Shown piece after piece: positions 1 through 64,000 of a stretch of 64,000 nt of DNA. Position numbers and translations under genes: made by a program. The notes beneath the pieces were generated by a model. It was not told the origin of the DNA. It did not search any database and was given only the letters and a program-made list of their open reading frames with translations. The stretch's first letter is position 1. Each line of letters begins with the position of its first letter. The DNA comes from Rhodanobacter lindaniclasticus (lineage in GTDB: Bacteria > Pseudomonadota > Gammaproteobacteria > Xanthomonadales > Rhodanobacteraceae): the NCBI RefSeq assembly GCF_004799035.1, contig NZ_MWIO01000014.1, positions 1-64,000 on the forward strand. Direction: 5' to 3'.

Positions 1-38
1 TTGTATACTCGACAGCGTCAGATGGTTATAAGAGACAG
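1..38. other. Sequencing adapter remnant (Nextera/Tn5 mosaic end)
   Basis: Bases 13-38 match the 3' part of the Nextera read-1 adapter, ending in the Tn5 mosaic-end core TATAAGAGACAG at 27-38. The only difference is a TG/GT swap near base 24. Genomic sequence appears to resume at base 39. This is library-preparation DNA left on a contig end, not a biological element. Confidence 0.9.
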
Positions 39-170
39 GCTGGATCTCCACTCGCTCGTTCAGGGTCAATTCGTTGTACGTTCTCATCGCAACAGCCTAT
101 GTCAGATGCGGCATGGTGTTGCACGTGGAGTTTGAGTCGGCCAAGCATTAATTGCCTCCGTCCCCTTATT
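39..170 (-). mobile_element. Truncated IS30-family insertion sequence (one end)
   Basis: On the minus strand a short reading frame beginning at 87 has the typical IS30 transposase N-terminus (MRTYNELTLNERVEIQ) and is cut by the adapter. The GTTGCAC..GGAGTTTGA stretch at 113-136 resembles leader and terminal sequence seen near IS30-type transposases. The exact outer end, somewhere near 140-170, and any target duplication cannot be fixed because the other end is missing. The next gene begins within about 40 bases. Confidence 0.6.
40..87 (-). CDS. IS30-family transposase, N-terminal 16 codons only
   Basis: ATG at 87 reads sixteen codons towards the contig edge and then runs into adapter. The start of the IS30 helix-turn-helix (YNELTLNERVEI) is recognisable. 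No catalytic DDE residues are in the window. The gene is truncated by the assembly, so nothing can be said about whether the genomic copy is intact. Confidence 0.6.
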
Positions 171-203
171 TGCCGGGTCAGACCCGGCGTGATGCCGCGC
201 TGA

Positions 204-815
204 TCACGGCGCCTTGCCGGCGTGCAGCTTCTGCACGATGGCCAGTGCCTGTTTCACGTGTTCGTCGGGACGCAGATGATCGGTCTCCGAGGAAAGCGTG
301 GCGACGATCTTGCCGTCGCCGGCGATGACGAAGGTCGTGCGCGGGATGAACGCGTGGTCGATCGCCACGCCGCGCACGTCCTTCATGCCCGGACGTGCCT
401 TCATCGCCTCCAGGCCGTAGGAAAGCGCAACCTTGACCTCGGCATCCGACGCGACCGGGAACTTGCCGGCGCAGTAGTCCGGGTCCGCCGAGAACACGTC
501 GAGCCGATCGATGCTGTCGGCGGACACGCCGATGATGGTCGCACCGGCGGCATCGAACTTGTCCCGGTTGACCGCAAACGTGTGGGCTTCGAGGTCGCAG
601 CCGCTGGTATAGGCCGAGGGATAGAAATACACCACCACTGGCCCTTTCTTCAGCGCGTCGGCCAGCGAGAAGGTGAACTGCTTGCCGGCCTGGCTGGCCT
701 GGGCGGTGAAGGTCGGCGCGGTGGTGCCGGGGGTGAGCGCGGCGGCGGTCGCCGTCGCCGAAGCCAGCGCGAACAGCGCGCCCAATGCCATGGATCCCGC
801 GAAATGCATTTTCAT
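204..815 (-). CDS. Periplasmic peroxiredoxin (AhpC/TSA, Bcp-like)
   Basis: A 203-residue thiol peroxidase predicted to reduce hydroperoxides in the periplasm. Residues 1-26 form a signal peptide (hydrophobic run, then ATATAA). The active-site segment YPSAYTSGC puts the peroxidatic cysteine at residue 73, with the Pro/Thr/Cys layout of the peroxiredoxin family. Cys115 is a possible resolving cysteine. The start at 815 was chosen because upstream in-frame codons would bury the signal peptide; a GAGAG motif lies just upstream. Bcp proteins are usually cytosolic and about 155 residues long, so the export signal and longer C-terminal half suggest an envelope variant. It is a single gene transcribed towards the IS remnant. 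The peroxiredoxin fold is clear; the substrate and the reducing partner are unknown. Confidence 0.85.
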   Translation of the reverse strand: MKMHFAGSMALGALFALASATATAAALTPGTTAPTFTAQASQAGKQFTFSLADALKKGPVVVYFYPSAYTSGCDLEAHTFAVNRDKFDAAGATIIGVSADSIDRLDVFSADPDYCAGKFPVASDAEVKVALSYGLEAMKARPGMKDVRGVAIDHAFIPRTTFVIAGDGKIVATLSSETDHLRPDEHVKQALAIVQKLHAGKAP

Positions 816-1006
816 TGCCGTGACTCTCGTGAGGGAGCATTGTTCCGGCCCGGAACCATCCGGACCGATCGTGCCCGTTGGACGAAGAACGTGAAACCGG
901 TGAAGCCACAGCTTACTTCGCCTGCGCCACAAGGGGGGTTACCTCTGGCCCGGTCATGCCTCACCCGCAATCCCGGCAACGCCGCCGCGCGCGGAACCGC
1001 ACCCCA

Positions 1007-1037
1007 AAAGAAAACAGCCCGCCGGATGGCGGGCTGT
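1007..1037 (-). terminator. Rho-independent terminator of ssb
   Basis: On the minus strand an ACAGCCCGCC/GGCGGGCTGT hairpin with a 4-base loop (1014-1037) is followed by TTTTCTTTT. It lies 34 bases after the ssb stop codon, so it ends the ssb transcript before the peroxiredoxin gene. Confidence 0.9.
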
Positions 1038-1070
1038 CGGGGAACGCGATCACCGTTCGCCGGGTGTTCG

Positions 1071-1580
1071 CTAGAACGGAATCTCGTCGTCGGTGAAGCC
1101 GTTGTCGGCCGGGGCCGGCGAGGACGGACGCGAGGAGCCGCGGTCGTCGTTGCCGCGCGAGGAACCGCCGTAGTTGCCGCCACCCTGGCGCTGGCCGCTC
1201 TGCGGGCGCTCGCGCTGGTAACCGCCGCCGCCACCGCCGCCCTCGTTGCTGCCGAGCATCTGCATCTCGTTGGCGATGATGTCGGTGAAGTACTTTTCCA
1301 CGCCATCCTTGCCGGTGAACTTGTCGGTGCGGATGGAACCCTCGATGTAGACCTGGCGACCCTTCTTCAGGTACTCGCCGGCGATCTCGCCGAGGCGGCC
1401 GAAGATCTTGATCCGGTGCCACTCGGTGCGTTCCTGCTTTTCGCCGCTCTGCTTGTCGGTCCACGACTCGGAGGTGGCCAGGCTGAAGCTGCACACGGTG
1501 GTGCCGCTGCCGGTGCTGCGCACCTCGGGGTCCGAGCCCAGGTTGCCGATCAGGATGACTTTGTTGACGCCACGTGCCAT
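1071..1580 (-). CDS. ssb: Single-stranded DNA-binding protein
   Basis: A 169-residue SSB that coats single-stranded DNA in replication, repair and recombination. The OB-fold occupies roughly residues 1-110 and begins [15 protein letters not shown], as in proteobacterial SSBs. It is followed by a glycine-rich disordered linker with a run of eight Gly near residue 120, and by the acidic tip DDEIPF that docks SSB partner proteins. The start at 1580 is supported by GAGGA eight bases upstream and by homology; the reading frame is open further upstream but without family similarity. A strong terminator follows. ssb often neighbours uvrA or an MFS gene; here a DedA-rhodanese gene lies upstream on the same strand, separated by 163 bases. 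Confidence 0.97.
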
Positions 1581-1743
1581 GGATGTGTCCTCGGTTGAGC
1601 CGGCCGCAAATTCTTCGTCGGGTTGCGGCCGGAGTGGTGAAACTGGCTGGCTATCATAACCGCCAGCGGGCCCCCGTCGAGCGGCCGGCAACCGACGCGG
1701 GCGTGGGCGCCGGCCCCGGCGCCCGTGCGTCCCGGGTGACGCC

Positions 1744-2733
1744 TCAGGCCAGCGTGGTGCCCGCCGTTTGGGGGTCGTCCTGGTCACCGGCGGACGGCAG
1801 GCGTTCGGTGCCGTAGCCAGCCGCGTCCCATGCCTCCAGCCCGCCCAGCAGCGGGCGCACCCGGCGATAGCCCTGCGCCATCAGCACCTTGGCCGCGCGG
1901 GCGGCGGATACCTCGTTCGGGCAGTTGCAGTAGAGCACCAGCTCGCGGTCGAACGGGATGTCGTGAACGGTGCGGTCGATGCCCTGCGCATCGATCAGCA
2001 GCGCGCCGGGCACGACGCGCGTATCGAGCTGGCGCGTGGCTTCCGGCCGCACGTCGACCACCACGGGGGCGCGCTCGGCGCGCATCGCCTGATGCAGTTC
2101 GTCGACCGTGATGCGCGCCATCCGCAGCGTGCGCAGCAGGCGGCGGCGTTGCCACCAGCGCGCCAGCACGTACAAGGCGAGCAACCCCAGCAGCAGCTGG
2201 ATCGCCATCGTGCCGGCGCTGGCGATGGTGGACAGCACGCGGTCGACGCTCCTGGCGAAGGTGTAGCCCAGCCCGGTCCACAGCGCGGCCCACAGCAGCG
2301 AACCCATCCCGTCGAACAGAACGAATACCGGCCAGCGCAGTCCCATCGCCCCCACCAGCGAGGAGCCCACGGTGGACAGTCCCGGCACGAACTTGGCGAT
2401 CAGCAGCACCTGCCCGCGCCAGCGCTGGAAACGCAATTCCGAGCGTTGCACGCAGGAGTCGGGCGACAGCGAGATGCGGCACAACAGGCGCATCACCCCG
2501 GCGCCGTAGCGCCGGCCGGCCACGTACCAGAACGAGTCGCCGAGCAGGCAGCCGGCCACCACCGCGGCCATCGTGCCGGCCAGCACCGGCGGGCCGCCGG
2601 CCGCTGCCAGTGACCCTGCCACCACCAGCGTGGGCACGGCCGGCAGCGGCGCGCCCAATTGGGTCACCAGCACGTTGAGGAACACCAGCAGCACGCCGTA
2701 CTGCGCCATCAGCGCGATGATTTCGTGAGCCAT
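1744..2733 (-). CDS. DedA-family membrane protein fused to a rhodanese domain
   Basis: A 329-residue inner-membrane protein. Residues about 1-190 are a DedA/SNARE-associated (VTT) domain with several membrane segments, including the [18 protein letters not shown] region typical of the family. Residues about 205-320 form a cytoplasmic rhodanese domain with VVDVRPEA and an active-site loop LYCNCPNE (Cys269). DedA proteins support membrane homeostasis, lipid flipping and proton-motive force. The rhodanese part could accept sulfane sulfur, but its substrate is not evident. The fusion recurs in other proteobacteria. It is transcribed away from the MFS gene and towards ssb; the 163 bases before ssb carry no obvious terminator, so partial co-transcription is possible. 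Confidence 0.88.
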
Positions 2734-2865
2734 CGGAGCAGTACTCGATGCAGCGAAGCCGCCGAGACTCCATCATTGGTCCGCCGATCGGCCAATGCAA
2801 ACCCCGGCGAGAGCCCATCGCGCACCGCGGGCACGGCCCGCCGGCCCTTCGCGGTCCCGACAAAC

Positions 2866-2885
2866 GGCGGGCAGTGCCCGCCCTA
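2866..2885 (-). repeat. REP-type palindrome overlapping the MFS stop codon
   Basis: GGCGGGCAGTGCCCGCC (2866-2882) is a near-perfect palindrome directly after the MFS gene. The adjacent CTA (2883-2885) is that gene's TAG stop on the minus strand. The core is shared with the repeat at 22501-22561. It may also act as a terminator or 3' mRNA-stabilising hairpin. Confidence 0.75.
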
Positions 2886-4085
2886 TGCCGGCTGGGCTTC
2901 GCCGGCGGCCTGGCGACCGATCCGGCGCGAGCCGACGATCACCAGCGGCAACCACAACAGGGTGAACGCGGCGGCACACGCAAACACGCCATCCGGGCCG
3001 AGCCGCCCCAGCGCAATGCCGCCGAGCGCGCCGCCGACGAAGGCGCCGATGAACTGGCTGGTCGAATACGCGCCCATCGCCGCGCCGCGCAGATGCCCCG
3101 GCGCCAGCCGCGAGACCAGGCTGGGCAGCGCGGCCTCCAGCAGGTTGAAGGCGGAGAAGAACACCGCCGCGGCCACGCCGAACGCGGCCAGGTGGCTGCC
3201 GGACAGCGCAAAGCCGAGCAGCGCCAGCCCGATCGCCACCACGCAGACCGTCACGATGCGCAGGCTCTGCGCCACCTCGCGCATGTGGTGCAGGCTCGCG
3301 CCCATCACGAACGCGGCGACCGTCATCACCGGCAGGTACAGCTCCCAGTGCCGGTTCACCGGCAGGTGCAAGGTGTTCGCCAGCAGCAGCGGCAGGCCGA
3401 CGAAGCTGGCGGTGAGCAGCGCGTGCAGGAAGAACACCGAACCGTTCAACACCAGCATGCGGCCGTCGCGCAGCATGGCCAGCACGGCCCCGAAACCCGC
3501 CGCCGCCGGCGCCTGGGCGCGCGCCGGCGTGGGCACGATCAGCCACAACAGCGCCAGCGAAACCAGCGCCAGGATCGAGGTGGCGCCGAACAGCCCGGGC
3601 AAGCCGGCGACCGCCTCCAGCGGCGGCCCCAGGATCAGCGCCAGCAGGAACGCCAGCCCGATCGACACGCCGATGATGCCCATCGCCTTGCCGCGGTTTT
3701 CCTCGGCGGTGAGATCCGCCGCCAGCGCGATGCCGGCACCGGCCACCGCGCCCATGCCCTGCACCGCGCGGCCGACCACGATGCCGGCCAGCGTATGCGA
3801 CATGGCCGCGATCAGTCCGCCGATGGCGAACAGGATCAAGCCGATGGTGATCGCCGGCTTGCGCCCGATCCGGTCCGACAGCAGCCCCAGCGGAATCTGC
3901 AGCAGCACCTGGCCGATGCCGTACACGCCCAGCGCCAGCCCGATCATCAGGCCGGTCGCGTCGGGCATCGCTTTCGCGTACAGCGAAAACACCGGCATGA
4001 TCAGGAACAGCCCGAACAGGCGCAGGCTGATCACGCAGGCCAGCGTCAACGCACTGCGTCGTTCGAGGCTGGAGAGTTTGCTCAC
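2883..4085 (-). CDS. MFS transporter (YajR-like drug/proton antiporter type)
   Basis: A 400-residue protein with twelve predicted membrane segments. Motif A between helices 2 and 3 is intact (GLLSDRIGRKP), and helix 5 carries a GPPLEAVAG motif-C-like segment; together these point to proton-coupled export. Similarity is closest in style to the YajR/DHA1 group. The protein stops shortly after the last helix, so the C-terminal YAM domain of E. coli YajR is absent. Substrate is unknown. The gene is divergent from ispB with 132 bases between starts, and its TAG stop lies in a REP palindrome. Confidence 0.85.
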   Translation of the reverse strand: MSKLSSLERRSALTLACVISLRLFGLFLIMPVFSLYAKAMPDATGLMIGLALGVYGIGQVLLQIPLGLLSDRIGRKPAITIGLILFAIGGLIAAMSHTLAGIVVGRAVQGMGAVAGAGIALAADLTAEENRGKAMGIIGVSIGLAFLLALILGPPLEAVAGLPGLFGATSILALVSLALLWLIVPTPARAQAPAAAGFGAVLAMLRDGRMLVLNGSVFFLHALLTASFVGLPLLLANTLHLPVNRHWELYLPVMTVAAFVMGASLHHMREVAQSLRIVTVCVVAIGLALLGFALSGSHLAAFGVAAAVFFSAFNLLEAALPSLVSRLAPGHLRGAAMGAYSTSQFIGAFVGGALGGIALGRLGPDGVFACAAAFTLLWLPLVIVGSRRIGRQAAGEAQPA

Positions 4086-4184
4086 CGGGAAAGAGGTGTC
4101 GGGACGGGCATGGCCCGCATTATAGGGGCGAGTCCCGCGCCGCCGTTTGCGGCGACATGTCGCGGCGCAAGTTCCTGCAGACCC

Positions 4185-4190
4185 TATAAT
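4185..4190 (+). promoter_or_regulatory. Candidate -10 box for ispB
   Basis: TATAAT lies 27 bases before the ispB start codon. No convincing -35 hexamer is visible 16-18 bases upstream, so this is only the -10 element. Confidence 0.5.
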
Positions 4191-4217
4191 CGCGCCTTAC
4201 GCCGCTGCGATGCACCC

Positions 4218-5219
4218 ATGAATTCGATGCCTGCCGACGCCACCCGCCCCGCCGACTTCGCCCAGGTGCGCGACCTCGCCGCCGCCGACATGCAGCGCGT
4301 CGACGCACTGATCCGCCGCCGGCTGTCCTCCGACGTGGTGCTGATCAACCAGATCGCCGACCACATCATCGCCTCCGGCGGCAAGCGGCTGCGCCCGATG
4401 CTGCACGTGCTGGCCGCCGGTGCCGCCGGCTACCGCGGCGAGCACCACATCAAGCTCGCCGCAATCATCGAGTTCATCCACACCTCCACCTTGCTGCACG
4501 ACGACGTGGTCGACGAGTCCGACCTGCGCCGCGGCCGCAAGACCGCCAACGCGCTGTGGGGCAACGCCGCCAGCGTGCTGGTCGGCGACTTCCTCTACTC
4601 GCGCTCGTTCCAGCTGATGGTGGAACTGGACGACATGCGCATCATGCGCATCCTTGCCGACACCACCAACACCATCGCCGAAGGCGAAGTGCTGCAGCTG
4701 CTCAACATCGGCAACGCCGACGTCAGCGAGGCGGCCTATCTCGCCGTGATCGAACGCAAGACCGCCGTGCTGTTCGCTGCCGCCACCGAACTGGGCGGCA
4801 TCCTCGGCGGCCTGCCCGAGGACCAGGTGGCCGCGCTGCGCCACTACGGCATGGAGCTGGGCTACGCGTTCCAGATCGCCGACGACCTGCTCGACTACAC
4901 CAGCGACGCCGGCACCCTGGGCAAGAACATCGGCGACGACCTCGCCGAGGGCAAGCCGACTTTGCCGCTGATCTATGCGCTGGAAAAGGCGAGCCCGGAA
5001 CAGGCGCAGTCGCTGCGCCACGCGATCGAACACGGCGGACTCGACTCGCTGGAACGCATCATCGCCTCGATCCGCGACTCCGGCGCCCTGGAACGCACCC
5101 GCGACCGCGCCCTGCGCCACGCCCGTGCTGCGCGCGAGGCCCTCGCCACCCTGCCGCCTTCGGCGCATCGCGACGCACTGGCCACGCTGGCCGATTACTC
5201 GGTGCAGCGCACGTTCTGA
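4218..5219 (+). CDS. ispB: Octaprenyl-diphosphate synthase
   Basis: A 333-residue trans-prenyltransferase that adds isopentenyl units to farnesyl diphosphate, making the C40 side chain for ubiquinone. Both aspartate-rich Mg-binding motifs are intact: DDVVD at 95-99 and DDLLD at 222-226. The GGKRLRP motif is at 54-60. Length and motifs fit the long-chain family (IspB about 323 residues). The start MNSMPAD at 4218 is preferred over the long upstream open frame, which has no family similarity; a perfect -10 hexamer sits 27 bases upstream. In many gammaproteobacteria ispB is next to rplU-rpmA; here it is beside an MFS gene and is probably monocistronic. A GC-rich hairpin at 5234-5255 follows. Confidence 0.95.
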   Translation: MNSMPADATRPADFAQVRDLAAADMQRVDALIRRRLSSDVVLINQIADHIIASGGKRLRPMLHVLAAGAAGYRGEHHIKLAAIIEFIHTSTLLHDDVVDESDLRRGRKTANALWGNAASVLVGDFLYSRSFQLMVELDDMRIMRILADTTNTIAEGEVLQLLNIGNADVSEAAYLAVIERKTAVLFAAATELGGILGGLPEDQVAALRHYGMELGYAFQIADDLLDYTSDAGTLGKNIGDDLAEGKPTLPLIYALEKASPEQAQSLRHAIEHGGLDSLERIIASIRDSGALERTRDRALRHARAAREALATLPPSAHRDALATLADYSVQRTF

Positions 5220-5233
5220 ACGTTTTGCCCTTG

Positions 5234-5255
5234 GCGCGGACGTGGCCGTCCGCGC
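5234..5255 (+). terminator. Hairpin after ispB (terminator-like)
   Basis: GCGCGGACG and CGTCCGCGC form a 9-bp stem with loop TGGC, 15 bases after the ispB stop. There is no U-run, so termination is plausible but unproven. The rest of the gap up to 5403 shows no gene. Confidence 0.45.
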
Positions 5256-5403
5256 GTATGTGCAGGAGCGGGCGAGCAAAAGCCCAAGCTCAAAAGGGAG
5301 CAGAGGTCGAGATCAACCGCTCCCTCATTGAATCAACCACGGAAACCCACCGTTCAGCCCCCGGCGCTGGCAGTCGGGCCGTCGATCGGCCAGACTTCGG
5401 TGC

Positions 5404-6015
5404 ATGTTCCGTCTGCGTCCAACCCGCTGGCTGTGGAGCCTCGCGGCAATGCTGTTGCCGCTGGCAGCGGCGCATGCGGCCGAGAACACCTGGCGCTACG
5501 ACACCGTGCACAGCCAGATCGTCTTCAGCATCAGCCACAACGGCTACTCGCGGCCGTTCGGGCGGCTGCACATCGCGCGTGGCTGGTTGCGCTTCGACCC
5601 CGATGACTGGAGCACGGCGGCGACCGAACTGGACATCGACCTGGCCAGCCTGGACATGGGCGACGCCGACTGGAACAAGGCCGTATGCAAGCCGGCGCTG
5701 CTCGACTGCGCGACGCATCGCTACGCGCACTTCCGCAGCACCGGCGTGACGGGCAAGGACGAGCACCACGGCGTGCTGCACGGCGAGCTGACCCTGCGCG
5801 GTGTCACCCGCCCGCTGGACCTGGCCTTCACTTTCAACCGCGCCGCCCGGACCATCTACGAACTGCATGAGGTAGCCGGTTTCTCGGCCACGGCCAGCCT
5901 GGATCGCAACGACTTCGGCATCAGCGCCAACCCCAACTCCATCGGCGCCCACGCAAGCGTCTGGCTGGAGCTGGAAGCCACCCGCGAGCAACCGTCGACA
6001 AAGGATCAGCCATGA
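5404..6015 (+). CDS. YceI-family periplasmic lipid-binding-like protein (first copy)
   Basis: A 203-residue exported protein with a signal peptide (residues 1-25, ending AAHAA). It carries a YceI domain: WRYDTVHSQIVFSISHNGYS at the start, then GELTLRGVTRPLDLAF and a NDFGISANP segment. YceI proteins are lipocalin-like barrels that bind isoprenoids or related lipids in the periplasm. The gene overlaps the cytochrome b561 gene by 4 bases (ATGA), giving translational coupling and suggesting a shared electron-transfer or quinone-related role. The binding of a polyprenyl ligand is inferred from the family. It is one of three YceI paralogues in the window. Confidence 0.88.
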   Translation: MFRLRPTRWLWSLAAMLLPLAAAHAAENTWRYDTVHSQIVFSISHNGYSRPFGRLHIARGWLRFDPDDWSTAATELDIDLASLDMGDADWNKAVCKPALLDCATHRYAHFRSTGVTGKDEHHGVLHGELTLRGVTRPLDLAFTFNRAARTIYELHEVAGFSATASLDRNDFGISANPNSIGAHASVWLELEATREQPSTKDQP

Positions 6016-6590
6016 GCCTGCGCAACAACGATCGCCAATGGGGCGCGGTCAGCAAGTTCTTCCACTGGATCATCGCGCTGGCGATCATCGGCAACGGCAT
6101 CTTCGGCCTGATGATGGACCTGGCCGGCTCGCCGATGCGCAAGCTCAACTGGCTGGCGCTGCACAAGTCGATCGGACTCACCGTGCTGGCGCTGGTGCTG
6201 TTGCGCATCGTGTGGCGCGCGTTCGATCGCCGCCCGCCGGACGCACCGATGCCACGCTGGCAGGCGCTGGCGGCGCACGCGATGCATGCCGTGCTGTACG
6301 TGGTGATCCTGGCAATCCCGCTCAGCGGCTGGTGGTTCAACTCGGTTACCGGCAAGCCGCTGCAATGGTTCAAGCAGTTCAACCTGCCAGCGCTGGCGGA
6401 GAAGAACGACGCGCTGCGCCACTTCGCGCACGGCGTGCACGAGTACCTGTTCTGGTTTCTCGTCCTGCTGCTGCTGGCCCACGTCGGCGGCGCGCTGAAG
6501 CATCATGTGTTCGACCAGGACAACGTGCTGCGCCGGATGCTTCCGTTCGGCCGACTGCGCGCGAACCCGCCCGAAGGAGACCGCCGATGA
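6012..6590 (+). CDS. Cytochrome b561 family protein
   Basis: A 192-residue inner-membrane dihaem cytochrome with four predicted helices. Candidate haem ligands are His18 (FFHW), the His in LHKSIG, and histidines in the third and fourth helices (HAMHAVLY, HEYLFW). The family moves electrons between quinol and partners such as superoxide (CybB) or periplasmic substrates. ATGA overlaps join it to YceI genes on both sides, so the three form one tightly coupled operon. The b561-YceI pairing is seen elsewhere, for example E. coli yceJ-yceI. The physiological electron acceptor is unknown. Confidence 0.9.
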   Translation: MSLRNNDRQWGAVSKFFHWIIALAIIGNGIFGLMMDLAGSPMRKLNWLALHKSIGLTVLALVLLRIVWRAFDRRPPDAPMPRWQALAAHAMHAVLYVVILAIPLSGWWFNSVTGKPLQWFKQFNLPALAEKNDALRHFAHGVHEYLFWFLVLLLLAHVGGALKHHVFDQDNVLRRMLPFGRLRANPPEGDRR

Positions 6591-7135
6591 AACGCCTCGC
6601 CACTCTTCTGCTTGCCCTCGCCCTGCCCGGCCTGGCCGCCGCGGCGGACTACACCGTGCAGCCGGCGTCGAGCACGCTCGGCTTCAGCAGCACCTTCCAG
6701 GGCGAAACATTCCAGGGCCATTTCGGCCAGTGGAGCGCCGCGATCAGCTACGACCCGGCCAACCTGGCCGCATCGAAATTCGACGTGACCGTGCACACGG
6801 CCAGCGTGCAGACCGGCGACAGCGACCGCGATTCGGCGCTGCCCGGCGAGGCGTTTTTCGACGTGGCGAAGTATCCCGATGCCCATTTCGTCACCACCGG
6901 CTTCCGCAAGAGCGGCAACCAGGTAGTCGCCGACGGCACGCTCACCCTGCGCGGCGTGAGCAAGCCGGTGAGCCTGCAGGTGAACTTCGCCCCGCAAGGG
7001 AGCGGCGCCACGCTGGACGTGAGCGGCACGGTGCAGCGGCTTGATTTCGGCGTGGGCTCGGGCGAGTACGCCGACACCTCGGTGATCGGTGCCGAGGTGA
7101 AGATCACCGCGCACCTGCAGTTGGCCGCGAAGTAG
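6587..7135 (+). CDS. YceI-family periplasmic protein (second copy)
   Basis: A 182-residue exported protein. The signal peptide covers residues 1-20 (LPGLAAAA). The mature part is one YceI domain with SSTLGFSSTFQGETFQGHF, FDVAKYPDAHFVT and DGTLTLRGVSKPVSL. Compared with the first copy it is a canonical YceI with the FDVAKYP motif, while the upstream copy has an altered middle region (CKPALLDCATHRYAHF). The start ATG overlaps the cytochrome b561 stop (ATGA). The two copies probably arose by duplication and diverged. Confidence 0.9.
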   Translation: MKRLATLLLALALPGLAAAADYTVQPASSTLGFSSTFQGETFQGHFGQWSAAISYDPANLAASKFDVTVHTASVQTGDSDRDSALPGEAFFDVAKYPDAHFVTTGFRKSGNQVVADGTLTLRGVSKPVSLQVNFAPQGSGATLDVSGTVQRLDFGVGSGEYADTSVIGAEVKITAHLQLAAK

Positions 7136-7142
7136 ACCCTCG

Positions 7143-8504
7143 ATGAGCGACGCGTCCTGGTGGCGGCGCCTGCGCAGCCGGCTCCGGCACGAACCGGCGC
7201 GCGGGACCGCACCCACCGCGCGCGTCGATGACGGTTCCAGCCGCGTCGCCGACAGCCTGCGCAGCCTGCTCGACGACCCGGCGATCCCGCCTTCGGTGCG
7301 CAGCGAGCTGGCCGGCGAATTCCGCCGCATCGAAAGCATGCTGGCCCGGCTCGAACGCGGCGAGCTGCACGTGGCGGTGTTCGGTCGCGTCTCCGCCGGC
7401 AAGTCGGCGCTGGGCAACGCCCTGCTCGGGCGCGAGGCGTTCCGCGTCGGCGTCCTGCACGGCACCACCACGGACGCCGAACACGCCGTGCTCGACGAGG
7501 CGCAGCACGACGGCCTGGTGCTGATCGACACGCCCGGCATCAACGAGCTCGACGGCGAGGCGCGCGAGAAGCTGGCGTTCGACGTCGCCGAGGTCAGCGA
7601 CCTGGTGATCTTCGTCTGCGACGGCGACCTCACCCGCGAGGAACTCGACGCGCTGAAGACGCTGGCCGCCACCCAGCGTCCGCTGCTGCTGGCGCTGAAC
7701 AAGGCCGATCGCTACGGCGCCGACGAACGCGACGGCCTGCTCGACCACCTGCGCCAGCGCACCGCCGGCCTCGTCCGCACCGAGGACGTGCTGGCCGTCG
7801 CCGCGCACCCGACCCCGCAGCGCGTGGTGGAAGTCGACGCGCGCGGCCAGGAGCACGTCCACGAACAGCCGCGCGCGGCCGATGTCGCGGCGCTGCGCGA
7901 ACGCCTGCTGGCGATCGCCGCGCGCGAAGGCAAGGCGCTGTCGGCGATCAACGCCGGCCTCTACGCCGGCCGCCTCACCGACCAGGTCAGCGCGCGCATC
8001 GCGCAAAACCGCAGGGCCGTGGCGGCGAAACTGATCCACAACTACTGCATCGCCAAGGGCGTCGCCGTGGCGCTCAACCCGATTCCGGTGGCCGACCTGC
8101 TCGCCGCCGCCGGGCTGGACGCGGCGATGGTGGTGCAGCTGTCGCGCGTCTACGGCCTGCCGCTGACCCGCGCCGAATCCGGTCGGCTGGTAGCGGTGAT
8201 CTCGGCGCAGCTGGCTGCGCTGATGGGCGCGATCTGGGGCATGCAGCTGGTCGCCTCGGCACTGAAAGGCGTCAGCGCCGGCCTGTCGGTTGTGGTCACC
8301 GCCGCGGCGCAAGGCGCGCTGGGCTGGTACGCCACCGTGCTGATCGGCCGCGCTGCCGAACGCTACCTGGTCGGCGGCAAGTCCTGGGGCGAAGCCGGCG
8401 CCAAGCGCGCCGTCGCCGACGTCGTCGCCAGCCTGGACCGCGATTCGATCCTGCGCGAGGCACGCGAGGAAATCCTCAAGCGGCTGAAATCGCGCCGCGT
8501 CTAG
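7143..8504 (+). CDS. GTPase with C-terminal DUF697 membrane domain
   Basis: A 453-residue P-loop GTPase. G1 is GRVSAGKS (81-88), G3 DTPG (129-132) and G4 NKAD (186-189), resembling the Era/dynamin-like group. Residues about 285-430 are a DUF697 region with hydrophobic helices (YcjF-like), which should anchor it at the inner membrane. It starts 7 bases after the YceI stop, so it may be the last gene of that operon. Family members are linked to envelope stress, but no specific function is established. The C-terminus is basic (EILKRLKSRR). Confidence 0.85.
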   Translation: MSDASWWRRLRSRLRHEPARGTAPTARVDDGSSRVADSLRSLLDDPAIPPSVRSELAGEFRRIESMLARLERGELHVAVFGRVSAGKSALGNALLGREAFRVGVLHGTTTDAEHAVLDEAQHDGLVLIDTPGINELDGEAREKLAFDVAEVSDLVIFVCDGDLTREELDALKTLAATQRPLLLALNKADRYGADERDGLLDHLRQRTAGLVRTEDVLAVAAHPTPQRVVEVDARGQEHVHEQPRAADVAALRERLLAIAAREGKALSAINAGLYAGRLTDQVSARIAQNRRAVAAKLIHNYCIAKGVAVALNPIPVADLLAAAGLDAAMVVQLSRVYGLPLTRAESGRLVAVISAQLAALMGAIWGMQLVASALKGVSAGLSVVVTAAAQGALGWYATVLIGRAAERYLVGGKSWGEAGAKRAVADVVASLDRDSILREAREEILKRLKSRRV

Positions 8505-8513
8505 TCCCGTGTC

Positions 8514-8537
8514 CCTCCCCCTGCTTGCAGGGGGAGG
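8514..8537. repeat. CCTCCCC palindrome (first copy)
   Basis: CCTCCCCCTGC and GCAGGGGGAGG form an 11-bp stem just after the GTPase gene. The same design recurs at 8620-8644. It looks like a short dispersed palindrome that can double as a bidirectional terminator in this convergent gap. Confidence 0.65.
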
Positions 8538-8619
8538 TCAGGAGGGGGTGAGCTTTTGACTTTGAGCCAAGATCAAGAGCGAACCCCGCCCTCCCAAAAG
8601 GGATTCCCTACGGTCACAA

Positions 8620-8644
8620 CCCTCCCCTGCTGCGCAGGGGAGGG
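8620..8644. repeat. CCTCCCC palindrome (second copy)
   Basis: CCCTCCCCTGC and GCAGGGGAGGG pair around a short loop, four bases from the stop codon of the CxxC redox gene on the minus strand. It is the second member of the pair starting at 8514. Confidence 0.65.
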
Positions 8645-8647
8645 AGC

Positions 8648-8878
8648 TCACTTCGCGAGGAACGCGCGCACCGCCGCAGCGTCGAACGGCCAATCCAGCT
8701 CGCGCCCGTCGCGCGCATCGCGCAGCACCGGCACGCGGGTGCCGTAGCGCTGTTCCAGCTCGGGTGAATCGTCGACCCACTCGCTGTCGAAATCCGGCGC
8801 GCGCGCCTCGGCCATGATGGCGAGGGCCTTGTCGCACAGGTGGCAGTAATCGCGCTGGTAGAGGATGAGGTCGGACAT
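8648..8878 (-). CDS. Glutaredoxin-like small redox protein (DUF836 type)
   Basis: A 76-residue thioredoxin-fold protein with a CHLC redox motif (Cys12, Cys15) after a first beta strand (LILYQRDY), and a cis-proline-type TRVPVLRD segment. Length and motif fit the glutaredoxin-like DUF836 family, thought to act in disulfide exchange; the substrate is unknown. The start at 8878 begins the fold directly; longer readings add no family sequence. It is divergent from sdaA with 67 bases between starts, and a palindrome follows it. Confidence 0.85.
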   Translation of the reverse strand: MSDLILYQRDYCHLCDKALAIMAEARAPDFDSEWVDDSPELEQRYGTRVPVLRDARDGRELDWPFDAAAVRAFLAK

Positions 8879-8945
8879 GCTGCTGCGAATGGCTCGGGGC
8901 GCCGCGTAGAATAGCCGGTCAACCCCCAGCGCAGTCGCACAATCC

Positions 8946-10328
8946 ATGGCCGTCAGCGTATTCGACCTGTTCAAGATCGGCATCGGGCCGTCCTCCTCGC
9001 ACACCGTGGGGCCGATGCGCGCCACCGCGCGCTTCGCCGAGCGCTGGCTGGAGGAGAAGGGCGTGCTGGACCGCGTCGCCCGCGTGCGCGCCGAGCTGTA
9101 CGGCTCGCTGGCCATGACCGGCCGCGGCCACGGCACCGACAAGGCCGTGCTGTTGGGTTTCGAGGGCCAACATCCGGACACGGTCGATCCCGACCAGATC
9201 CCCGCCACGCTCGGACGCATCCGCGGCACGGGCCGCATCCGCCTGCTCGGCAAGCGCGAGATCGCGTTCGACGAGAAGGCCGACCTGGTCTTCAACAAGC
9301 GCCAGAAGCTGCCATTCCACACCAACGGCATGCGCTTTTCCGCCTATGACGCCGACGGCAACGAACTGGCCACGCGCGACTACTACTCGGTCGGCGGCGG
9401 CTTCGTGGTCAACACCGACGAGGCGGCCGAAGACCGCATCGTCGCCGACACCACTGCCCAGCCCTACCCGTTCGGCACGGGCGACGAGATGCTGGCGCTG
9501 TGCAAGCAGCACCACCTGACCATCGCGCAGTTGATGATGGCCAACGAAAGCGTGTGGCGTCCCGAGGCGGAAACCCGCGCCGGCCTGCTCACCATCTGGC
9601 AGGCGATGAAGGACTGCGTCGAACGCGGCCTGCGTTCACCCGGCACCCTGCCCGGCGGACTGAAAGTGACGCGTCGCGCCCCCGCAATGCTGGACGACCT
9701 GCGCAACCAGCCCGAGGCCGCACTCAAGGATCCGCTGACCATCCTCGACTGGGTCAACCTCTACGCGCTGGCCGTGAACGAGGAAAACGCCGCTGGCGGC
9801 CGCGTGGTCACCGCACCCACCAACGGCGCGGCCGGCATCATCCCCGCCGTCGGCCACTACTACCTGCGCTTCTGTCCCAAGGCCGACGACGAAGGCATCA
9901 TCGAGTACCTGCTCACCGCCGCCGCCATCGGCATCCTGTACAAGGAAAACGCCTCGATCTCCGGCGCCGAAGTCGGCTGCCAGGGCGAAGTCGGCGTGGC
10001 CTGCTCGATGGCCGCAGGCGGCCTCACCGCCGCGCTGGGCGGCAACGTGATGCAGGTGGAGAACGCCGCCGAGATCGGCATGGAACACAACCTCGGCCTC
10101 ACCTGCGACCCCATCGGCGGCCTGGTGCAGATCCCCTGCATCGAACGCAACGCGATGGGCTCGGTCAAGGCCATCAACGCCAGCCGCATGGCGCTGAAGA
10201 GCGACGGCAAGCACCGCGTGTCGCTGGACAAGGTCATCAAGACCATGCGCGACACCGGCCGCGACATGAAGGACAAGTACAAGGAAACCTCGCGCGGCGG
10301 TTTGGCGGTGAACGTCATCGAGTGCTGA
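8946..10328 (+). CDS. sdaA: L-serine ammonia-lyase (L-serine dehydratase)
   Basis: A 460-residue single-chain enzyme that deaminates L-serine to pyruvate and ammonia with a [4Fe-4S] cluster. The beta domain (about 1-160) begins [19 protein letters not shown]. The alpha domain (about 180-460) carries the cluster cysteines in [15 protein letters not shown] and QIPCIERN. Length matches E. coli SdaA (454 residues). The start at 8946 gives the standard N-terminus. The neighbours do not define a pathway, although serine supply is relevant to the methionine/one-carbon genes 10 kb downstream. Confidence 0.96.
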
Positions 10329-10363
10329 GCACGGGTGGCGGAATTTGCACTGATGAAAGCACC

Positions 10364-10381
10364 TGATGCATAAATGCGTCA
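10364..10381. promoter_or_regulatory. Operator-like inverted repeat upstream of hsdR
   Basis: TGATGCAT and ATGCGTCA flank AA and form an 8+8 inverted repeat with one mismatch, 70 bases before the hsdR start. It could be an operator for the restriction genes; no regulator gene for it is recognised. Confidence 0.35.
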
Positions 10382-10450
10382 GGGAGGCGCACGCCGCGAC
10401 GACATCTCCGCCGATCTTTGCGACGATCCGGCCCAGGGCAGGGAGCGTTT

Positions 10451-13400
10451 TTGATCACGTTCAACGAAGATTCGCGAGTCAAGATCCCGGCACTGCTGCA
10501 TCTGTCGCGGCTGGGCTACGACTACCTGTCGCTGAAGCAGGCACGTCGCGATGAGCGCAGCAATATTTTTCCGGAGATTCTCGAAGCAGCCCTGCTGCGC
10601 ATCAACCCCGACCTGCACCGCCAGGACCTGTCCAGCCTGCTCGATGAAATCCGGCTGGACCTGCAGAACGAAGACCTCGGCAAGGCCTTCCACAAGCGCC
10701 TCACCGCACGCTCGGGCGTACGCCTGATCGACTTCGACGATCTCGACAACAACAGCTGGCATGCCGTCACCGAACTGCCGTTCGAAAACGGCGAGGACAA
10801 CTTCCGCCCTGACATCACCCTGCTGGTCAACGGCCTGCCGCTGGCGATCATCGAGGTGAAGAAGCGCATGAATCGCGGCGGCGTGCTCGAAGAGCGCAGG
10901 CGCATGGATCGCCGCCACGCCAACCGCAAGTTCCGCCACTTCTTCAACCTGATCCAGCTGCAGGTGTTCTCCAACAACATGGAGTACGACGAAGCGGCCA
11001 TCGACCCCGTGCAGGGCGCGTTCTACGCCGCGTCCACCTACGGCGAAGCGCACTTCAATTACTTCCGCGAAGAGCGTCAGGCCGAGCTTGCCGGCCTCAT
11101 CGCGCCGCTGTCCGAAGCCACCGAAAACGCCATCCTCACCGACACCAACCTGGTCAGCATCAAGGGCACGCCGGAGTTCGAGCGCAACAAGGCCGCCGAC
11201 ACGCCGACCCACCGTCTGCTCACCTCGCTGTTCAGTCGCCAGCGGCTCGCCTTCATCCTGCAATACGCGTTCGCCTGGCTGGACGAGGAAGAGGGCATCC
11301 AGAAGCACGTGATGCGCTACCCGCAGCTGTTCGCCACGCTGGCCATCGCCGAGCGCCTGGCGGCGGGCGTGCGCAAGGGCATCATCTGGCACACCCAGGG
11401 CAGCGGCAAGACTGCGCTGGCCTACTACAACGTGCGCTTCCTCACCGACTGGTTCCGGCAGACCGGGCAGGTGCCGCGCTTCTATTTCATCGTCGACCGG
11501 CTGGACCTGCTCAAGCAGGCGCGCGACGAATTCCGCCTGCGCGGCCTCACCGTGCACGTGATCGACAGTCGCGACGCGTTCGCCCGCGACATCAAACAGG
11601 GCGGAGCCGCCCGCAACGACCGGGGCGCGGCCGAGATCACCGTGGTCAACATCCAGAAGTTCAAGGACGACCCGGATGTCGCCGCCGCGCAGGATTACAA
11701 CCTTGCCGTGCAGCGCGTGTATTTCCTCGACGAGGTGCACCGAAGCTACAACCCGAAAGGCAGCTTCCTCGCCAACCTGGAACAGTCCGATCGCAGCGCG
11801 ATCAAGATCGGCCTCACCGGCACGCCGCTGATCGGCGAGCAGTTGCAGTCCAAGGCGCTGTTCGGCGACTACATCCACAAGTACTACTACAACGCTTCGA
11901 TCGCCGATGGCTACACCCTGCGCCTGATCCGCGAGGAAATCGCCACCCGCTACAGGATGCAGCTGCAGCAGGCACTGGCAGCGATCGAAGTGCAACAGGG
12001 CGGCATCGAGCGCAAGGCGCTGTACGCCCACAAGCACTTCGTCGGCGCCATGCTCGACTACATCCTGCGCGATTTCGTGCAGTCCCGTATTACCTTCGGC
12101 GACGACAGCATCGGCGGCATGGTGATCTGCGACAGCGCCGAGCAGGCACGCGAGCTGCACCGCCAGTTCCAGCAGCTCATGCAACAGGAGGCGCGGCCCA
12201 TCGTGGCCGAGCCGGCCAACGACGCCACCTACCGGCAGGATCGCGTGGCCGAGGATGCCGCCCATTACGCCAGGCAGCCGCTCAGCGCCGCGCTGATCCT
12301 GCACGACGAGGGCGACAAGCAGTCGCGCGAGGACCAGGTCAAGGCCTACAAGAAGGGCCGGATCGACCTGCTGTTCGTCTACAACATGCTGCTCACCGGC
12401 TTCGACGCGCCGCGGCTCAAGAAGCTCTACTTCGGCCGCGTCATCAAGAACCACAACCTGCTGCAGGCGCTCACCCGGGTCAACCGCCGCTACGGCAGGT
12501 TCCGCTACGGCTACGTGGTGGATTTTGCGGACATCCAGGCCGAGTTCGACAGGGCCAATCGCGACTACTACGACGAGCTCACCGCCGAACTGGGCGACGA
12601 GATCGAGCACTACAGCCAGCTGTTCATGAGCGAGGCGGAGATCCGCGCCAGCGTCGAGGCCATCCGCGAGGCGCTGTTCGCCTTTTCGCTGGACGACGCC
12701 GAGCTGTTCTCGCAGCAGGTCGGCCAGATCCAGGATCGCCAGCAACTGCTTGCCATCGTCAAGGCGCTCACCCAGGCACGCGAGCTGTACAACCTGATCC
12801 GCCTCGGCGGCTACAAGGAACTGGCTGGCCAGTTGGATTTCCGCAAGCTGCGCGTACTGCACATCGAAGCCCAGAACGCGCTGGCCGCACTCAACCTCAA
12901 GCACCAGCTGGAACACGCCGACGACACCTCCGGCCTGCTCAACCAGGCGCTGGAAGACGTGATCTTCAAGTTCGAGAAAGTTGGCGAGGCCGAACTGAAG
13001 CTGGCCGACGAGCTGAAGGACATCCTGCGCCGCACCCGCGAAACCCTGGCTTCTACCCAGGACCCGCAAGACCCGGCCTGGATCAGCCTCAAGGACGAAC
13101 TGGAGCGCCTGTTCAAGGCCAAGAAACTCAGCGAAGTGAGCCAGCAGGAGATGCAGGCGAACATCACCGCGCTGCGCGACATCGAACAGCACGCCCGCGC
13201 ACTCAACCAGGCCAACGCCAACCTCGCCACCCGCTACGGCGGCGACACCAAGCTGATGCGCGTGCACAAGCGCCTGCTGGGCTCGCACCGCCTGGGCGAC
13301 AACCAGACCCGCCTGCACGCCGCGCTGGTCGGCATCAAGCGCGACATGGACGGCGCCGTGCTCGGCAACCGCGAGCTGCTGGGCAACCCGGCGTTCTTCG

Positions 13401-13546
13401 AGCGCAGCGTGATGCCCATCGTGATGCGTCACTTCCTGGACAAGCCGCCCGAGCCAGACGCCGAAACTCGCCGCCTGATCCAGCGGCTGCTGGTGGGCGA
13501 ATACCTGGGCGAATCCCAGGGGCGCCTGCCGTTCGAGCGGGGATGA
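10451..13546 (+). CDS. hsdR: Type I restriction enzyme, endonuclease/translocase subunit
   Basis: A 1031-residue HsdR, the subunit that translocates and cuts unmodified DNA. The N-terminal PD-(D/E)XK nuclease has Asp121, Glu135 and Lys137 (FRPDITLLVNG, IIEVKK). The SF2 motor has Walker A TQGSGKT (315-321), Walker B variant DEVH (427-430) and LTGTP as motif III. A helical C-terminal region should bind the methyltransferase. The start is TTG at 10451, preceded at 5 bases by AGGGAG; a second in-frame TTG at 10418 is possible. hsdM and hsdS follow, but a toxin-antitoxin pair separates them from hsdR. No frameshift is visible, so the enzyme is probably active. Confidence 0.96.
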   Translation: MITFNEDSRVKIPALLHLSRLGYDYLSLKQARRDERSNIFPEILEAALLRINPDLHRQDLSSLLDEIRLDLQNEDLGKAFHKRLTARSGVRLIDFDDLDNNSWHAVTELPFENGEDNFRPDITLLVNGLPLAIIEVKKRMNRGGVLEERRRMDRRHANRKFRHFFNLIQLQVFSNNMEYDEAAIDPVQGAFYAASTYGEAHFNYFREERQAELAGLIAPLSEATENAILTDTNLVSIKGTPEFERNKAADTPTHRLLTSLFSRQRLAFILQYAFAWLDEEEGIQKHVMRYPQLFATLAIAERLAAGVRKGIIWHTQGSGKTALAYYNVRFLTDWFRQTGQVPRFYFIVDRLDLLKQARDEFRLRGLTVHVIDSRDAFARDIKQGGAARNDRGAAEITVVNIQKFKDDPDVAAAQDYNLAVQRVYFLDEVHRSYNPKGSFLANLEQSDRSAIKIGLTGTPLIGEQLQSKALFGDYIHKYYYNASIADGYTLRLIREEIATRYRMQLQQALAAIEVQQGGIERKALYAHKHFVGAMLDYILRDFVQSRITFGDDSIGGMVICDSAEQARELHRQFQQLMQQEARPIVAEPANDATYRQDRVAEDAAHYARQPLSAALILHDEGDKQSREDQVKAYKKGRIDLLFVYNMLLTGFDAPRLKKLYFGRVIKNHNLLQALTRVNRRYGRFRYGYVVDFADIQAEFDRANRDYYDELTAELGDEIEHYSQLFMSEAEIRASVEAIREALFAFSLDDAELFSQQVGQIQDRQQLLAIVKALTQARELYNLIRLGGYKELAGQLDFRKLRVLHIEAQNALAALNLKHQLEHADDTSGLLNQALEDVIFKFEKVGEAELKLADELKDILRRTRETLASTQDPQDPAWISLKDELERLFKAKKLSEVSQQEMQANITALRDIEQHARALNQANANLATRYGGDTKLMRVHKRLLGSHRLGDNQTRLHAALVGIKRDMDGAVLGNRELLGNPAFFERSVMPIVMRHFLDKPPEPDAETRRLIQRLLVGEYLGESQGRLPFERG

Positions 13547-13619
13547 ACCCCCGTTTCTGGCAGCCCGGCGTCGACCGTGCTAGGGTTGCATCGCAAATGC
13601 TATGCAAGAGGATGCCGCC

Positions 13620-13889
13620 ATGAAAACCGCCACCTTGCCGCCCCTGCGTGTCGCTCCCGAGCTGCGCCAGGCGGCCGAATCCGTGCTGCGCGAGGGCGAG
13701 ACCTTGTCCAGTTTCATGGAACAGTCCCTGCGCGACGAGGTGAATCGCCGCCACATGCAAGCCGAGTTCATCGCCCGCGGTCTGGCGGCGCGGGAAGACG
13801 CCAAGCGCACAGGTGGGTACTTCACGGTCAATGAATCGCTCGCGGGCCTGGACGCCATTCTCGCCAAGCACAAGCCCGACGCCCAGTGA
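13620..13889 (+). CDS. Antitoxin (YlcI/YnfO-like) of a ParE-type TA pair
   Basis: An 89-residue protein with a short N-terminal strand (TATLPPLRVAPELRQ), an amphipathic helix region suggesting ribbon-helix-helix DNA binding, and a C-terminal tail (GGYFTVNESLAGLDAIL) likely to wrap the toxin. The start at 13620 has GAGG 8 bases upstream. Its stop overlaps the toxin start (GTGA), the usual coupling of an antitoxin with its toxin. It should neutralise the downstream ParE-like protein and repress its own promoter. It sits between hsdR and hsdM, an unusual position. Confidence 0.82.
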   Translation: MKTATLPPLRVAPELRQAAESVLREGETLSSFMEQSLRDEVNRRHMQAEFIARGLAAREDAKRTGGYFTVNESLAGLDAILAKHKPDAQ

Positions 13890-14185
13890 GTTTCCGGGTC
13901 CGGATCAGTCAGGCCGCGCAGCACGATCTCGAGCGCCTGCTGGATTTCCTCGCACCCGTGGACTACCCCGCGGCCTTGCGCGCACGCGCGGCGATCGAGC
14001 GCGGCTACGCGTTTCTGGCGGACATGCCATTTTCCTGCCGCAAGGTGGACGACGCCAACCCCTTCCTGCGCGAGCTGGTCATCCCTTTCGGCCACGCCGG
14101 CTACGTCGCCTTGTTCGACATCGAAGACGAGCACACCCTCACCATCCTCGCCGTCCGCCACCAGCGCGAAGACGACTACCACTGA
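13886..14185 (+). CDS. RelE/ParE-family toxin
   Basis: A 99-residue protein with the RelE/ParE fold: an N-terminal strand (FRVRISQAAQHDLERLLDFL), a helical hairpin, then FSCRKVDDANPFLRELVIPF, GYVALFDIED and the C-terminal ILAVRHQREDDYH typical of the ParE-like branch. ParE members poison gyrase and RelE members cut mRNA; the sequence does not settle which applies. The start is GTG at 13886, overlapping the antitoxin stop. The stop overlaps an ATG in the hsdM frame at 14185, so the pair and hsdM may be translated from one mRNA. Confidence 0.85.
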   Translation: MSFRVRISQAAQHDLERLLDFLAPVDYPAALRARAAIERGYAFLADMPFSCRKVDDANPFLRELVIPFGHAGYVALFDIEDEHTLTILAVRHQREDDYH

Positions 14186-14226
14186 TGGGCGGCAACCGAC
14201 CCCATCCCACCCCCACACAGACCGCC

Positions 14227-15882
14227 ATGAACCCCAGCTACCAGCAACAGACTCGCGACCTGATCGACGGCCTCAAGGCCGTGTGCGCCAGCGCCGGCCT
14301 CGGCAACGACGGCAACGAATACAAGATCATCGTGCAGACCTTTCTGTACAAGCTGCTGTGCGACAAGTTCGCCTACGAAATGAAGCGCGCTTGCCCGGCG
14401 CTGGCCGGCGTGGATGACTGGATCGTCGGTTGGCAGGCACTACCCGAAGAGGCGCAGCAAGACCTGCAAGACATGCTGCCTGCGGAAACCCCGCGCCTCA
14501 CCGCCGACCAGCTGATCCCCAGCCTGTTCAACCGCCAGAGCGAACCGGGCTTCGCCAAACTGTGGGACGACACCCTGATCGCCATCGCCGTGGCCAACAA
14601 CGACATCTTCGCGGTGCAGACCGATGACGGCGAGAAGGTGGCGCTGTTCGACCGCCTCAGCGAATACGTCACCGGCAGCGCCGACAAGCGCGACGGCTTC
14701 GTGCGCGCGCTGTTCAACAAGCTGGTGGGGGTGAGCTTCGAGCGCCTGTTCGAGCAGAAGTACGACTTCTACGCCGCCCTGTTCGAATACCTGATCAAGG
14801 ACTACAACAAGGACAACGGCGGCAAGTACGCCGAGTACTACACCCCGCACGCGGTGGCCACCATCATGGCCGACATCCTGGTGCCCCAAGCCGAGCGCGG
14901 CACCGTGAAAAACGTCACCTGCTACGACCCGGCGTCGGGCTCCGGCACCTTGCTGATGGCGCTGGCGCACGCGCTGGGCGAGGACCACTGCAGCATCTTC
15001 TCGCAGGACATCTCGCAGAAATCCTCCAGCCTGCTGCGCCTGAACCTGGTGCTCAACAAGCTGGTGCACTCCATCCCGCACATCACCCAGGGCAACACCA
15101 TCCTGCATCCGGTGCACAAGGAGGGCAAAGCGCTGCGGCGCTTCGACTACATCGTCTCCAATCCGCCGTTCAAGATGGATTTCAGCGATTTCCGCGACGA
15201 CCTGGAGTCCGACGCCAATACCAGCCGCTTCTTCGCCGGCATCCCCAAGGTGCCGGCCAAGGCGAAGGACAAGATGGCGATCTACCTCTTGTTCATCCAG
15301 CACATCATCGCCAGCCTCAAACCCGGCGGCAAAGCCGCCGTGGTCGTGCCGACCGGCTTCATCACCGCCGCCAGCGGCATCGAGCTGCGCATCCGCCAGA
15401 AGCTGGTGGACGAGAAGATGATTGCCGGCGTGGTCTCCATGCCCAGCAACATCTTCGCCACCACCGGTACCAACGTGTCGATCCTGTTTCTGGACAGGCC
15501 CGCACTCGACACCACGAACCGCGACGGCGTGGTGCTGATCGACGCCTCCGCGCTGGGCGAGAAGGTCAAGGAGGGAAAGAACCAGAAGACCCTGCTCAGC
15601 CACGCCGAAGAACAACGCATCGTGGCCACCTTCAACGCCCGCGAGGCCGTGGAGGATTTCTCGGTGGTGGTCGATCACGCGGCGATCGCGGCGAAGAATT
15701 ATTCGCTGAGCGCGGGGCAGTATTTCGAGGTGAAGATCGAGTACTCCGACCTGTCTCCATCTGAATTTTCCAAGCGGATAGCCGGATTTAACGCAAGCCT
15801 GGGCGAGCTTTTTCAGCAGTCCAAGGCACTCGAGAAGGACATCGAAGAAAATATGTCGAAGTTGACCTATGAAGCTCAATAG
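14227..15882 (+). CDS. hsdM: Type I DNA methyltransferase subunit
   Basis: A 551-residue N6-adenine methyltransferase. SAM-binding motif I is DPASGSG (234-240) and catalytic motif IV is NPPF (312-315). The N-terminal helical domain (about 1-170) and the KYAEYYTPHAVA segment before motif I are standard for HsdM. It partners HsdS for modification and HsdR for restriction. The start MNPSYQQQTRD at 14227 was chosen by family fit; an in-frame ATG at 14185 overlaps the toxin stop and would add 14 residues. The stop overlaps hsdS by 14 bases. The last ~130 bases are noticeably less GC-rich, continuing into hsdS. Confidence 0.96.
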   Translation: MNPSYQQQTRDLIDGLKAVCASAGLGNDGNEYKIIVQTFLYKLLCDKFAYEMKRACPALAGVDDWIVGWQALPEEAQQDLQDMLPAETPRLTADQLIPSLFNRQSEPGFAKLWDDTLIAIAVANNDIFAVQTDDGEKVALFDRLSEYVTGSADKRDGFVRALFNKLVGVSFERLFEQKYDFYAALFEYLIKDYNKDNGGKYAEYYTPHAVATIMADILVPQAERGTVKNVTCYDPASGSGTLLMALAHALGEDHCSIFSQDISQKSSSLLRLNLVLNKLVHSIPHITQGNTILHPVHKEGKALRRFDYIVSNPPFKMDFSDFRDDLESDANTSRFFAGIPKVPAKAKDKMAIYLLFIQHIIASLKPGGKAAVVVPTGFITAASGIELRIRQKLVDEKMIAGVVSMPSNIFATTGTNVSILFLDRPALDTTNRDGVVLIDASALGEKVKEGKNQKTLLSHAEEQRIVATFNAREAVEDFSVVVDHAAIAAKNYSLSAGQYFEVKIEYSDLSPSEFSKRIAGFNASLGELFQQSKALEKDIEENMSKLTYEAQ

Positions 15883-17116
15883 CACCAACTTCAACGGCGA
15901 CTGGAGCAACAAGACCCTCTCCGAACTCGGGACATTCGCCCGAGGAAAGTCCAGACATCGGCCTCGTAATGATCCAGCGTTGTACGCAGGTGGATTTCAC
16001 CCGCTGATCCAGACTGGCGATGTCACCCAAGCCACATTTAAAATCACGAGCCATTCTGCGGCTTACAACGACGTGGGGCTTGCGCAAAGCAAGCTGTGGC
16101 CCGAAGGCACGTTGTGCATCACCATCGCTGCGAACATCGCTGAAACAGCGCTTTTGGGCTATCCAATGTGCTTTCCTGACAGCGTGGTCGGGTTTTCTGC
16201 CGATCCGGATGAAACAAGCGAAGTGTTCATGCACTACGTGTTCACCTACATCCGAAAAGCTATACAAAACTCCGTTACAGGCAGTATCCAAGACAACATC
16301 AATATCGAGTACCTGACCAATCTCAGTTTCAAAATTCCGAGCCTGGACGAGCAGGACAGAATCGCCGCCGTCCTCTCCGCCCTCGACGCCAAAATCGACC
16401 TCAATCACCGCATCAACGCGGAGCTGGAGGCGCTGGCGAAGACGATCTACGACTACTGGTTCGTGCAGTTCGACTTCCCCGACGTCCACGGCCGCCCGTA
16501 CAAGTCCAGCGGCGGCGCGATGATCTGGAACGACACCCTCAAGCGCGAGATTCCGGCAGGGTGGGAGGCCGGTGTTCTCTCGGATATCGCCAAGATCACC
16601 ATGGGCCAGTCACCCGCGGGGGACTCCTACAATGAGGATGGGCGAGGTGAGGTCTTCTTCCAGGGAAGTACGGATTTCGGAGCGCGATCGCCCGACGTCC
16701 GCATGTACACGACCGCTCCCGGGCGCATGGCGCGAGAAGGTGACATCCTCATGAGCGTTCGCGCACCTGTTGGCACGCTGAATATTGCCGATCGACCCTG
16801 CTGCATCGGGCGGGGTTTGGCAGCGCTCCGCGGTAAGGACGGTTCCGGCGGTTACCTGTATCGCGTGCTGATGGATCTGAAACAGGTCTTTGACCGCAGG
16901 AGCTCCGAAGGAACGACATTTGGTTCGATCAACAAAAACGACCTTTTCGGTTTGAGAGTGCTGATTCCGAAGCCAGAGGTGCGCCGGGCCTATGAAGAGA
17001 TGGCACACAACTGGTTTCAGTTAGACGCGCTGAGAGACAAGGAAAGTCGAGAACTCACCCAACTCCGCGACTGGCTGCTCCCCCTGCTGATGAACGGCCA
17101 GGTGCGCGTGGCATGA
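15869..17116 (+). CDS. hsdS: Type I restriction specificity subunit
   Basis: A 415-residue HsdS that recognises a bipartite DNA target. Two target-recognition domains lie at about 1-160 and 220-370. They are separated by a conserved helical spacer (AAVLSALDAKIDLNHRINAE, then YDYWFVQFDFPD) and closed by a second helix ending LRDWLLPLLMNGQVRV. Both recognition domains have lower GC than the spacers, with a sharp change at about 16340, where the spacer begins. This is the usual mark of domain shuffling between strains. The ATG overlaps the end of hsdM by 14 bases, and the stop overlaps the next gene by 4 bases. The target sequence cannot be deduced. Confidence 0.95.
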   Translation: MKLNSTNFNGDWSNKTLSELGTFARGKSRHRPRNDPALYAGGFHPLIQTGDVTQATFKITSHSAAYNDVGLAQSKLWPEGTLCITIAANIAETALLGYPMCFPDSVVGFSADPDETSEVFMHYVFTYIRKAIQNSVTGSIQDNINIEYLTNLSFKIPSLDEQDRIAAVLSALDAKIDLNHRINAELEALAKTIYDYWFVQFDFPDVHGRPYKSSGGAMIWNDTLKREIPAGWEAGVLSDIAKITMGQSPAGDSYNEDGRGEVFFQGSTDFGARSPDVRMYTTAPGRMAREGDILMSVRAPVGTLNIADRPCCIGRGLAALRGKDGSGGYLYRVLMDLKQVFDRRSSEGTTFGSINKNDLFGLRVLIPKPEVRRAYEEMAHNWFQLDALRDKESRELTQLRDWLLPLLMNGQVRVA

Positions 17117-17670
17117 CCGTGCTGCGCTGTACCGCCAAGCTGCTCAAGCGCCTGAAGCAACCGACCAAACCACCGGAACCCGCGCCCGAGGCGAACCCGC
17201 TGGGCGAGTGGTATGCGGACATCGACTTCTGGCGCCGGCAGCCTTTCGTGGTGCTGCTCAACGCCGCCACCGGCGCGCTGCTGGTGCTGCCGGGCAACGC
17301 GGCGAACCTGCGCGTGCTGCACGAGCGCGCGCTGCTGCAATTCGCCGCGATCGCCGAGCACCACGGCCTGCGCGGGCCGGGCGTGGATGCGGAGCTGCAC
17401 GGCTTCGACGCCGGCTTCGCCTTCGCCGCCACCCGCGACCGCAGCCTGCTGGCCTCGCTCAACCAGCGCAAGTTCGAGCTGTGGATGACGCTGGAACACA
17501 GCGAACGCTCGCTGCCGGAAGCGGCGGCGCGCGAATGGGATGGCTTGTTCAAGCACCCCGCGCTGGGCCGCAACACCCGCCACAACATGGAATACCACCG
17601 CCCGCTCGACCTGTTGCGCCAGCATCTGCTGCCGGCCGCGCAAGTCCTTCCGTTCGGCCGCACGTCGTGA
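17113..17670 (+). CDS. DUF6933-like protein of unknown function, coupled to hsdS
   Basis: A 185-residue soluble protein. It begins MTVLRCTAKLLKRL, followed by NPLGEWYADIDFWRRQPFVV and a C-terminal NTRHNMEYHRPLDLLR segment. This pattern fits the DUF6933 family as I recall it; no catalytic motif is evident. The ATG overlaps the hsdS TGA (ATGA), so translation is coupled and it belongs to the same mRNA as hsdM-hsdS. It is as GC-rich as the chromosome, unlike the hsdS recognition domains beside it. Whether it assists restriction, forms a separate module or is simply co-transcribed is unknown. Confidence 0.7.
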   Translation: MTVLRCTAKLLKRLKQPTKPPEPAPEANPLGEWYADIDFWRRQPFVVLLNAATGALLVLPGNAANLRVLHERALLQFAAIAEHHGLRGPGVDAELHGFDAGFAFAATRDRSLLASLNQRKFELWMTLEHSERSLPEAAAREWDGLFKHPALGRNTRHNMEYHRPLDLLRQHLLPAAQVLPFGRTS

Positions 17671-17792
17671 TCGGCACGCGAGGAAGAGCCAACCGCAGCG
17701 GCTCCATGCACTCCGACAGGTGACATCCGCCGCCAAATTCTGCAACCATCGGCCCCTTCACGGCGCGCTTCGCGTCGATATGGGAACCCCGC

Positions 17793-19457
17793 ATGACCCA
17801 GGAACGCGCGATTCGCCGCGACGTAGGCCCGTTCGCCCTGATGCTTACCGGCCTGGGCTCGATCATCGGTTCGGGCTGGTTGTTCGGCGCGTGGCGCGCC
17901 GCGCAGATTGCCGGGCCCGGAGCGATCTGGGCGTGGGTGATCGGCGCGGCGGTGATCATGGCGATCGCGCTGACCTACGCCGAGCTGGGCGCGATGTTCC
18001 CCGAGTCCGGCGGCATGGTGCGCTACGGCCACTACTCGCACGGTTCGCTGGTCGGCTTCATCGCCGCGTGGGCGAACTGGATCGCGATCGTCTCGGTGAT
18101 CTCGGTCGAGGCGGAAGCGTCGGCGCAATACATGTCGTCGTGGAAGTGGGACTGGGCGAAGGATCTGTACCACCAGGTGCCCGGCGGTCATGGCGAGCTG
18201 AGCACCGCCGGCCTGCTGATCGCCGCGGCGCTGGTGATCGTGTACTTCCTGTTCAACTTCTGGAGCGTGAAGCTGTTCGCGCGCTCCAACACCGCGATCA
18301 CGCTGTTCAAGCTGGTGATCCCCGCGCTCACCGCGGTGCTGCTGATGATGAGCGGTTTCCATCCGGAAAACTTCAGCGTCGGCATCCACGGCGAGCTGCA
18401 CAAGACCGATTTCGCCTCGATCCTCACCGCGGTGGCGATCGCCGGCATCGTGTTCAGCTTCAACGGTTTCCAGAGCCCGGTGAATCTGGCCGGCGAAGCA
18501 CGCAACCCGGGCCGCAGCATCCCGTTCGCGATCGTCTGCGCGATCGCGCTGGCCACCATCGTCTACGTGCTGCTGCAGGTCGCGTTCATCGGCGCGGTGC
18601 CGCGCGAGATGCTGGCCAACGTGGGCTGGCACGGCATCGACTTCTCCTCGCCGTTCGCCGACCTGGCGATCATCCTGGGACTGCAATGGCTGGCGACCTT
18701 GCTGTTCATCGACGCGGTGATCAGCCCCAGCGGCACCGGCATGACCTACACCGCCACCACCGCACGCATGCTGTACGGCATGGAGCGCAACGGCACCTTG
18801 CCGAAGATCCTCGGCACCGTGCATCCGAAATGGGGCGTGCCGCGGCCGGCGATGTGGGTGAACCTGGCGGTGTCGTTCCTGTTCCTGTTCTTCTTCCGCG
18901 GCTGGGGCGCGCTGGCGGCGGTGATCTCGGTCGCCACGATCATTTCCTACCTCACCGGCCCGGTCAGCGTGATGACGTTGCGGCGGACAGCGCCTGAATT
19001 GAACCGGCCGTTCCGCCTTGCCGGCCTGCCGATCCTGGCCGGCGTCGCCTTCATCATGTCCACCGAACTGCTGTACTGGGCCAGGTGGCCGCTGACCGGC
19101 GAGATCATCGTGCTGATGGTGGTCGCGTTGCCGGTGTACTTCTATTACCAGGCCAAGGCCGGCTGGCACGATTTCGGGCGGCAGATGAAGGGCGCCTGGT
19201 GGCTGGTCTGCTACCTGCCCACGCTGGCGCTGGTGTCGTGGGCGGGCAGCCCGATGTTCGGCGGCAAGGGTTACCTGTCCTACGGCTGGGACCTGGCGCT
19301 GGTGGCGGTGATCGGCCTGGTGTTCTACCTGTGGGGCGTGAAATCCGGCTGGCGCACGCCGTCGGTGGAGGCGATACGGATCGAGGCGCACGAGCATCCG
19401 GGCGAGCTGCAGGTACCGCCGGACGAAGAGAGCGCCGAGCGCATCACCGGCCGCTGA
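17793..19457 (+). CDS. APC-family amino acid permease
   Basis: A 554-residue inner-membrane transporter with about twelve membrane helices. The first helix has the GSIIGSGWLFG signature of the APC superfamily, and helix 6 the FSFNGFQSPVNLAGEARNP segment seen in amino acid/polyamine permeases. A soluble C-terminal tail follows the last helix (about 510-554). The substrate cannot be told from sequence. The gene is probably monocistronic: 122 bases separate it from the DUF6933 gene and a strong terminator follows. Confidence 0.9.
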   Translation: MTQERAIRRDVGPFALMLTGLGSIIGSGWLFGAWRAAQIAGPGAIWAWVIGAAVIMAIALTYAELGAMFPESGGMVRYGHYSHGSLVGFIAAWANWIAIVSVISVEAEASAQYMSSWKWDWAKDLYHQVPGGHGELSTAGLLIAAALVIVYFLFNFWSVKLFARSNTAITLFKLVIPALTAVLLMMSGFHPENFSVGIHGELHKTDFASILTAVAIAGIVFSFNGFQSPVNLAGEARNPGRSIPFAIVCAIALATIVYVLLQVAFIGAVPREMLANVGWHGIDFSSPFADLAIILGLQWLATLLFIDAVISPSGTGMTYTATTARMLYGMERNGTLPKILGTVHPKWGVPRPAMWVNLAVSFLFLFFFRGWGALAAVISVATIISYLTGPVSVMTLRRTAPELNRPFRLAGLPILAGVAFIMSTELLYWARWPLTGEIIVLMVVALPVYFYYQAKAGWHDFGRQMKGAWWLVCYLPTLALVSWAGSPMFGGKGYLSYGWDLALVAVIGLVFYLWGVKSGWRTPSVEAIRIEAHEHPGELQVPPDEESAERITGR

Positions 19458-19480
19458 ACCCGGCCCCTTCGATCACGAGA

Positions 19481-19504
19481 CGCACGGCACACGCCGTGCG
19501 TTTT
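19481..19504 (+). terminator. Rho-independent terminator of the APC permease
   Basis: CGCACGGC/GCCGTGCG stem with loop ACAC, followed immediately by TTTTCGTTGT, 24 bases after the stop codon. Confidence 0.9.
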
Positions 19505-19598
19505 CGTTGTTGCGCCCTGGAAGTGTCGAAATGGCGGTGGCCGGTTCGTCGTCCGGACATGCATCCACTTTCGGCTGCACATCGAACGGGAGTCGCCC

Positions 19599-20186
19599 AT
19601 GTTGTCCATCCGCACCGCCGTCGTCACCACCGCTCTCCTGCTTGCCGCCAGCGGCAGCGCCCTCGCCGCCGCCGCGACGTACCGCATCGATCCGGATCAC
19701 ACCTATCCCAGCTTCGAGGCCGATCACATGGGCGGGCTGTCGGTGTGGCGCGGCAAGTTCAACCACAGTCGCGGCACGGTGACGCTGGACAAGGCTGCCG
19801 GCACCGGCACGGTGGATGTCACCGACGACATGAAGAGTGCCGACTTCGGTCAGGATCAGCTCAACCAGGGCACGCAGGGCAAGGAACTGTTCGAGACGGC
19901 GAAGTATCCGCAGGCCACCTACACCGGCAAGCTCGTCGATTTCGTCGACGGCGCGCCGACGCGGGTCAGCGGCACATTGACCCTGCACGGCATCACCCAT
20001 CCGCTGGACCTGAAGATCAACAGCTTCAAGTGCATGCCGCATCCGGTGTTCAAGCGCGAAGTCTGCGGCGCCGATGCACTGGCCACGTTCCGACGCGACG
20101 CGTTCGGCATGGATGCGGGCAAGGATTACGGCTTCAGCATGGACGTGACGCTGCGCATCCAGGTCGAGGCGATTGCGGTCAAGTAA
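19599..20186 (+). CDS. YceI-family periplasmic protein (third copy)
   Basis: A 195-residue exported protein with a signal peptide (about 1-24, SGSALAAA). The mature YceI domain contains [32 protein letters not shown] and [18 protein letters not shown] cysteine pair (FKCMPHP and REVCGAD) could form a disulfide. It is probably a stand-alone gene, convergent with hom with only 9 bases between stops. The role is inferred from the family: periplasmic isoprenoid or lipid binding. Confidence 0.88.
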
Positions 20187-20195
20187 GGCGCGCCC

Positions 20196-21278
20196 TCACC
20201 CGAGCGCCAGCACATCGCCGAGCAGCGCCTGCGCGGTCACCTCCGGCCCGGCGCCCGGACCCTGGATCACCAGCGGCTGGGTGTTGTAGCGGGTGGTGGT
20301 GAGGGCGAACTGGTTGTCGGTGCCATACAGGCGCGCGGCCGGATGGGTCAGCGGCACTTCGGCCAGGCCCACACGGGCCAGGCCGCGCTGGTTGAGGCGG
20401 GCGAGGAAGCGCAGCACGCAACCGCGCGAGGCGGCCTCGGCGTGACGCGCGGCAAGCGGCGCGTCCAGTTCGCCCAGTCGCGCCAGGAACGTGTCGGCAT
20501 CGAGCGAGCGCAGCGCCTCGGGCACCAGGCCTTCCACCTGCACCTCGTCGCTGCCCAGCGAGAAGCCGGCGTTGCGCGCGAGGATCAACAGCTTGCGCGC
20601 CACGTCCTCGCCGGACAGGTCCGAGCGCGGGTCGGGCTCGGTATAGCCCAGCCGACGCGCCTCGCGCAGCAGCTCGGAGAACGGCCGGCTGCCGTCGTAC
20701 TGGTTGAACAGCCACGACAGCGAGCCGGAGAACACCCCCTCCAGGGCGAGCAGGTGATCGCCGCACGCGCGCAGCCTGCGCAAGGTGGACAGCACCGGCA
20801 GACCGGCGCCGACCGTCGCCGAATCACCATAACGGCCGCTGCCATTCAGCGCCGCCTGCAGCGCACGCCAACCCGAGAGTTCGCCGCCAGCCAGTGCCTT
20901 GTTCGCGGTGACCACGTGATAGCCGTGCGCCAGCCACTCCGCATGGCGCGCGGCCAGCATCGCGCTGGCGGTGGCGTCGACGATCACCTTCGTCGGCGCT
21001 TCGCTGGCATCCAGCGCCGCGAGCAGGCTGGCGTTGTCACGCGGCGCGCCGTGCTGGTTGAGCTGGTCGCGCAGGCCGCGCCGGGCGAGTCGCTGCGGAT
21101 CGGTCTGCTGGCGCCGCGAATTCGCCGCGCCGACCAGGCGCAGCGAACGCGCCGCGTCGGTGTTGAGCAGCTTGAGCAGGGCGCCGCCCACCACGCCGGT
21201 GCCGAGCAGCACGATCGCCGTGGCCGATGTCGCTGCACCGCGCGCGTGGATCGTATGCTCGGCCAGCACCGCGTTCAT
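20196..21278 (-). CDS. hom: Homoserine dehydrogenase (monofunctional)
   Basis: A 360-residue NAD(P)-dependent enzyme that reduces aspartate semialdehyde to homoserine, the branch-point precursor of methionine and threonine. The nucleotide-binding motif GTGVVGG is at 26-32, NKALAG at 126-131, and the catalytic-domain signature EPDPRSDLSGEDVARK carries the conserved Lys. There is neither an aspartokinase domain nor a C-terminal ACT domain, so it resembles the catalytic half of ThrA/MetL without allosteric parts. The ATG overlaps the metB stop (ATGA), placing it third in the metX-metB-hom operon. Confidence 0.93.
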   Translation of the reverse strand: MNAVLAEHTIHARGAATSATAIVLLGTGVVGGALLKLLNTDAARSLRLVGAANSRRQQTDPQRLARRGLRDQLNQHGAPRDNASLLAALDASEAPTKVIVDATASAMLAARHAEWLAHGYHVVTANKALAGGELSGWRALQAALNGSGRYGDSATVGAGLPVLSTLRRLRACGDHLLALEGVFSGSLSWLFNQYDGSRPFSELLREARRLGYTEPDPRSDLSGEDVARKLLILARNAGFSLGSDEVQVEGLVPEALRSLDADTFLARLGELDAPLAARHAEAASRGCVLRFLARLNQRGLARVGLAEVPLTHPAARLYGTDNQFALTTTRYNTQPLVIQGPGAGPEVTAQALLGDVLALG

Positions 21279-22465
21279 GCGGGCACCCGGCGTTTGGACG
21301 TCCGTACCGCTTCGGCCCGGGCCAGCGCGGCGTCGACGTCGCGCAGCAGGTCGTCGCCATCCTCGATGCCCACCGACACGCGCAGCAGGCTGTCGGAGAT
21401 GCCGGCCGTGCGCCGCGCCTCCGGCGCCATCGAGGCGTGCGTCATGGTCGCCGGGTGGGCGATCAGGCTTTCCACGCCGCCCAGCGATTCGGCCAGCGAG
21501 AAGTAGTCCAGTCCATCGACGAAAGCCTCGATCTGCGGGACCTCGCCGTCCAGTTCGAAACTGAGCATGGCGCCGAAACCGAGTTGCTGGCGCGCCGCCA
21601 GCACGTGACCGGCGTGGCCGGACAATCCCGGGTAGTAGACCTTGCGCACGGCCGCGTGGCCGTCCAGCCGCTCGGCCAGGCGCGCTGCGTTCTCCTGGTG
21701 CTGGCGCAGGCGCACGCCCAGCGTGCGCAGGCCGCGCAGGGTGAGGTAGCTGTCGAACGGCGCGCCGGTGAGCCCGGTGCAGTTGGCCCACCACTTCAGC
21801 TGCTCGGCCACCGCCGCGTCGCGCGCCACCACCGCGCCGCCGACCACGTCGCTGTGGCCGTTGATGTACTTGGTGGTCGAGTGCACCACCACGTCCGCGC
21901 CGAGCAGCAGGGGCTGCTGCAGCGCCGGCGACAGGAAGGTGTTGTCCACCACCAGCAGCGCGCCGGCCGCGTGCGCGGCTTGCGCGACATGGCGGATGTC
22001 GGTGATCCGCAACAGCGGATTGGATGGCGTCTCCGCCCACACCAGCGCCGGCTTGCGCGCCAGCGCCGCGGCCAGCGCCACGTTGTCGGTGAGGTCGGCG
22101 AACTCGACCGCGAAGCGGCCCTTCTTCGCCCACGCATCGAGCAGGCGCCAGCTGCCGCCGTAGCAGTCGTGCGCGGCCAGCACGGTGGCACCGGGCGGCA
22201 CCAGCTCCAGCACCAGCGCCACCGCTGACATGCCGCTGGAAGTGACCACCGCGCCGGCACCCTGCTCCAGCTCCGCCAGCGCCTCGGCCAGCAGGTCACG
22301 GGTGGGATTGCCGCTGCGCGAATAGTCGTAGGCACGCTTGCGGCCGAAGCCCTCGAAGCTGTAGTTGGTCGACAGGTGCAAGGCAGGCACCACGGCGCCG
22401 TGCTGGGTGTCGCTTTCGATGCCGGCGCGCACGGCGCGGGTACAGGGGGCGGGGGTGGCGCTCAT
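21275..22465 (-). CDS. metB: Cystathionine gamma-synthase / PLP trans-sulfuration enzyme
   Basis: A 396-residue PLP enzyme joining an O-acylhomoserine with cysteine (or sulfide) towards methionine. The PLP lysine is Lys199 (HSTTKYINGH). SSGMSA and ETPSNP, which contact the cofactor and substrate, are present, as is LAESLGGVESL near the C-terminus. MetB, MetC and MetZ-like enzymes are hard to separate; MetB is favoured by its place between metX and hom. The start at 22465 is backed by GGAG 6 bases upstream; an in-frame ATG at 22549 lies within the REP-containing leader. A 4-base overlap couples it to hom. Confidence 0.92.
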   Translation of the reverse strand: MSATPAPCTRAVRAGIESDTQHGAVVPALHLSTNYSFEGFGRKRAYDYSRSGNPTRDLLAEALAELEQGAGAVVTSSGMSAVALVLELVPPGATVLAAHDCYGGSWRLLDAWAKKGRFAVEFADLTDNVALAAALARKPALVWAETPSNPLLRITDIRHVAQAAHAAGALLVVDNTFLSPALQQPLLLGADVVVHSTTKYINGHSDVVGGAVVARDAAVAEQLKWWANCTGLTGAPFDSYLTLRGLRTLGVRLRQHQENAARLAERLDGHAAVRKVYYPGLSGHAGHVLAARQQLGFGAMLSFELDGEVPQIEAFVDGLDYFSLAESLGGVESLIAHPATMTHASMAPEARRTAGISDSLLRVSVGIEDGDDLLRDVDAALARAEAVRTSKRRVPA

Positions 22466-22500
22466 GTCAATCTCCAGATCGTATGCGTCGTGCGTTTGTT

Positions 22501-22561
22501 GTAGGGCGGGCACTGCCCGCCAACGTCTTGACGGGCGCGCGGCGGGCAATGCCCGCCCTAC
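22501..22561. repeat. REP doublet between metX and metB
   Basis: Two GGCGGGCAnTGCCCGCC palindromes (22505-22522 region and 22541-22557) in opposite orientation are separated by about 18 bases, bounded by GTAGG and CCTAC. The CTA at 22558-22560 is the metX stop codon. The same palindrome core occurs at 2866. It may tune mRNA stability between metX and metB. Confidence 0.8.
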
Positions 22562-23568
22562 AGACCCAATGCTTCGCGCAGCAGCGGGGTGAGTTGTTCG
22601 GGTTCTTTGAGGAAGGCGTCATGGCCGTACGGGGACTCCACCACTTCCAGCGTGGCCGGGCCGCGCAGGCGACGCTGCAGTTCGCAGAGATCGGCCAGCG
22701 GCACGAGCCGGTCGGAGGGGAAGCCAATCAGCGTCGCCGGCACCGCCACTTGTTCGGGCTCGACCTGATGCAGGTCGATCGACTCGGACAGGGCGAGGAA
22801 GCGATCGGCATCGAAGCGCTCGACGAAACGCCGGCCCTGGTGCTCCAGGTAATCCTCGACCGGGAAATGGAAGCGCTCCCCACGCTGCTCGGGCGCGCCG
22901 GCGAAGCGGCGGCCGAATTCGGCGCTGCCGCGATAGGTGGTGATCGCCAGCTGCCGCGCCAGCGCCAGCGCCTCGTCGACACGGTCGCTGGCCTGGCCCA
23001 GCCGCACGATGCCGCGCTGCACGCTGCGCTGGGCGGTGCTGAGCGGGTGCGGCCGGTGCGCGCCGGCCAGCAGCACCAGCCGCTCCACGGCGCCCGGATG
23101 GCGGGCGGCGAAGGCCAGCGCCACCATCGCCCCATAGGACGAACCGACGAAGGCATGCGCGCGGGTGATGCCCAGGGCGCGCAGCAGGCCAGCCAGCGCG
23201 TCGGCCTGGTCCTCGCTGGAGACCGCGTCGGCGCCAAGTTGCGCGCGGTCCAGCCAGTCGATCGACAGCACCCGGCAGCGCGCGAGGTCGATCGCCGCGC
23301 CGTCGTCGGCCAGCTCCCGCCACCAGCCTGCCGCTCCGCTGACATCGCGATCGGCCGAGATGCCGCCTTGCACGATCACCGTGGGCGCACCCGCCGCACC
23401 ATGCCAGGCGTAAGCGACCTCGACCTCGCGCGCACCGTTGCCGTACTTCGGCGCCAGGGTCACACGGCGACTGCCGCGCCGGGCGGTCAGGCGCAGGGAC
23501 GGTTCCGCCGACGGCAGGAACGCGTCATGCAGGGTGTCGATACATCGGGCTGGGGACTGCAAGGTCAT
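22558..23568 (-). CDS. metX: Homoserine O-acyltransferase (MetX type)
   Basis: A 336-residue alpha/beta-hydrolase-fold enzyme that acylates homoserine (acetyl or succinyl) to open methionine synthesis. The nucleophile elbow is GSSYGA (Ser144), with Asp286 (FPSDRLVP) and His316 (YGHDAFL) completing the triad. Whether it uses acetyl-CoA or succinyl-CoA cannot be settled; Xanthomonadales relatives often prefer succinyl-CoA. The start MTLQSP at 23568 has GGAG 8 bases upstream; several upstream in-frame ATGs up to 23661 lie just after the riboswitch. The TAG stop lies in a REP repeat. It is first in the operon with metB and hom. Confidence 0.9.
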   Translation of the reverse strand: MTLQSPARCIDTLHDAFLPSAEPSLRLTARRGSRRVTLAPKYGNGAREVEVAYAWHGAAGAPTVIVQGGISADRDVSGAAGWWRELADDGAAIDLARCRVLSIDWLDRAQLGADAVSSEDQADALAGLLRALGITRAHAFVGSSYGAMVALAFAARHPGAVERLVLLAGAHRPHPLSTAQRSVQRGIVRLGQASDRVDEALALARQLAITTYRGSAEFGRRFAGAPEQRGERFHFPVEDYLEHQGRRFVERFDADRFLALSESIDLHQVEPEQVAVPATLIGFPSDRLVPLADLCELQRRLRGPATLEVVESPYGHDAFLKEPEQLTPLLREALGL

Positions 23569-23685
23569 GCCAGTGACTCCGGTCGGCATCGCCCCGCGGG
23601 GGACCGGAGTGGCCATCACCCCTTGCTCGGCGGCACGGGCCGCGAAACGGGTGACGCCCATCTACCGGCAGGTGCACCGCGCACC

Positions 23686-23777
23686 TCCGCAGGAGTTGGC
23701 ACCTTGACGGAAACGCTCCGCAGGTTGCCCCGGCTTCAAAGGGCCTGTCCCTCAGCCGGTCTCGATGAGTGGGCGGA
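23686..23777 (-). promoter_or_regulatory. SAM-I (S-box) riboswitch upstream of metX
   Basis: The minus strand carries the SAM-I consensus in order: CTCATCGAGA, GAGGGACAGGCCC, TTTGAAGCCGGGGCAACC and AAGGTGCCAACTCC. P1 pairs TCCGC (23773-23777) with GCGGA (23686-23690). A GGTGC/GCACC hairpin lies directly downstream and then the metX start region, so control is probably at translation or by early termination. SAM binding should shut off metX-metB-hom. Confidence 0.93.
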
Positions 23778-23806
23778 TGGTGGCTCCTCGAACGCCTCAT
23801 GTCAAT

Positions 23807-23830
23807 AGACGTCTAAACATCTAAACGTTT
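23807..23830. promoter_or_regulatory. Tandem met-box-like operator (three 8-mers)
   Basis: AGACGTCT, AAACATCT and AAACGTTT lie head to tail with no spacer. The first equals the E. coli MetJ met-box consensus; the other two each differ from it at two positions. They sit between the SAM-I aptamer (30 bases away) and the divergent dioxygenase gene, so a repressor here could control both directions. No metJ gene is in the window. Confidence 0.6.
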
Positions 23831-23949
23831 ATATGGGTGCATGACATTTTTTCGATACTTCGGGCATCGGCGGCGGACAGTGCTCGCACTGCGTATTGCC
23901 GGGGTGGCGCACTGTCGGGCTGCGGGGGATGCTGCTACCGTGTCGCTCC

Positions 23950-24699
23950 ATGACTCCCCCTCTCGACCGCCCCGCCTTGCAGGCCCGCCTGCATCGCGAC
24001 GGCTTCGCCTTCGTCACCGCCGAGCACATGCGCCAGTTGCTGCCGATGCCGGAGATGGACGACTGGCCGGCCTTTCGCGCCAGCTGGAACGATCTGGCAC
24101 CGGATACCTATCTGGCGGCGGTCGGCCGGCATCGCAGCCGGCGCCACGCCACCTTCGCGATCGAGCCGGACGGCACGCTGCAGCGCCAGCCGCACCAGCC
24201 GCACTGGCAGAGCGCGCGCTACAACTCGCTGCAAGGCGACATCCAGCGCTGGTTCCTGCCGATCCGGCCGGCGCTGGCCGGTGGCGCCAGCATGCGCAGC
24301 ATCCTGCAGTTCGCGCACGCGCTGTTCGCCCCGATGGCGGCCGGCGTGCCGCACCACTGGCATGTCGAGACGCACCAGTTCCGCATCGAGGCGCGCGCCG
24401 ACGAACCGGGCGAGCCCACCCCCGAGGGCGTCCATCACGACGGCGTCGACTACGTGCTGGTGCTGCTGATCGACCGCCAGAACATCGAGAGCGGCACCAC
24501 CACCATCCACGCCGACGACGGCGCGTTGCTGGGCAGCTTCACCCTCGCCCATCCGCTGGACGCGGCGATGGTCATCGACGCCCGCGTCAGCCATGGCGTC
24601 ACCGCGGTGACCCCGATCGACCCGGCGCAACCCGCCCACCGCGACGTACTGGTGGTGACCTTTCGCGCCACCCCGCCTGCGGCGACATCGCCCGCCTGA
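23950..24699 (+). CDS. 2-oxoglutarate/Fe(II) dioxygenase, IDO-like (PF10014 type)
   Basis: A 249-residue protein of the bacterial 2OG-Fe dioxygenase family that includes L-isoleucine dioxygenase. The iron ligands are visible as HHD (His162/Asp164) and His215 (SHGVTAV), with RDVLVVTFR supplying the 2OG-binding arginine. HHWHVETHQFRI is a family feature. Members hydroxylate or sulfoxidise free aliphatic amino acids, including methionine and leucine; this substrate is not known. The start at 23950 was chosen over 23896, which adds 18 residues without family similarity. It is divergent from metX across the met-box-like array, hinting at a link with methionine metabolism. Confidence 0.85.
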   Translation: MTPPLDRPALQARLHRDGFAFVTAEHMRQLLPMPEMDDWPAFRASWNDLAPDTYLAAVGRHRSRRHATFAIEPDGTLQRQPHQPHWQSARYNSLQGDIQRWFLPIRPALAGGASMRSILQFAHALFAPMAAGVPHHWHVETHQFRIEARADEPGEPTPEGVHHDGVDYVLVLLIDRQNIESGTTTIHADDGALLGSFTLAHPLDAAMVIDARVSHGVTAVTPIDPAQPAHRDVLVVTFRATPPAATSPA

Positions 24700-24787
24700 A
24701 GGCTTCGCCGGCGGCGATTTGCGCGGCGCGATCGGCGGCTGCAACAATCGCCCTTCGACCGCGCCAGCAGCCTCCAGCGAGCACGCC

Positions 24788-25141
24788 ATGTCCCTCGTCG
24801 CCAACGTCCTGATCGTCCTGATCGCGCTGCTGCACCTCTGGTTCCTGGTCCTGGAGATGTTCCTGTGGACGCGACCTTCCGGTCGCCGCGCGTTCGGCCT
24901 CAGCGAAGAGTTCGCCGAACAGTCGCGGGCGCTGGCTGCCAACCAGGGGCTGTACAACGGCTTTCTTGCCGCCGGACTGATCTGGGGCGCATGGCTGGGC
25001 CCGGCCGGGTTCGCCATCAAGGTGTTCTTCCTCGGTTGCGTACTGGCCGCAGGCGTGTTCGGCGGGCTCACCGCGGCGCGCAAGATCCTCTGGTTCCAGG
25101 CGCTGCCGGCTGCGGTCGCGCTGTTGCTGGTGCTCGCTTGA
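24788..25141 (+). CDS. DUF1304 small membrane protein
   Basis: A 117-residue integral membrane protein with four predicted helices and the DUF1304 pattern: HLWFLVLEMFLWTRPSGRRA, then ANQGLYNGFLAAGLIWG. The family has no established function. The start at 24788 begins with the first helix. It follows the dioxygenase by 88 bases, and its stop overlaps the presumed TTG start of the M24 peptidase. Confidence 0.88.
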   Translation: MSLVANVLIVLIALLHLWFLVLEMFLWTRPSGRRAFGLSEEFAEQSRALAANQGLYNGFLAAGLIWGAWLGPAGFAIKVFFLGCVLAAGVFGGLTAARKILWFQALPAAVALLLVLA

Positions 25142-25821
25142 GCCGCGCGCAGGGCGCCGCCCGCGAAGCGGTGGGGGCGCGTTTCGACCCGGTGCTGATG
25201 CTGCGTGCCCGCGAGCGCAGCTGGGCAGCGCTGCACGCGATCCGCGCACGCATGTTGCCGGGGATCAGCGAGGCCGAGGCGGTGGCGATGGCCGCCAAGG
25301 TGTTTGCCGAACAGGGCTGCGAACGCCTTTGGCACCGACCACTGATCCGCATCGGCCGGAACACGACCAAGGCATTCCGCGAGCCGTCGGAACCGGACGT
25401 GCGCCTGGGCGAGCATGACAGCTACTTCATCGACCTCGGGCTGGTCTTCGACGGCCACGAGGGCGACGTGGGCGACACCTTCGTGGTCGGCCACGCGCCG
25501 CAACGCCAGGCCTGCGCCGACGCGGCGCGCGCCCTGTTCGCGCAGGTGGCCGATGCCTGGCGCCACGACGGCCTGAGCGGCCAGGCCCTGTATGCCTTCG
25601 CCACGCAGCGCGCCGCGGCGATGGGCTGGCGTTTCAACCAGGCGATCAAGGGCCACCGGGTCAGCGATTTTCCGCATGCGATCCACCGCGGCGGCGACCT
25701 CGGCGACCTCGACCACGTGCCGGCCAGCGGCCTGTGGATCCTGGAGATCCAGATCGCCCATCCGAGCGAGCCGTTCGGCGCCTTCTACGAAGATCTGCTC
25801 GAGGGCAGCGCGCGAGCCTGA
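25138..25821 (+). CDS. M24-family metallopeptidase-like protein
   Basis: A 227-residue pita-bread-fold protein of the M24/creatinase group. Likely metal ligands are the aspartates in FIDLGLVFDGHEGDVGDTF, a His in FPHAIHRGG and Glu in LEIQIAHP. It is shorter than aminopeptidase P and lacks its N-terminal domain; the true substrate could be a peptide or a small guanidino compound. The start is uncertain: TTG 25138 (overlapping the DUF1304 stop as TTGA) is used, but GTG 25171 or ATG 25198 are possible. The overlap implies coupling to DUF1304. Confidence 0.75.
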   Translation: MSRAQGAAREAVGARFDPVLMLRARERSWAALHAIRARMLPGISEAEAVAMAAKVFAEQGCERLWHRPLIRIGRNTTKAFREPSEPDVRLGEHDSYFIDLGLVFDGHEGDVGDTFVVGHAPQRQACADAARALFAQVADAWRHDGLSGQALYAFATQRAAAMGWRFNQAIKGHRVSDFPHAIHRGGDLGDLDHVPASGLWILEIQIAHPSEPFGAFYEDLLEGSARA

Positions 25822-26038
25822 CGGCCGCGCCGGTCACAAGCTGACGCATCGCGTCGCTGCCCGGCAGCGGCGCAGCCCGCCGCTGCGCGCGCGGCGGCAG
25901 CCATCGCCGCCCGTGCTGGCGGGGCTGCCAGCCCCGGCAAGGCCATTGGCATCCCTCGTGCATGAACCCGGACGACGCGACGATATTCATCGGGTTCGTG
26001 GAACCCGGTCGTCGCCACTTCGGGACGAGGACAAGCAC

Positions 26039-26485
26039 ATGCTGGCCATCACGGGCGACTCCGCCGGAACATCCGATCGACACGACCAGACCGTGCGCCG
26101 CTTCATGGAGCACGCCCGCGCGGTCGCCGCCGGCGAGGCCGAGGGCGACGTGTTCACCTGGTTCCTGGCCAGCGAGTACCAGTGGGAGATGGAGGCCGCC
26201 GGCACCTGGCTGGTGGAGTCGCCGGCGAGTCGGCTCTCCGCCACGGAGAAGGACACCATGCGCCACTTCATGTCGTGCATGCCGGCGATCCGCGACGCCA
26301 TCATCGACGGCCGCAAGGCCGCCGCACACCGGGCCGATCGCTCGCTTTCGCCGGAATGGACCGACTGGCTGGAACTGGCCGCGCTGCCGAGCTGGAACGA
26401 CTTCACCATCCGCACGGCAATCCTGCTCAGCCAGCTGGGCGAGCCGGCGCGCAACGACCCGCACTACGGCATCGTCGCGCGCTAG
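26039..26485 (+). CDS. Hypothetical protein, 148 residues
   Basis: I do not recognise the family. It is a soluble, mixed-charge, mostly helical protein with no signal peptide or membrane segment. Its features are a central [17 protein letters not shown] segment and paired tryptophans ([14 protein letters not shown]). The ATG at 26039 has GAGGA 7 bases upstream, the coding third-position GC bias is strong, and the frame is open in line with its neighbours, so it is probably real. It lies 217 bases after the M24 gene and 176 before the EF-G gene. The 25822-26038 gap holds only imperfect short repeats. Confidence 0.6.
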
Positions 26486-26661
26486 CGCCGACGCCCGCGC
26501 CGCGAGCGGCGCGAACCATGCGTCCCGCCAGCTGCGAGCCGGGCCGCACATGCCGGCACCGGCCGCACCACCCTGCCCTGATCCCCGCACGCGCTCCCCG
26601 CTACAATGGGCGGATCGCCGGTCGCATCCTGCGCTGCCGGCTTCCCCAATGGACGCGCGTC

Positions 26662-28791
<2,130 letters not shown>

Positions 28792-28830
28792 GCCCGACAG
28801 GCGCTGCGACGACGATCGCCGCGACGCATG

Positions 28831-28865
28831 GAACAGGCCCGCGAACTGGTATTCCGGGCCTGTTC
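28831..28865 (+). terminator. Hairpin after the EF-G2 gene
   Basis: GAACAGGCCC and GGGCCTGTTC form a 10-bp stem with a 15-base loop, followed by GTTCGGG. There is only a weak U-tract, so it is terminator-like. Confidence 0.6.
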
Positions 28866-28890
28866 GTTCGGGCTGGCCACGTCGCCCACG

Positions 28891-28913
28891 GCAATTTTTA
28901 CGCGGATTTTATG
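28891..28913 (+). promoter_or_regulatory. T-rich direct repeats upstream of kup (possible KdpE site)
   Basis: Between 28891 and 28910 ATTTTTAC and ATTTTATG stand as two T-rich direct repeats, unusual in this GC-rich context and about 150 bases before kup. E. coli KdpE binds T-rich repeats of this kind. The assignment is tentative and rests on the downstream kdpE. Confidence 0.35.
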
Positions 28914-29058
28914 CCGTCGCCGCCGGACGCTATGCCGTTGTTACGGCCCAACGCCCAGACTGCGCGCCTGATCCATTCCAGGCAGTGCAGATGTTTCACA
29001 TCGTCGTTCTTCCCATCGCGCCGGCATCTGTCGAGGTTCTCGCCACCGGCCGTGGCCC

Positions 29059-30936
29059 ATGAGCGCCGCCCCGCAGAAGCGCCGCCTCGCCGCGCTGGCA
29101 CTCGGCGCCGTGGGCGTGGTCTACGGTGACATCGGCACCAGCCCGCTGTACACGCTGAAGGAAGTGTTCGGCGCCCATGGCGTGCCGGCCTCTGCGGCAA
29201 ATGTGCTGGGCGCGCTGAGCCTGGTGTTCTGGTCGCTGATCATCGTGGTGTCGATCAAGTACCTACTGTTCATCATGCGCGCCGACAACCGCGGCGAGGG
29301 CGGCATCATGGCCTTGCTGGCGCTGGCCCAGCGCAGCGCGCGCCATGTGCCACGCCTGCGCATGAGCCTGATTGCGCTGGGCCTGTTCGGCGCTGCGCTG
29401 TTCTACGGCGACGGCGTGATTACCCCGGCGATCTCGGTGCTGTCCGCGGTCGAGGGACTGAAGGTGGCCGCGCCCGCGCTTGAACGCTGGGTGGTACCGA
29501 TCACCATCGGCGTCATCGTCGGCCTGTTCTGGCTGCAGAAGCACGGCACCCACCGCATCGGCGCCGTGTTCGGTCCGGTCTGCGCGGTCTGGTTCCTCAG
29601 CATCGCCGGGCTCGGCGTGCTGGGTATCGCCCGCAACCCGGAAGTCCTGCTGGCGCTCAGCCCGCGCTACGGCGTCGACTTCTTTCTGCGCAATCAGGCC
29701 GAAGCCTTCTTCGCGCTGGGAGCGGTGGTGCTGGCGGTCACCGGCACGGAGGCGCTGTATGCGGACATGGGCCATTTCGGCAAGCGGCCGATCCAGCTGG
29801 CCTGGTTCAACTTCGTGTTGCCGGCGCTGGTGCTGAACTACTTCGGCCAGGGCGCGCTGATCCTGCACGACCCCGCTGCGGTGGCCAACCCGTTCTACCA
29901 CCTGGTACCGCGGTTCATGCTGTACCCGATGATCGCGCTGGCGACCGCGGCCACCGTGATCGCCTCGCAGGCGGTGATCTCCGGTGCATTCTCGATGACG
30001 CGCGAGGCGATGCAGCTGGGCTACATGCCACGCATGCCCGTGGTGCACACGTCACGCGAGATGGCGGGGCAGATCTTCGTGCCGTGGATCAACCGGGTCC
30101 TGCTGGTCCTGATTGTCGCGGCCGTGCTCGGCTTCCGCTCGTCGGACAACCTGGGCGCCGCCTACGGCATCGCGGTCACCGGCACCATGGTCATCACCAC
30201 CCTGCTGGCCCTGGTGGTGGCGCGATACCAGTGGCGCTGGCGTCTTCCCGCGGTACTCGCCACCGGCGCCTGCCTGCTCACCGTGGACCTTGGCTTCTTC
30301 AGCGCCAACCTGGTCAAGGTCGAGCACGGCGGCTGGTTTCCACTGGCGCTGGGCCTGGGCGTTTTCGTGGCGATGACCACCTGGCGCCGCGGGCGCGAGC
30401 TGGTGGTGCGCGAAATCCGGCAAGGCGGCCTGGCGCTGGCGCCGTTCATCCGCAACCTGGCTGATCACCCGGCGACACGGGTGCCCGGCACGGCCGTGTT
30501 CCTTACCGCCAACCCCGAGTCGATCCCCAGCTCACTGCTGCACAACCTCAAGCACAACAAGGTATTGCACGAACGCAACGTGCTGCTCACGGTGGAGACC
30601 CTGGATACGCCCCGGGCCGAGCCCGCCGAATGGTTCGAATGGACGGCGCTGGGCGAAGGATTCATTCGATTGCGCCTGCGCTTCGGCTTCGGCGAGGACC
30701 CGGATGTACCGCTTCGACTGGCACAATGCGGCCATGACGGCCTGCCGTTCGACATGATGGATACCACCTTCTTCCTGTCCCGCGAGACCGTGGTGCCCGG
30801 TCGGCACGCCCACGGCATGGCGGCATGGCGTGATCGCCTGTTCGCCTTCATGGCGCACAATGCGCTGTCCGCGACCGCGTTCTTCCGGATTCCCGGCAAT
30901 CGGCGTATCGAGCTGGGATCGGAGGTGGAGATATGA
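29059..30936 (+). CDS. kup: Low-affinity K+ transport protein
   Basis: A 625-residue Kup/HAK/KT potassium uptake protein. Signature segments include VYGDIGTSPLYTLKE, ADNRGEGGIMALLALAQ and FYGDGVITPAISVLSAVEGL. About twelve membrane helices are followed by a cytoplasmic C-terminal domain (about 480-625). Length matches E. coli Kup (622). Kup normally imports K+ with protons. It is the first gene of an operon with a KdpD-like kinase and KdpE (gap 42 bases), so K+ uptake here may be controlled by the Kdp system even though no kdpFABC is present in the window. Confidence 0.95.
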   Translation: MSAAPQKRRLAALALGAVGVVYGDIGTSPLYTLKEVFGAHGVPASAANVLGALSLVFWSLIIVVSIKYLLFIMRADNRGEGGIMALLALAQRSARHVPRLRMSLIALGLFGAALFYGDGVITPAISVLSAVEGLKVAAPALERWVVPITIGVIVGLFWLQKHGTHRIGAVFGPVCAVWFLSIAGLGVLGIARNPEVLLALSPRYGVDFFLRNQAEAFFALGAVVLAVTGTEALYADMGHFGKRPIQLAWFNFVLPALVLNYFGQGALILHDPAAVANPFYHLVPRFMLYPMIALATAATVIASQAVISGAFSMTREAMQLGYMPRMPVVHTSREMAGQIFVPWINRVLLVLIVAAVLGFRSSDNLGAAYGIAVTGTMVITTLLALVVARYQWRWRLPAVLATGACLLTVDLGFFSANLVKVEHGGWFPLALGLGVFVAMTTWRRGRELVVREIRQGGLALAPFIRNLADHPATRVPGTAVFLTANPESIPSSLLHNLKHNKVLHERNVLLTVETLDTPRAEPAEWFEWTALGEGFIRLRLRFGFGEDPDVPLRLAQCGHDGLPFDMMDTTFFLSRETVVPGRHAHGMAAWRDRLFAFMAHNALSATAFFRIPGNRRIELGSEVEI

Positions 30937-30978
30937 CACGACATCGACCACCGCCCCACCGCCGGGAACACCTGCCGC

Positions 30979-32409
30979 ATGCATGAGCCGGCACCACGCC
31001 ACCCGCACGGCGCTGTCGCGGCCGACTACCTTTTCGCCACGACAGTCACCCTGGCGGCTTTCGCGCTGACTTTCGTCGCCGACCGCTACCTGTCGATCGC
31101 CAATCTCTCGCTGATCCTGCTGACCGGCGTGCTCGCCGTCGCGGTGCGAAAGCGCATGGCGGTAGCCGTCTATACAGCCGTATTGTGTTTCCTCGGCTAC
31201 AACTTCTTCTTCACCCGTCCGCGGTATACGCTGGCCATCGCCAACGGCGACGACGTGCTGGCGATCGTGCTGTTCCTGATCGTCGCCCTCGTCTGCAGCC
31301 GCATGGCCACCCGGCTCTCCGACCAGGTCACTTCCCTGCGGACCGCGCAGCAGCGCGCGCGCACACTGTTGCAGCTGGGCAGGGAACTCGCCACCGCCGC
31401 CGGTGCCACGGCGATTCGCGAAGTCGGTGCTCGCGCTCTGACGAAGGCCGTCGGTGCAACCGCTCATATCAACCCAGCCGAGGAAGCATCCGCCGTCGAT
31501 CGGAACGATGATCCTGGCTGCGGGTGGCTGGTTCCGCTGACCGTCGGCGCGCACGGGCACGGCACGGTGGTGTTTGCCACGCGGGGCCCGGACGAACCCG
31601 ATGCCGAGCGGCGCGAGCTGGCCCTCGCGATGAGCCAGGACATTGCACTGGCACTGGAACGTGCCAGACTGGCGCACGAGCTCGAGCAGGCCCGCGTGCA
31701 GGGCGAAACCGAGCGGCTGCGCAACGCCCTGCTTTCCTCCGTCTCGCACGACCTGCGCTCGCCGCTGGCTTCGATGATCGGTGCCGCCGACACCCTTGCC
31801 ATGTACGAAACGCAACTGCCGCGGGCCGAACGGCAGGAGTTGCTGCAGTCGATCGTGCATGAGGGCCAGCGGCTGGACCGCTATATCCAGAACCTGCTGG
31901 ACATGACCCGGCTCGGCCATGGCACGCTCAAGCTGCATCGCGACTGGATCGATGCGACCGAAGTGGTGGTGACCGCCACCGACAGGCTTCGCCGGTTCTT
32001 CCCGGGACTGTCCATGCAGACCGCGTTGCCGCAGGAGACCGTACTGCTCTACGTGCACCCGGCGCTGATCGAGCAGGCGCTGTTCAACGTGCTGGAAAAT
32101 GCCGCGCACTTCTCTCCGCCCGGCGAGGCCGTGCGCGTGGAGGCGGCCGTGACCGGCGAACAGCTGCAGATCGAAGTGATCGATCACGGCCCGGGCATTC
32201 CGCCGGATGAGCGGGCGCGCATCTTCGACATGTTCCATTCGGTATCGCGCGGCGATCGCGGCAACAACGGCACCGGACTGGGGCTGTCGATCTGTCGCGG
32301 CATGATCGGCGCGCATGGCGGCAACGTGGAAGCGCTGGCCACCGCGGGCGGCGGCACCACCATCCGCATCACCCTGCCCCTGCCACCCGCACCGGAGAGC
32401 AACGCTTGA
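30979..32409 (+). CDS. KdpD-like sensor histidine kinase lacking the N-terminal KdpD domain
   Basis: A 476-residue membrane kinase. Residues about 15-110 are four helices of DUF4118 type as in KdpD, including FLGYNFFFTRPRYTL. A GAF-like segment follows (about 125-230), then HisKA with phosphoacceptor His257 (SVSHDLRSP), and a HATPase with NVLENAAHFSP, DHGPGIP and GTGLGLSI. E. coli KdpD has about 895 residues; the entire N-terminal cytoplasmic KdpD and UspA parts are missing, so this is a minimal KdpD. The stop overlaps the kdpE start (TTGA). It probably senses K+ or osmotic state and phosphorylates KdpE. Confidence 0.9.
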   Translation: MHEPAPRHPHGAVAADYLFATTVTLAAFALTFVADRYLSIANLSLILLTGVLAVAVRKRMAVAVYTAVLCFLGYNFFFTRPRYTLAIANGDDVLAIVLFLIVALVCSRMATRLSDQVTSLRTAQQRARTLLQLGRELATAAGATAIREVGARALTKAVGATAHINPAEEASAVDRNDDPGCGWLVPLTVGAHGHGTVVFATRGPDEPDAERRELALAMSQDIALALERARLAHELEQARVQGETERLRNALLSSVSHDLRSPLASMIGAADTLAMYETQLPRAERQELLQSIVHEGQRLDRYIQNLLDMTRLGHGTLKLHRDWIDATEVVVTATDRLRRFFPGLSMQTALPQETVLLYVHPALIEQALFNVLENAAHFSPPGEAVRVEAAVTGEQLQIEVIDHGPGIPPDERARIFDMFHSVSRGDRGNNGTGLGLSICRGMIGAHGGNVEALATAGGGTTIRITLPLPPAPESNA

Positions 32410-33128
32410 ACACTGCTGCGCCACGCGTGCTGGTGATCGATGACGAGAGGCAGATCCGTCGCTTCCTCGACATCGGCCTGCGCGCCGGGGGATATCAGGT
32501 GCTGCTGGCGGCCAACGCCGCGGAAGGTCTTGCACTCGCCACCACGCAAGCGCCCGACCTGGTCATCCTCGACTTGGGCCTGCCTGATCGCGAGGGCCAC
32601 GAAGTGCTGGCCGAGTTGCGCCAATGGAGCTCGGTGCCGGTGCTGATGCTGTCCGTGCGCAACGCCGAGAGCGAGAAGGTGCGCGCGCTGGACAACGGCG
32701 CCAACGACTATGTGACCAAGCCGTTCGGCATGCAGGAACTGATGGCCAGGCTGCGTGCCCTGCTGCGCCACCATCCCGCAACCGCCGCGGCCGACGTGCC
32801 GCCGCGGTACGACGACGGCCACCTGGCGATCGACCTGGCTCGGCGTGAAGTCAGCCTCGATGGCCACGGGGTCGCGTTGACGCGCAAGGAATACGCCGTG
32901 CTCGCGCTGCTGCTGCGCCATGCCGGCCGCGTGGTCAGTCAGCAGCAGTTGCTGCGCGAGGTATGGGGTGCCAGCCACGTGCAGGACACGCACTATCTGC
33001 GCATCGTGCTGGGCCGCCTGCGCCAGAAGCTGGGCGATGATCCCGCCGCGCCACGCTGGCTGAAGACCGAGCCGGGCATAGGCTACCGTTTCCTGGAAGG
33101 TAGCGGCGACGAATCCACACCTGGCTGA
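32406..33128 (+). CDS. kdpE: KdpE-type response regulator
   Basis: A 240-residue OmpR-family regulator. The receiver has the acidic pair IDDE (11-14), phospho-acceptor Asp56 (VILDLGLP) and the Lys of VTKPFG. The C-terminal winged helix (about 140-232) ends with GIGYRF. Its closest style is KdpE. TTG start at 32406 overlaps the kinase stop by 4 bases. It probably controls kup and perhaps a distant kdpFABC operon; the T-rich repeats before kup are a candidate site. Confidence 0.93.
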   Translation: MNTAAPRVLVIDDERQIRRFLDIGLRAGGYQVLLAANAAEGLALATTQAPDLVILDLGLPDREGHEVLAELRQWSSVPVLMLSVRNAESEKVRALDNGANDYVTKPFGMQELMARLRALLRHHPATAAADVPPRYDDGHLAIDLARREVSLDGHGVALTRKEYAVLALLLRHAGRVVSQQQLLREVWGASHVQDTHYLRIVLGRLRQKLGDDPAAPRWLKTEPGIGYRFLEGSGDESTPG

Positions 33129-33204
33129 AATCCTTGTCGCCACTGGTTGACGGGCGCGCACAGGCAGATACTCGGCGTTCAACGCCACTGCCTGGAATGC
33201 TCCC

Positions 33205-34593
33205 ATGTCGATGCGCCACTTGTTGCTTTGTGCCGGCCTCGTGCTGGCGCTTGCGAAGACTTCCAGCGCGGGTGCCGAAACCACCGCGCAGCTGATGCCT
33301 GAAACCATGGCCATGCTGCGCCACGCCATCGCCATGCAGACGGTGAAAGGCGAGGGCCAGGTGCCGGCGTTCGCGCGTTATCTCGCCGGCAGACTGGAAT
33401 CGGCCGGCTTCGCCAGATCGGACATCGAGGTCATCCCGGTCGGCGAGACCGCTGCGCTGGTCGCGCACTACCGCGGCAGCGGCAGGGGCAAGCCGATCCT
33501 GCTCTCGGCGCACATGGACGTGGTCGCGGCCGATCCGAAGGACTGGAGCCGCGACCCGTTCACGCTGATCGAGGAGAACGGCTATATCTACGGTCGCGGC
33601 ACCGCCGACATGAAGACCAACCTGGTCACCCTGGTCGCCACCATGATGCGCTTCAAGCGCGAGGGCTTCGTGCCCGGCCACGAGATGATCCTGGTGTTCT
33701 CCGGCGACGAGGAGACCGAGATGGCCTCCACCCGCGAACTGGCCCAGCGCTACCACGACGCGGACTTCCTGCTCAACGCGGACGCCGGCGGCGGCACCTT
33801 CGACGACAAGCTCAAGCCGGTGGATTACGAGATCCAGGCGGCCGAGAAGACCTATGCGGACTTCCTGCTCACCGTCACCTCGCCCGGCGGCCACTCCAGT
33901 GAACCGACGCCGGACAACGCGATCTATCGGCTGGCCCATGCGCTCGATCGCGTCGCCGGCTACGCCTTCCCGGTGCAGCACAACGACATCACCCTCGCCT
34001 CGCTGAAAGCGGTGGGCGAACACAGTCACGGTCCACTGGCGCAGGCCATGCTGCAATTCAGCGCCCATCCTGACGACGCCCGCGCCGCCGCCGTCATCTC
34101 CGCCGACCCCGCCTACGTCGGCCAGCTGCGCACCACCTGCGTGGCGACCATGCTCGACGGCGGCCACGCACTCAACGCCTTGCCGCAACGCGCCAGCGCC
34201 AACATCAACTGCCGCATCTTCCCCGACACCAGCATCACCGCCGTCGAGGCCACGCTCAACAAGGTCGTGGCCGACCCCGGCGTGAAGATCACCGTGCAGG
34301 AACCTCCGCCCGTGCAAAGCCCGACTTCGCCGCTGCGCAAGGACATCGTGGCCGCCGTCACCGCCACCGTGCACGAACGCTTCCCGGGGCTGGAGGTGGT
34401 GCCCGGCATGTCCGCCGGTGCCTCCGACAGCATGTATTTCCGCAACGCGGGCGTGCCCAGCTACGGCGTCTCGCCCAACTTCGGCAAACCCGACGACAGC
34501 TTCGCGCACGGCCTCAACGAGAAGCTGCTCGCTTCCGAAGTGCCCGCCGCGCTTGATTTCTGGCACAGCCTGCTCACGAAGCTGGCGAAATAA
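33205..34593 (+). CDS. Secreted M20 metallopeptidase (first copy)
   Basis: A 462-residue zinc peptidase of the M20/ArgE/CPG2 family with a signal peptide (about 1-24). Metal ligands are His103 and Asp135 (SAHMDVV, GTADMK), catalytic Glu169 with Glu170 (GDEET), Asp193 (NADAGGG) and a C-terminal His (FAHGLNE). A dimerisation lid lies between about 205 and 320 (SPGGHSS). It likely trims peptides or acylated amino acids in the periplasm. It is very similar in order and motifs to the protein at 35503, so the two are paralogues. It follows kdpE by 76 bases and is convergent with mntP. Confidence 0.92.
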   Translation: MSMRHLLLCAGLVLALAKTSSAGAETTAQLMPETMAMLRHAIAMQTVKGEGQVPAFARYLAGRLESAGFARSDIEVIPVGETAALVAHYRGSGRGKPILLSAHMDVVAADPKDWSRDPFTLIEENGYIYGRGTADMKTNLVTLVATMMRFKREGFVPGHEMILVFSGDEETEMASTRELAQRYHDADFLLNADAGGGTFDDKLKPVDYEIQAAEKTYADFLLTVTSPGGHSSEPTPDNAIYRLAHALDRVAGYAFPVQHNDITLASLKAVGEHSHGPLAQAMLQFSAHPDDARAAAVISADPAYVGQLRTTCVATMLDGGHALNALPQRASANINCRIFPDTSITAVEATLNKVVADPGVKITVQEPPPVQSPTSPLRKDIVAAVTATVHERFPGLEVVPGMSAGASDSMYFRNAGVPSYGVSPNFGKPDDSFAHGLNEKLLASEVPAALDFWHSLLTKLAK

Positions 34594-34632
34594 ACCGCGC
34601 GGTGCGGCCGTGCCAGGGGCGTGGACGTCGCC

Positions 34633-35199
34633 TCAACCGGCCAGATGCTCGTACAGGATCACCGCGCCGACGCCGATCAGGATGAAGCCGCCGATCATCT
34701 CCGCCCGCTTGCCCACCACCTCGCCCAGCACGCGACCGAGCATGATGCCGAGCGTGACCATGGCGAACGTGCACAGACCGATCACCACCGCGACCACGAC
34801 AATCGGCGTATCGACAAAGGCCAGTCCCACGCCCACCGCCAGCGCGTCGATGCTGGTGGACAGCCCGGTGATGGCCAGCGCGGCGAAGCCGTGCCGCTTC
34901 GCTTCATCAACCGGCTCGTCCGGCTCGGGCTTGAGCCCGTTCCAGATCATGTGCAGGCCCAACGCCAGCAGCAGACCGAACGCGATCCAGTGGTCCCACA
35001 CCTCGATGTAGCGCGAGGCGCCCTTGCCCAGCAGCCAGCCGACCACCGGCGTGATCGCCTCGATCACGCCGAAGATCGCGCCGGCGCGCAGCGCCTGGAT
35101 CAGCCGTGGACGCGTCATCGCCGCGCCCTTGCCGATCGCCGCGGCGAACGCGTCGGTGGACATGGCGAAGCCGAGCAGCAGGATGGAAACGGGATTCAT
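34633..35199 (-). CDS. mntP: Manganese efflux pump
   Basis: A 188-residue membrane protein with six predicted helices. It begins [18 protein letters not shown], with the Asp-containing helix 1 motif of MntP, and carries the second [17 protein letters not shown] repeat. MntP exports Mn2+ and prevents toxicity. A yybP-ykoY riboswitch precedes it, so expression should rise with Mn2+. The start at 35199 gives the standard N-terminus. It lies on the opposite strand between two M20 paralogues. Confidence 0.95.
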
Positions 35200-35263
35200 G
35201 GGTAGCCATTCGGTCGGGCCAGGCGCAACGGCACGACGGCGCGCCCCACCGCTGTGGCGCCGT

Positions 35264-35373
35264 CAGCCGTTGGTCTCGCCAACCAGGATCGGTGTCTTCG
35301 CCACGGCGGATGGACGCCGAGCATGTTGACGAAGACGCCTCGCGGAACGAGGCAGGCTACTCCCCAAGGGGTG
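35264..35373 (-). promoter_or_regulatory. yybP-ykoY manganese riboswitch upstream of mntP
   Basis: On the minus strand the two conserved Mn-binding halves are clear: TTGGGGAGTAGCCTG (5' part, about 35354-35368), GTCAACATGCTCGG in the middle and GGCGAGACCAACGG at the 3' end (about 35268-35281). The leader continues about 65 bases to mntP with a GACGGCGC/GGCGCGCCGTC hairpin that may be the expression platform. Confidence 0.93.
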
Positions 35374-35502
35374 TCGCGCCGCCGGCACAGCCTTCAGCGC
35401 GGCGGCAAGGTTAGCACAACGGCGCAGCGGGCCCGGCACAGGCAGACGGGCATGCCGTCGCGCATACTGGGGCTTCGTTCAAGGCATGCAAGGGGATTTC
35501 GA

Positions 35503-36900
35503 ATGAGAGCAGCACGAGCGCTTGGCCCCGCCGCGGTGGCCGCCCTGATCTTCTGCACCGGCATCGGTCCGGCCCGCGCCAACACCGCCACCGAGGCACT
35601 GCCTGAAGCGATGGCGATGCTGAAACATGCGGTCGGCATCCGCACGGTCGAGGGCGAACGCCAGGTGCCGGTGCTGGCCGCATACCTGGCCGGCAAGCTC
35701 AAGGCTGCCGGCTTTGCCGACGGCGACGTCGAAATCATTCCGGTGGACGACACCGCCGCGCTCGTGGCGCGCTACCGCGGCACCGGCGGAGGCCGGCCGA
35801 TCCTGCTGTCCGGGCACATGGACGTGGTGGCGGCGAAGCGCGAAGACTGGACCCGCGACCCGTTCACCCTGGTCGAGGAAAACGGCTATCTCTACGGCCG
35901 CGGCGTGGCAGACATGAAAGCCGCTGCGGTGGTGCTGGTCGAAACGTTGATCCGGTTCAAGCGCGAAGGCTTCACGCCGCGCCACGACCTGATCCTGCTG
36001 TTGTCCGGCGACGAGGAGACCGCGATGGCCTCGACCCGCGAGCTGGCGAAGCGCTACCACGACGCCGAATTCCTGCTCAACGCGGACGCCGGCGGCGGTA
36101 CCCTCGACGCCGAGACCGGCAAGCCCTTGCTGTACCAGATCCAGGCCGCCGAGAAGACTTATGCGGACTTCCAGATCGCCCTGACCTCGCCCGGCGGGCA
36201 CTCCAGCGAACCCGGCGCGGACAACGCGATCTACCGGCTGGCGCGCATCATCGACCGCGTCGCCGCCCACCAGTTTCCGACGGAAAGCAACGAGATCACG
36301 CTCGCCTCGCTGCGTGCGCTCGGCGCCCACATCCCCGGCCCATTGGGCGCGGCGATGACCCGCTTCGCCGCCCACCCCGACGATGCCGCCGCGGCGGCCA
36401 CCATCTCCGCCGACCCCGCCTACGTCGGCCAGATCCGCACCACCTGCGTGGCAACCATGCTCAACGGCGGCCACGCGGTCAACGCGCTGCCGCAGCGCGC
36501 CAGCGTCAACATCAACTGCCGCATCTTCCCGGGCACGTCGGTCGACAGCGTGCGCGACACCCTGGTCAAGGTGATCGACGACAAGTCCGCCAGCGTGACC
36601 CTGCAGTCGACCCCGCCGGTGGCCAACGCCGCCTCGCCGCTGCGCCCGGACGTGATCGCCGCCGTCACCGCCGCCGTGCACCAGCGCTTCCCCGGCGTGG
36701 ACGTGGTGCCGAGCATGTCCGCCGGCGCCACCGACAGCAAGCACTTCCGCAACGCCGGCGTCCCCAGCTACGGCATCGATGCGGCGTTCATCAAGCCTGA
36801 CGACACCTTTGCCCACGGCCTCAATGAAAAACTGCCGGCCTCGGAAGTTGAAGCAGGTCTGGAGTTCTGGCATCGGGTGCTGACGCAGCTGGCGAAGTGA
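35503..36900 (+). CDS. Secreted M20 metallopeptidase (second copy)
   Basis: A 465-residue paralogue of the protein at 33205, with a signal peptide (about 1-26). The motifs are LSGHMDVV, GVADMK, GDEET, NADAGGG and FAHGLNE, so the zinc site is complete. AAGGGGA lies 8 bases before the ATG; a longer frame upstream crosses the mntP riboswitch and is not coding. The mature proteins share long identical stretches (for example SADPAYVGQ and RTTCVATML). Substrate is unknown. Confidence 0.92.
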   Translation: MRAARALGPAAVAALIFCTGIGPARANTATEALPEAMAMLKHAVGIRTVEGERQVPVLAAYLAGKLKAAGFADGDVEIIPVDDTAALVARYRGTGGGRPILLSGHMDVVAAKREDWTRDPFTLVEENGYLYGRGVADMKAAAVVLVETLIRFKREGFTPRHDLILLLSGDEETAMASTRELAKRYHDAEFLLNADAGGGTLDAETGKPLLYQIQAAEKTYADFQIALTSPGGHSSEPGADNAIYRLARIIDRVAAHQFPTESNEITLASLRALGAHIPGPLGAAMTRFAAHPDDAAAAATISADPAYVGQIRTTCVATMLNGGHAVNALPQRASVNINCRIFPGTSVDSVRDTLVKVIDDKSASVTLQSTPPVANAASPLRPDVIAAVTAAVHQRFPGVDVVPSMSAGATDSKHFRNAGVPSYGIDAAFIKPDDTFAHGLNEKLPASEVEAGLEFWHRVLTQLAK

Positions 36901-36913
36901 AGGAAGAACGAAA

Positions 36914-37759
36914 ATGGCAAGCGCAACGATCAAGATCTTTCTAGTTCATGGCGACCCCAAAAGGCTCCGCACAGCTGAAATATCAAATTGGACGGGCAAA
37001 GCAGTCGCCGGCCCACGAACCGAGTTCGATACAGTTTTGCTACGGGACGAGTCAGCTAGTTCTGGCATCTATTTCCTTACCGGTAATGATCCTGATACGG
37101 GGCAGCTAGCCGTCTATGTCGGCGAGGCCGAGTCAATTCGGGACAGAGTCAGGAGTCACCTGGAAAAGGATTTTTGGAACCATATCGTTTTCTTTACAAG
37201 CAAGGACGAGAACCTGACGAAATCGCACATTCGCTACCTGGAAGGCCGGCTCATCGAACAAATCAAAGCCGCCAGCAGGGCAGCCATAAAGAACAATCAA
37301 GGCAGCGGCTCACGCCTTCCCGAGTCAGACCGTGAAGATATGGAAATCTTCTTGGAAAAGATCCACCAATTGCTCCCCGCCTTAGGCGTCGAGGTGCTGG
37401 TACCCCTCTCTTCACGTCCCGAAGTCAAATCCGAGCAAGAAATGCTTCTCTGTGAAATCCACAGTCTTCGCGCGATTGGGCACCTCACACCAAATGGAAT
37501 CGTCGTGCTTGCTGGATCACAGGCCGTCCTGGAAGAACGCGCGTCCGCTCAGCAATACCCATGGGTTGTGAATGCACGTAGGCGCCTCATTGAAGAAGGA
37601 ACCTTGGCGGTGAGCAATGACCACTACACCTTCGTGCGAGATACCGAATTCTCTAGTCCCAGTGCGGCAGCCGCCGTTATTCACGGCGGGACCGCTAACG
37701 GAAGAACAGCATGGAAAAATAAGCATGGGCGCACTCTGAAAGAGTTGGAGGCCGCATGA
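36914..37759 (+). CDS. GIY-YIG nuclease-fold protein with DUF4357
   Basis: A 281-residue protein. A GIY-YIG-like domain at about 40-125 has GIYFLTG (51-57), YVGEAESIRDRV (68-79, with Arg78) and a downstream Glu in RYLEGRLIEQ. DUF4357 covers about 225-281 (SPSAAAAVIHGG, WKNKHGRTL). The base composition is clearly lower in GC than the flanking genes, suggesting recent acquisition. It starts 13 bases after the M20 gene. Proteins of this type are scattered near mobile or defence genes, but a nuclease activity and role are not established. Confidence 0.85.
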   Translation: MASATIKIFLVHGDPKRLRTAEISNWTGKAVAGPRTEFDTVLLRDESASSGIYFLTGNDPDTGQLAVYVGEAESIRDRVRSHLEKDFWNHIVFFTSKDENLTKSHIRYLEGRLIEQIKAASRAAIKNNQGSGSRLPESDREDMEIFLEKIHQLLPALGVEVLVPLSSRPEVKSEQEMLLCEIHSLRAIGHLTPNGIVVLAGSQAVLEERASAQQYPWVVNARRRLIEEGTLAVSNDHYTFVRDTEFSSPSAAAAVIHGGTANGRTAWKNKHGRTLKELEAA

Positions 37760-37838
37760 CTTAGCCCCCCATACTCGTTTTGGGGCGATTGCAAATGCCC
37801 ATCGAATACTTGCACTGAGGCCATCGACCGATTCACGC

Positions 37839-37844
37839 TATAAT
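37839..37844 (+). promoter_or_regulatory. Candidate -10 box for prfC
   Basis: Perfect TATAAT 31 bases before the prfC ATG. No good -35 at normal spacing. A CCCC/GGGG hairpin at about 37765-37787 after the GIY-YIG gene may end its transcript. Confidence 0.5.
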
Positions 37845-37875
37845 TGCCGGTTCGCGCTCCAGCCGACCCGCCTAC

Positions 37876-39477
<1,602 letters not shown>

Positions 39478-39554
39478 GAAAACCGGACGCCCAGCCCCGC
39501 TGGCCAGCACATCGGCGCGCCGTTAACTTGGGTGCCCACACAAGGGGATGCTGC

Positions 39555-40460
39555 ATGCAACAACAGAGGTTGGCGTTTTCCACACCGGCCACGGCGCCTC
39601 GATGGCAGCGCTGGCTGCTGTTCTCTCCGCCGGCGCGGATCGCGATCTTCGTGGCGTGGCTGGTGGGCCTCATGGTGGCCATGCAGTTCGTCTTCTTCGC
39701 ACTGGGCCTGGGCAAGGACACGCCGGTGTTGCTGCGCCACCTGGCACAGTTCGTCGTGCGGGCGCTGGTGCCGCTGGCGGCGTACCTGATCCTGGTGAGG
39801 CTGATCGAACGCCGGCCGCTCGCCGAGCTGGCGCCACGCACGCTGCTGCCGCAGGGTTTGCGGGGCATGCTGGTCGGGCTGGTCCTGTTCAGCGCCGTGG
39901 TGGCGGCCTTGTGGCTGGCCGGCAGCTACCACGTGGAGGCCATCCGCGCGGATGCGCCCTGGCTGGGTGCGTTGCTGGTGGTGGGGCTGGGCGCCGGCAT
40001 CGGCGAGGAGATCATGTTCCGCGGCGTGATGTTCCGCATCGTCGAGGAAGGCCTGGGCACCTGGTGGGCGCTGGCCCTGTCGGCCCTGCTGTTCGGCGCG
40101 GTGCACATCGCCAACCCCGGCGCCACGCTGTGGAGCTCGGCGGAGATCGCGATCGAGGCGGGCCTGCTGTTCGGCCTGCTCTATCACGTGACGCGCTCGC
40201 TGCCGGTATGCATGGGCGTGCACGCGGCATGGAACTTCGCCCAGGGCACGATCTACGGCATTCCGGTGTCGGGCTCGCCGGCGGAAGGCTGGCTGGTTTC
40301 CAGCCGCAGCGGCCCGGACTGGCTGAGCGGAGGCGTGTTCGGCGCCGAGGCGTCGGTGGTCGCGCTGACGTTGTGCACGCTTTGTTCGCTGGGCCTGCTG
40401 GTGTTTGCCCTGCGTCGCGGCAGCATCGTGCCGCCGTGCTGGCGGCGTCGGAATCCGTAA
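39555..40460 (+). CDS. CPBP-family intramembrane metalloprotease
   Basis: A 301-residue membrane protein with about eight helices. The three CPBP/Abi motifs are intact: GEEIMFRG (EExxxR), FGAVHIAN (FxxxH) and HAAWNFAQG (HxxxN). Members resemble Rce1 and are linked to prenyl-protein processing, bacteriocin self-immunity or phage abortive infection; the local role is unknown. AAGGGGA lies 6 bases before the start. It is convergent with the hotdog gene, with 3 bases between stops. Confidence 0.88.
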   Translation: MQQQRLAFSTPATAPRWQRWLLFSPPARIAIFVAWLVGLMVAMQFVFFALGLGKDTPVLLRHLAQFVVRALVPLAAYLILVRLIERRPLAELAPRTLLPQGLRGMLVGLVLFSAVVAALWLAGSYHVEAIRADAPWLGALLVVGLGAGIGEEIMFRGVMFRIVEEGLGTWWALALSALLFGAVHIANPGATLWSSAEIAIEAGLLFGLLYHVTRSLPVCMGVHAAWNFAQGTIYGIPVSGSPAEGWLVSSRSGPDWLSGGVFGAEASVVALTLCTLCSLGLLVFALRRGSIVPPCWRRRNP

Positions 40461-40463
40461 AGC

Positions 40464-40937
40464 TCAGCTGCGCTTGCGCGGCGACAGCCACATCAGCACG
40501 CGCGCCCGGAACACCGTCTCGCCCGCGTCATCGACCACCTCGACCTTGACCGGCCACTCCTGGCTCGCGCCGCTGGCAGGCGCGGCCGCCTCCGGCGTTG
40601 CCGTGCCGTGCATCGTGCCGACTGCCTTCTTCAGGTACTCGACGTTCATGCCCTTGGGTATCCAGCGCATGTCCGCCGGCACGGTTGCCTCGGCCATCAT
40701 CCCGGCGCTGAGCTCGGCCAGATTGCACAGCGCTATCGCATGCACCGTGCCGATGTGGTTGTGTACGCGCCGGCGATCGCGGATACGCACCTCGCAGCGG
40801 CCCGGCTGCAGCATCACGAAGCGCGGCGCGATGGTGGTGAAGTACGGCGCCTTCAGGCAGATCAGTCGCGAGAAGAGCCAGTGGCCGGCGGGCCAGCGCG
40901 TGATGCGCCGATACAGCGACAGTACCGAGGCGCTCAT
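40464..40937 (-). CDS. DUF4442 hotdog-fold thioesterase-like protein
   Basis: A 157-residue hotdog-fold protein of DUF4442/YiiD-C type with the core HNHIGTVHAIALCNLAELSA. Related proteins act on acyl-CoA or acyl-ACP thioesters. It is the last gene of a likely operon after fadE (35-base gap), and the neighbours support a lipid-metabolism role. No catalytic residue can be assigned. Confidence 0.8.
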   Translation of the reverse strand: MSASVLSLYRRITRWPAGHWLFSRLICLKAPYFTTIAPRFVMLQPGRCEVRIRDRRRVHNHIGTVHAIALCNLAELSAGMMAEATVPADMRWIPKGMNVEYLKKAVGTMHGTATPEAAAPASGASQEWPVKVEVVDDAGETVFRARVLMWLSPRKRS

Positions 40938-40972
40938 CGGTCACCCTCCGAACTGGAACCGGCCGGCACGAT

Positions 40973-43423
40973 TCACTCGGCGTCGGCGCGCGTCTTGAAC
41001 GCACGCATCTCGTCGGTATCGAAATCGTCCACCGAGATGAACTCGAACACGCCCTCGCGCACGCGCTTGAGCAGATCGGCCTCGGCCTGGGAGATCACTC
41101 CAGCCTGCAGCGCCTCGGCGAGCTGGTCCAGGTAATCGTGCGAGCTGAACTGGCCGGCTTTCTGCGCCTTGCCGAACTTGCGATCGACCGGCTCGGCGGC
41201 GATCACGTCCGGCAACAGCGCCTTCATGCGGCCGACGGTGTTGTTCGGCGTGGGCGTGGTGTAGACCCAGGCGGTGAGTCGGTCGAGCGCCTCGTTCGGC
41301 GCGGTGAGCAGCGCCGCCACGCGACGCCCCAACCGGTCGGACGGCGGCACTTCGCGCCGCCCCAACGGGAACACCAGGGCGCGCAGCAACCACGCCACCG
41401 GGCGCACCGGGAAGTTGCGGATCGCGCCGTCCAGCGCGTTCTGGGTAAGCCACATGCACTGGTGGAAGGCCCAGGCCAGCATCGGGCGGTCGGCCTGCGG
41501 GCGACCGTTGTCCTCGTACTGCTTGAGCATGGCACTGGCGATGTACAGGTAGCTCAGCACGTCGCCCAGGCGCGCGGACAACTTCTCCTTGAACTTCAGC
41601 TTGCCGCCGAGCACGCCCATGAAGACGTCGGCGCACAGCGCCAGCGCGGCCGAGTAGCGATCCAGCTTGCGGTAATAGCGCCGCGTGTACGCATCGCCCG
41701 CCGCCTCGCCGAGTTGCGCACCGCTCAAGGCCATCGCAAAGCTGCGCACGGCGTTGGAGATGCCGAAGCCGATGTGGCTGAACAACAGGCGGTCGAACAC
41801 CTTCAGCTGCTCGCCGCGGTCGGCGATCGACAGCGCCTGCATTTCCTTCAGCACGTAGGGATGGCAGCGGATCGCGCCCTGGCCGAAGATCATCAGGCTG
41901 CGCGTCATGATGTTGGCGCCCTCCACCGTGATCGCGATCGGCACCGCGGACCAGCCGCGGCCGGCGTAGTTCTTCGGACCGAGCTGCACCGCCTTGCCGC
42001 CGTGCACGTCCATCGTGTCGGCCGCCACCTGGCGTGCCCATTCGGTGGCGTGGTACTTGGCGATCGCCGAGGTGACCGCCGGCTTCTCGCCGCGATCGAC
42101 CGCCGCCGCAGTGGCCCGCGACAACGCGGTAGTGGCGTAGGCCAGCCCGCCGATGCGCGCCAATGCCTCCTCGACGCCCTCGAAGCGGGCGACCGCCAGC
42201 CCGAACTGCTTGCGCATGCGCGCATAGGTGCCGGTGGCCAGCGCCGAGGCGCGCATGCCGCCGGTGGCGTTGGACGGCAACGAAATCGCGCGGCCCACCG
42301 AGAGCACCTCGACCAGCATGCGCCAGCCGTGGCCGGCCATCTTCGGGCCGCCGATCAACACCGACAGCGGCGCGAACACGTCCTTGCCCTGCACCGGGCC
42401 GTTCTGGAACGGGATGTTCAGCGGGAAATGGCGGCGGCCGATCTGCAGCCCCGGCGTCGAACGCGGCAGCAGCGCCAGGCTGATGCCCAGGTCCTCTTCT
42501 TCGCCCAGCAGGTGCTCGGGGTCGTACATGCGGAACGCGAGGCCCACCACGGTGGCGATCGGCGCCAGCGTGATGTAGCGCTTGTCGAAGGTGAGCTTGA
42601 GCCCCAGCGTCTCCACGCCGTCGACCATCTGCTTGCACACGATGCCCACGTCCGGAATCGAGGTGGCATCGGAGCCGGCGTAGGGTCCGGTCAGCGCGAA
42701 ACAGGGGATTTCCTCGCCCACCGCCAGGCGCGGCAGGTAGTGGTTCTTCTGCTCGTCGGTGCCGTAGTGCAGCAGCAGTTCGGCCGGGCCCAGCGAGTTG
42801 GGCACCGCCACGGTCGAGGACACCGTGGCCGACATCGTGGACAGCTTCTGCAGCACCGCCGAATGCGCCAGCGCGGAGAACTGCAGGCCGCCGTACTGCT
42901 TGGGAATGATCATGCCGAAGAACTTGTTCTTCTTGATGAACTCCCACACGTTCGGCGGCAGGTCGGCCAGTTCGTGGGTGATCTGCCAGTCGTCGATCAT
43001 CGCGCACAACTCTTCCACCGGGCCGTCCATGAAGGCCTGTTCCTCCACGGAGAGCTCGGGCTTGGGCTGCTTCAGCAGTTCATGCCAGTCCGGCTTGCCG
43101 GAGAACAGCTCGCCCTCGAAACCCACCGTGCCGGCTTCCAGCGCGGTCTGCTCGGTTTCGGAAAGCTTCGGCGTGACGTTCGCGAACATCTTCAGCAGCG
43201 GCGCGCTGATCTGTTTGCGGCGGAAGTCCACCATCAGCAACGGCAGCGCGATCGCCAGCTCGATGATCAGCAGGATCACCATCGAGGCCGGCGCGCGCGC
43301 CAGCAGGCCCACCACGATGGTGGCGACGACGGTGACGATGGCCCAGGTACGCAGGCTGGTGCGGTGGTAGGCGCAGACACCGGAGGCAAGCAACGCCGCC
43401 AGCAAGGTCAGCAACACGGACAT
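40973..43423 (-). CDS. fadE: Acyl-CoA dehydrogenase (long FadE type)
   Basis: An 816-residue membrane-associated acyl-CoA dehydrogenase, the first oxidation step of fatty-acid beta-oxidation, close in length to E. coli FadE (814). Two N-terminal helices (about 1-65) precede the dehydrogenase core (about 130-500) with ALTGPYAGSDAT and GKAVQLGPKNYAGRG. A long C-terminal extension (DUF1974-like) completes the FadE architecture. It lies between an alpha/beta hydrolase and the hotdog gene on one strand and a TetR regulator nearby suggests control by fatty acids. Confidence 0.94.
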   Translation of the reverse strand: MSVLLTLLAALLASGVCAYHRTSLRTWAIVTVVATIVVGLLARAPASMVILLIIELAIALPLLMVDFRRKQISAPLLKMFANVTPKLSETEQTALEAGTVGFEGELFSGKPDWHELLKQPKPELSVEEQAFMDGPVEELCAMIDDWQITHELADLPPNVWEFIKKNKFFGMIIPKQYGGLQFSALAHSAVLQKLSTMSATVSSTVAVPNSLGPAELLLHYGTDEQKNHYLPRLAVGEEIPCFALTGPYAGSDATSIPDVGIVCKQMVDGVETLGLKLTFDKRYITLAPIATVVGLAFRMYDPEHLLGEEEDLGISLALLPRSTPGLQIGRRHFPLNIPFQNGPVQGKDVFAPLSVLIGGPKMAGHGWRMLVEVLSVGRAISLPSNATGGMRASALATGTYARMRKQFGLAVARFEGVEEALARIGGLAYATTALSRATAAAVDRGEKPAVTSAIAKYHATEWARQVAADTMDVHGGKAVQLGPKNYAGRGWSAVPIAITVEGANIMTRSLMIFGQGAIRCHPYVLKEMQALSIADRGEQLKVFDRLLFSHIGFGISNAVRSFAMALSGAQLGEAAGDAYTRRYYRKLDRYSAALALCADVFMGVLGGKLKFKEKLSARLGDVLSYLYIASAMLKQYEDNGRPQADRPMLAWAFHQCMWLTQNALDGAIRNFPVRPVAWLLRALVFPLGRREVPPSDRLGRRVAALLTAPNEALDRLTAWVYTTPTPNNTVGRMKALLPDVIAAEPVDRKFGKAQKAGQFSSHDYLDQLAEALQAGVISQAEADLLKRVREGVFEFISVDDFDTDEMRAFKTRADAE

Positions 43424-43440
43424 CTCAACACCTCTTCGGG

Positions 43441-44340
43441 TCAGGGGGCGGCGCCGGCGGTACGCGGCGTCGCGGGGGTTTCAAGGCTGCGCACGTAGTG
43501 GATCACTTCATGCGTAAAGGCGTCATTGGCGTCGCCGGCCACCATGTGCGTGGCGTGCGTCAGCTCGACATGGCGCGCTTGCGGCACCAGTTGCAGGAAC
43601 TCGTCCACGGTGCCGCGCGAGACGACGTCGCTGCGGCCACCGGACAGCAGCAGCACCGGCACGTCGATCTTCGCCGCCGCCGCCAGCAGGCGCGGCTGGT
43701 AGCGCTCGCTCTCCTGCACCAGGTCGCCAGCCAGCAGGGCCGGGTCCCAGTGCCAGCGCAGCCGGCCATCGGTGCCCTCGCGCAGCAGCGGGCGCAGCTG
43801 TTCGGCGCTCTTGCGTTCGCGTCGCTGCGGCAGGTAGGCGGCGACCTGCTCGGCGGCGTCGGCGTAGTTGGCGAAGCCGTCGGGGTGCGCCTGCATGAAG
43901 GCGAGGATGCGTTGCACGCCGGCGGTTTCCCAGCGCGGCGTGATGTCGACCAGCACCAGCGCACGAAACGGCGAAGGTCGTCGCTCGCCGGCCAGGACGA
44001 TGCCCAGCAGACCGCCCATCGAAGCGCCGACCAGGATCGGCGGCTGCGGCTGCGCCGCGGCCAGCTGCAGCAAATCGTCGGCGAACTGGTCCATGTGATA
44101 ACCGGCGGTGGCCACCACCCGATCGCTCTCGCCATGGCCGCGCGCGTCGAAGGTGACGCAGCGACAGCCGCCGCGGGCCAGCGCCGCGGCGCTGGCCTTC
44201 CACGCGCCGCGGGTCTGGCCGAAACCGTGCGCGAACAGCAGGCTCGGCGCCCCCTGCGGGTTCCACGTTTCCACCGCGAGCCGCAGATCGCCCATGGCAA
44301 CGCGCTCGACGGTATGCGGCTTCGGAATCTGACTGACCAT
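43441..44340 (-). CDS. Alpha/beta hydrolase
   Basis: A 299-residue alpha/beta hydrolase. The oxyanion segment is FAHGFGQTRG, the nucleophile elbow is GASMGG (Ser107), with Asp in SGGRSDVVS and His in THATHMVAGD. The substrate is probably an ester or thioester; none is indicated more precisely. It is 17 bases upstream of fadE, so it likely leads an operon hydrolase-fadE-hotdog. The start codon overlaps a CCATAC/GTATGG inverted repeat. Confidence 0.88.
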   Translation of the reverse strand: MVSQIPKPHTVERVAMGDLRLAVETWNPQGAPSLLFAHGFGQTRGAWKASAAALARGGCRCVTFDARGHGESDRVVATAGYHMDQFADDLLQLAAAQPQPPILVGASMGGLLGIVLAGERRPSPFRALVLVDITPRWETAGVQRILAFMQAHPDGFANYADAAEQVAAYLPQRRERKSAEQLRPLLREGTDGRLRWHWDPALLAGDLVQESERYQPRLLAAAAKIDVPVLLLSGGRSDVVSRGTVDEFLQLVPQARHVELTHATHMVAGDANDAFTHEVIHYVRSLETPATPRTAGAAP

Positions 44341-44354
44341 ACGGATGAGTATGG
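44337..44354. promoter_or_regulatory. Palindromic operator over the hydrolase start
   Basis: CCATAC and GTATGG flank GGATGA as a perfect 6-bp inverted repeat covering the start codon of the hydrolase. A partial copy, ACCATACGGA, recurs at 44448-44457, two bases before the TetR start. Both are probably bound by the divergent TetR protein. Confidence 0.6.
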
Positions 44355-44458
44355 ATTGCTGGCGCGACGGCCGTCAACCGTCCGGGCACGCGCGCCCACC
44401 GTCGCCAGGTCGACGCGGCCCCCATTACAAATGCCCGACGTGTGGCTACCATACGGAC

Positions 44459-45037
44459 ATGAATGTCAGCAGCAAGCCGGAACGCACGCGCCTGTCGGCC
44501 GAGGATTGGGAACTGGCCGCCCTGCAGATGATCGCCGACCAGGGCGTGGGAGCCTTGGCAGTGGAAGCCCTGGCGCGCCACCTCGGCGTGACCAAGGGCA
44601 GCTTCTACTGGCATTTCCGCACCCGTGAGGCGCTGCTCAATGCGGCGATGGAGCGCTGGGAACAGTACGGCGAGCGGGAAATCATCGGCCAGATCGAACA
44701 GATCGCCGACCCGCGCCAGCGCCTGCCCGAGCTGTTCCGCCGGGTCGCACACGAATTGCAGCCGCATCGCGTCTACGCCGCACTGCTCAAGGCGCTGGAT
44801 CACCCGCAGGTGGTGCCGGTGATGGCACGCGTCTCGCAGCGGCGCATGGAATTCCTCACCACCGTGTATCGCGAGGCCGGCCTCCCGCCAGCGCAGGCAC
44901 TGAACCGCGCGCGGCTGACCTATGCCGCCTACGTCGGCTTCCTGCAACTGAACTTCACCCTGGGTCTGCCGCGCCTGAGCCACGAGGAGTTCGACGCCTA
45001 CGTCGAACACATGATCGCCACGCTCACCCCGGCGTAA
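44459..45037 (+). CDS. TetR-family transcriptional regulator
   Basis: A 192-residue repressor. The N-terminal HTH spans about 15-60 (GALAVEALARHLGVTKGSFYWHF). The C-terminal ligand domain is unassigned. The start MNVSSKPERTR at 44459 leaves a 118-base divergent intergenic region; an upstream frame exists but lacks homology. Position suggests control of the hydrolase-fadE-hotdog operon, presumably in response to a fatty-acid or acyl-CoA ligand, and of itself. Confidence 0.9.
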   Translation: MNVSSKPERTRLSAEDWELAALQMIADQGVGALAVEALARHLGVTKGSFYWHFRTREALLNAAMERWEQYGEREIIGQIEQIADPRQRLPELFRRVAHELQPHRVYAALLKALDHPQVVPVMARVSQRRMEFLTTVYREAGLPPAQALNRARLTYAAYVGFLQLNFTLGLPRLSHEEFDAYVEHMIATLTPA

Positions 45038-45156
45038 TCCCCCTCCGATGGCCACCCGGCGCCATCCGGCGCCGTTCTTGCTGCGCCGTTCCTTGCAATA
45101 CCAGTGCACGCAAACTACCGTGCCGCTTCCATTTTTCCACAAGCCTTTCGAGGGAC

Positions 45157-46947
45157 ATGATGACCAGCAAGCTGGAAGCGCTCACTCAATGGGTCGACCA
45201 GGCGGCGGCGTTGACCCGCCCTGCCCGCATTCATTGGTGTGACGGGTCGCAGGACGAGTATCAGTCGCTGGTGCAGCAGATGCTGGCCGACGGCACCCTG
45301 ATCGAACTGAACCAGACCACCCACCCGGGTTGCTATCTGCATCGCTCCGATCCGAAGGACGTGGCCCGCGTCGAGCACCTCACCCTGGTCTGCCATCCGA
45401 ACCGGGAAGACGCCGGCCCGAACAACCACTGGATGGATCCGGCCGAGGCACACGCCAAGATCGACGCGCTGTTCGACGGCTGCATGGAAGGCCGCACCAT
45501 GTACGTGATCCCGTACTGCATGGGCCCGATCGACTCGCCGCTGGCACGCTGCGGGGTGGAGATCACCGACAGCCCGTACGTGGTCGCCAACATGCGGATC
45601 ATGACCCGCATGGGCGCCGCCGCGCAGGCACGCATCGAGCGCGAAGGCACGTTCGTCAAGGGCCTGCACTCCATCGGCGAGCTCGATCCCGAGCGCCGCT
45701 GGATCATGCACTTCCCGGCCGAACTCAGCATCAAGTCCTACGGCTCCGGCTACGGCGGCAACGCACTGCTGGGCAAGAAGTGCCACGCGCTGCGCATCGC
45801 CAGCAACCAGGCGCGCACGGAAGGCTGGCTGGCCGAACACATGCTGATCGTCGGCATCGAGAACCCGCGCGGCGAGACGCACTACGTCGCCGCCGCGTTC
45901 CCCTCCGCCTGCGGCAAGACCAACCTGTCGATGCTGATTCCGCCGGAAGGCTACCGGCGCGACGGCTGGAAGGTGTGGACGATCGGCGACGACATCTGCT
46001 GGATGCACCCCGGTGCGGACGGACGGCTGTACGCGATCAACCCGGAGGCCGGCTTCTTCGGCGTGGCGCCGGGCACCAGCGACGCCACCAACCACAATGC
46101 GATGCAGAGCATCTCGCACGACACCATCTTCACCAACGTCGCCGTCACCGCCGACAACCAGCCGTGGTGGGAAGGCCTGCCCGGCACGCCCGTCACCGAC
46201 TGGCAGGGGCGTCCGTACGACCCGGCCAACGGCCCGGCCGCGCACCCCAATTCCCGCTTCACGGTCAGCGCGAAGCAGTGCCCGACCTGGTCGGCGCAGT
46301 CCGAAGCGGCGCAAGGCGTGCCGATCAGCGCGATCGTGTTCGGCGGACGCCGGCCCTCGCTGCTGCCGCTGGTGATGGAGGCGCGCGACTGGAACCACGG
46401 CGTGCTGATGGGCGCGGCGATGGGCTCGGAAACCACCGCCGCCGCCACCGGTGCGGTCGGCGTGCTGCGCCGCGACTCGATGGCAATGAAGCCGTTCTGC
46501 GGCTACCACTACGGCGACTACTTCGCGCACTGGCTGTCGTTCGACCGGCCGGGCGCGAAGCTGCCGAAGGTCTTCCACGTCAACTGGTTCCGCAAGGGTG
46601 CCGACGGCAAGTTCCTGTGGCCGGGCTTCGGCGACAACCTGCGCGTGCTGGAGTGGATGATCGACCGCGTCGAGGGCCGCGTGGGCGGCGTCGAGACTCC
46701 GATCGGCATCCTGCCGGGCGAGGGCGAGCTCAAGCTGGACGGGCTCAAGCTGGAGCCCGCCAAGCTGGATGAACTGCTCGACGTGGACCAGGCCGGCTGG
46801 CAGGCCGAACTGGCCGCCATCGGCGAGTACCTGGCCAGCTTCACCCCGCGCCTGCCGGAGCAACTGGCCCGCGAGCAACAGCGCGTAGCGCAGGCACTGC
46901 AAGGCGAAGCGGCCAGGCTGCCGGCACGCCGCGCCGCGGCGTCCTGA
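45157..46947 (+). CDS. pckG: Phosphoenolpyruvate carboxykinase (GTP)
   Basis: A 596-residue gluconeogenic enzyme converting oxaloacetate and GTP to PEP. The P-loop is FPSACGKTNLSM, preceded by a KKCHALR metal-site region; FGGRRPSLLPLV and SETTAAATGAVG lie later. The GTP type is indicated by length and N-terminal layout, not the ATP type (PckA). Two adjacent ATGs (45157, 45160) follow GAGGGAC; either could start. It is downstream of the fatty-acid cluster, consistent with growth on lipids, and a strong hairpin follows. Confidence 0.95.
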   Translation: MMTSKLEALTQWVDQAAALTRPARIHWCDGSQDEYQSLVQQMLADGTLIELNQTTHPGCYLHRSDPKDVARVEHLTLVCHPNREDAGPNNHWMDPAEAHAKIDALFDGCMEGRTMYVIPYCMGPIDSPLARCGVEITDSPYVVANMRIMTRMGAAAQARIEREGTFVKGLHSIGELDPERRWIMHFPAELSIKSYGSGYGGNALLGKKCHALRIASNQARTEGWLAEHMLIVGIENPRGETHYVAAAFPSACGKTNLSMLIPPEGYRRDGWKVWTIGDDICWMHPGADGRLYAINPEAGFFGVAPGTSDATNHNAMQSISHDTIFTNVAVTADNQPWWEGLPGTPVTDWQGRPYDPANGPAAHPNSRFTVSAKQCPTWSAQSEAAQGVPISAIVFGGRRPSLLPLVMEARDWNHGVLMGAAMGSETTAAATGAVGVLRRDSMAMKPFCGYHYGDYFAHWLSFDRPGAKLPKVFHVNWFRKGADGKFLWPGFGDNLRVLEWMIDRVEGRVGGVETPIGILPGEGELKLDGLKLEPAKLDELLDVDQAGWQAELAAIGEYLASFTPRLPEQLAREQQRVAQALQGEAARLPARRAAAS

Positions 46948-46955
46948 CGCGGGTG

Positions 46956-46982
46956 GCGGGTGGGCCTGCACGGCCCACCCGC
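46956..46982 (+). terminator. Terminator hairpin after pckG
   Basis: GCGGGTGGGCC and GGCCCACCCGC form a perfect 11-bp stem with loop TGCAC, 8 bases after the stop. The U-tract is poor (TTCAAACCCTTT). Confidence 0.75.
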
Positions 46983-47055
46983 TTCAAACCCTTTCGCACC
47001 CCGCGGCATCCAAGCTGGCAAGATGATCGCCGCCTGCCCTGCCTCCGGAAGCCTG

Positions 47056-47601
47056 ATGCCGCCTGTCTCCAGCGCCGCGCATGACGGCGACGACGTGCGC
47101 GCCGCAGCCGCGGGCGACCGTCGTGCCTTCCAGCGCCTGTACGCACTGCATGTCGGCCGCGTCTACGGCGCGCTGCACCGGCTGGCCGGCTACGACCACG
47201 CGCGGGCCGAGGACCTCACCCAGGACGCCTTCATCCGCGCCTGGCAGAAGTTGCCCGGCTTCCGTCACGAGAGCTCCTTCGGCACCTGGCTGTATCGCCT
47301 GGCGGTCAACGTGGCGCTGATGGACATCCGCGCACGCGGTGCCGATCCGGTGCGCGTGGTGGACGACGAGCACCTGCCGGACAACGGCGAGACGCCGTTC
47401 TGCGCGGCCGAGCGACAGGAACTGGAACAAGCCATCGGCAAGCTGCCGCCGCGCGCCCGCGCCGTGCTGGTGTTGCACGACATCGAAGGCTGGCGGCACG
47501 AGGACATCGGCGACGAACTGGGCATGGCCGTGGGCACTTCGAAGGCACAACTGCATCGCGCGCGCCAGTTGCTGCGCAAGACGCTGGGAGACAACGCATG
47601 A
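47056..47601 (+). CDS. ECF RNA polymerase sigma factor
   Basis: A 181-residue sigma-70 family ECF factor. Region 2 spans about 25-90 (DLTQDAFIRAWQKLPGF) and region 4 about 125-175 (LPPRARAVLVLHDIEGW, then a GMAVGTSKAQLHRAR helix-turn-helix). The start at 47056 has GGAAG 5 bases upstream; ATG 47023 is an alternative. Its stop overlaps the start of the next gene (ATGA), which encodes a small membrane protein and may hold the anti-sigma factor. Confidence 0.88.
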   Translation: MPPVSSAAHDGDDVRAAAAGDRRAFQRLYALHVGRVYGALHRLAGYDHARAEDLTQDAFIRAWQKLPGFRHESSFGTWLYRLAVNVALMDIRARGADPVRVVDDEHLPDNGETPFCAAERQELEQAIGKLPPRARAVLVLHDIEGWRHEDIGDELGMAVGTSKAQLHRARQLLRKTLGDNA

Positions 47602-48026
47602 ACGAATTCGAATGGCGACGCCGGATGCGCGAGCTGCAGCAAGCGCAGGCACCGCGCCGTGACCTGTGGCCGGCAATCGACGCCGCACTGGACCAGGTTG
47701 CCACCCGGTCGCCGACTCGGGCGACGCGGCGGCGCACTTTGGCAGGCGTTGCCCTGGCCGCGTCGCTGCTGCTGGTGGCAGGCGTGAGCTGGCATGCGTG
47801 GTTCGCGCCAAGCGCACCGGTCGAGTCGGCCGACGCGGCACACGACACGCACTGGAAGCCCGCCGATCCGCGTCTGGCCGGCGCCGCCCTCGAACTGGAC
47901 GCCGCACGTCTCGAACTGCAGCTGGCGATCGAACAGGCACCGGATTCCGCGGCGCTGCAGCGCCTGCTGCGTCACACCGAACGACAACAGGCGCAATTGC
48001 GCCAGCTGGCCGACCGCGCCAGCTGA
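47598..48026 (+). CDS. Small membrane protein, probable anti-sigma factor
   Basis: A 142-residue protein with a single membrane segment at about 48-66, a basic cytoplasmic N-terminus (FEWRRRMRELQQ) and a helical outer part (about 80-142). The layout fits single-pass anti-sigma factors, but no zinc-binding ASD motif is visible. It overlaps the sigma gene by 4 bases and precedes the DUF4097 gene by 20. Function inferred from context only. Confidence 0.65.
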   Translation: MNEFEWRRRMRELQQAQAPRRDLWPAIDAALDQVATRSPTRATRRRTLAGVALAASLLLVAGVSWHAWFAPSAPVESADAAHDTHWKPADPRLAGAALELDAARLELQLAIEQAPDSAALQRLLRHTERQQAQLRQLADRAS

Positions 48027-48046
48027 TGACCACCCGAGGAGAAGCC

Positions 48047-48955
48047 ATGAAAACCGCACATTGCCTGCCCCTGCTGTTGTGCCTGTGCATCGGCGATGCG
48101 CTGGCCGGCACCCCGATCCAGCTGCAACACGCCGCAAGCGCCAACGCGCGAGTCAGCATCAGCAACATCGCCGGTTCGGTGAACGTCACCGCCTGGGACC
48201 GCAACGAGGTCCAGGTCGGCGGCGAGCTCGGCGACGGCGCCAAGCCGCTGCAGATCACCGGCGACAACGACCGGCTCTCGATCAAGGTCGAGCCGCAAAA
48301 CGGCTCCGGCTCCGGCCGGTTCAATTTCGGCAGCGACAGCCGCATGGCACCGACCACGCTGGAACTGCACGTGCCGCGCGGCACTACGCTGGACGTCAAG
48401 GTGATCAGTGCACCGCTGGTGGTCGACGGGCTCGATGGCGGCGACATCAAGGTCAACACGATCAGCGGCAACGCCCGCATCCACGCGCGTACTCCCCAGC
48501 TGGACATCGACAGCGTCAGCGGCGGCATCGAGCTTTCCGGGCAGGTCGACAAGGCCTCGCTGCAAACCGTGAGCGGCGAAATCCTCGCCCCGGCGCTGGG
48601 CCACACGGCCAGGCTGGAAACCATCTCCGGCCGCATCCAGGTGGGTGGCGGTCCGTGGCAAGCGCTTACCGTGAGCACCGTGTCCGGCGACGTGCAGCTG
48701 TCCGGCAAGCTCGCCGCCGGCGGCAACATCGACGTCGACAGCATGAGCGGCGACGTCCAGTTGCGCCTGCCGGCGGACACCTCGGCCAAACTGCATGCGA
48801 GCAGCTTCAGCGGCGACCTGCGCAGCGACTTCGGCAAACCGATCGAAGCCGACCGCGGCCCCGGCAGCTCGCTCGACACGAGCATCGGCGCCGGCGACGG
48901 CAAGATCCACCTCGAGACCTTCAGCGGCGACCTCCGCGTACGCAGACAGGATTGA
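48047..48955 (+). CDS. Exported DUF4097-type beta-repeat protein
   Basis: A 302-residue exported protein. After a signal peptide (about 1-21) it consists of repeated beta-rich units with the motif S-G-(D/N/E/R): ISGNARI, VSGGIEL, VSGEILA, ISGRIQV, VSGDVQL, MSGDVQL, FSGDLRS and FSGDLRV. This is typical of DUF4097 (adhesin-like beta-helix). Strong Shine-Dalgarno (GAGGAGAAG) precedes the ATG. It belongs to the sigma-factor operon, perhaps as an envelope effector or sensor. No enzyme activity is suggested. Confidence 0.85.
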   Translation: MKTAHCLPLLLCLCIGDALAGTPIQLQHAASANARVSISNIAGSVNVTAWDRNEVQVGGELGDGAKPLQITGDNDRLSIKVEPQNGSGSGRFNFGSDSRMAPTTLELHVPRGTTLDVKVISAPLVVDGLDGGDIKVNTISGNARIHARTPQLDIDSVSGGIELSGQVDKASLQTVSGEILAPALGHTARLETISGRIQVGGGPWQALTVSTVSGDVQLSGKLAAGGNIDVDSMSGDVQLRLPADTSAKLHASSFSGDLRSDFGKPIEADRGPGSSLDTSIGAGDGKIHLETFSGDLRVRRQD

Positions 48956-49055
48956 TCCGGCGCCACGGCGGACTCCTCGCATGGCGACCGCCGATGCAAA
49001 AACGCCACCGCGGAGGCGGTGGCGTCAGAGGTTTCGCGAGAAGCGCGAACCTGCC

Positions 49056-49967
49056 TCAGAGATCCTGGTGGTACTGCACGTAAGGTGTGCGCGACTGGTC
49101 CGGCTCCGGGCCGACCGGCGTGTTCGCCGGCGTGCCGGACGACCACAGGTTCTGCGCGCCGACGCTCAACGAGCCGCGCCACGGCAGACGCCAGGTCACG
49201 CCCAGGTCGATGCTGTTCCAGCGCCGGTCGCCGTACAGGCTGCCGGGCACGCCGGCTTCGGGCTGCATGGTGCGGCCGGTGAGCATGCCGCTCAACGGAC
49301 CGTGATCGACGCCGAAGCTCAGTGCCTTCTGGTCGAGCACGTTGATGCCGAGCAGGTTGCCTGGCAACAGATGCACGCGGCCCACGCTGGCGCCGAGATC
49401 GATGCCGGTCTGCTTGCCCAAGGCCAGGCGGCCCCGGGCATTGAGCTGGTTGCTGCTGTCGAAACTGTACAGGCCACCCGGCGCCGCACCTGGCAGCACG
49501 CGCGGCAGCGGCACGTTGCGATGCGGCGTGCTGGTGGTACCCACGCTCAGGCCCACGCTGTAATCGCCGGCGTCGTAGGTGGCGCCCACTTCGCTGCCGA
49601 GCACGCGCATGCCATGGTTGAGCCACGAGCGCTGGCTGACCCGTGCGTGCGCCTGCAACGGGCCGACGCCGTACTGCAGGCCGGCCGCCATCGAATTGTC
49701 GGCGTCCGGCTGCATCAGCAGCGGCGAATACAAGGATGTGGCGGAATCGTCCGACGGGTTCCGATCGGCCTTGAGAATCAGCATGCGGCCATGGTCGTCA
49801 CGCCACAGCGGGACGCTCGAGGCTGCCTGATCGACATTGGCCAGACCCGCGCCGTTCTGCGGCTGCGACAGCAGCTGCGCAGCCTGCGCCGCATCACCAG
49901 CCACGGACTGCCCGGCCGCCGCAAGCGGCAGCAGCAGAATCGAGAGCATGGCAGACAGGCGACGCAT
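49056..49967 (-). CDS. Probable outer-membrane beta-barrel protein
   Basis: A 303-residue protein with a signal peptide (about 1-24, PLAAAGQSVAG). The mature part alternates polar and aromatic strand-like stretches and ends in a conserved DL after PYVQYHQ, in the style of outer-membrane barrels; no family is recognised. The ATG at 49967 was chosen because it opens the signal peptide; a TTG at 50003 adds 12 residues. It runs towards the sigma operon, and is divergent from the GGDEF-EAL gene. A -10-like TACAAT lies at 50042-50047 (minus). Confidence 0.7.
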   Translation of the reverse strand: MRRLSAMLSILLLPLAAAGQSVAGDAAQAAQLLSQPQNGAGLANVDQAASSVPLWRDDHGRMLILKADRNPSDDSATSLYSPLLMQPDADNSMAAGLQYGVGPLQAHARVSQRSWLNHGMRVLGSEVGATYDAGDYSVGLSVGTTSTPHRNVPLPRVLPGAAPGGLYSFDSSNQLNARGRLALGKQTGIDLGASVGRVHLLPGNLLGINVLDQKALSFGVDHGPLSGMLTGRTMQPEAGVPGSLYGDRRWNSIDLGVTWRLPWRGSLSVGAQNLWSSGTPANTPVGPEPDQSRTPYVQYHQDL

Positions 49968-50041
49968 GGTTTGGGGCGGAACTCCAAGTCGGTGGAACGG
50001 CAATCACCCATGACTCCCCGCAGGGAGCGTCGTGTGACGGG

Positions 50042-50047
50042 ATTGTA
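50042..50047 (-). promoter_or_regulatory. Candidate -10 box for the outer-membrane protein gene
   Basis: TACAAT on the minus strand 75 bases upstream of the ATG, with TGTTAG 17 bases upstream as a weak -35. Confidence 0.35.
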
Positions 50048-50109
50048 GCGCGTTTTACGTTTTGCTAACAGCCCAAAACCCGCCCCAGCGCACAGTTGCA
50101 TGAGCTGCT

Positions 50110-50126
50110 GTGTCAAGCTTTGACAC
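50110..50126. promoter_or_regulatory. Operator-like palindrome in the divergent gap
   Basis: GTGTCAA and TTGACAC flank GCT as a perfect 7-bp inverted repeat. It lies in the 272-base divergent region between the outer-membrane gene and the GGDEF-EAL gene and includes TTGACA on both strands. The regulator is unknown. Confidence 0.5.
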
Positions 50127-50239
50127 ATTCGGCCAGGCCAGGTTCCCGCTATGATCCCGCTGGCAGGAGCGGCAATCCACCCTGTATAAAGGCCATTTGA
50201 CGTCGCCCCGTCAAATCGTTCCGGAACCGACCACCAGCC

Positions 50240-53143
50240 ATGAGCGCCAGCCCGACGATCCGATCATCCCAGCCGCCCGTTGCGGCCCGGGATGTCGTGA
50301 CCCTGAACGGCGCTGTCGAACGACTGTTCGAGGCGGCCGATGCAGCCGCGGTGATGGATATCTGCGAGCTGATACTGGATCAGCTCGGTATTTGCGGCCG
50401 CCTGCACTGGCGCCGCCCCGACGACATCGGCGACGGCCCGGGCGAAAAATGGCTGGATCTGGCCGAAGACCCCCAGGTCCCGCACACCTTGTCGCTGGCA
50501 TGGGACGAGGTGCCGCTGACTCCCGCAGCGCGGGAATCGCTGCAGTGGCTGGGGCGCCTGGCCGACATCCGCCTGCGCCAGCTGGCCGAGACTAGCCGGC
50601 TGTACGAGGCGATCTCCCGCCTGGCGCTGGCCGAGCGCCTGCAGCGCGCGCTGTACGCGATTGCCGACCAGGCCAGCGCCGAGCACGACATGCCGCAGAT
50701 GATGCGCTCGCTGCACGCGATCGTCAGCAGCCTGATGTATGCGGAGAATTTCTACATCGTGCTGTACGACCCGGCCACCGACCAGGTCCGCTTCACCTAT
50801 TGCGTGGACATCGTCGACACCGACCTGCCCGTGCTCAACCAGCCAATGCCGCTGCAGGACATGGAGTACAGCCTGACCTGGAACCTGCTGCGCGGAGGGC
50901 GCCCGATGATGGGTTCGCTCGATGACCTGGTGCTGCAGCTGGGTGAACGCTTCCGCCTGTTCGGCGCGCGCTGCGAGGACTGGCTGGGCGTGCCGATGCT
51001 GCGCGACGGCCAGGTGGCCGGCGGCATCGTGGTGCAGAGCTATCGCCCGGACACGCATTACTCGCGCCACGACATGGAGCTGCTCAACTACGTGGCGCAG
51101 CACGTGCAGACGGCGCTGGAGCGGCGCGAGGCGCACCTGGAACTCGGCCGCCGCGTCACCGACCGCACCGCGGCCTTGCGCGAGGCCAACCGGGTGCTGC
51201 GCCAGCAGGTGTTGCAGCGCCAGCGCGGCGAGCGCCTGCAGGCGGCACTGTTCCGGATCGCCGAACTGGCCAGCACCTCGGAAAGCCTCGACAAGTTCTA
51301 CGCCGCCGTGCACCAGGTGATCAGCGGCCTGTTGTATGCGCGCAACTTCTACATCGCCTTGCTGGACGAGGACACCGGCCAGCTGACGTTCCCCTACTCG
51401 GTCGACGAGGTCGACCGCGTGCGCCCGGCCCGCATGCACGGCCGCGGCGCGACCGAGTACGTGTTGCGCACCGCCCGGCCCCTGCTGGCCACGCCCGAGC
51501 TGATCGACAAGCTGCACGCCGCGGGCGAGATCGCCCACTTTGGCGCGCCGTCGGTCTGCTGGCTTGGCGTGCCGCTGATCTGTGCCGGCAAGGCCATCGG
51601 CGTGCTGACCCTGCAAAGCTATTCGCCGGCGCACAACTACAGCGAGCGCGACCAGGAGCTGCTGACCTTCGTCAGCTACCACGTGGCCAACGCCCTGCAA
51701 CGCAAGCAGGCGGCCCATTCGCTCAAGCAGGCCAACGCCGGGCTGGAGCGCCGGGTCACCGAACGCACCCGCGCACTGGCGCTGGCCAACCGCGACCTGC
51801 GCGAGCAGATCGCCGAGCGCGAGCGGGTGGAGCGCCGGCTGAAGTACGAGACCCTGCACGACTCGCTCACCGGCCTGCCCAACCGCACGCTGCTGCTGCA
51901 GCGGCTGGAGCAGGCGATGCAGCGCTACGCGGCGAACCGCGAGGAACAGTTCGCCGTGCTGTTCATCGATCTGGATCGCTTCAAGGTGATCAACGATTCC
52001 GTCGGTCACCTGATCGGCGATGACCTGCTGTTCCAGGTCGGCGGCCGCATCCGCGCCTGCCTCAAGACCCGCGACGTGGTCGCGCGCCTGGGCGGCGACG
52101 AGTTCGCCGTGCTGCTGGAGGGCATCACCAACACCGACAAGGCCTCGTTGATCGCCGAACGCATCATCCACGAGTTGCAGACGCCGTTCCGGCTGGGTAC
52201 CAAGGAGATCTTCACCTCCGCCTCGATCGGCATCGCACTGTCCGCGCCGCATTATCGCCAGCCGGAGGAACTGCTGCGCGACGCCGATGCGGCGATGTAC
52301 AACGCCAAGGATGGCGGCCGCCATCGCGCGGCGATGTTCGACGACCGCCTGCGCCGCGAGGCGCTGTCCCTGCTGGATATGGAAAGCGACCTGCGCCACG
52401 CGCTGAGCCGCAACGAATTCGAACCGTACTACCAGCCCATCGTCGACCTCTCCGACGGCCGCATCGTCGGCTACGAGGCGCTGCTGCGCTGGCACCACCC
52501 GCAACGCGGCCTGCTGCCGCCGCATGACTTCCTGCTGATCGCGGAGGAATGCGGCTGCGCCGAGGCGATCGACTGGCAGATCTTCGAACAGGTCTGCATC
52601 CAGGCCGTGCGCCTGATCGGTACCGAGGGTTTCATCAGCATCAACGTGTCCGGGCGGCATTTCCGCTCGGTCGATCTCGACCAGCGCCTGCTCGCCCTGC
52701 TAGACCAGTACGCCGTGCCCACCCATTGCATCCGCATCGAGGTGACCGAGCACGCGCTGCTGGAAAATCCCACCCAGGTGAAGCGGATTCTGAAGAATCT
52801 GCGCAACCACGGCGTCGGCATCGCGCTGGACGATTTCGGCACCGGTTATTCCTCGCTCAGCTATCTCCACCAGTATCCGTTCGAGAGCCTGAAGATCGAC
52901 CGCTCCTTCATCGTCGAACTGCCGCCGGACGACAGCGACACCCAGGGCCTGGCCCTGGTGCGCGCCATCCAGGTGCTGGCCGATTCGCTGCACATGAAGG
53001 TGATCGCCGAAGGCATCGAGCAGGAGTCGCAGCGGCAGGCCCTGCTGCGGGTCGGTTGCCGCTTCGGCCAGGGGTTCCTGTTCGCCTCGCCGCAGCCGGC
53101 CAGCACCTGGCTGGCCGCCAACAGCCCGCTGCTGCCGGCCTGA
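50240..53143 (+). CDS. GAF-GAF-GGDEF-EAL c-di-GMP protein
   Basis: A 967-residue cytoplasmic protein. Two GAF-type sensor domains (about 150-300 and 345-490) each have a (Y/A)xNFYI(V/A)L core and end in coiled coil (VTDRTAALREA, VTERTRALALA). The diguanylate cyclase has an intact GGDEF motif (618-622). The phosphodiesterase has an intact EAL motif (EALLRW, 746-751) and DDFGTGYSS. Both activities look possible, so it could switch by ligand. No membrane segment. Divergent from the outer-membrane gene, with a palindrome between them. Confidence 0.94.
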   Translation: MSASPTIRSSQPPVAARDVVTLNGAVERLFEAADAAAVMDICELILDQLGICGRLHWRRPDDIGDGPGEKWLDLAEDPQVPHTLSLAWDEVPLTPAARESLQWLGRLADIRLRQLAETSRLYEAISRLALAERLQRALYAIADQASAEHDMPQMMRSLHAIVSSLMYAENFYIVLYDPATDQVRFTYCVDIVDTDLPVLNQPMPLQDMEYSLTWNLLRGGRPMMGSLDDLVLQLGERFRLFGARCEDWLGVPMLRDGQVAGGIVVQSYRPDTHYSRHDMELLNYVAQHVQTALERREAHLELGRRVTDRTAALREANRVLRQQVLQRQRGERLQAALFRIAELASTSESLDKFYAAVHQVISGLLYARNFYIALLDEDTGQLTFPYSVDEVDRVRPARMHGRGATEYVLRTARPLLATPELIDKLHAAGEIAHFGAPSVCWLGVPLICAGKAIGVLTLQSYSPAHNYSERDQELLTFVSYHVANALQRKQAAHSLKQANAGLERRVTERTRALALANRDLREQIAERERVERRLKYETLHDSLTGLPNRTLLLQRLEQAMQRYAANREEQFAVLFIDLDRFKVINDSVGHLIGDDLLFQVGGRIRACLKTRDVVARLGGDEFAVLLEGITNTDKASLIAERIIHELQTPFRLGTKEIFTSASIGIALSAPHYRQPEELLRDADAAMYNAKDGGRHRAAMFDDRLRREALSLLDMESDLRHALSRNEFEPYYQPIVDLSDGRIVGYEALLRWHHPQRGLLPPHDFLLIAEECGCAEAIDWQIFEQVCIQAVRLIGTEGFISINVSGRHFRSVDLDQRLLALLDQYAVPTHCIRIEVTEHALLENPTQVKRILKNLRNHGVGIALDDFGTGYSSLSYLHQYPFESLKIDRSFIVELPPDDSDTQGLALVRAIQVLADSLHMKVIAEGIEQESQRQALLRVGCRFGQGFLFASPQPASTWLAANSPLLPA

Positions 53144-53164
53144 CGTCCCGCCCCCCAATAGATG

Positions 53165-53246
53165 CAGGAGCCCGCTGGCGGGCGATGCCTTTGAGCCGGG
53201 ACAGGGAACAGGGGAGCAAGAGCATCGCCCGCGAGCGGGCTCCTAC
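53165..53246. repeat. REP doublet overlapping the hslO stop codon
   Basis: AGGAGCCCGCTGGCGGGCGATGC (53166-53188) is mirrored at 53222-53244, with 33 bases between. The TAG stop of hslO (53243-53245 on the minus strand) falls in the outer edge of the repeat. It lies between two convergent genes. Confidence 0.85.
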
Positions 53247-54139
53247 TGCGTTTCCGCCGTGCCGGGGGCGGCACTGTCGCTCAGCAGGTGCTCCGCATCG
53301 ATGCGGTCGAACGCGTAGCGTTGCGCGCAGAATTCGCAGACCACCTCGATCTCGCCGTCACGCGCAGCCAGCGCGGCTTCCACCTCGTCACGCCCCAGCG
53401 AGCGCAGCATTGCGCTGACCCGTTCGCGGCTGCAGCTGCAGCCGAAGGCCAGCACGCGCGTCTCGAGCAGGCGCACGGACTCCTCGTGGTACAGGCGAAA
53501 CAGCAACTGCTCGGCCGGGGTAGCGAGCAATTCGTCCACACCCAGCGTCGCGGTCAGCTGCAGCACGCGGTTCCAGGCATCGTGATCGACATCCGTGGCA
53601 TGGCCACCCTCGTCGGGCATCTTCTGCAACATCAGGCCGACCGCTTGTCCGGCGCCGGTCGCCAGCAGGAAACGCGCCGGCAACTGCTCCGACTGCCGGA
53701 AGTAATTCTCCAGCGACGCGGCCAGGCCGGGCTCGCGCAGCTCGACCAGGCCCTGGTAGCGCTGGCCACGTTCGACGTTGCCCATGGTGATCGCCATGAC
53801 CGCCCCGGCCAGGTCGTTCAGCGCCAGCGGCTCGGGCAGCGGCTCGTGCCAGCGCGCCAGGCCACGCAGGCGTCCGCAGTCGTCGCACTCGGCGAACAGC
53901 AGGCGCAGCGCGGACGCGCTCTTCAGCTCGATCGACAATGCGCCGTCGAGCTTGATGTTGCCCGTGAGCAACGCGCTGGCCACCAGCGTCTCGCCCAGCA
54001 GCGCGCGCAGCGTCGGCGGATAGTCGGCGCGACCGGCCACCTCGCGCCACGAACCGCCCAGGCGCACCAGCGCGCCGCGCACGCCGGCACGCGGCAGCAG
54101 GAAGCGGTACATCACGTCATCGTCGGACAGCACGGGCAT
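53243..54139 (-). CDS. hslO: Hsp33 redox-regulated chaperone
   Basis: A 298-residue chaperone activated by oxidation. The C-terminal zinc motif is Cys234-x-Cys236 and Cys268-x-x-Cys271 (FGCSCSRE, VCEFCAQ). The fold begins VMYRFLLPRAGVRGALVRL. Start MPVLSDDD at 54139; the frame is open further upstream without homology. Its stop is in a REP repeat, and it is divergent from mtgA across 84 bases. Confidence 0.94.
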   Translation of the reverse strand: MPVLSDDDVMYRFLLPRAGVRGALVRLGGSWREVAGRADYPPTLRALLGETLVASALLTGNIKLDGALSIELKSASALRLLFAECDDCGRLRGLARWHEPLPEPLALNDLAGAVMAITMGNVERGQRYQGLVELREPGLAASLENYFRQSEQLPARFLLATGAGQAVGLMLQKMPDEGGHATDVDHDAWNRVLQLTATLGVDELLATPAEQLLFRLYHEESVRLLETRVLAFGCSCSRERVSAMLRSLGRDEVEAALAARDGEIEVVCEFCAQRYAFDRIDAEHLLSDSAAPGTAETQ

Positions 54140-54223
54140 GGGCGGTTCTCGCGGAAACAGGCAGGGGAACCCGCTCAGATGGGGTCGACACGACCTCGGC
54201 ACAACGCCTCGTATACTGCGGCG

Positions 54224-54952
54224 ATGTCTTCATCCTCACGTCGAACCCGATGGCGCAAGCTGCTTCGCTGGCTGGGTATCCTCGCCCTGGCCTGGCTGGG
54301 ATCGACCTGGCTGGCGGTGCTGATCCTGCGCTTCGTGCCGCCGCTGACCTCGGCGGTGATGGTCGAGCGCCAGCTCGGCGCGTGGCTGCACGGAGAGAAG
54401 AACTTCCGCCTGCGCCAGCACTGGGTACCGTGGAAGCGGGTCTCGTCCTGGGTGCCGCTGGCGATGGTGGCCGGCGAGGACCAGAAGTTTCCCTACCACC
54501 ACGGTTTCGATTTCGACTCCATCAACCAGGCGATCGACGCAGCCGACGACGGCAAGCGCCTGCGCGGCGCCAGCACGATCAGCCAGCAGACTGCCAAGAA
54601 CCTGTTCCTGTGGAACGGCCGCAGCTTCGTGCGCAAGGGACTGGAGGCCTATTTCACCGTGCTGATCGAGCTGACCTGGCCGAAGCGGCGCATCCTCGAG
54701 GTGTACATGAACATCGCCGAGCTGGGCAACGGCATCTACGGCGTGGGCGCCGCCAGCGAAGCGTACTTCCACACCACGCCGGCGAACCTGGGGCCGGCCC
54801 AGGCCGCGCGCCTCGCCGCGGTGCTGCCCAGCCCGCGCCGGCTGCACGTCGACCGCCCCAGCGCCTACGTGCAGCGCCGCACCGCATGGATCGAGCAGCA
54901 GATGCAGCAACTGGGCGGCCCGGGCTACCTCGATGTGCCGTCGCCGAAATAG
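54224..54952 (+). CDS. mtgA: Monofunctional peptidoglycan glycosyltransferase
   Basis: A 242-residue GT51 enzyme that polymerises lipid II into glycan strands. One N-terminal membrane helix (about 17-37), the catalytic Glu85 motif (AGEDQKFPYHHGFD) and GASTISQQTAKNLFLW follow. No transpeptidase domain, as in E. coli MtgA (242 residues). A -10-like TATACT is 12 bases before the start. Monocistronic. Confidence 0.95.
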   Translation: MSSSSRRTRWRKLLRWLGILALAWLGSTWLAVLILRFVPPLTSAVMVERQLGAWLHGEKNFRLRQHWVPWKRVSSWVPLAMVAGEDQKFPYHHGFDFDSINQAIDAADDGKRLRGASTISQQTAKNLFLWNGRSFVRKGLEAYFTVLIELTWPKRRILEVYMNIAELGNGIYGVGAASEAYFHTTPANLGPAQAARLAAVLPSPRRLHVDRPSAYVQRRTAWIEQQMQQLGGPGYLDVPSPK

Positions 54953-55037
54953 GCGGCGCCACCCGTCACTACACGCCAACGCCTCCGCGCGATAGACTCG
55001 AACCGGACAACCGACGGCCACCGCCAGGAGACCCGAG

Positions 55038-55466
55038 ATGAGTCAAGTCAAGCACCTGCTGCAAGCCAAGGGCAGCACCATCTTCAGCGTGGCACCCGAT
55101 GCTCCCGTGCTGGAGGCGATCAAGCGAATGGCCGAACACCGCATCGGCGCGCTGCTGGTGCTGGCGAACGGCGAGCTGGTCGGCGTGGTCTCCGAGCGCG
55201 ATTACGCGCGCAAGGTGATCCTGCAGGGCAAATCCTCCTCGCAGACCGCCGTGTCGGACATCATGTCCGGCACGCCGATCACGGTCGGCCCGGATACCGA
55301 CGTGTTCGACTGCATGCGCTTGTGCACCGACAGCCGTATCCGCCACCTGCCGGTGGTCGAGGACGGCAAGCTGGTCGGCGTGATCTCGATCGGCGACCTG
55401 GTCAAGGCGGTGATCGACGCCCAGGCCGAGCAGATCGAGCACCTGCAGCGTTACATCACGAGTTGA
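55038..55466 (+). CDS. CBS-pair protein
   Basis: A 142-residue soluble protein with two CBS motifs (about 8-60 and 75-130), for example HRIGALLVLANGELVGVVSERDY and SRIRHLPVVEDGKLVGVISIGDL. Such stand-alone CBS pairs bind adenine nucleotides; the target is unknown. It follows mtgA by 85 bases and is convergent with the nucleotide-transporter-like gene. Confidence 0.9.
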   Translation: MSQVKHLLQAKGSTIFSVAPDAPVLEAIKRMAEHRIGALLVLANGELVGVVSERDYARKVILQGKSSSQTAVSDIMSGTPITVGPDTDVFDCMRLCTDSRIRHLPVVEDGKLVGVISIGDLVKAVIDAQAEQIEHLQRYITS

Positions 55467-55485
55467 GATTCGGGAAAGCACCGAC

Positions 55486-56829
55486 TCAAGCCAGTGCTTT
55501 CACCTCTCCGTCCGCGGACGCGTGTTCGTCCGGCGCCAGATCCGGCGACCAGCCGGCACGCCTGGCCACCACCGCCGCCAGCGTGGCGACGCCGACGCCG
55601 GCCAGAGCCAGGCCGCTGACGCCCCAGCCCAGCATGCGCAAGCCGCTCACCGCGCTGGTCACCACCACGTCACCGAAGCGCCACACCGCCGTCTCGACGA
55701 AGTTCTTGCCCTTGTAGCGCGTCTCGCGCGGCACACGCGTATACAACGCATCCACCGCGGGCTTGGTCATGCCATAGGCGAAACCGCGCGTGATCACCTG
55801 CATCAGCCCCAGCACGGGCATGCCATAACCGAACACGGCCAGCTCGCCGCCGCCGACGAGTGCCACCGCGCCCAGAAGCGCCACATTCACCAGGGCGGGC
55901 AGCAGCAGGCCCCAGCCCGCGCCATGGCGAATCAACAGCCAGCGGGTCAAGCTCAGTTGCATGACCGCACCGAACAAGTTCGTGGCCAGGTCGAGGTTGC
56001 TGTAGAACGCCGTGCGCGCCACCGCGTCGACGAAATGCGCCTTGGCGTAGTCGGCCATCAGCGCATAGACCAGCGTGCCGATGCCATCGCCGAACAACAT
56101 CAGCAAGGCCATGTAACGCAGGAACGGACGCGACCACAACTCCTTGAGCCCGGCCCACAACGAACCGCCGATCGCTGCCTCACCAGCGCTGCCCAACCGC
56201 TGATCGTGTTGCGCGGAAAGCCGCAGCAAAAACGCCAGCGAAAGAGCCAGCGCGCACGCGGAAACCACCAACAACGGCGCTACCCCGATCAGCCTTACCA
56301 GCAGCTTGGTCAACAGCGGACCGAAGATCGCACCAGCCATGCCACCCAAGGCGATCAGCGAAAACACCCGCCGTGCCTGGCCGCTGGAGAAGATGTCGGC
56401 CATGAAGCTCCAGAACAGCGACACGACGAACAGGTTGAACACGCTGGCCCAGACGAAGAACACCACGCCCAGCTCGCGCGCCCCGATGCGATCCTGCGCC
56501 ATGAACGCCGGCACGAACGCGAGCAGGCACAAGATGAAAAAGCTGTAGCTCCAGCCCAGCAATTGCCTGCGCGGGAAGCGCGCCACCAGCATGCCAAACA
56601 CCGGCGTCAGCAGCAGCATCACCACGAACACCGCACCGTAGAACAGCGGCAGCGACTGCGAGCCGACCGCACCGCTCAGCTGGCCCATGACCGGCCGGAT
56701 GATGTAATACGACGTCATCACGAAGAAGAACGCCAGCGCGGACAGCAGCGGCGCGGCAGCTTGTTCCTCAACGGCTTGGCGGGGCAAACTCACGGGCACA
56801 TCCGGCGTGGGGCGCGGCAAGCCTAGCAT
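55486..56829 (-). CDS. MFS protein related to nucleotide exchange transporters
   Basis: A 447-residue membrane protein with about twelve helices. SYYIIRPVMGQLSGAVG near the start is the kind of segment seen in the ATP:ADP/NTP antiporter (Npt-like) group, in free-living bacteria of unknown substrate. The nominal ATG at 56829 may not be the true start; GTG codons lie just downstream. It is divergent from the GMC oxidoreductase with a very short gap. Confidence 0.75.
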   Translation of the reverse strand: MLGLPRPTPDVPVSLPRQAVEEQAAAPLLSALAFFFVMTSYYIIRPVMGQLSGAVGSQSLPLFYGAVFVVMLLLTPVFGMLVARFPRRQLLGWSYSFFILCLLAFVPAFMAQDRIGARELGVVFFVWASVFNLFVVSLFWSFMADIFSSGQARRVFSLIALGGMAGAIFGPLLTKLLVRLIGVAPLLVVSACALALSLAFLLRLSAQHDQRLGSAGEAAIGGSLWAGLKELWSRPFLRYMALLMLFGDGIGTLVYALMADYAKAHFVDAVARTAFYSNLDLATNLFGAVMQLSLTRWLLIRHGAGWGLLLPALVNVALLGAVALVGGGELAVFGYGMPVLGLMQVITRGFAYGMTKPAVDALYTRVPRETRYKGKNFVETAVWRFGDVVVTSAVSGLRMLGWGVSGLALAGVGVATLAAVVARRAGWSPDLAPDEHASADGEVKALA

Positions 56830-56866
56830 GCGATCGCGCCTCGTCAGGCTGGCGCAGGGGGAAGAC

Positions 56867-58459
56867 TTGGACCATTACGACTTCATCATCGTCGGCGCCG
56901 GTTCGGCCGGTTGCGTGCTGGCCAACCGGCTCAGCGCCGCCCCGGGCAGGCGCGTGCTGCTGCTGGAAGCCGGGCCGACGGACTGGCACCCGCTGGTCCA
57001 CATGCCGGCGGGCATCGCCCGGCTGGCCAACAACCGCGCATTGAACTGGAACTACCGCACCGAGCCGGAGCCCGCGCTCAACCAGCGCCGCTTGTGGTGG
57101 CCGCGCGGCAAGACCCTGGGCGGTTCCAGTTCGATCAATGCGATGTGCTACATCCGCGGCACGGCGGCCGACTACGACGGCTGGGCCGAGGCCAGTGGCG
57201 ATCTGCGCTGGTCGTGGCGCGAGGTGTTGCCCTGGTTCCTGCGCAGCGAGGACAACAGCCGCGGCGCCAGCGCACTGCACGGCAGCGGCGGCCCGCTGGG
57301 GGTGTCCGACCTGCGCCACCGCAACGAGTTGTCCATCGCGCTGGTCGACGCGGCGGGCAGCGCCGGCTACCCGCGCAACGACGACTTCAACGGCGAGCAG
57401 CAGGCCGGCTTCGGCCTGTACCAGGTGACCCAGCGCGACGGCGCGCGCTGCTCGAGTGCGGCGGCATTCCTGAAACCGGTGCGCCGGCGGGCGAACCTGC
57501 ACGTGCGCACCGGCGTGCTGGTCGAGCGCGTGCTGCTGGACCACGGACGTGCGGTCGGCGTCCAACTCCGCCAGGGCCATCGCGAAGCCGAGCGGATCGA
57601 AGCCGGCGAGGTGATCCTGGCCGCCGGCGCGATCAACACGCCGCAGTTGCTGATGCTGTCCGGCATCGGCCCGGCCGATCACCTGCGCGAGCACGACATC
57701 ACCGTGCTGGCCGACCTGCCCGAGGTCGGCGCCAACCTGCAGGACCACCTGGACATCTGCACCCTGGACGACAATCCCGGCAAGCTCAGCTACGACCACC
57801 TCAACGAACTGTCCGCCGGCTGGCGCTGGCTGCGTCATCGTGACGGCCCGGGCAGCTCCAACGTGGCCGAGGCCGGCGGCTTCGTGCGCAGCCGCTTCGC
57901 CACCGACGCGCGTTGCGACCTGCAGTTCCATTTCGTGCCCGCACTGCTCGACGATCACGGCCGCCACCGCCTGCCCGGCTACGGCTACACGCTGCACGCG
58001 TGCTACCTGCACCCGCGCAGCCGCGGCCGGCTGCGGCTGCACTCGGCCGATCCCGCACAGCCGATCGCGATCCACGCCGGCTACCTCAGCGACGCGGAAG
58101 GCCACGACCTGAAGATGATGGTCGAGGCGGCGCGGCTGTCGCGCGAGATCCTCGACCAGCCGGCGTTCGCACCGCACCGCGGCGAGCCGGTGTTCCCCGA
58201 GCGGCGCATCCACACCGATGCGGAATACGTCGACTTCATCCAGCGCAAGGCCGAAACCATCTACCACCCGGTCGGCACCTGCCGCATGGGCAAGGATGAT
58301 CGCGCGGTGGTCGACAGCGAACTGCGCGTGCGCGGCGCAAGCGGCCTGCGCGTGGTCGACGCCTCGGTGATGCCCTCCCTGCCGACCGGCAACACCAACG
58401 CACCCACGATCATGATCGCCGAACGCGCCAGCGCGCTGATCCTCCGCGAAACACTGTAG
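56867..58459 (+). CDS. GMC-family oxidoreductase (choline dehydrogenase-like)
   Basis: A 530-residue FAD enzyme. The N-terminal dinucleotide motif is DFIIVGAGSAGCVLANRL, the FAD loop GKTLGGSSSINAM, and the C-terminal catalytic region YHPVGTCRMG. It oxidises an alcohol; choline is only one candidate. TTG at 56867 is preferred (AGGGGGA upstream, MDHYDF start); ATG 56828 in frame would overlap the divergent gene. The TAG stop falls in a REP repeat. Confidence 0.9.
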   Translation: MDHYDFIIVGAGSAGCVLANRLSAAPGRRVLLLEAGPTDWHPLVHMPAGIARLANNRALNWNYRTEPEPALNQRRLWWPRGKTLGGSSSINAMCYIRGTAADYDGWAEASGDLRWSWREVLPWFLRSEDNSRGASALHGSGGPLGVSDLRHRNELSIALVDAAGSAGYPRNDDFNGEQQAGFGLYQVTQRDGARCSSAAAFLKPVRRRANLHVRTGVLVERVLLDHGRAVGVQLRQGHREAERIEAGEVILAAGAINTPQLLMLSGIGPADHLREHDITVLADLPEVGANLQDHLDICTLDDNPGKLSYDHLNELSAGWRWLRHRDGPGSSNVAEAGGFVRSRFATDARCDLQFHFVPALLDDHGRHRLPGYGYTLHACYLHPRSRGRLRLHSADPAQPIAIHAGYLSDAEGHDLKMMVEAARLSREILDQPAFAPHRGEPVFPERRIHTDAEYVDFIQRKAETIYHPVGTCRMGKDDRAVVDSELRVRGASGLRVVDASVMPSLPTGNTNAPTIMIAERASALILRETL

Positions 58460-58528
58460 GAGCGCACTTGTGCGCGATGCTTTCCGTCACGTGGCGAAGG
58501 GCATCGCGCACAAGTTCGTTCCTACAAA
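58456..58528. repeat. REP doublet supplying both convergent stop codons
   Basis: GTAGGAGCGCACTTGTGCGC (58456-58475) is mirrored by the CGCGCACAAG..CCTAC arm ending near 58525. The TAG of the GMC gene (58457-58459) and that of the M48 gene (58522-58524, minus) lie in the two outer ends. Confidence 0.85.
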
Positions 58529-60411
58529 GCCAGCGGGCAATGCAGGCTGGCGCAGATCACCCGCAGCAGTTCCGCCTCCTCCACGCTGACCTGGCCGTCG
58601 GCGTGGACTGCACGCAGCAAGGCCTGGATCACCAACTCCTTGGCCATCGGGCTCAGGCCGTCCAGATCATCCAGCGCGCGCTCGAACGACGCCTGCCAGG
58701 CCATCGGTGGCGGCACCCACTCGATCGCCTCGCCGGGGAACGCCTGCTGCATCGCGAACAGCCAGGCGCGCCTTGCGCCTGCCTCGTCCGAGCAGCCGGC
58801 TGCGGCGACAACGGTGCACACCAGGATCACGCTGTCACGCGCGGCCGGCAATTTCTTCACGCCATCGACCGGCGCGCTGCGCGGCTCGCGCGCCTCACTC
58901 AGCTGAATGCGCAGCAGCCGCGCCAGGCAGTACTCGTTGATGTCGACCCGGCCATCCGCCCTGACCAGATTTTCGAGCGTGCGCACCAAGGTCTGCTGGC
59001 GTCCTTCGGGCAGTTGCCTGAGCGCAGGAAACGCCAGCGAAACCAGCGGCAGGCGCGCGATCGGCGTCAGCGCAGCCACGGCGGAAGCCTGTGCCAGCAC
59101 GGCACGCTGCACGTCATCGCCAAACGCATCGGCGACGATCCGGCGCTGCGCGGGCTGCAACTCGGCCGCGGGTGACAGCGCCAGCGCCAGCATCACCGTC
59201 AGCGCGGATTCCGGCTGCTGCACGGCATCGTTCAAACTCGCAGGCATCGCCTGCTGCACGGCCGCGGCACGCTGGAATGCCGGAGCCGCCGCCACGCCGC
59301 CAGCCAGCACGCCGGTCAACACCGGCGGCAACGACAACCCCGGCACGCCCGAGGTGGCGCCCGGCGTGCTTGCCGGCGCCGGCTTCTGCGGCGGCGACGC
59401 GGCCACGCGCTGCAGCTCCGCCGCCGTGCGCGCCAGATCGGCCTGCGTGAAGCCAGGCTCCAGCGCGCGGATGCGTTCGAGCAAGGGGGGATGGGTGGCA
59501 AACAGCGCGTTGAAACTGCCGCCCTCGCCGAACAGCATGTGCGCCACTTCCTGCTTGTTGGCCGCCTGCAATTGCGATCCCTCGCTCAAGATCGCGATCT
59601 TCTTCAGCGCGCCGGCGATGCCGTCGGTCTGGCGGGTGAACTGCACCGCCGACGCATCGGCCAGCGATTCGCGCGAACGGGCCACCGCCGCCTGGATCAG
59701 TCGCCCGAAGAAATAGCCGACGTAGCCGACCACGATCAGCGCCAGCCCGATCATCCACACCTGGCCGCTGCCCCGACGATTGCTGCGGCCGCCGCCGAAC
59801 CAGATCACCCGCCGCCCCACCACGGCCAGCACCAGGATGCCGAACAGCAAACCCATCAGGCGGATGTTCAGCCGCATGTCGCCATTGAGCACGTGGCTGA
59901 ACTCGTGCGCGATCACGCCCTGCAGTTCGTCACGCGTCAGGTTGTCCAGGCAACCCCGGGTCACGCACACGGCCGCATCGGAAGCCGAGTACCCGGCGGC
60001 GAAGGCGTTGATGCCCGGCTCGTCGGCCATCAGGTAGATGTCCGGTACCGGTACGCCGGCGGCGATGGCCACTTCCTCGATCACATTGCGCAGCCGGCGC
60101 AACGCGGGATCACGCGTGTCCGGCGGCACCACCGTCGCCCCCATGCTCTCGGCCACGCTCTTGCCGCCGCCCGACAGGCTCATGATGCGGAACAGCGAGC
60201 TGAGCCCGATGCCGGCCAGCACGATCACGCTGCTGCCCAGCAGCAGCTTCAGGTTGGACGCAGGCGGCTCACCGGGCGCCGGATGCTGGCCCAGCGCGAA
60301 CCAGACCACCGCGTCGATTGCCGCCACGATGGCGATCACCGCCAGCACGAACAGGATCACCAACCGCCGGCTGCTGCCGCGCACGCGCGCCTGTTGGGCG
60401 AAGAAATCCAT
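58522..60411 (-). CDS. M48 metallopeptidase with C-terminal TerB-like region
   Basis: A 629-residue protein. Two N-terminal helices (about 18-75), a peptidase core with zinc motif HEFSH (169-173) and downstream ESLAD, then two further helices (about 185-245). A Pro/Ala-rich linker (about 340-385) leads to a helical C-terminal part (about 390-629) with RTLENLVRADGRVDINEYCL and LRAVHADGQVSVEEAELL, resembling TerB. LemA lies 50 bases upstream on the same strand, a common pairing. Likely an inner-membrane quality-control protease of HtpX type, with an added regulatory module. Confidence 0.88.
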   Translation of the reverse strand: MDFFAQQARVRGSSRRLVILFVLAVIAIVAAIDAVVWFALGQHPAPGEPPASNLKLLLGSSVIVLAGIGLSSLFRIMSLSGGGKSVAESMGATVVPPDTRDPALRRLRNVIEEVAIAAGVPVPDIYLMADEPGINAFAAGYSASDAAVCVTRGCLDNLTRDELQGVIAHEFSHVLNGDMRLNIRLMGLLFGILVLAVVGRRVIWFGGGRSNRRGSGQVWMIGLALIVVGYVGYFFGRLIQAAVARSRESLADASAVQFTRQTDGIAGALKKIAILSEGSQLQAANKQEVAHMLFGEGGSFNALFATHPPLLERIRALEPGFTQADLARTAAELQRVAASPPQKPAPASTPGATSGVPGLSLPPVLTGVLAGGVAAAPAFQRAAAVQQAMPASLNDAVQQPESALTVMLALALSPAAELQPAQRRIVADAFGDDVQRAVLAQASAVAALTPIARLPLVSLAFPALRQLPEGRQQTLVRTLENLVRADGRVDINEYCLARLLRIQLSEAREPRSAPVDGVKKLPAARDSVILVCTVVAAAGCSDEAGARRAWLFAMQQAFPGEAIEWVPPPMAWQASFERALDDLDGLSPMAKELVIQALLRAVHADGQVSVEEAELLRVICASLHCPLAL

Positions 60412-60461
60412 GGAGGCTCCGACGGACGGTCAGCGGCGTCGCGGCCGCGACACCGCGACGA

Positions 60462-61049
60462 TCAGCTGAACGAGACCTTCGGCACTTCGCGCACGGCGGG
60501 ATCTTCGATCTTCAGCGGCTCGGCGGCGGCAAACCCGAAGCTGTTGGCCACGAACGACGCGGGGAACACCTCGCGCTTGTTGTTGTAGGTCAGCACCGAA
60601 TCGTTGTACGCCTGCCGCGCAAACGCCACGCGGTTCTCGGTCGAGGTGAGCTCTTCGGAGAGCTGCATCATCGTTTGGTTGGCCTTCAGGTCCGGATAGG
60701 CCTCCTGCAGCGCGAAAAGATGGCCCAGGGTCTGGGTCAGCGCATTCTCGCTGCTGGCCAGTTGCTGCATCGCCGCCGGATCGCCGGGATTGGCCTTGGC
60801 GCCGGCCAGACCGCTGACGGCCGCATTGCGCGCCTGCACCACCGCCTCGAGCGTGCCGCGCTCATGCGCGAGGTAGCCCTTCGCGGTCTCGACCAGGTTC
60901 GGGATCAGGTCATGCCGGCGCGTCAGTTGCACGTCGATCTGCGCGAAAGCGTTCTTGTAGCTGTTGCGAGAGGTAACCAGTCCGTTGTAGATCGCCACGA
61001 AGTACAAGACAATCAGGACGACAACAACCAGAAAAATGATCAGGCCCAT
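60462..61049 (-). CDS. LemA-family protein
   Basis: A 195-residue protein with one N-terminal helix (about 1-25) and the LemA core: YNGLVTSRNSYKNAFAQIDV, QLTRRHDLIPNLVETAKGY, and LQEAYPDLKAN. Function is unsettled. The start at 61049 has a GGAG about 10 bases upstream. It is upstream of the M48 gene, so the two are likely one operon. Divergent from the beta-lactamase-family gene with 55 bases between starts. Confidence 0.92.
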   Translation of the reverse strand: MGLIIFLVVVVLIVLYFVAIYNGLVTSRNSYKNAFAQIDVQLTRRHDLIPNLVETAKGYLAHERGTLEAVVQARNAAVSGLAGAKANPGDPAAMQQLASSENALTQTLGHLFALQEAYPDLKANQTMMQLSEELTSTENRVAFARQAYNDSVLTYNNKREVFPASFVANSFGFAAAEPLKIEDPAVREVPKVSFS

Positions 61050-61104
61050 CGACAAGTTCTCCACCCAGAGGCGTATCCCCACGCCGGAACACAGCCAGAA
61101 TACC

Positions 61105-62388
61105 ATGCCGTTTCGCAAGATCTTTCTCGTGATCGCCGGCGGCCTCGGCCTGTCCTGCGCGATCTTCTGCAACCCGCTCGCCGCCACGCCCGCCACCGCA
61201 CTGCCGCCATCGGCGGGCCCGACGACGCTGCCACCGGCACGCATCCAGAAAACCCTGGACGACTACAAGCGCTGGCTCAACCTGCTGGGCGAGCGCGACG
61301 CCGTCGCCGGCCTGGCCACCGCCGTGGTGGTCGGCGACAAGGTGGTGTTCGAAGGCACCGTCGGCTACGCCGATGTCGCCACGCGCGAACCGGTGACGCC
61401 GACCACGGTGTTTCGCCTGGCCTCGCTGTCCAAGGCATTCGCCACCGCCATCACCGGCCTGCTGGTGGACGACGGCAAGCTCGACTGGGATACCCGCCTG
61501 ATCGACGTGCTGCCCTACTTCAAGCTCAAGAACATGCAGGAAGCCGACCAGGCCACGGTCAGCGACATTCTCGGGCAGAAGATCGGCCTGCCGCGCAACA
61601 CCTTCGACAACATGCTCGAGGGCGACATTCCGTACCAGGAACTGGTGCGCAAGCTGGACGAGGTCGACATGACCTGCGGCGTCGGCCAGTGCTACGGCTA
61701 CCAGAACGTCGCCTTCAGCATGATCGGCGACGTGGTGCTCGCGCGTACCGGCGACTTTTTCTACCACCTGGTCGACAAGCGCCTGTTCTACCCGCTGGGC
61801 ATGACCACCGCCACCTATGGCCGCGCCGGGCTGGAATCGAGCAAGAGCTGGGCGCGTCCGCATCACGCCTCGAGACATGGCTGGGTTCCGTTCGAGCCGA
61901 ATGAAACCTACTACCGCGTGGCGCCGGCGGCGGGCGTCAATGCCAGCCTGCGCGACATGGAGAAGTGGCTGATCGCGCAAATGGGAGACCGCCCGGACGT
62001 GCTGTCCAGCGCCCTGCTCAACAAGCTGCACGCATCCGGTGTCAGCACACCCAGCGAACTGCGCTCCACTGCATGGCGTCGCGCGCGACTGACCGATGCC
62101 CACTACGCGCTGGGCTGGCGCGTCTACCGCTACGCGGGCGAAACCCTGATCTATCACGCCGGTGCGGTAGCCGGCTACCGCACCATGATCGGCTTCTTTC
62201 CGAAGTACAACGTGGGCGTGGTCACCCTGTGGAACTCCACAGGCCCGACGCCGAGCGGCCTGATGCCGATGGTGTTCGACGACCTGCTCGGCCTGCCGCA
62301 CGTCGACTGGGCGCAGATCGAAAGCGCGCCGAAGAAGCCGGTGTCGCGCAAGAAGGTCCGCAAGGCGCGCCCGGCGCGACGTCGCTGA
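61105..62388 (+). CDS. Serine beta-lactamase family hydrolase (class C-like)
   Basis: A 427-residue exported enzyme. Signal peptide about 1-28. Ser107-x-x-Lys110 (ASLSK), Tyr199-x-Asn201 (YQN) and a later YHAG motif (HxG in place of KTG) give the penicillin-binding-protein/esterase type of active site. Such proteins can be esterases, peptidases or lactamases; resistance cannot be inferred. The C-terminus is very basic (SRKKVRKARPARRR). It is monocistronic. Confidence 0.88.
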   Translation: MPFRKIFLVIAGGLGLSCAIFCNPLAATPATALPPSAGPTTLPPARIQKTLDDYKRWLNLLGERDAVAGLATAVVVGDKVVFEGTVGYADVATREPVTPTTVFRLASLSKAFATAITGLLVDDGKLDWDTRLIDVLPYFKLKNMQEADQATVSDILGQKIGLPRNTFDNMLEGDIPYQELVRKLDEVDMTCGVGQCYGYQNVAFSMIGDVVLARTGDFFYHLVDKRLFYPLGMTTATYGRAGLESSKSWARPHHASRHGWVPFEPNETYYRVAPAAGVNASLRDMEKWLIAQMGDRPDVLSSALLNKLHASGVSTPSELRSTAWRRARLTDAHYALGWRVYRYAGETLIYHAGAVAGYRTMIGFFPKYNVGVVTLWNSTGPTPSGLMPMVFDDLLGLPHVDWAQIESAPKKPVSRKKVRKARPARRR

Positions 62389-62549
62389 CGCCGATCCCGC
62401 GCGGCAAGCGAGCCGATGGCCCATGCATCTGGCCGGCACCATATGCCCGCGCAACCGGGCGACGGACGATCCCTCACGGCCGACGCGAGGATCATCCTGC
62501 CGCTTGATGGCCACGCCCTGCCTGTCGGCACGCCACCCCGGGCAGCAGA

Positions 62550-62575
62550 ACGGCGCGTGCCGCAGCACGCGCCGT
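62550..62575 (-). terminator. Terminator hairpin after the TonB-like gene
   Basis: ACGGCGCGTGC and GCACGCGCCGT pair perfectly over 11 bp with loop CGCA (minus-strand loop TGCG), 28 bases after the stop. Clear hairpin, weak U-tract. The gap 62389-62549 has no gene. Confidence 0.7.
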
Positions 62576-62603
62576 CCGGTTCACGCGACAGCCGGGTCGC
62601 GCG

Positions 62604-63617
62604 TCAGAACTTGAACTCGATCCGCTGTTGCCGCGCACTGACCACGGGCACGCCATTGCGCACCGCCGGCTTGAACTCATAATTCTCGACCGCCTCGATC
62701 GCGGCGCGATCGAAGATGCGGCGCGGCTGCGCATCGACCACCCGGACGTTGACGGGCTTGCCGTCGGTACCCACGGTGAACGAAACCACCACCCAACCCT
62801 CCTGGCGCGAACGCACGGCGGCGGGCGGGTAGTGCGGTGCGGCCGCCTTGACCAGAACGGCATCGGCCGTCGGTCCGACCGGCGCGGGCGCGGCGACAGC
62901 GGAGGCATTGCCGCCCGGCTGGGCGGCATTCTGCGCACCGGCCTGCGCCGACTGCGTCGGCTGTTGCTGTGCCGCCTGGGCTGCCTGCTGCTGTGCGAGC
63001 TGATCGGCGGCGGCCTTGTCGGCGGCGGCCTTCTGCGCCGCCAGCGCGGCAGCCTTCTGCTGATCCAGCGCTTGCTGCTGTTGCTGATCCAGCGTCTTGC
63101 GCTGGGCGTCGAGCTTGGAGCGCAGGATGGTCAGCGTGAAGTTGGTCGGATCGGCCTTGGAGAGCAGATCGATCTCGCGCTGCGCTTCGCCGAAGTCGCG
63201 CGAGTTGATCGCCTGCTCGGCCTGGTTGGCCGCGAACGGGAAGGTCTCGCGCAGCGCATCGGAGGCCACCTTGTTGCCCGGGTCCTTCTCCAGCACACGC
63301 AGGTAGAACTCGAATGCGTTGTTGCCGGCCGGCGCCAGATAACGCTGCTGGCCCATGGCCGAACGCGCTTCATCCACCAGCTGGTTGATGTCCATCCCCG
63401 CCACGTTGACCGGCGGCGGCGTCGCCCGCGTCACTGCGGTGACCGGCGTCGACGGATGCCCGCCCGAATCGGCCAGCATCAGTTCCTGATGCGGCTTGAG
63501 GATGAGAAACCACGCGCCGATGGCCAGCAGCACAAAGACGGCAATGATCGCGATGTAGGTCGGCCGGACGGCCCCACGCGCGCGCCGGCGCGTCTGAAGT
63601 GAATATCGGGTATCCAT
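62604..63617 (-). CDS. TonB-family energy-transducer-like protein
   Basis: A 337-residue inner-membrane protein. One helix at about 19-40 and a short proline stretch are followed by a helical part with repeat-like AQREIDLLSKADPTNFTLT (TPR-like), a Gln/Ala-rich coiled segment (about 175-230), and a C-terminal TonB domain at about 255-337 (PHYPPAAVRSRQEGWVVVSF, then FDRAAIEAVENYEFKPA). No ExbB/ExbD genes adjoin it. The helical insert makes it atypical of TonB proper. Its role in transport versus envelope sensing is open. Confidence 0.85.
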   Translation of the reverse strand: MDTRYSLQTRRRARGAVRPTYIAIIAVFVLLAIGAWFLILKPHQELMLADSGGHPSTPVTAVTRATPPPVNVAGMDINQLVDEARSAMGQQRYLAPAGNNAFEFYLRVLEKDPGNKVASDALRETFPFAANQAEQAINSRDFGEAQREIDLLSKADPTNFTLTILRSKLDAQRKTLDQQQQQALDQQKAAALAAQKAAADKAAADQLAQQQAAQAAQQQPTQSAQAGAQNAAQPGGNASAVAAPAPVGPTADAVLVKAAAPHYPPAAVRSRQEGWVVVSFTVGTDGKPVNVRVVDAQPRRIFDRAAIEAVENYEFKPAVRNGVPVVSARQQRIEFKF

Positions 63618-63828
63618 GGTCTCTCACTGAGTGTCGACAGATACCCGCGCTTTTTCCCCCTGTAGGAGCGGCGATCCCCCGGATACGCCGCGGCGCGGAT
63701 GTGCAGAAGGTAACTCCAATGGCGCAGCACGGCAATGCCGCGTCCCCGGGCGGGCGCGCGTCGGCGCGGCGAAGATGGCAGGGGCGGCGACACGGTCACC
63801 CGCCTCATTGCGTACCCCGGAAATGAAG

Positions 63829-63849
63829 CGTCCCGGCCTGGCCGGGACG
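63829..63849. terminator. Hairpin 1 between the TonB-like and lysine-rich genes
   Basis: CGTCCCGG and CCGGGACG form an 8-bp stem with a 5-base loop. No U-run. Confidence 0.45.
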
Positions 63850-63864
63850 AACTTTCTCGAAGTG

Positions 63865-63894
63865 CTCCCCCCGCGCTGGGCACCGCGGGGGGAG
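63865..63894 (-). terminator. Hairpin 2, terminator-like, downstream of the lysine-rich gene
   Basis: CTCCCCCCGCG and CGCGGGGGGAG pair over 11 bp around an 8-base loop, about 55 bases after the minus-strand stop codon at 63949. Confidence 0.6.
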
Positions 63895-63948
63895 AAGTCG
63901 ATGGCATATCTTGTTGTGGGTGTCGCCTTGTTGCGTGTTGCGTGTAGC

Positions 63949-64000
63949 TTACTTCTTGGTCTTGGCCTTCGGCTTTGCGGTCTTGGTGGCCTTGACCACC
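63949..64000 (-). CDS. C-terminal end of a lysine-rich protein (partial)
   Basis: Only the last 16 codons are in the window: VVKATKTAKPKAKTKK then TAA (63949-63951). This K/A/T/P-rich tail is like those of bacterial histone H1-like or AlgP-type nucleoid proteins, or basic tails of ribosome-associated proteins. The rest is outside, so the identity is open. Confidence 0.5.
   Translation of the reverse strand, partial: VVKATKTAKPKAKTKK

Follow-up and report, generated by a model that had tools for sequence, protein, structure and literature searches.

In the enterobacterial MetJ regulon, as set out in the available portions of PMC3228920 and PMC4239095, a repressor with the MetJ domain is associated with tandem AGACGTCT boxes, regulates its own gene and has metK and metE among its targets, all of which is paralleled in the bacteria considered here, the Rhodanobacteraceae. 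The family departs from this picture in that its MetJ carries a lysine/alanine-rich tail, its main target bears a SAM-I riboswitch and metF is no clear target. As far as the available text goes, MetJ is stated only in five orders by PMC3228920 and in six groups by PMC4239095, the latter with none in the four Xanthomonadales genomes surveyed.

A second point of comparison is the met operon of Xanthomonas campestris, whose SAM-I riboswitch acts mainly on translation according to the accessible sections of PMC7270179 and PMC6230763. The gene order, metA/metX, metB, hom, is the same and the aptamer likewise lies at the start of the leader; a leader of 190 nt there compares with 172-215 nt here (aptamer start to assigned metX start, 25 Rhodanobacteraceae leaders), and in both cases there is no terminator and the ribosome site sits in a hairpin. 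X. campestris lacks metJ, unlike the Rhodanobacteraceae, in the text available of PMC6230763, whereas the introduction of PMC7270179 considers that the MetR/MetJ system seems to be conserved in Xanthomonas too.

Combinations of a protein and a riboswitch are described elsewhere, again from partial texts. Met boxes precede the cobalamin (B12) riboswitch of Yersinia btuB in one leader, the two sensors there reading different ligands (PMC3228920). At mntP of E. coli a single ligand is read by a protein, MntR, and by RNA, a manganese riboswitch, as is proposed here for SAM; that system differs in being one of activation by Mn2+, not of SAM repression, and its parts are unrelated (PMC11647493). The hom-metXC operon of Oceanicaulis alexandrii joins SahR to a SAM-alpha riboswitch, and so resembles the present case in placing a protein and a riboswitch on a methionine operon, but the protein and riboswitch families are others and one genome is named (PMC4239095). 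Among the literature matches listed, no report of MetJ operators and a SAM-I riboswitch in one leader was found. The window, by which we mean the whole 64,000-nt stretch of Rhodanobacter lindaniclasticus DNA that was analysed, also holds a match to the manganese riboswitch family (RF00080, yybP-ykoY; 35204-35372, minus strand) at 46.1 bits, just above the gathering score of 45.

The met operon of the window lies on the minus strand and comprises metX, encoding a homoserine O-acyltransferase of the alpha/beta hydrolase type (22558..23568, with a predicted start at 23568; PF00561, 53 bits), a metB-like gene for a Cys/Met metabolism PLP enzyme (21275..22549; PF01053, 462.2 bits) and hom, the homoserine dehydrogenase gene (20196..21281; PF00742 and PF03447); the name metX rests on the operon context and on the X. 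campestris operon. Its leader contains a SAM-I (S-box) riboswitch aptamer (23771-23655, minus strand), which passed over the full RF00162 model (model positions 1-108) with a covariance-model score of 76.4 bits against a gathering score of 44.4 (E 3.5e-16). The first-pass annotation, which had described a clear S-box aptamer, was therefore right as to its presence, although it began the element at 23686 and the aptamer runs on to 23655. Upstream of the aptamer, and separated from it by 35 nt rather than the "within 30 bases" given previously, the three adjoining 8-mers reported there are indeed found: a predicted MetJ operator of three contiguous met boxes, AAACGTTT-AGATGTTT-AGACGTCT (23830-23807, minus strand; from the sequence and the published matrix), whose boxes, read from the sequence, occupy 23830-23823, 23822-23815 and 23814-23807 respectively.

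Arrays were defined by the rule given in the available part of PMC3228920, namely at least two adjacent 8-bp boxes, each reaching at least a quarter of the consensus score and together at least the consensus score, which with the matrix of Table 3 of that paper requires a sum of 12.58 bits. On this scale the window array reaches 30.8 bits; the window has just one further array, at 31164, which stands at noise level with 12.7 bits, and 100 base shuffles of the window gave a mean of 0.31 arrays and a best score of 18.4 bits. The 16-mer AGACGTCTAGACGTCT, with up to three mismatches allowed, matched once in the window against 0.07 matches expected, and 6 of 100 shuffles had at least one match. The observation of three met boxes upstream of a SAM-I aptamer is confirmed.

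The array is followed, after one base, by a -35 element, TTGACA (23800..23805, minus strand), and, beyond a 17-nt spacer, by a -10 element, CACCAT (23777..23782, minus strand), which matches at three of six positions and is weak in the window genome; a stricter promoter scan of 23400-23900 found no promoter. The arrangement was followed through 25 genomes of a family (f1) recognised as Rhodanobacteraceae by its named relatives, Rhodanobacter, Dyella, Luteibacter, Frateuria, Oleiagrimonas and Tahibacter. TTGAC stands at the same place in all 25, 34-39 nt before the aptamer, and in each leader the array abuts it or runs into it. When each of the 14 genera was represented by a single genome, the mean information per column was 0.92 bits in the array and 1.63 bits in TTGACA, compared with 0.05 bits in the 44 columns that precede the array. 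For the -10 element, the best matches average 3.8/6 over the family as against 2.12 for shuffled sequence, and lie 6 nt from the aptamer in 13/25 leaders, 5-7 nt in 20/25 and 5-10 nt in all 25. From this spacing, the predicted transcription start falls at 23771, the first aptamer base, or close to it, in agreement with the mapped 5'UTR of X. campestris, which is 190 nt long and of which nucleotides 1-120 correspond to the aptamer (PMC6230763, available text).

On the other side of the array, and divergent from the met operon, lies a gene for a PF10014 2OG-Fe dioxygenase (23950-24696, plus strand; Pfam). The PF10014 family includes amino-acid oxidases. As 14 of the 49 loci searched, many of them short, have a homologue in the neighbourhood of the met leader, the array may serve both directions, that is, the met operon and the PF10014 gene.

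Aptamer scores range from 65 to 92 bits across all 25 Rhodanobacteraceae genomes. No intrinsic terminator was found in 23400-23900 of the window genome, and a stem search gave a hairpin, ACTCCGGTC/GACCGGAGT (23576..23610, minus strand), which covers the ribosome-binding site GGAG and is the putative translational expression platform. The lack of a terminator together with a stem that encloses GGAG ahead of the start codon fits the translational switch of X. campestris (PMC7270179, in the part available), and we infer that the riboswitch acts on translation by way of a hairpin that would hide the ribosome-binding site. A local stem search recovered stems of at least 5 bp in 24/25 leaders of the family, not all of them containing GGAG; the energies of the ribosome-site hairpins were mostly no better than those of shuffles, and RNAalifold returned no structure from the 25 leaders, the alignment of which was poor. 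The loop of the ribosome-site hairpin (23585-23601, minus strand) reads CCGCAGG in many relatives and has its complement in the aptamer strand CCUGCGG. In 17/25 leaders the longest loop-aptamer duplex is located at platform position 48-58, with few significant against shuffles, and CCGCAGG/CCUGCGG might be entertained as a possible, if statistically weak, alternative pairing.

A survey of 151 genomes of the order, with filters in the SAM-I search by which weak matches may have been missed, found MetJ in 42 and SAM-I in 96. Both occur together in 25/25 Rhodanobacteraceae genomes; outside this family there were 17 genomes with MetJ (11 in f9 and six in f12), of which only G113 (f9) also has SAM-I, with two elements and an array at neither leader. 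In a class survey of 369 genomes, drawn thinly over families, MetJ was found in five, SAM-I in ten and both in two, each of these belonging to f1. The earlier suggestion that MetJ and the riboswitch substitute for each other across lineages thus fits the order (one of 17 outside f1) and the class alike. Within the Rhodanobacteraceae, all 25 sampled leaders have, no more than 110 nt from the aptamer, a qualifying array of two to four met boxes immediately before the -35 element; riboswitch and array are likewise present in 24/24 named genomes chosen from 80 MetJ loci, a set which overlaps the sampled 25 and includes partly the same species (e.g., by coordinates, L204 is G135 and L205 is G067). 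The 8-mers are therefore kept in close relatives, a point on which the first-pass annotation had been prepared to be refuted. No array was found within 250 nt in 36/36 SAM-I leaders of other families (76 matches were listed and 38 examined, two of which were too short to score), the two leaders of G113 being among the 36, and MetJ was absent from 12/12 genomes examined of f2, which we infer to be the Xanthomonadaceae. An X. campestris primer quoted in PMC6230763 had no close match at any of 16 loci compared, with at least three mismatches of 18 at each. A metX homologue stands beside SAM-I at all 25 Rhodanobacteraceae loci and, among the leaders examined elsewhere, in 12/12 of f2, 1/1 of f3, 2/2 of f4, 1/1 of f6 and 6/6 of f10, and less often in f5 (1/3), f8 (1/7) and f9 (0/4).

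A search of the genome for metJ, as had been proposed, located the gene on the same contig as the met operon (PF01340, 122.3 bits against a cut-off of 25). Its 3' end, which encodes part of the tail, falls within the window (63949..64000, minus strand) and the gene continues beyond the window to 64500 of contig G000:C16. A profile built from 11 MetJ domains of the family (80 residues) retrieved Met repressor chains from the PDB, including 1cma (E 1.7e-40). The proteins do not have the usual MetJ length: a lysine/alanine-rich C-terminal tail of 43-185 residues is present in 25/25 family members, that of the window genome being 38% lysine and 39% alanine, and one of 36-310 residues in all 69 complete, parsed loci of the 80 named ones, the remainder being cut by contig or locus ends (six) or unparsed (five). 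The tail was absent from 14/14 translated MetJ of f9 and f12, families in which 17 MetJ genomes were found. Residues 81-181 match the histone H1-like HC2 family (PF07382) at 33.4 bits, below the curated cut-off of 40, and the sequence likeness is to be read as a resemblance and not as membership; a single-sequence AlphaFold model of MetJ with its tail had low confidence (mean pLDDT 57) and gave the tail no predicted structure. The DERTRRQ segment, which we take to lie near the SAM pocket, is kept in 18/25 MetJ of the family and changed to DLRT[H/Y/E]RQ in 7/25, including Rhodanobacter and with it the window genome (LSDLRTHRQ in the MetJ of L001), so the SAM response of MetJ could differ in these members.

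Further candidate targets were sought with the same array rule. Two met boxes precede metJ itself (64654-64669 of contig G000:C16, outside the window; 20.7 bits), and an array is present at the metJ promoter in 16/25 sampled members and 62/79 named loci, the 17 named loci without one being from Luteibacter (five), Dyella (11) and a MAG (one). Of the arrays that the first-pass annotation had wished to see near metF, metE and metK, that of metK was found in the window genome, at 14.5 bits; metF there has none and metE was not found. Scoring all 14 metK, four metE and 14 metF loci from 14 genomes of the family gave a metK array in five genomes, the window genome included, at about 140-150 nt upstream, and none in the other nine; a metE array in three of the four genomes that have metE; and a metF array in one of 14, at threshold with 12.7 bits, which leaves metF, in other bacteria a core target, unsupported as a MetJ target. 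Other arrays were seen in two Rhodanobacter in the interval separating cysG from a LysR gene, in three genomes next to genes for TonB receptors, and in two upstream of amino-acid-kinase genes resembling aspartokinase. A regulon drawn from the 16-mer pattern by itself was rejected as noisy, with 23 sites in the window genome at up to three mismatches to two boxes and 9 of the 15 loci inspected lying inside predicted genes. Copies of GACGTCTGGACGTCC occur in and between genes of several genomes (L005, L257, L254 and others), in the manner of a dispersed repeat resembling met boxes, and the glnK-side, flagellar and other pattern matches were therefore not counted as targets. Two three-box arrays (26.1 and 29.6 bits; L007:67-90 and L008:1501-1524) were observed on C38 of G000, a phage-like contig with a replication initiation protein (phrog_2969), one of them before a small phage gene; the contig perhaps belongs to a phage that uses the host MetJ.

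The reading we favour, with a probability of about 85%, is that the met operon is under layered repression by SAM, with MetJ acting at initiation and the riboswitch at translation. SAM-loaded MetJ would bind the array next to the -35 element and, since the array abuts that element, should block RNA polymerase; transcripts that escape MetJ would then be silenced at translation by the SAM-bound aptamer. The presence of MetJ in the same genome and the retention of the boxes in every family member examined lend support to the earlier proposal of two SAM sensors. Work on one strain of Rhodanobacter, which names MetJ as a putative repressor, saw the MetJ protein rise whilst the methionine enzymes fell, which is counted in favour of the model; counted against it, in X. 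campestris the met promoter was unresponsive to methionine, so that a protein operator at the same position need not be methionine-responsive (PMC12146267 and PMC6230763 respectively, in the parts available). This reading should be considered with some caution, as the -10 element of the window genome is weak, its DERTRRQ segment is changed, metF and many metK and metJ genes are without an array, the hairpin energies are mostly within the range of shuffles, and G113 combines MetJ and two SAM-I elements with no array.

Some of these points would be accommodated if there were one layer only, either a functional MetJ operator with a relic riboswitch or the reverse: in Rhodanobacter the MetJ residues presumed to adjoin the SAM pocket are altered, and the ribosome-site hairpins are weak against shuffles. 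However, the aptamer retains its score in all 25 genomes and the array persists in 14 genera, and as a useless array or aptamer would be expected to decay, the conservation of both counts against this explanation, which we consider improbable.

Another explanation is that the array is the operator of a different regulator, such as SamR, with MetJ playing no part at this promoter. For the Xanthomonadales the methionine regulator described in the literature is SamR, with 24-bp sites of the form ATC-N10-GAT and metB, metX2 and hom among its targets (PMC4239095, available text), and SamR-type sites do occupy the same promoter position in other families: a 24-bp palindrome of the type ATCGCTTTATCCGCATAAAGCGAT, which matches that published description and runs into or up to the -35 element, was found in 18/19 SAM-I leaders of f2-f6, a count which is not independent as the motif was written from the same leaders. 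None of 200 shuffled sequences came within six mismatches of the motif. The Rhodanobacteraceae metX promoters, however, contain neither the palindrome (0/25) nor ATC-N10-GAT (0/25), and on these motifs SamR was rejected as the protein that binds here. The tandem arrangement of 8-bp boxes agrees with the MetJ matrix of PMC3228920 and, within the set of leaders inspected, is confined to the family whose 25/25 sampled members carry MetJ. We therefore hold the operator of another regulator to be very improbable, and the notion that the boxes arose by chance or from base composition, which might appeal to the 23 loosely matching sites of the window genome and the 9/15 inspected loci inside predicted genes, can be dismissed on the score of 30.8 bits against a shuffle maximum of 18.4, the single 16-mer match against 0.07 expected and the fixed place of the boxes next to TTGAC in 25/25 leaders.

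With layered control by MetJ and the riboswitch retained as the preferred reading, the comparison between families becomes one of operators. The SamR-like motif recurs at the metK promoters of the Rhodanobacteraceae, which were not used in writing it, in 11/14 at up to six mismatches and in 14/14 at up to seven; ATC-N10-GAT lies close to the metK start codon in 14/14 (L293 is one example of these promoters), and in 5/14 there is a met-box array some 100 nt beyond it on the upstream side. No operator was recognised at the SAM-I leaders of f8, f9 and f10. As the riboswitch-metX unit is shared across families, the difference lies in the protein operator, SamR-like in f2-f6 and of MetJ type in the Rhodanobacteraceae, which suggests that, from family to family, the MetJ array and the SamR-type palindrome have taken each other's place whilst the riboswitch and the operon stayed.

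For the biology of the family, the composition of the tail raises the speculative prospect that its MetJ is a hybrid of specific repressor and nucleoid protein, in which the H1-like tail would spread along or bridge DNA around met-box nuclei and couple the SAM level to local or global chromosome compaction, with the riboswitch keeping fine control of methionine supply; we regard this as doubtful, and if it were true the family would amount to a natural experiment, with one protein operator exchanged for another before a retained riboswitch. The results extend MetJ, in a form with an unusual tail, to an order (Lysobacterales) in which two published surveys did not record it, in the portions of those surveys available. 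The exchange of operators at the same promoter would allow operator turnover to be studied with the riboswitch retained. Throughout the Rhodanobacteraceae, a single promoter would be governed by a repressor protein and a riboswitch responding to one and the same metabolite, and what is gained from a second sensor, be it in range, noise, speed or leak, would thus become testable in a natural system.
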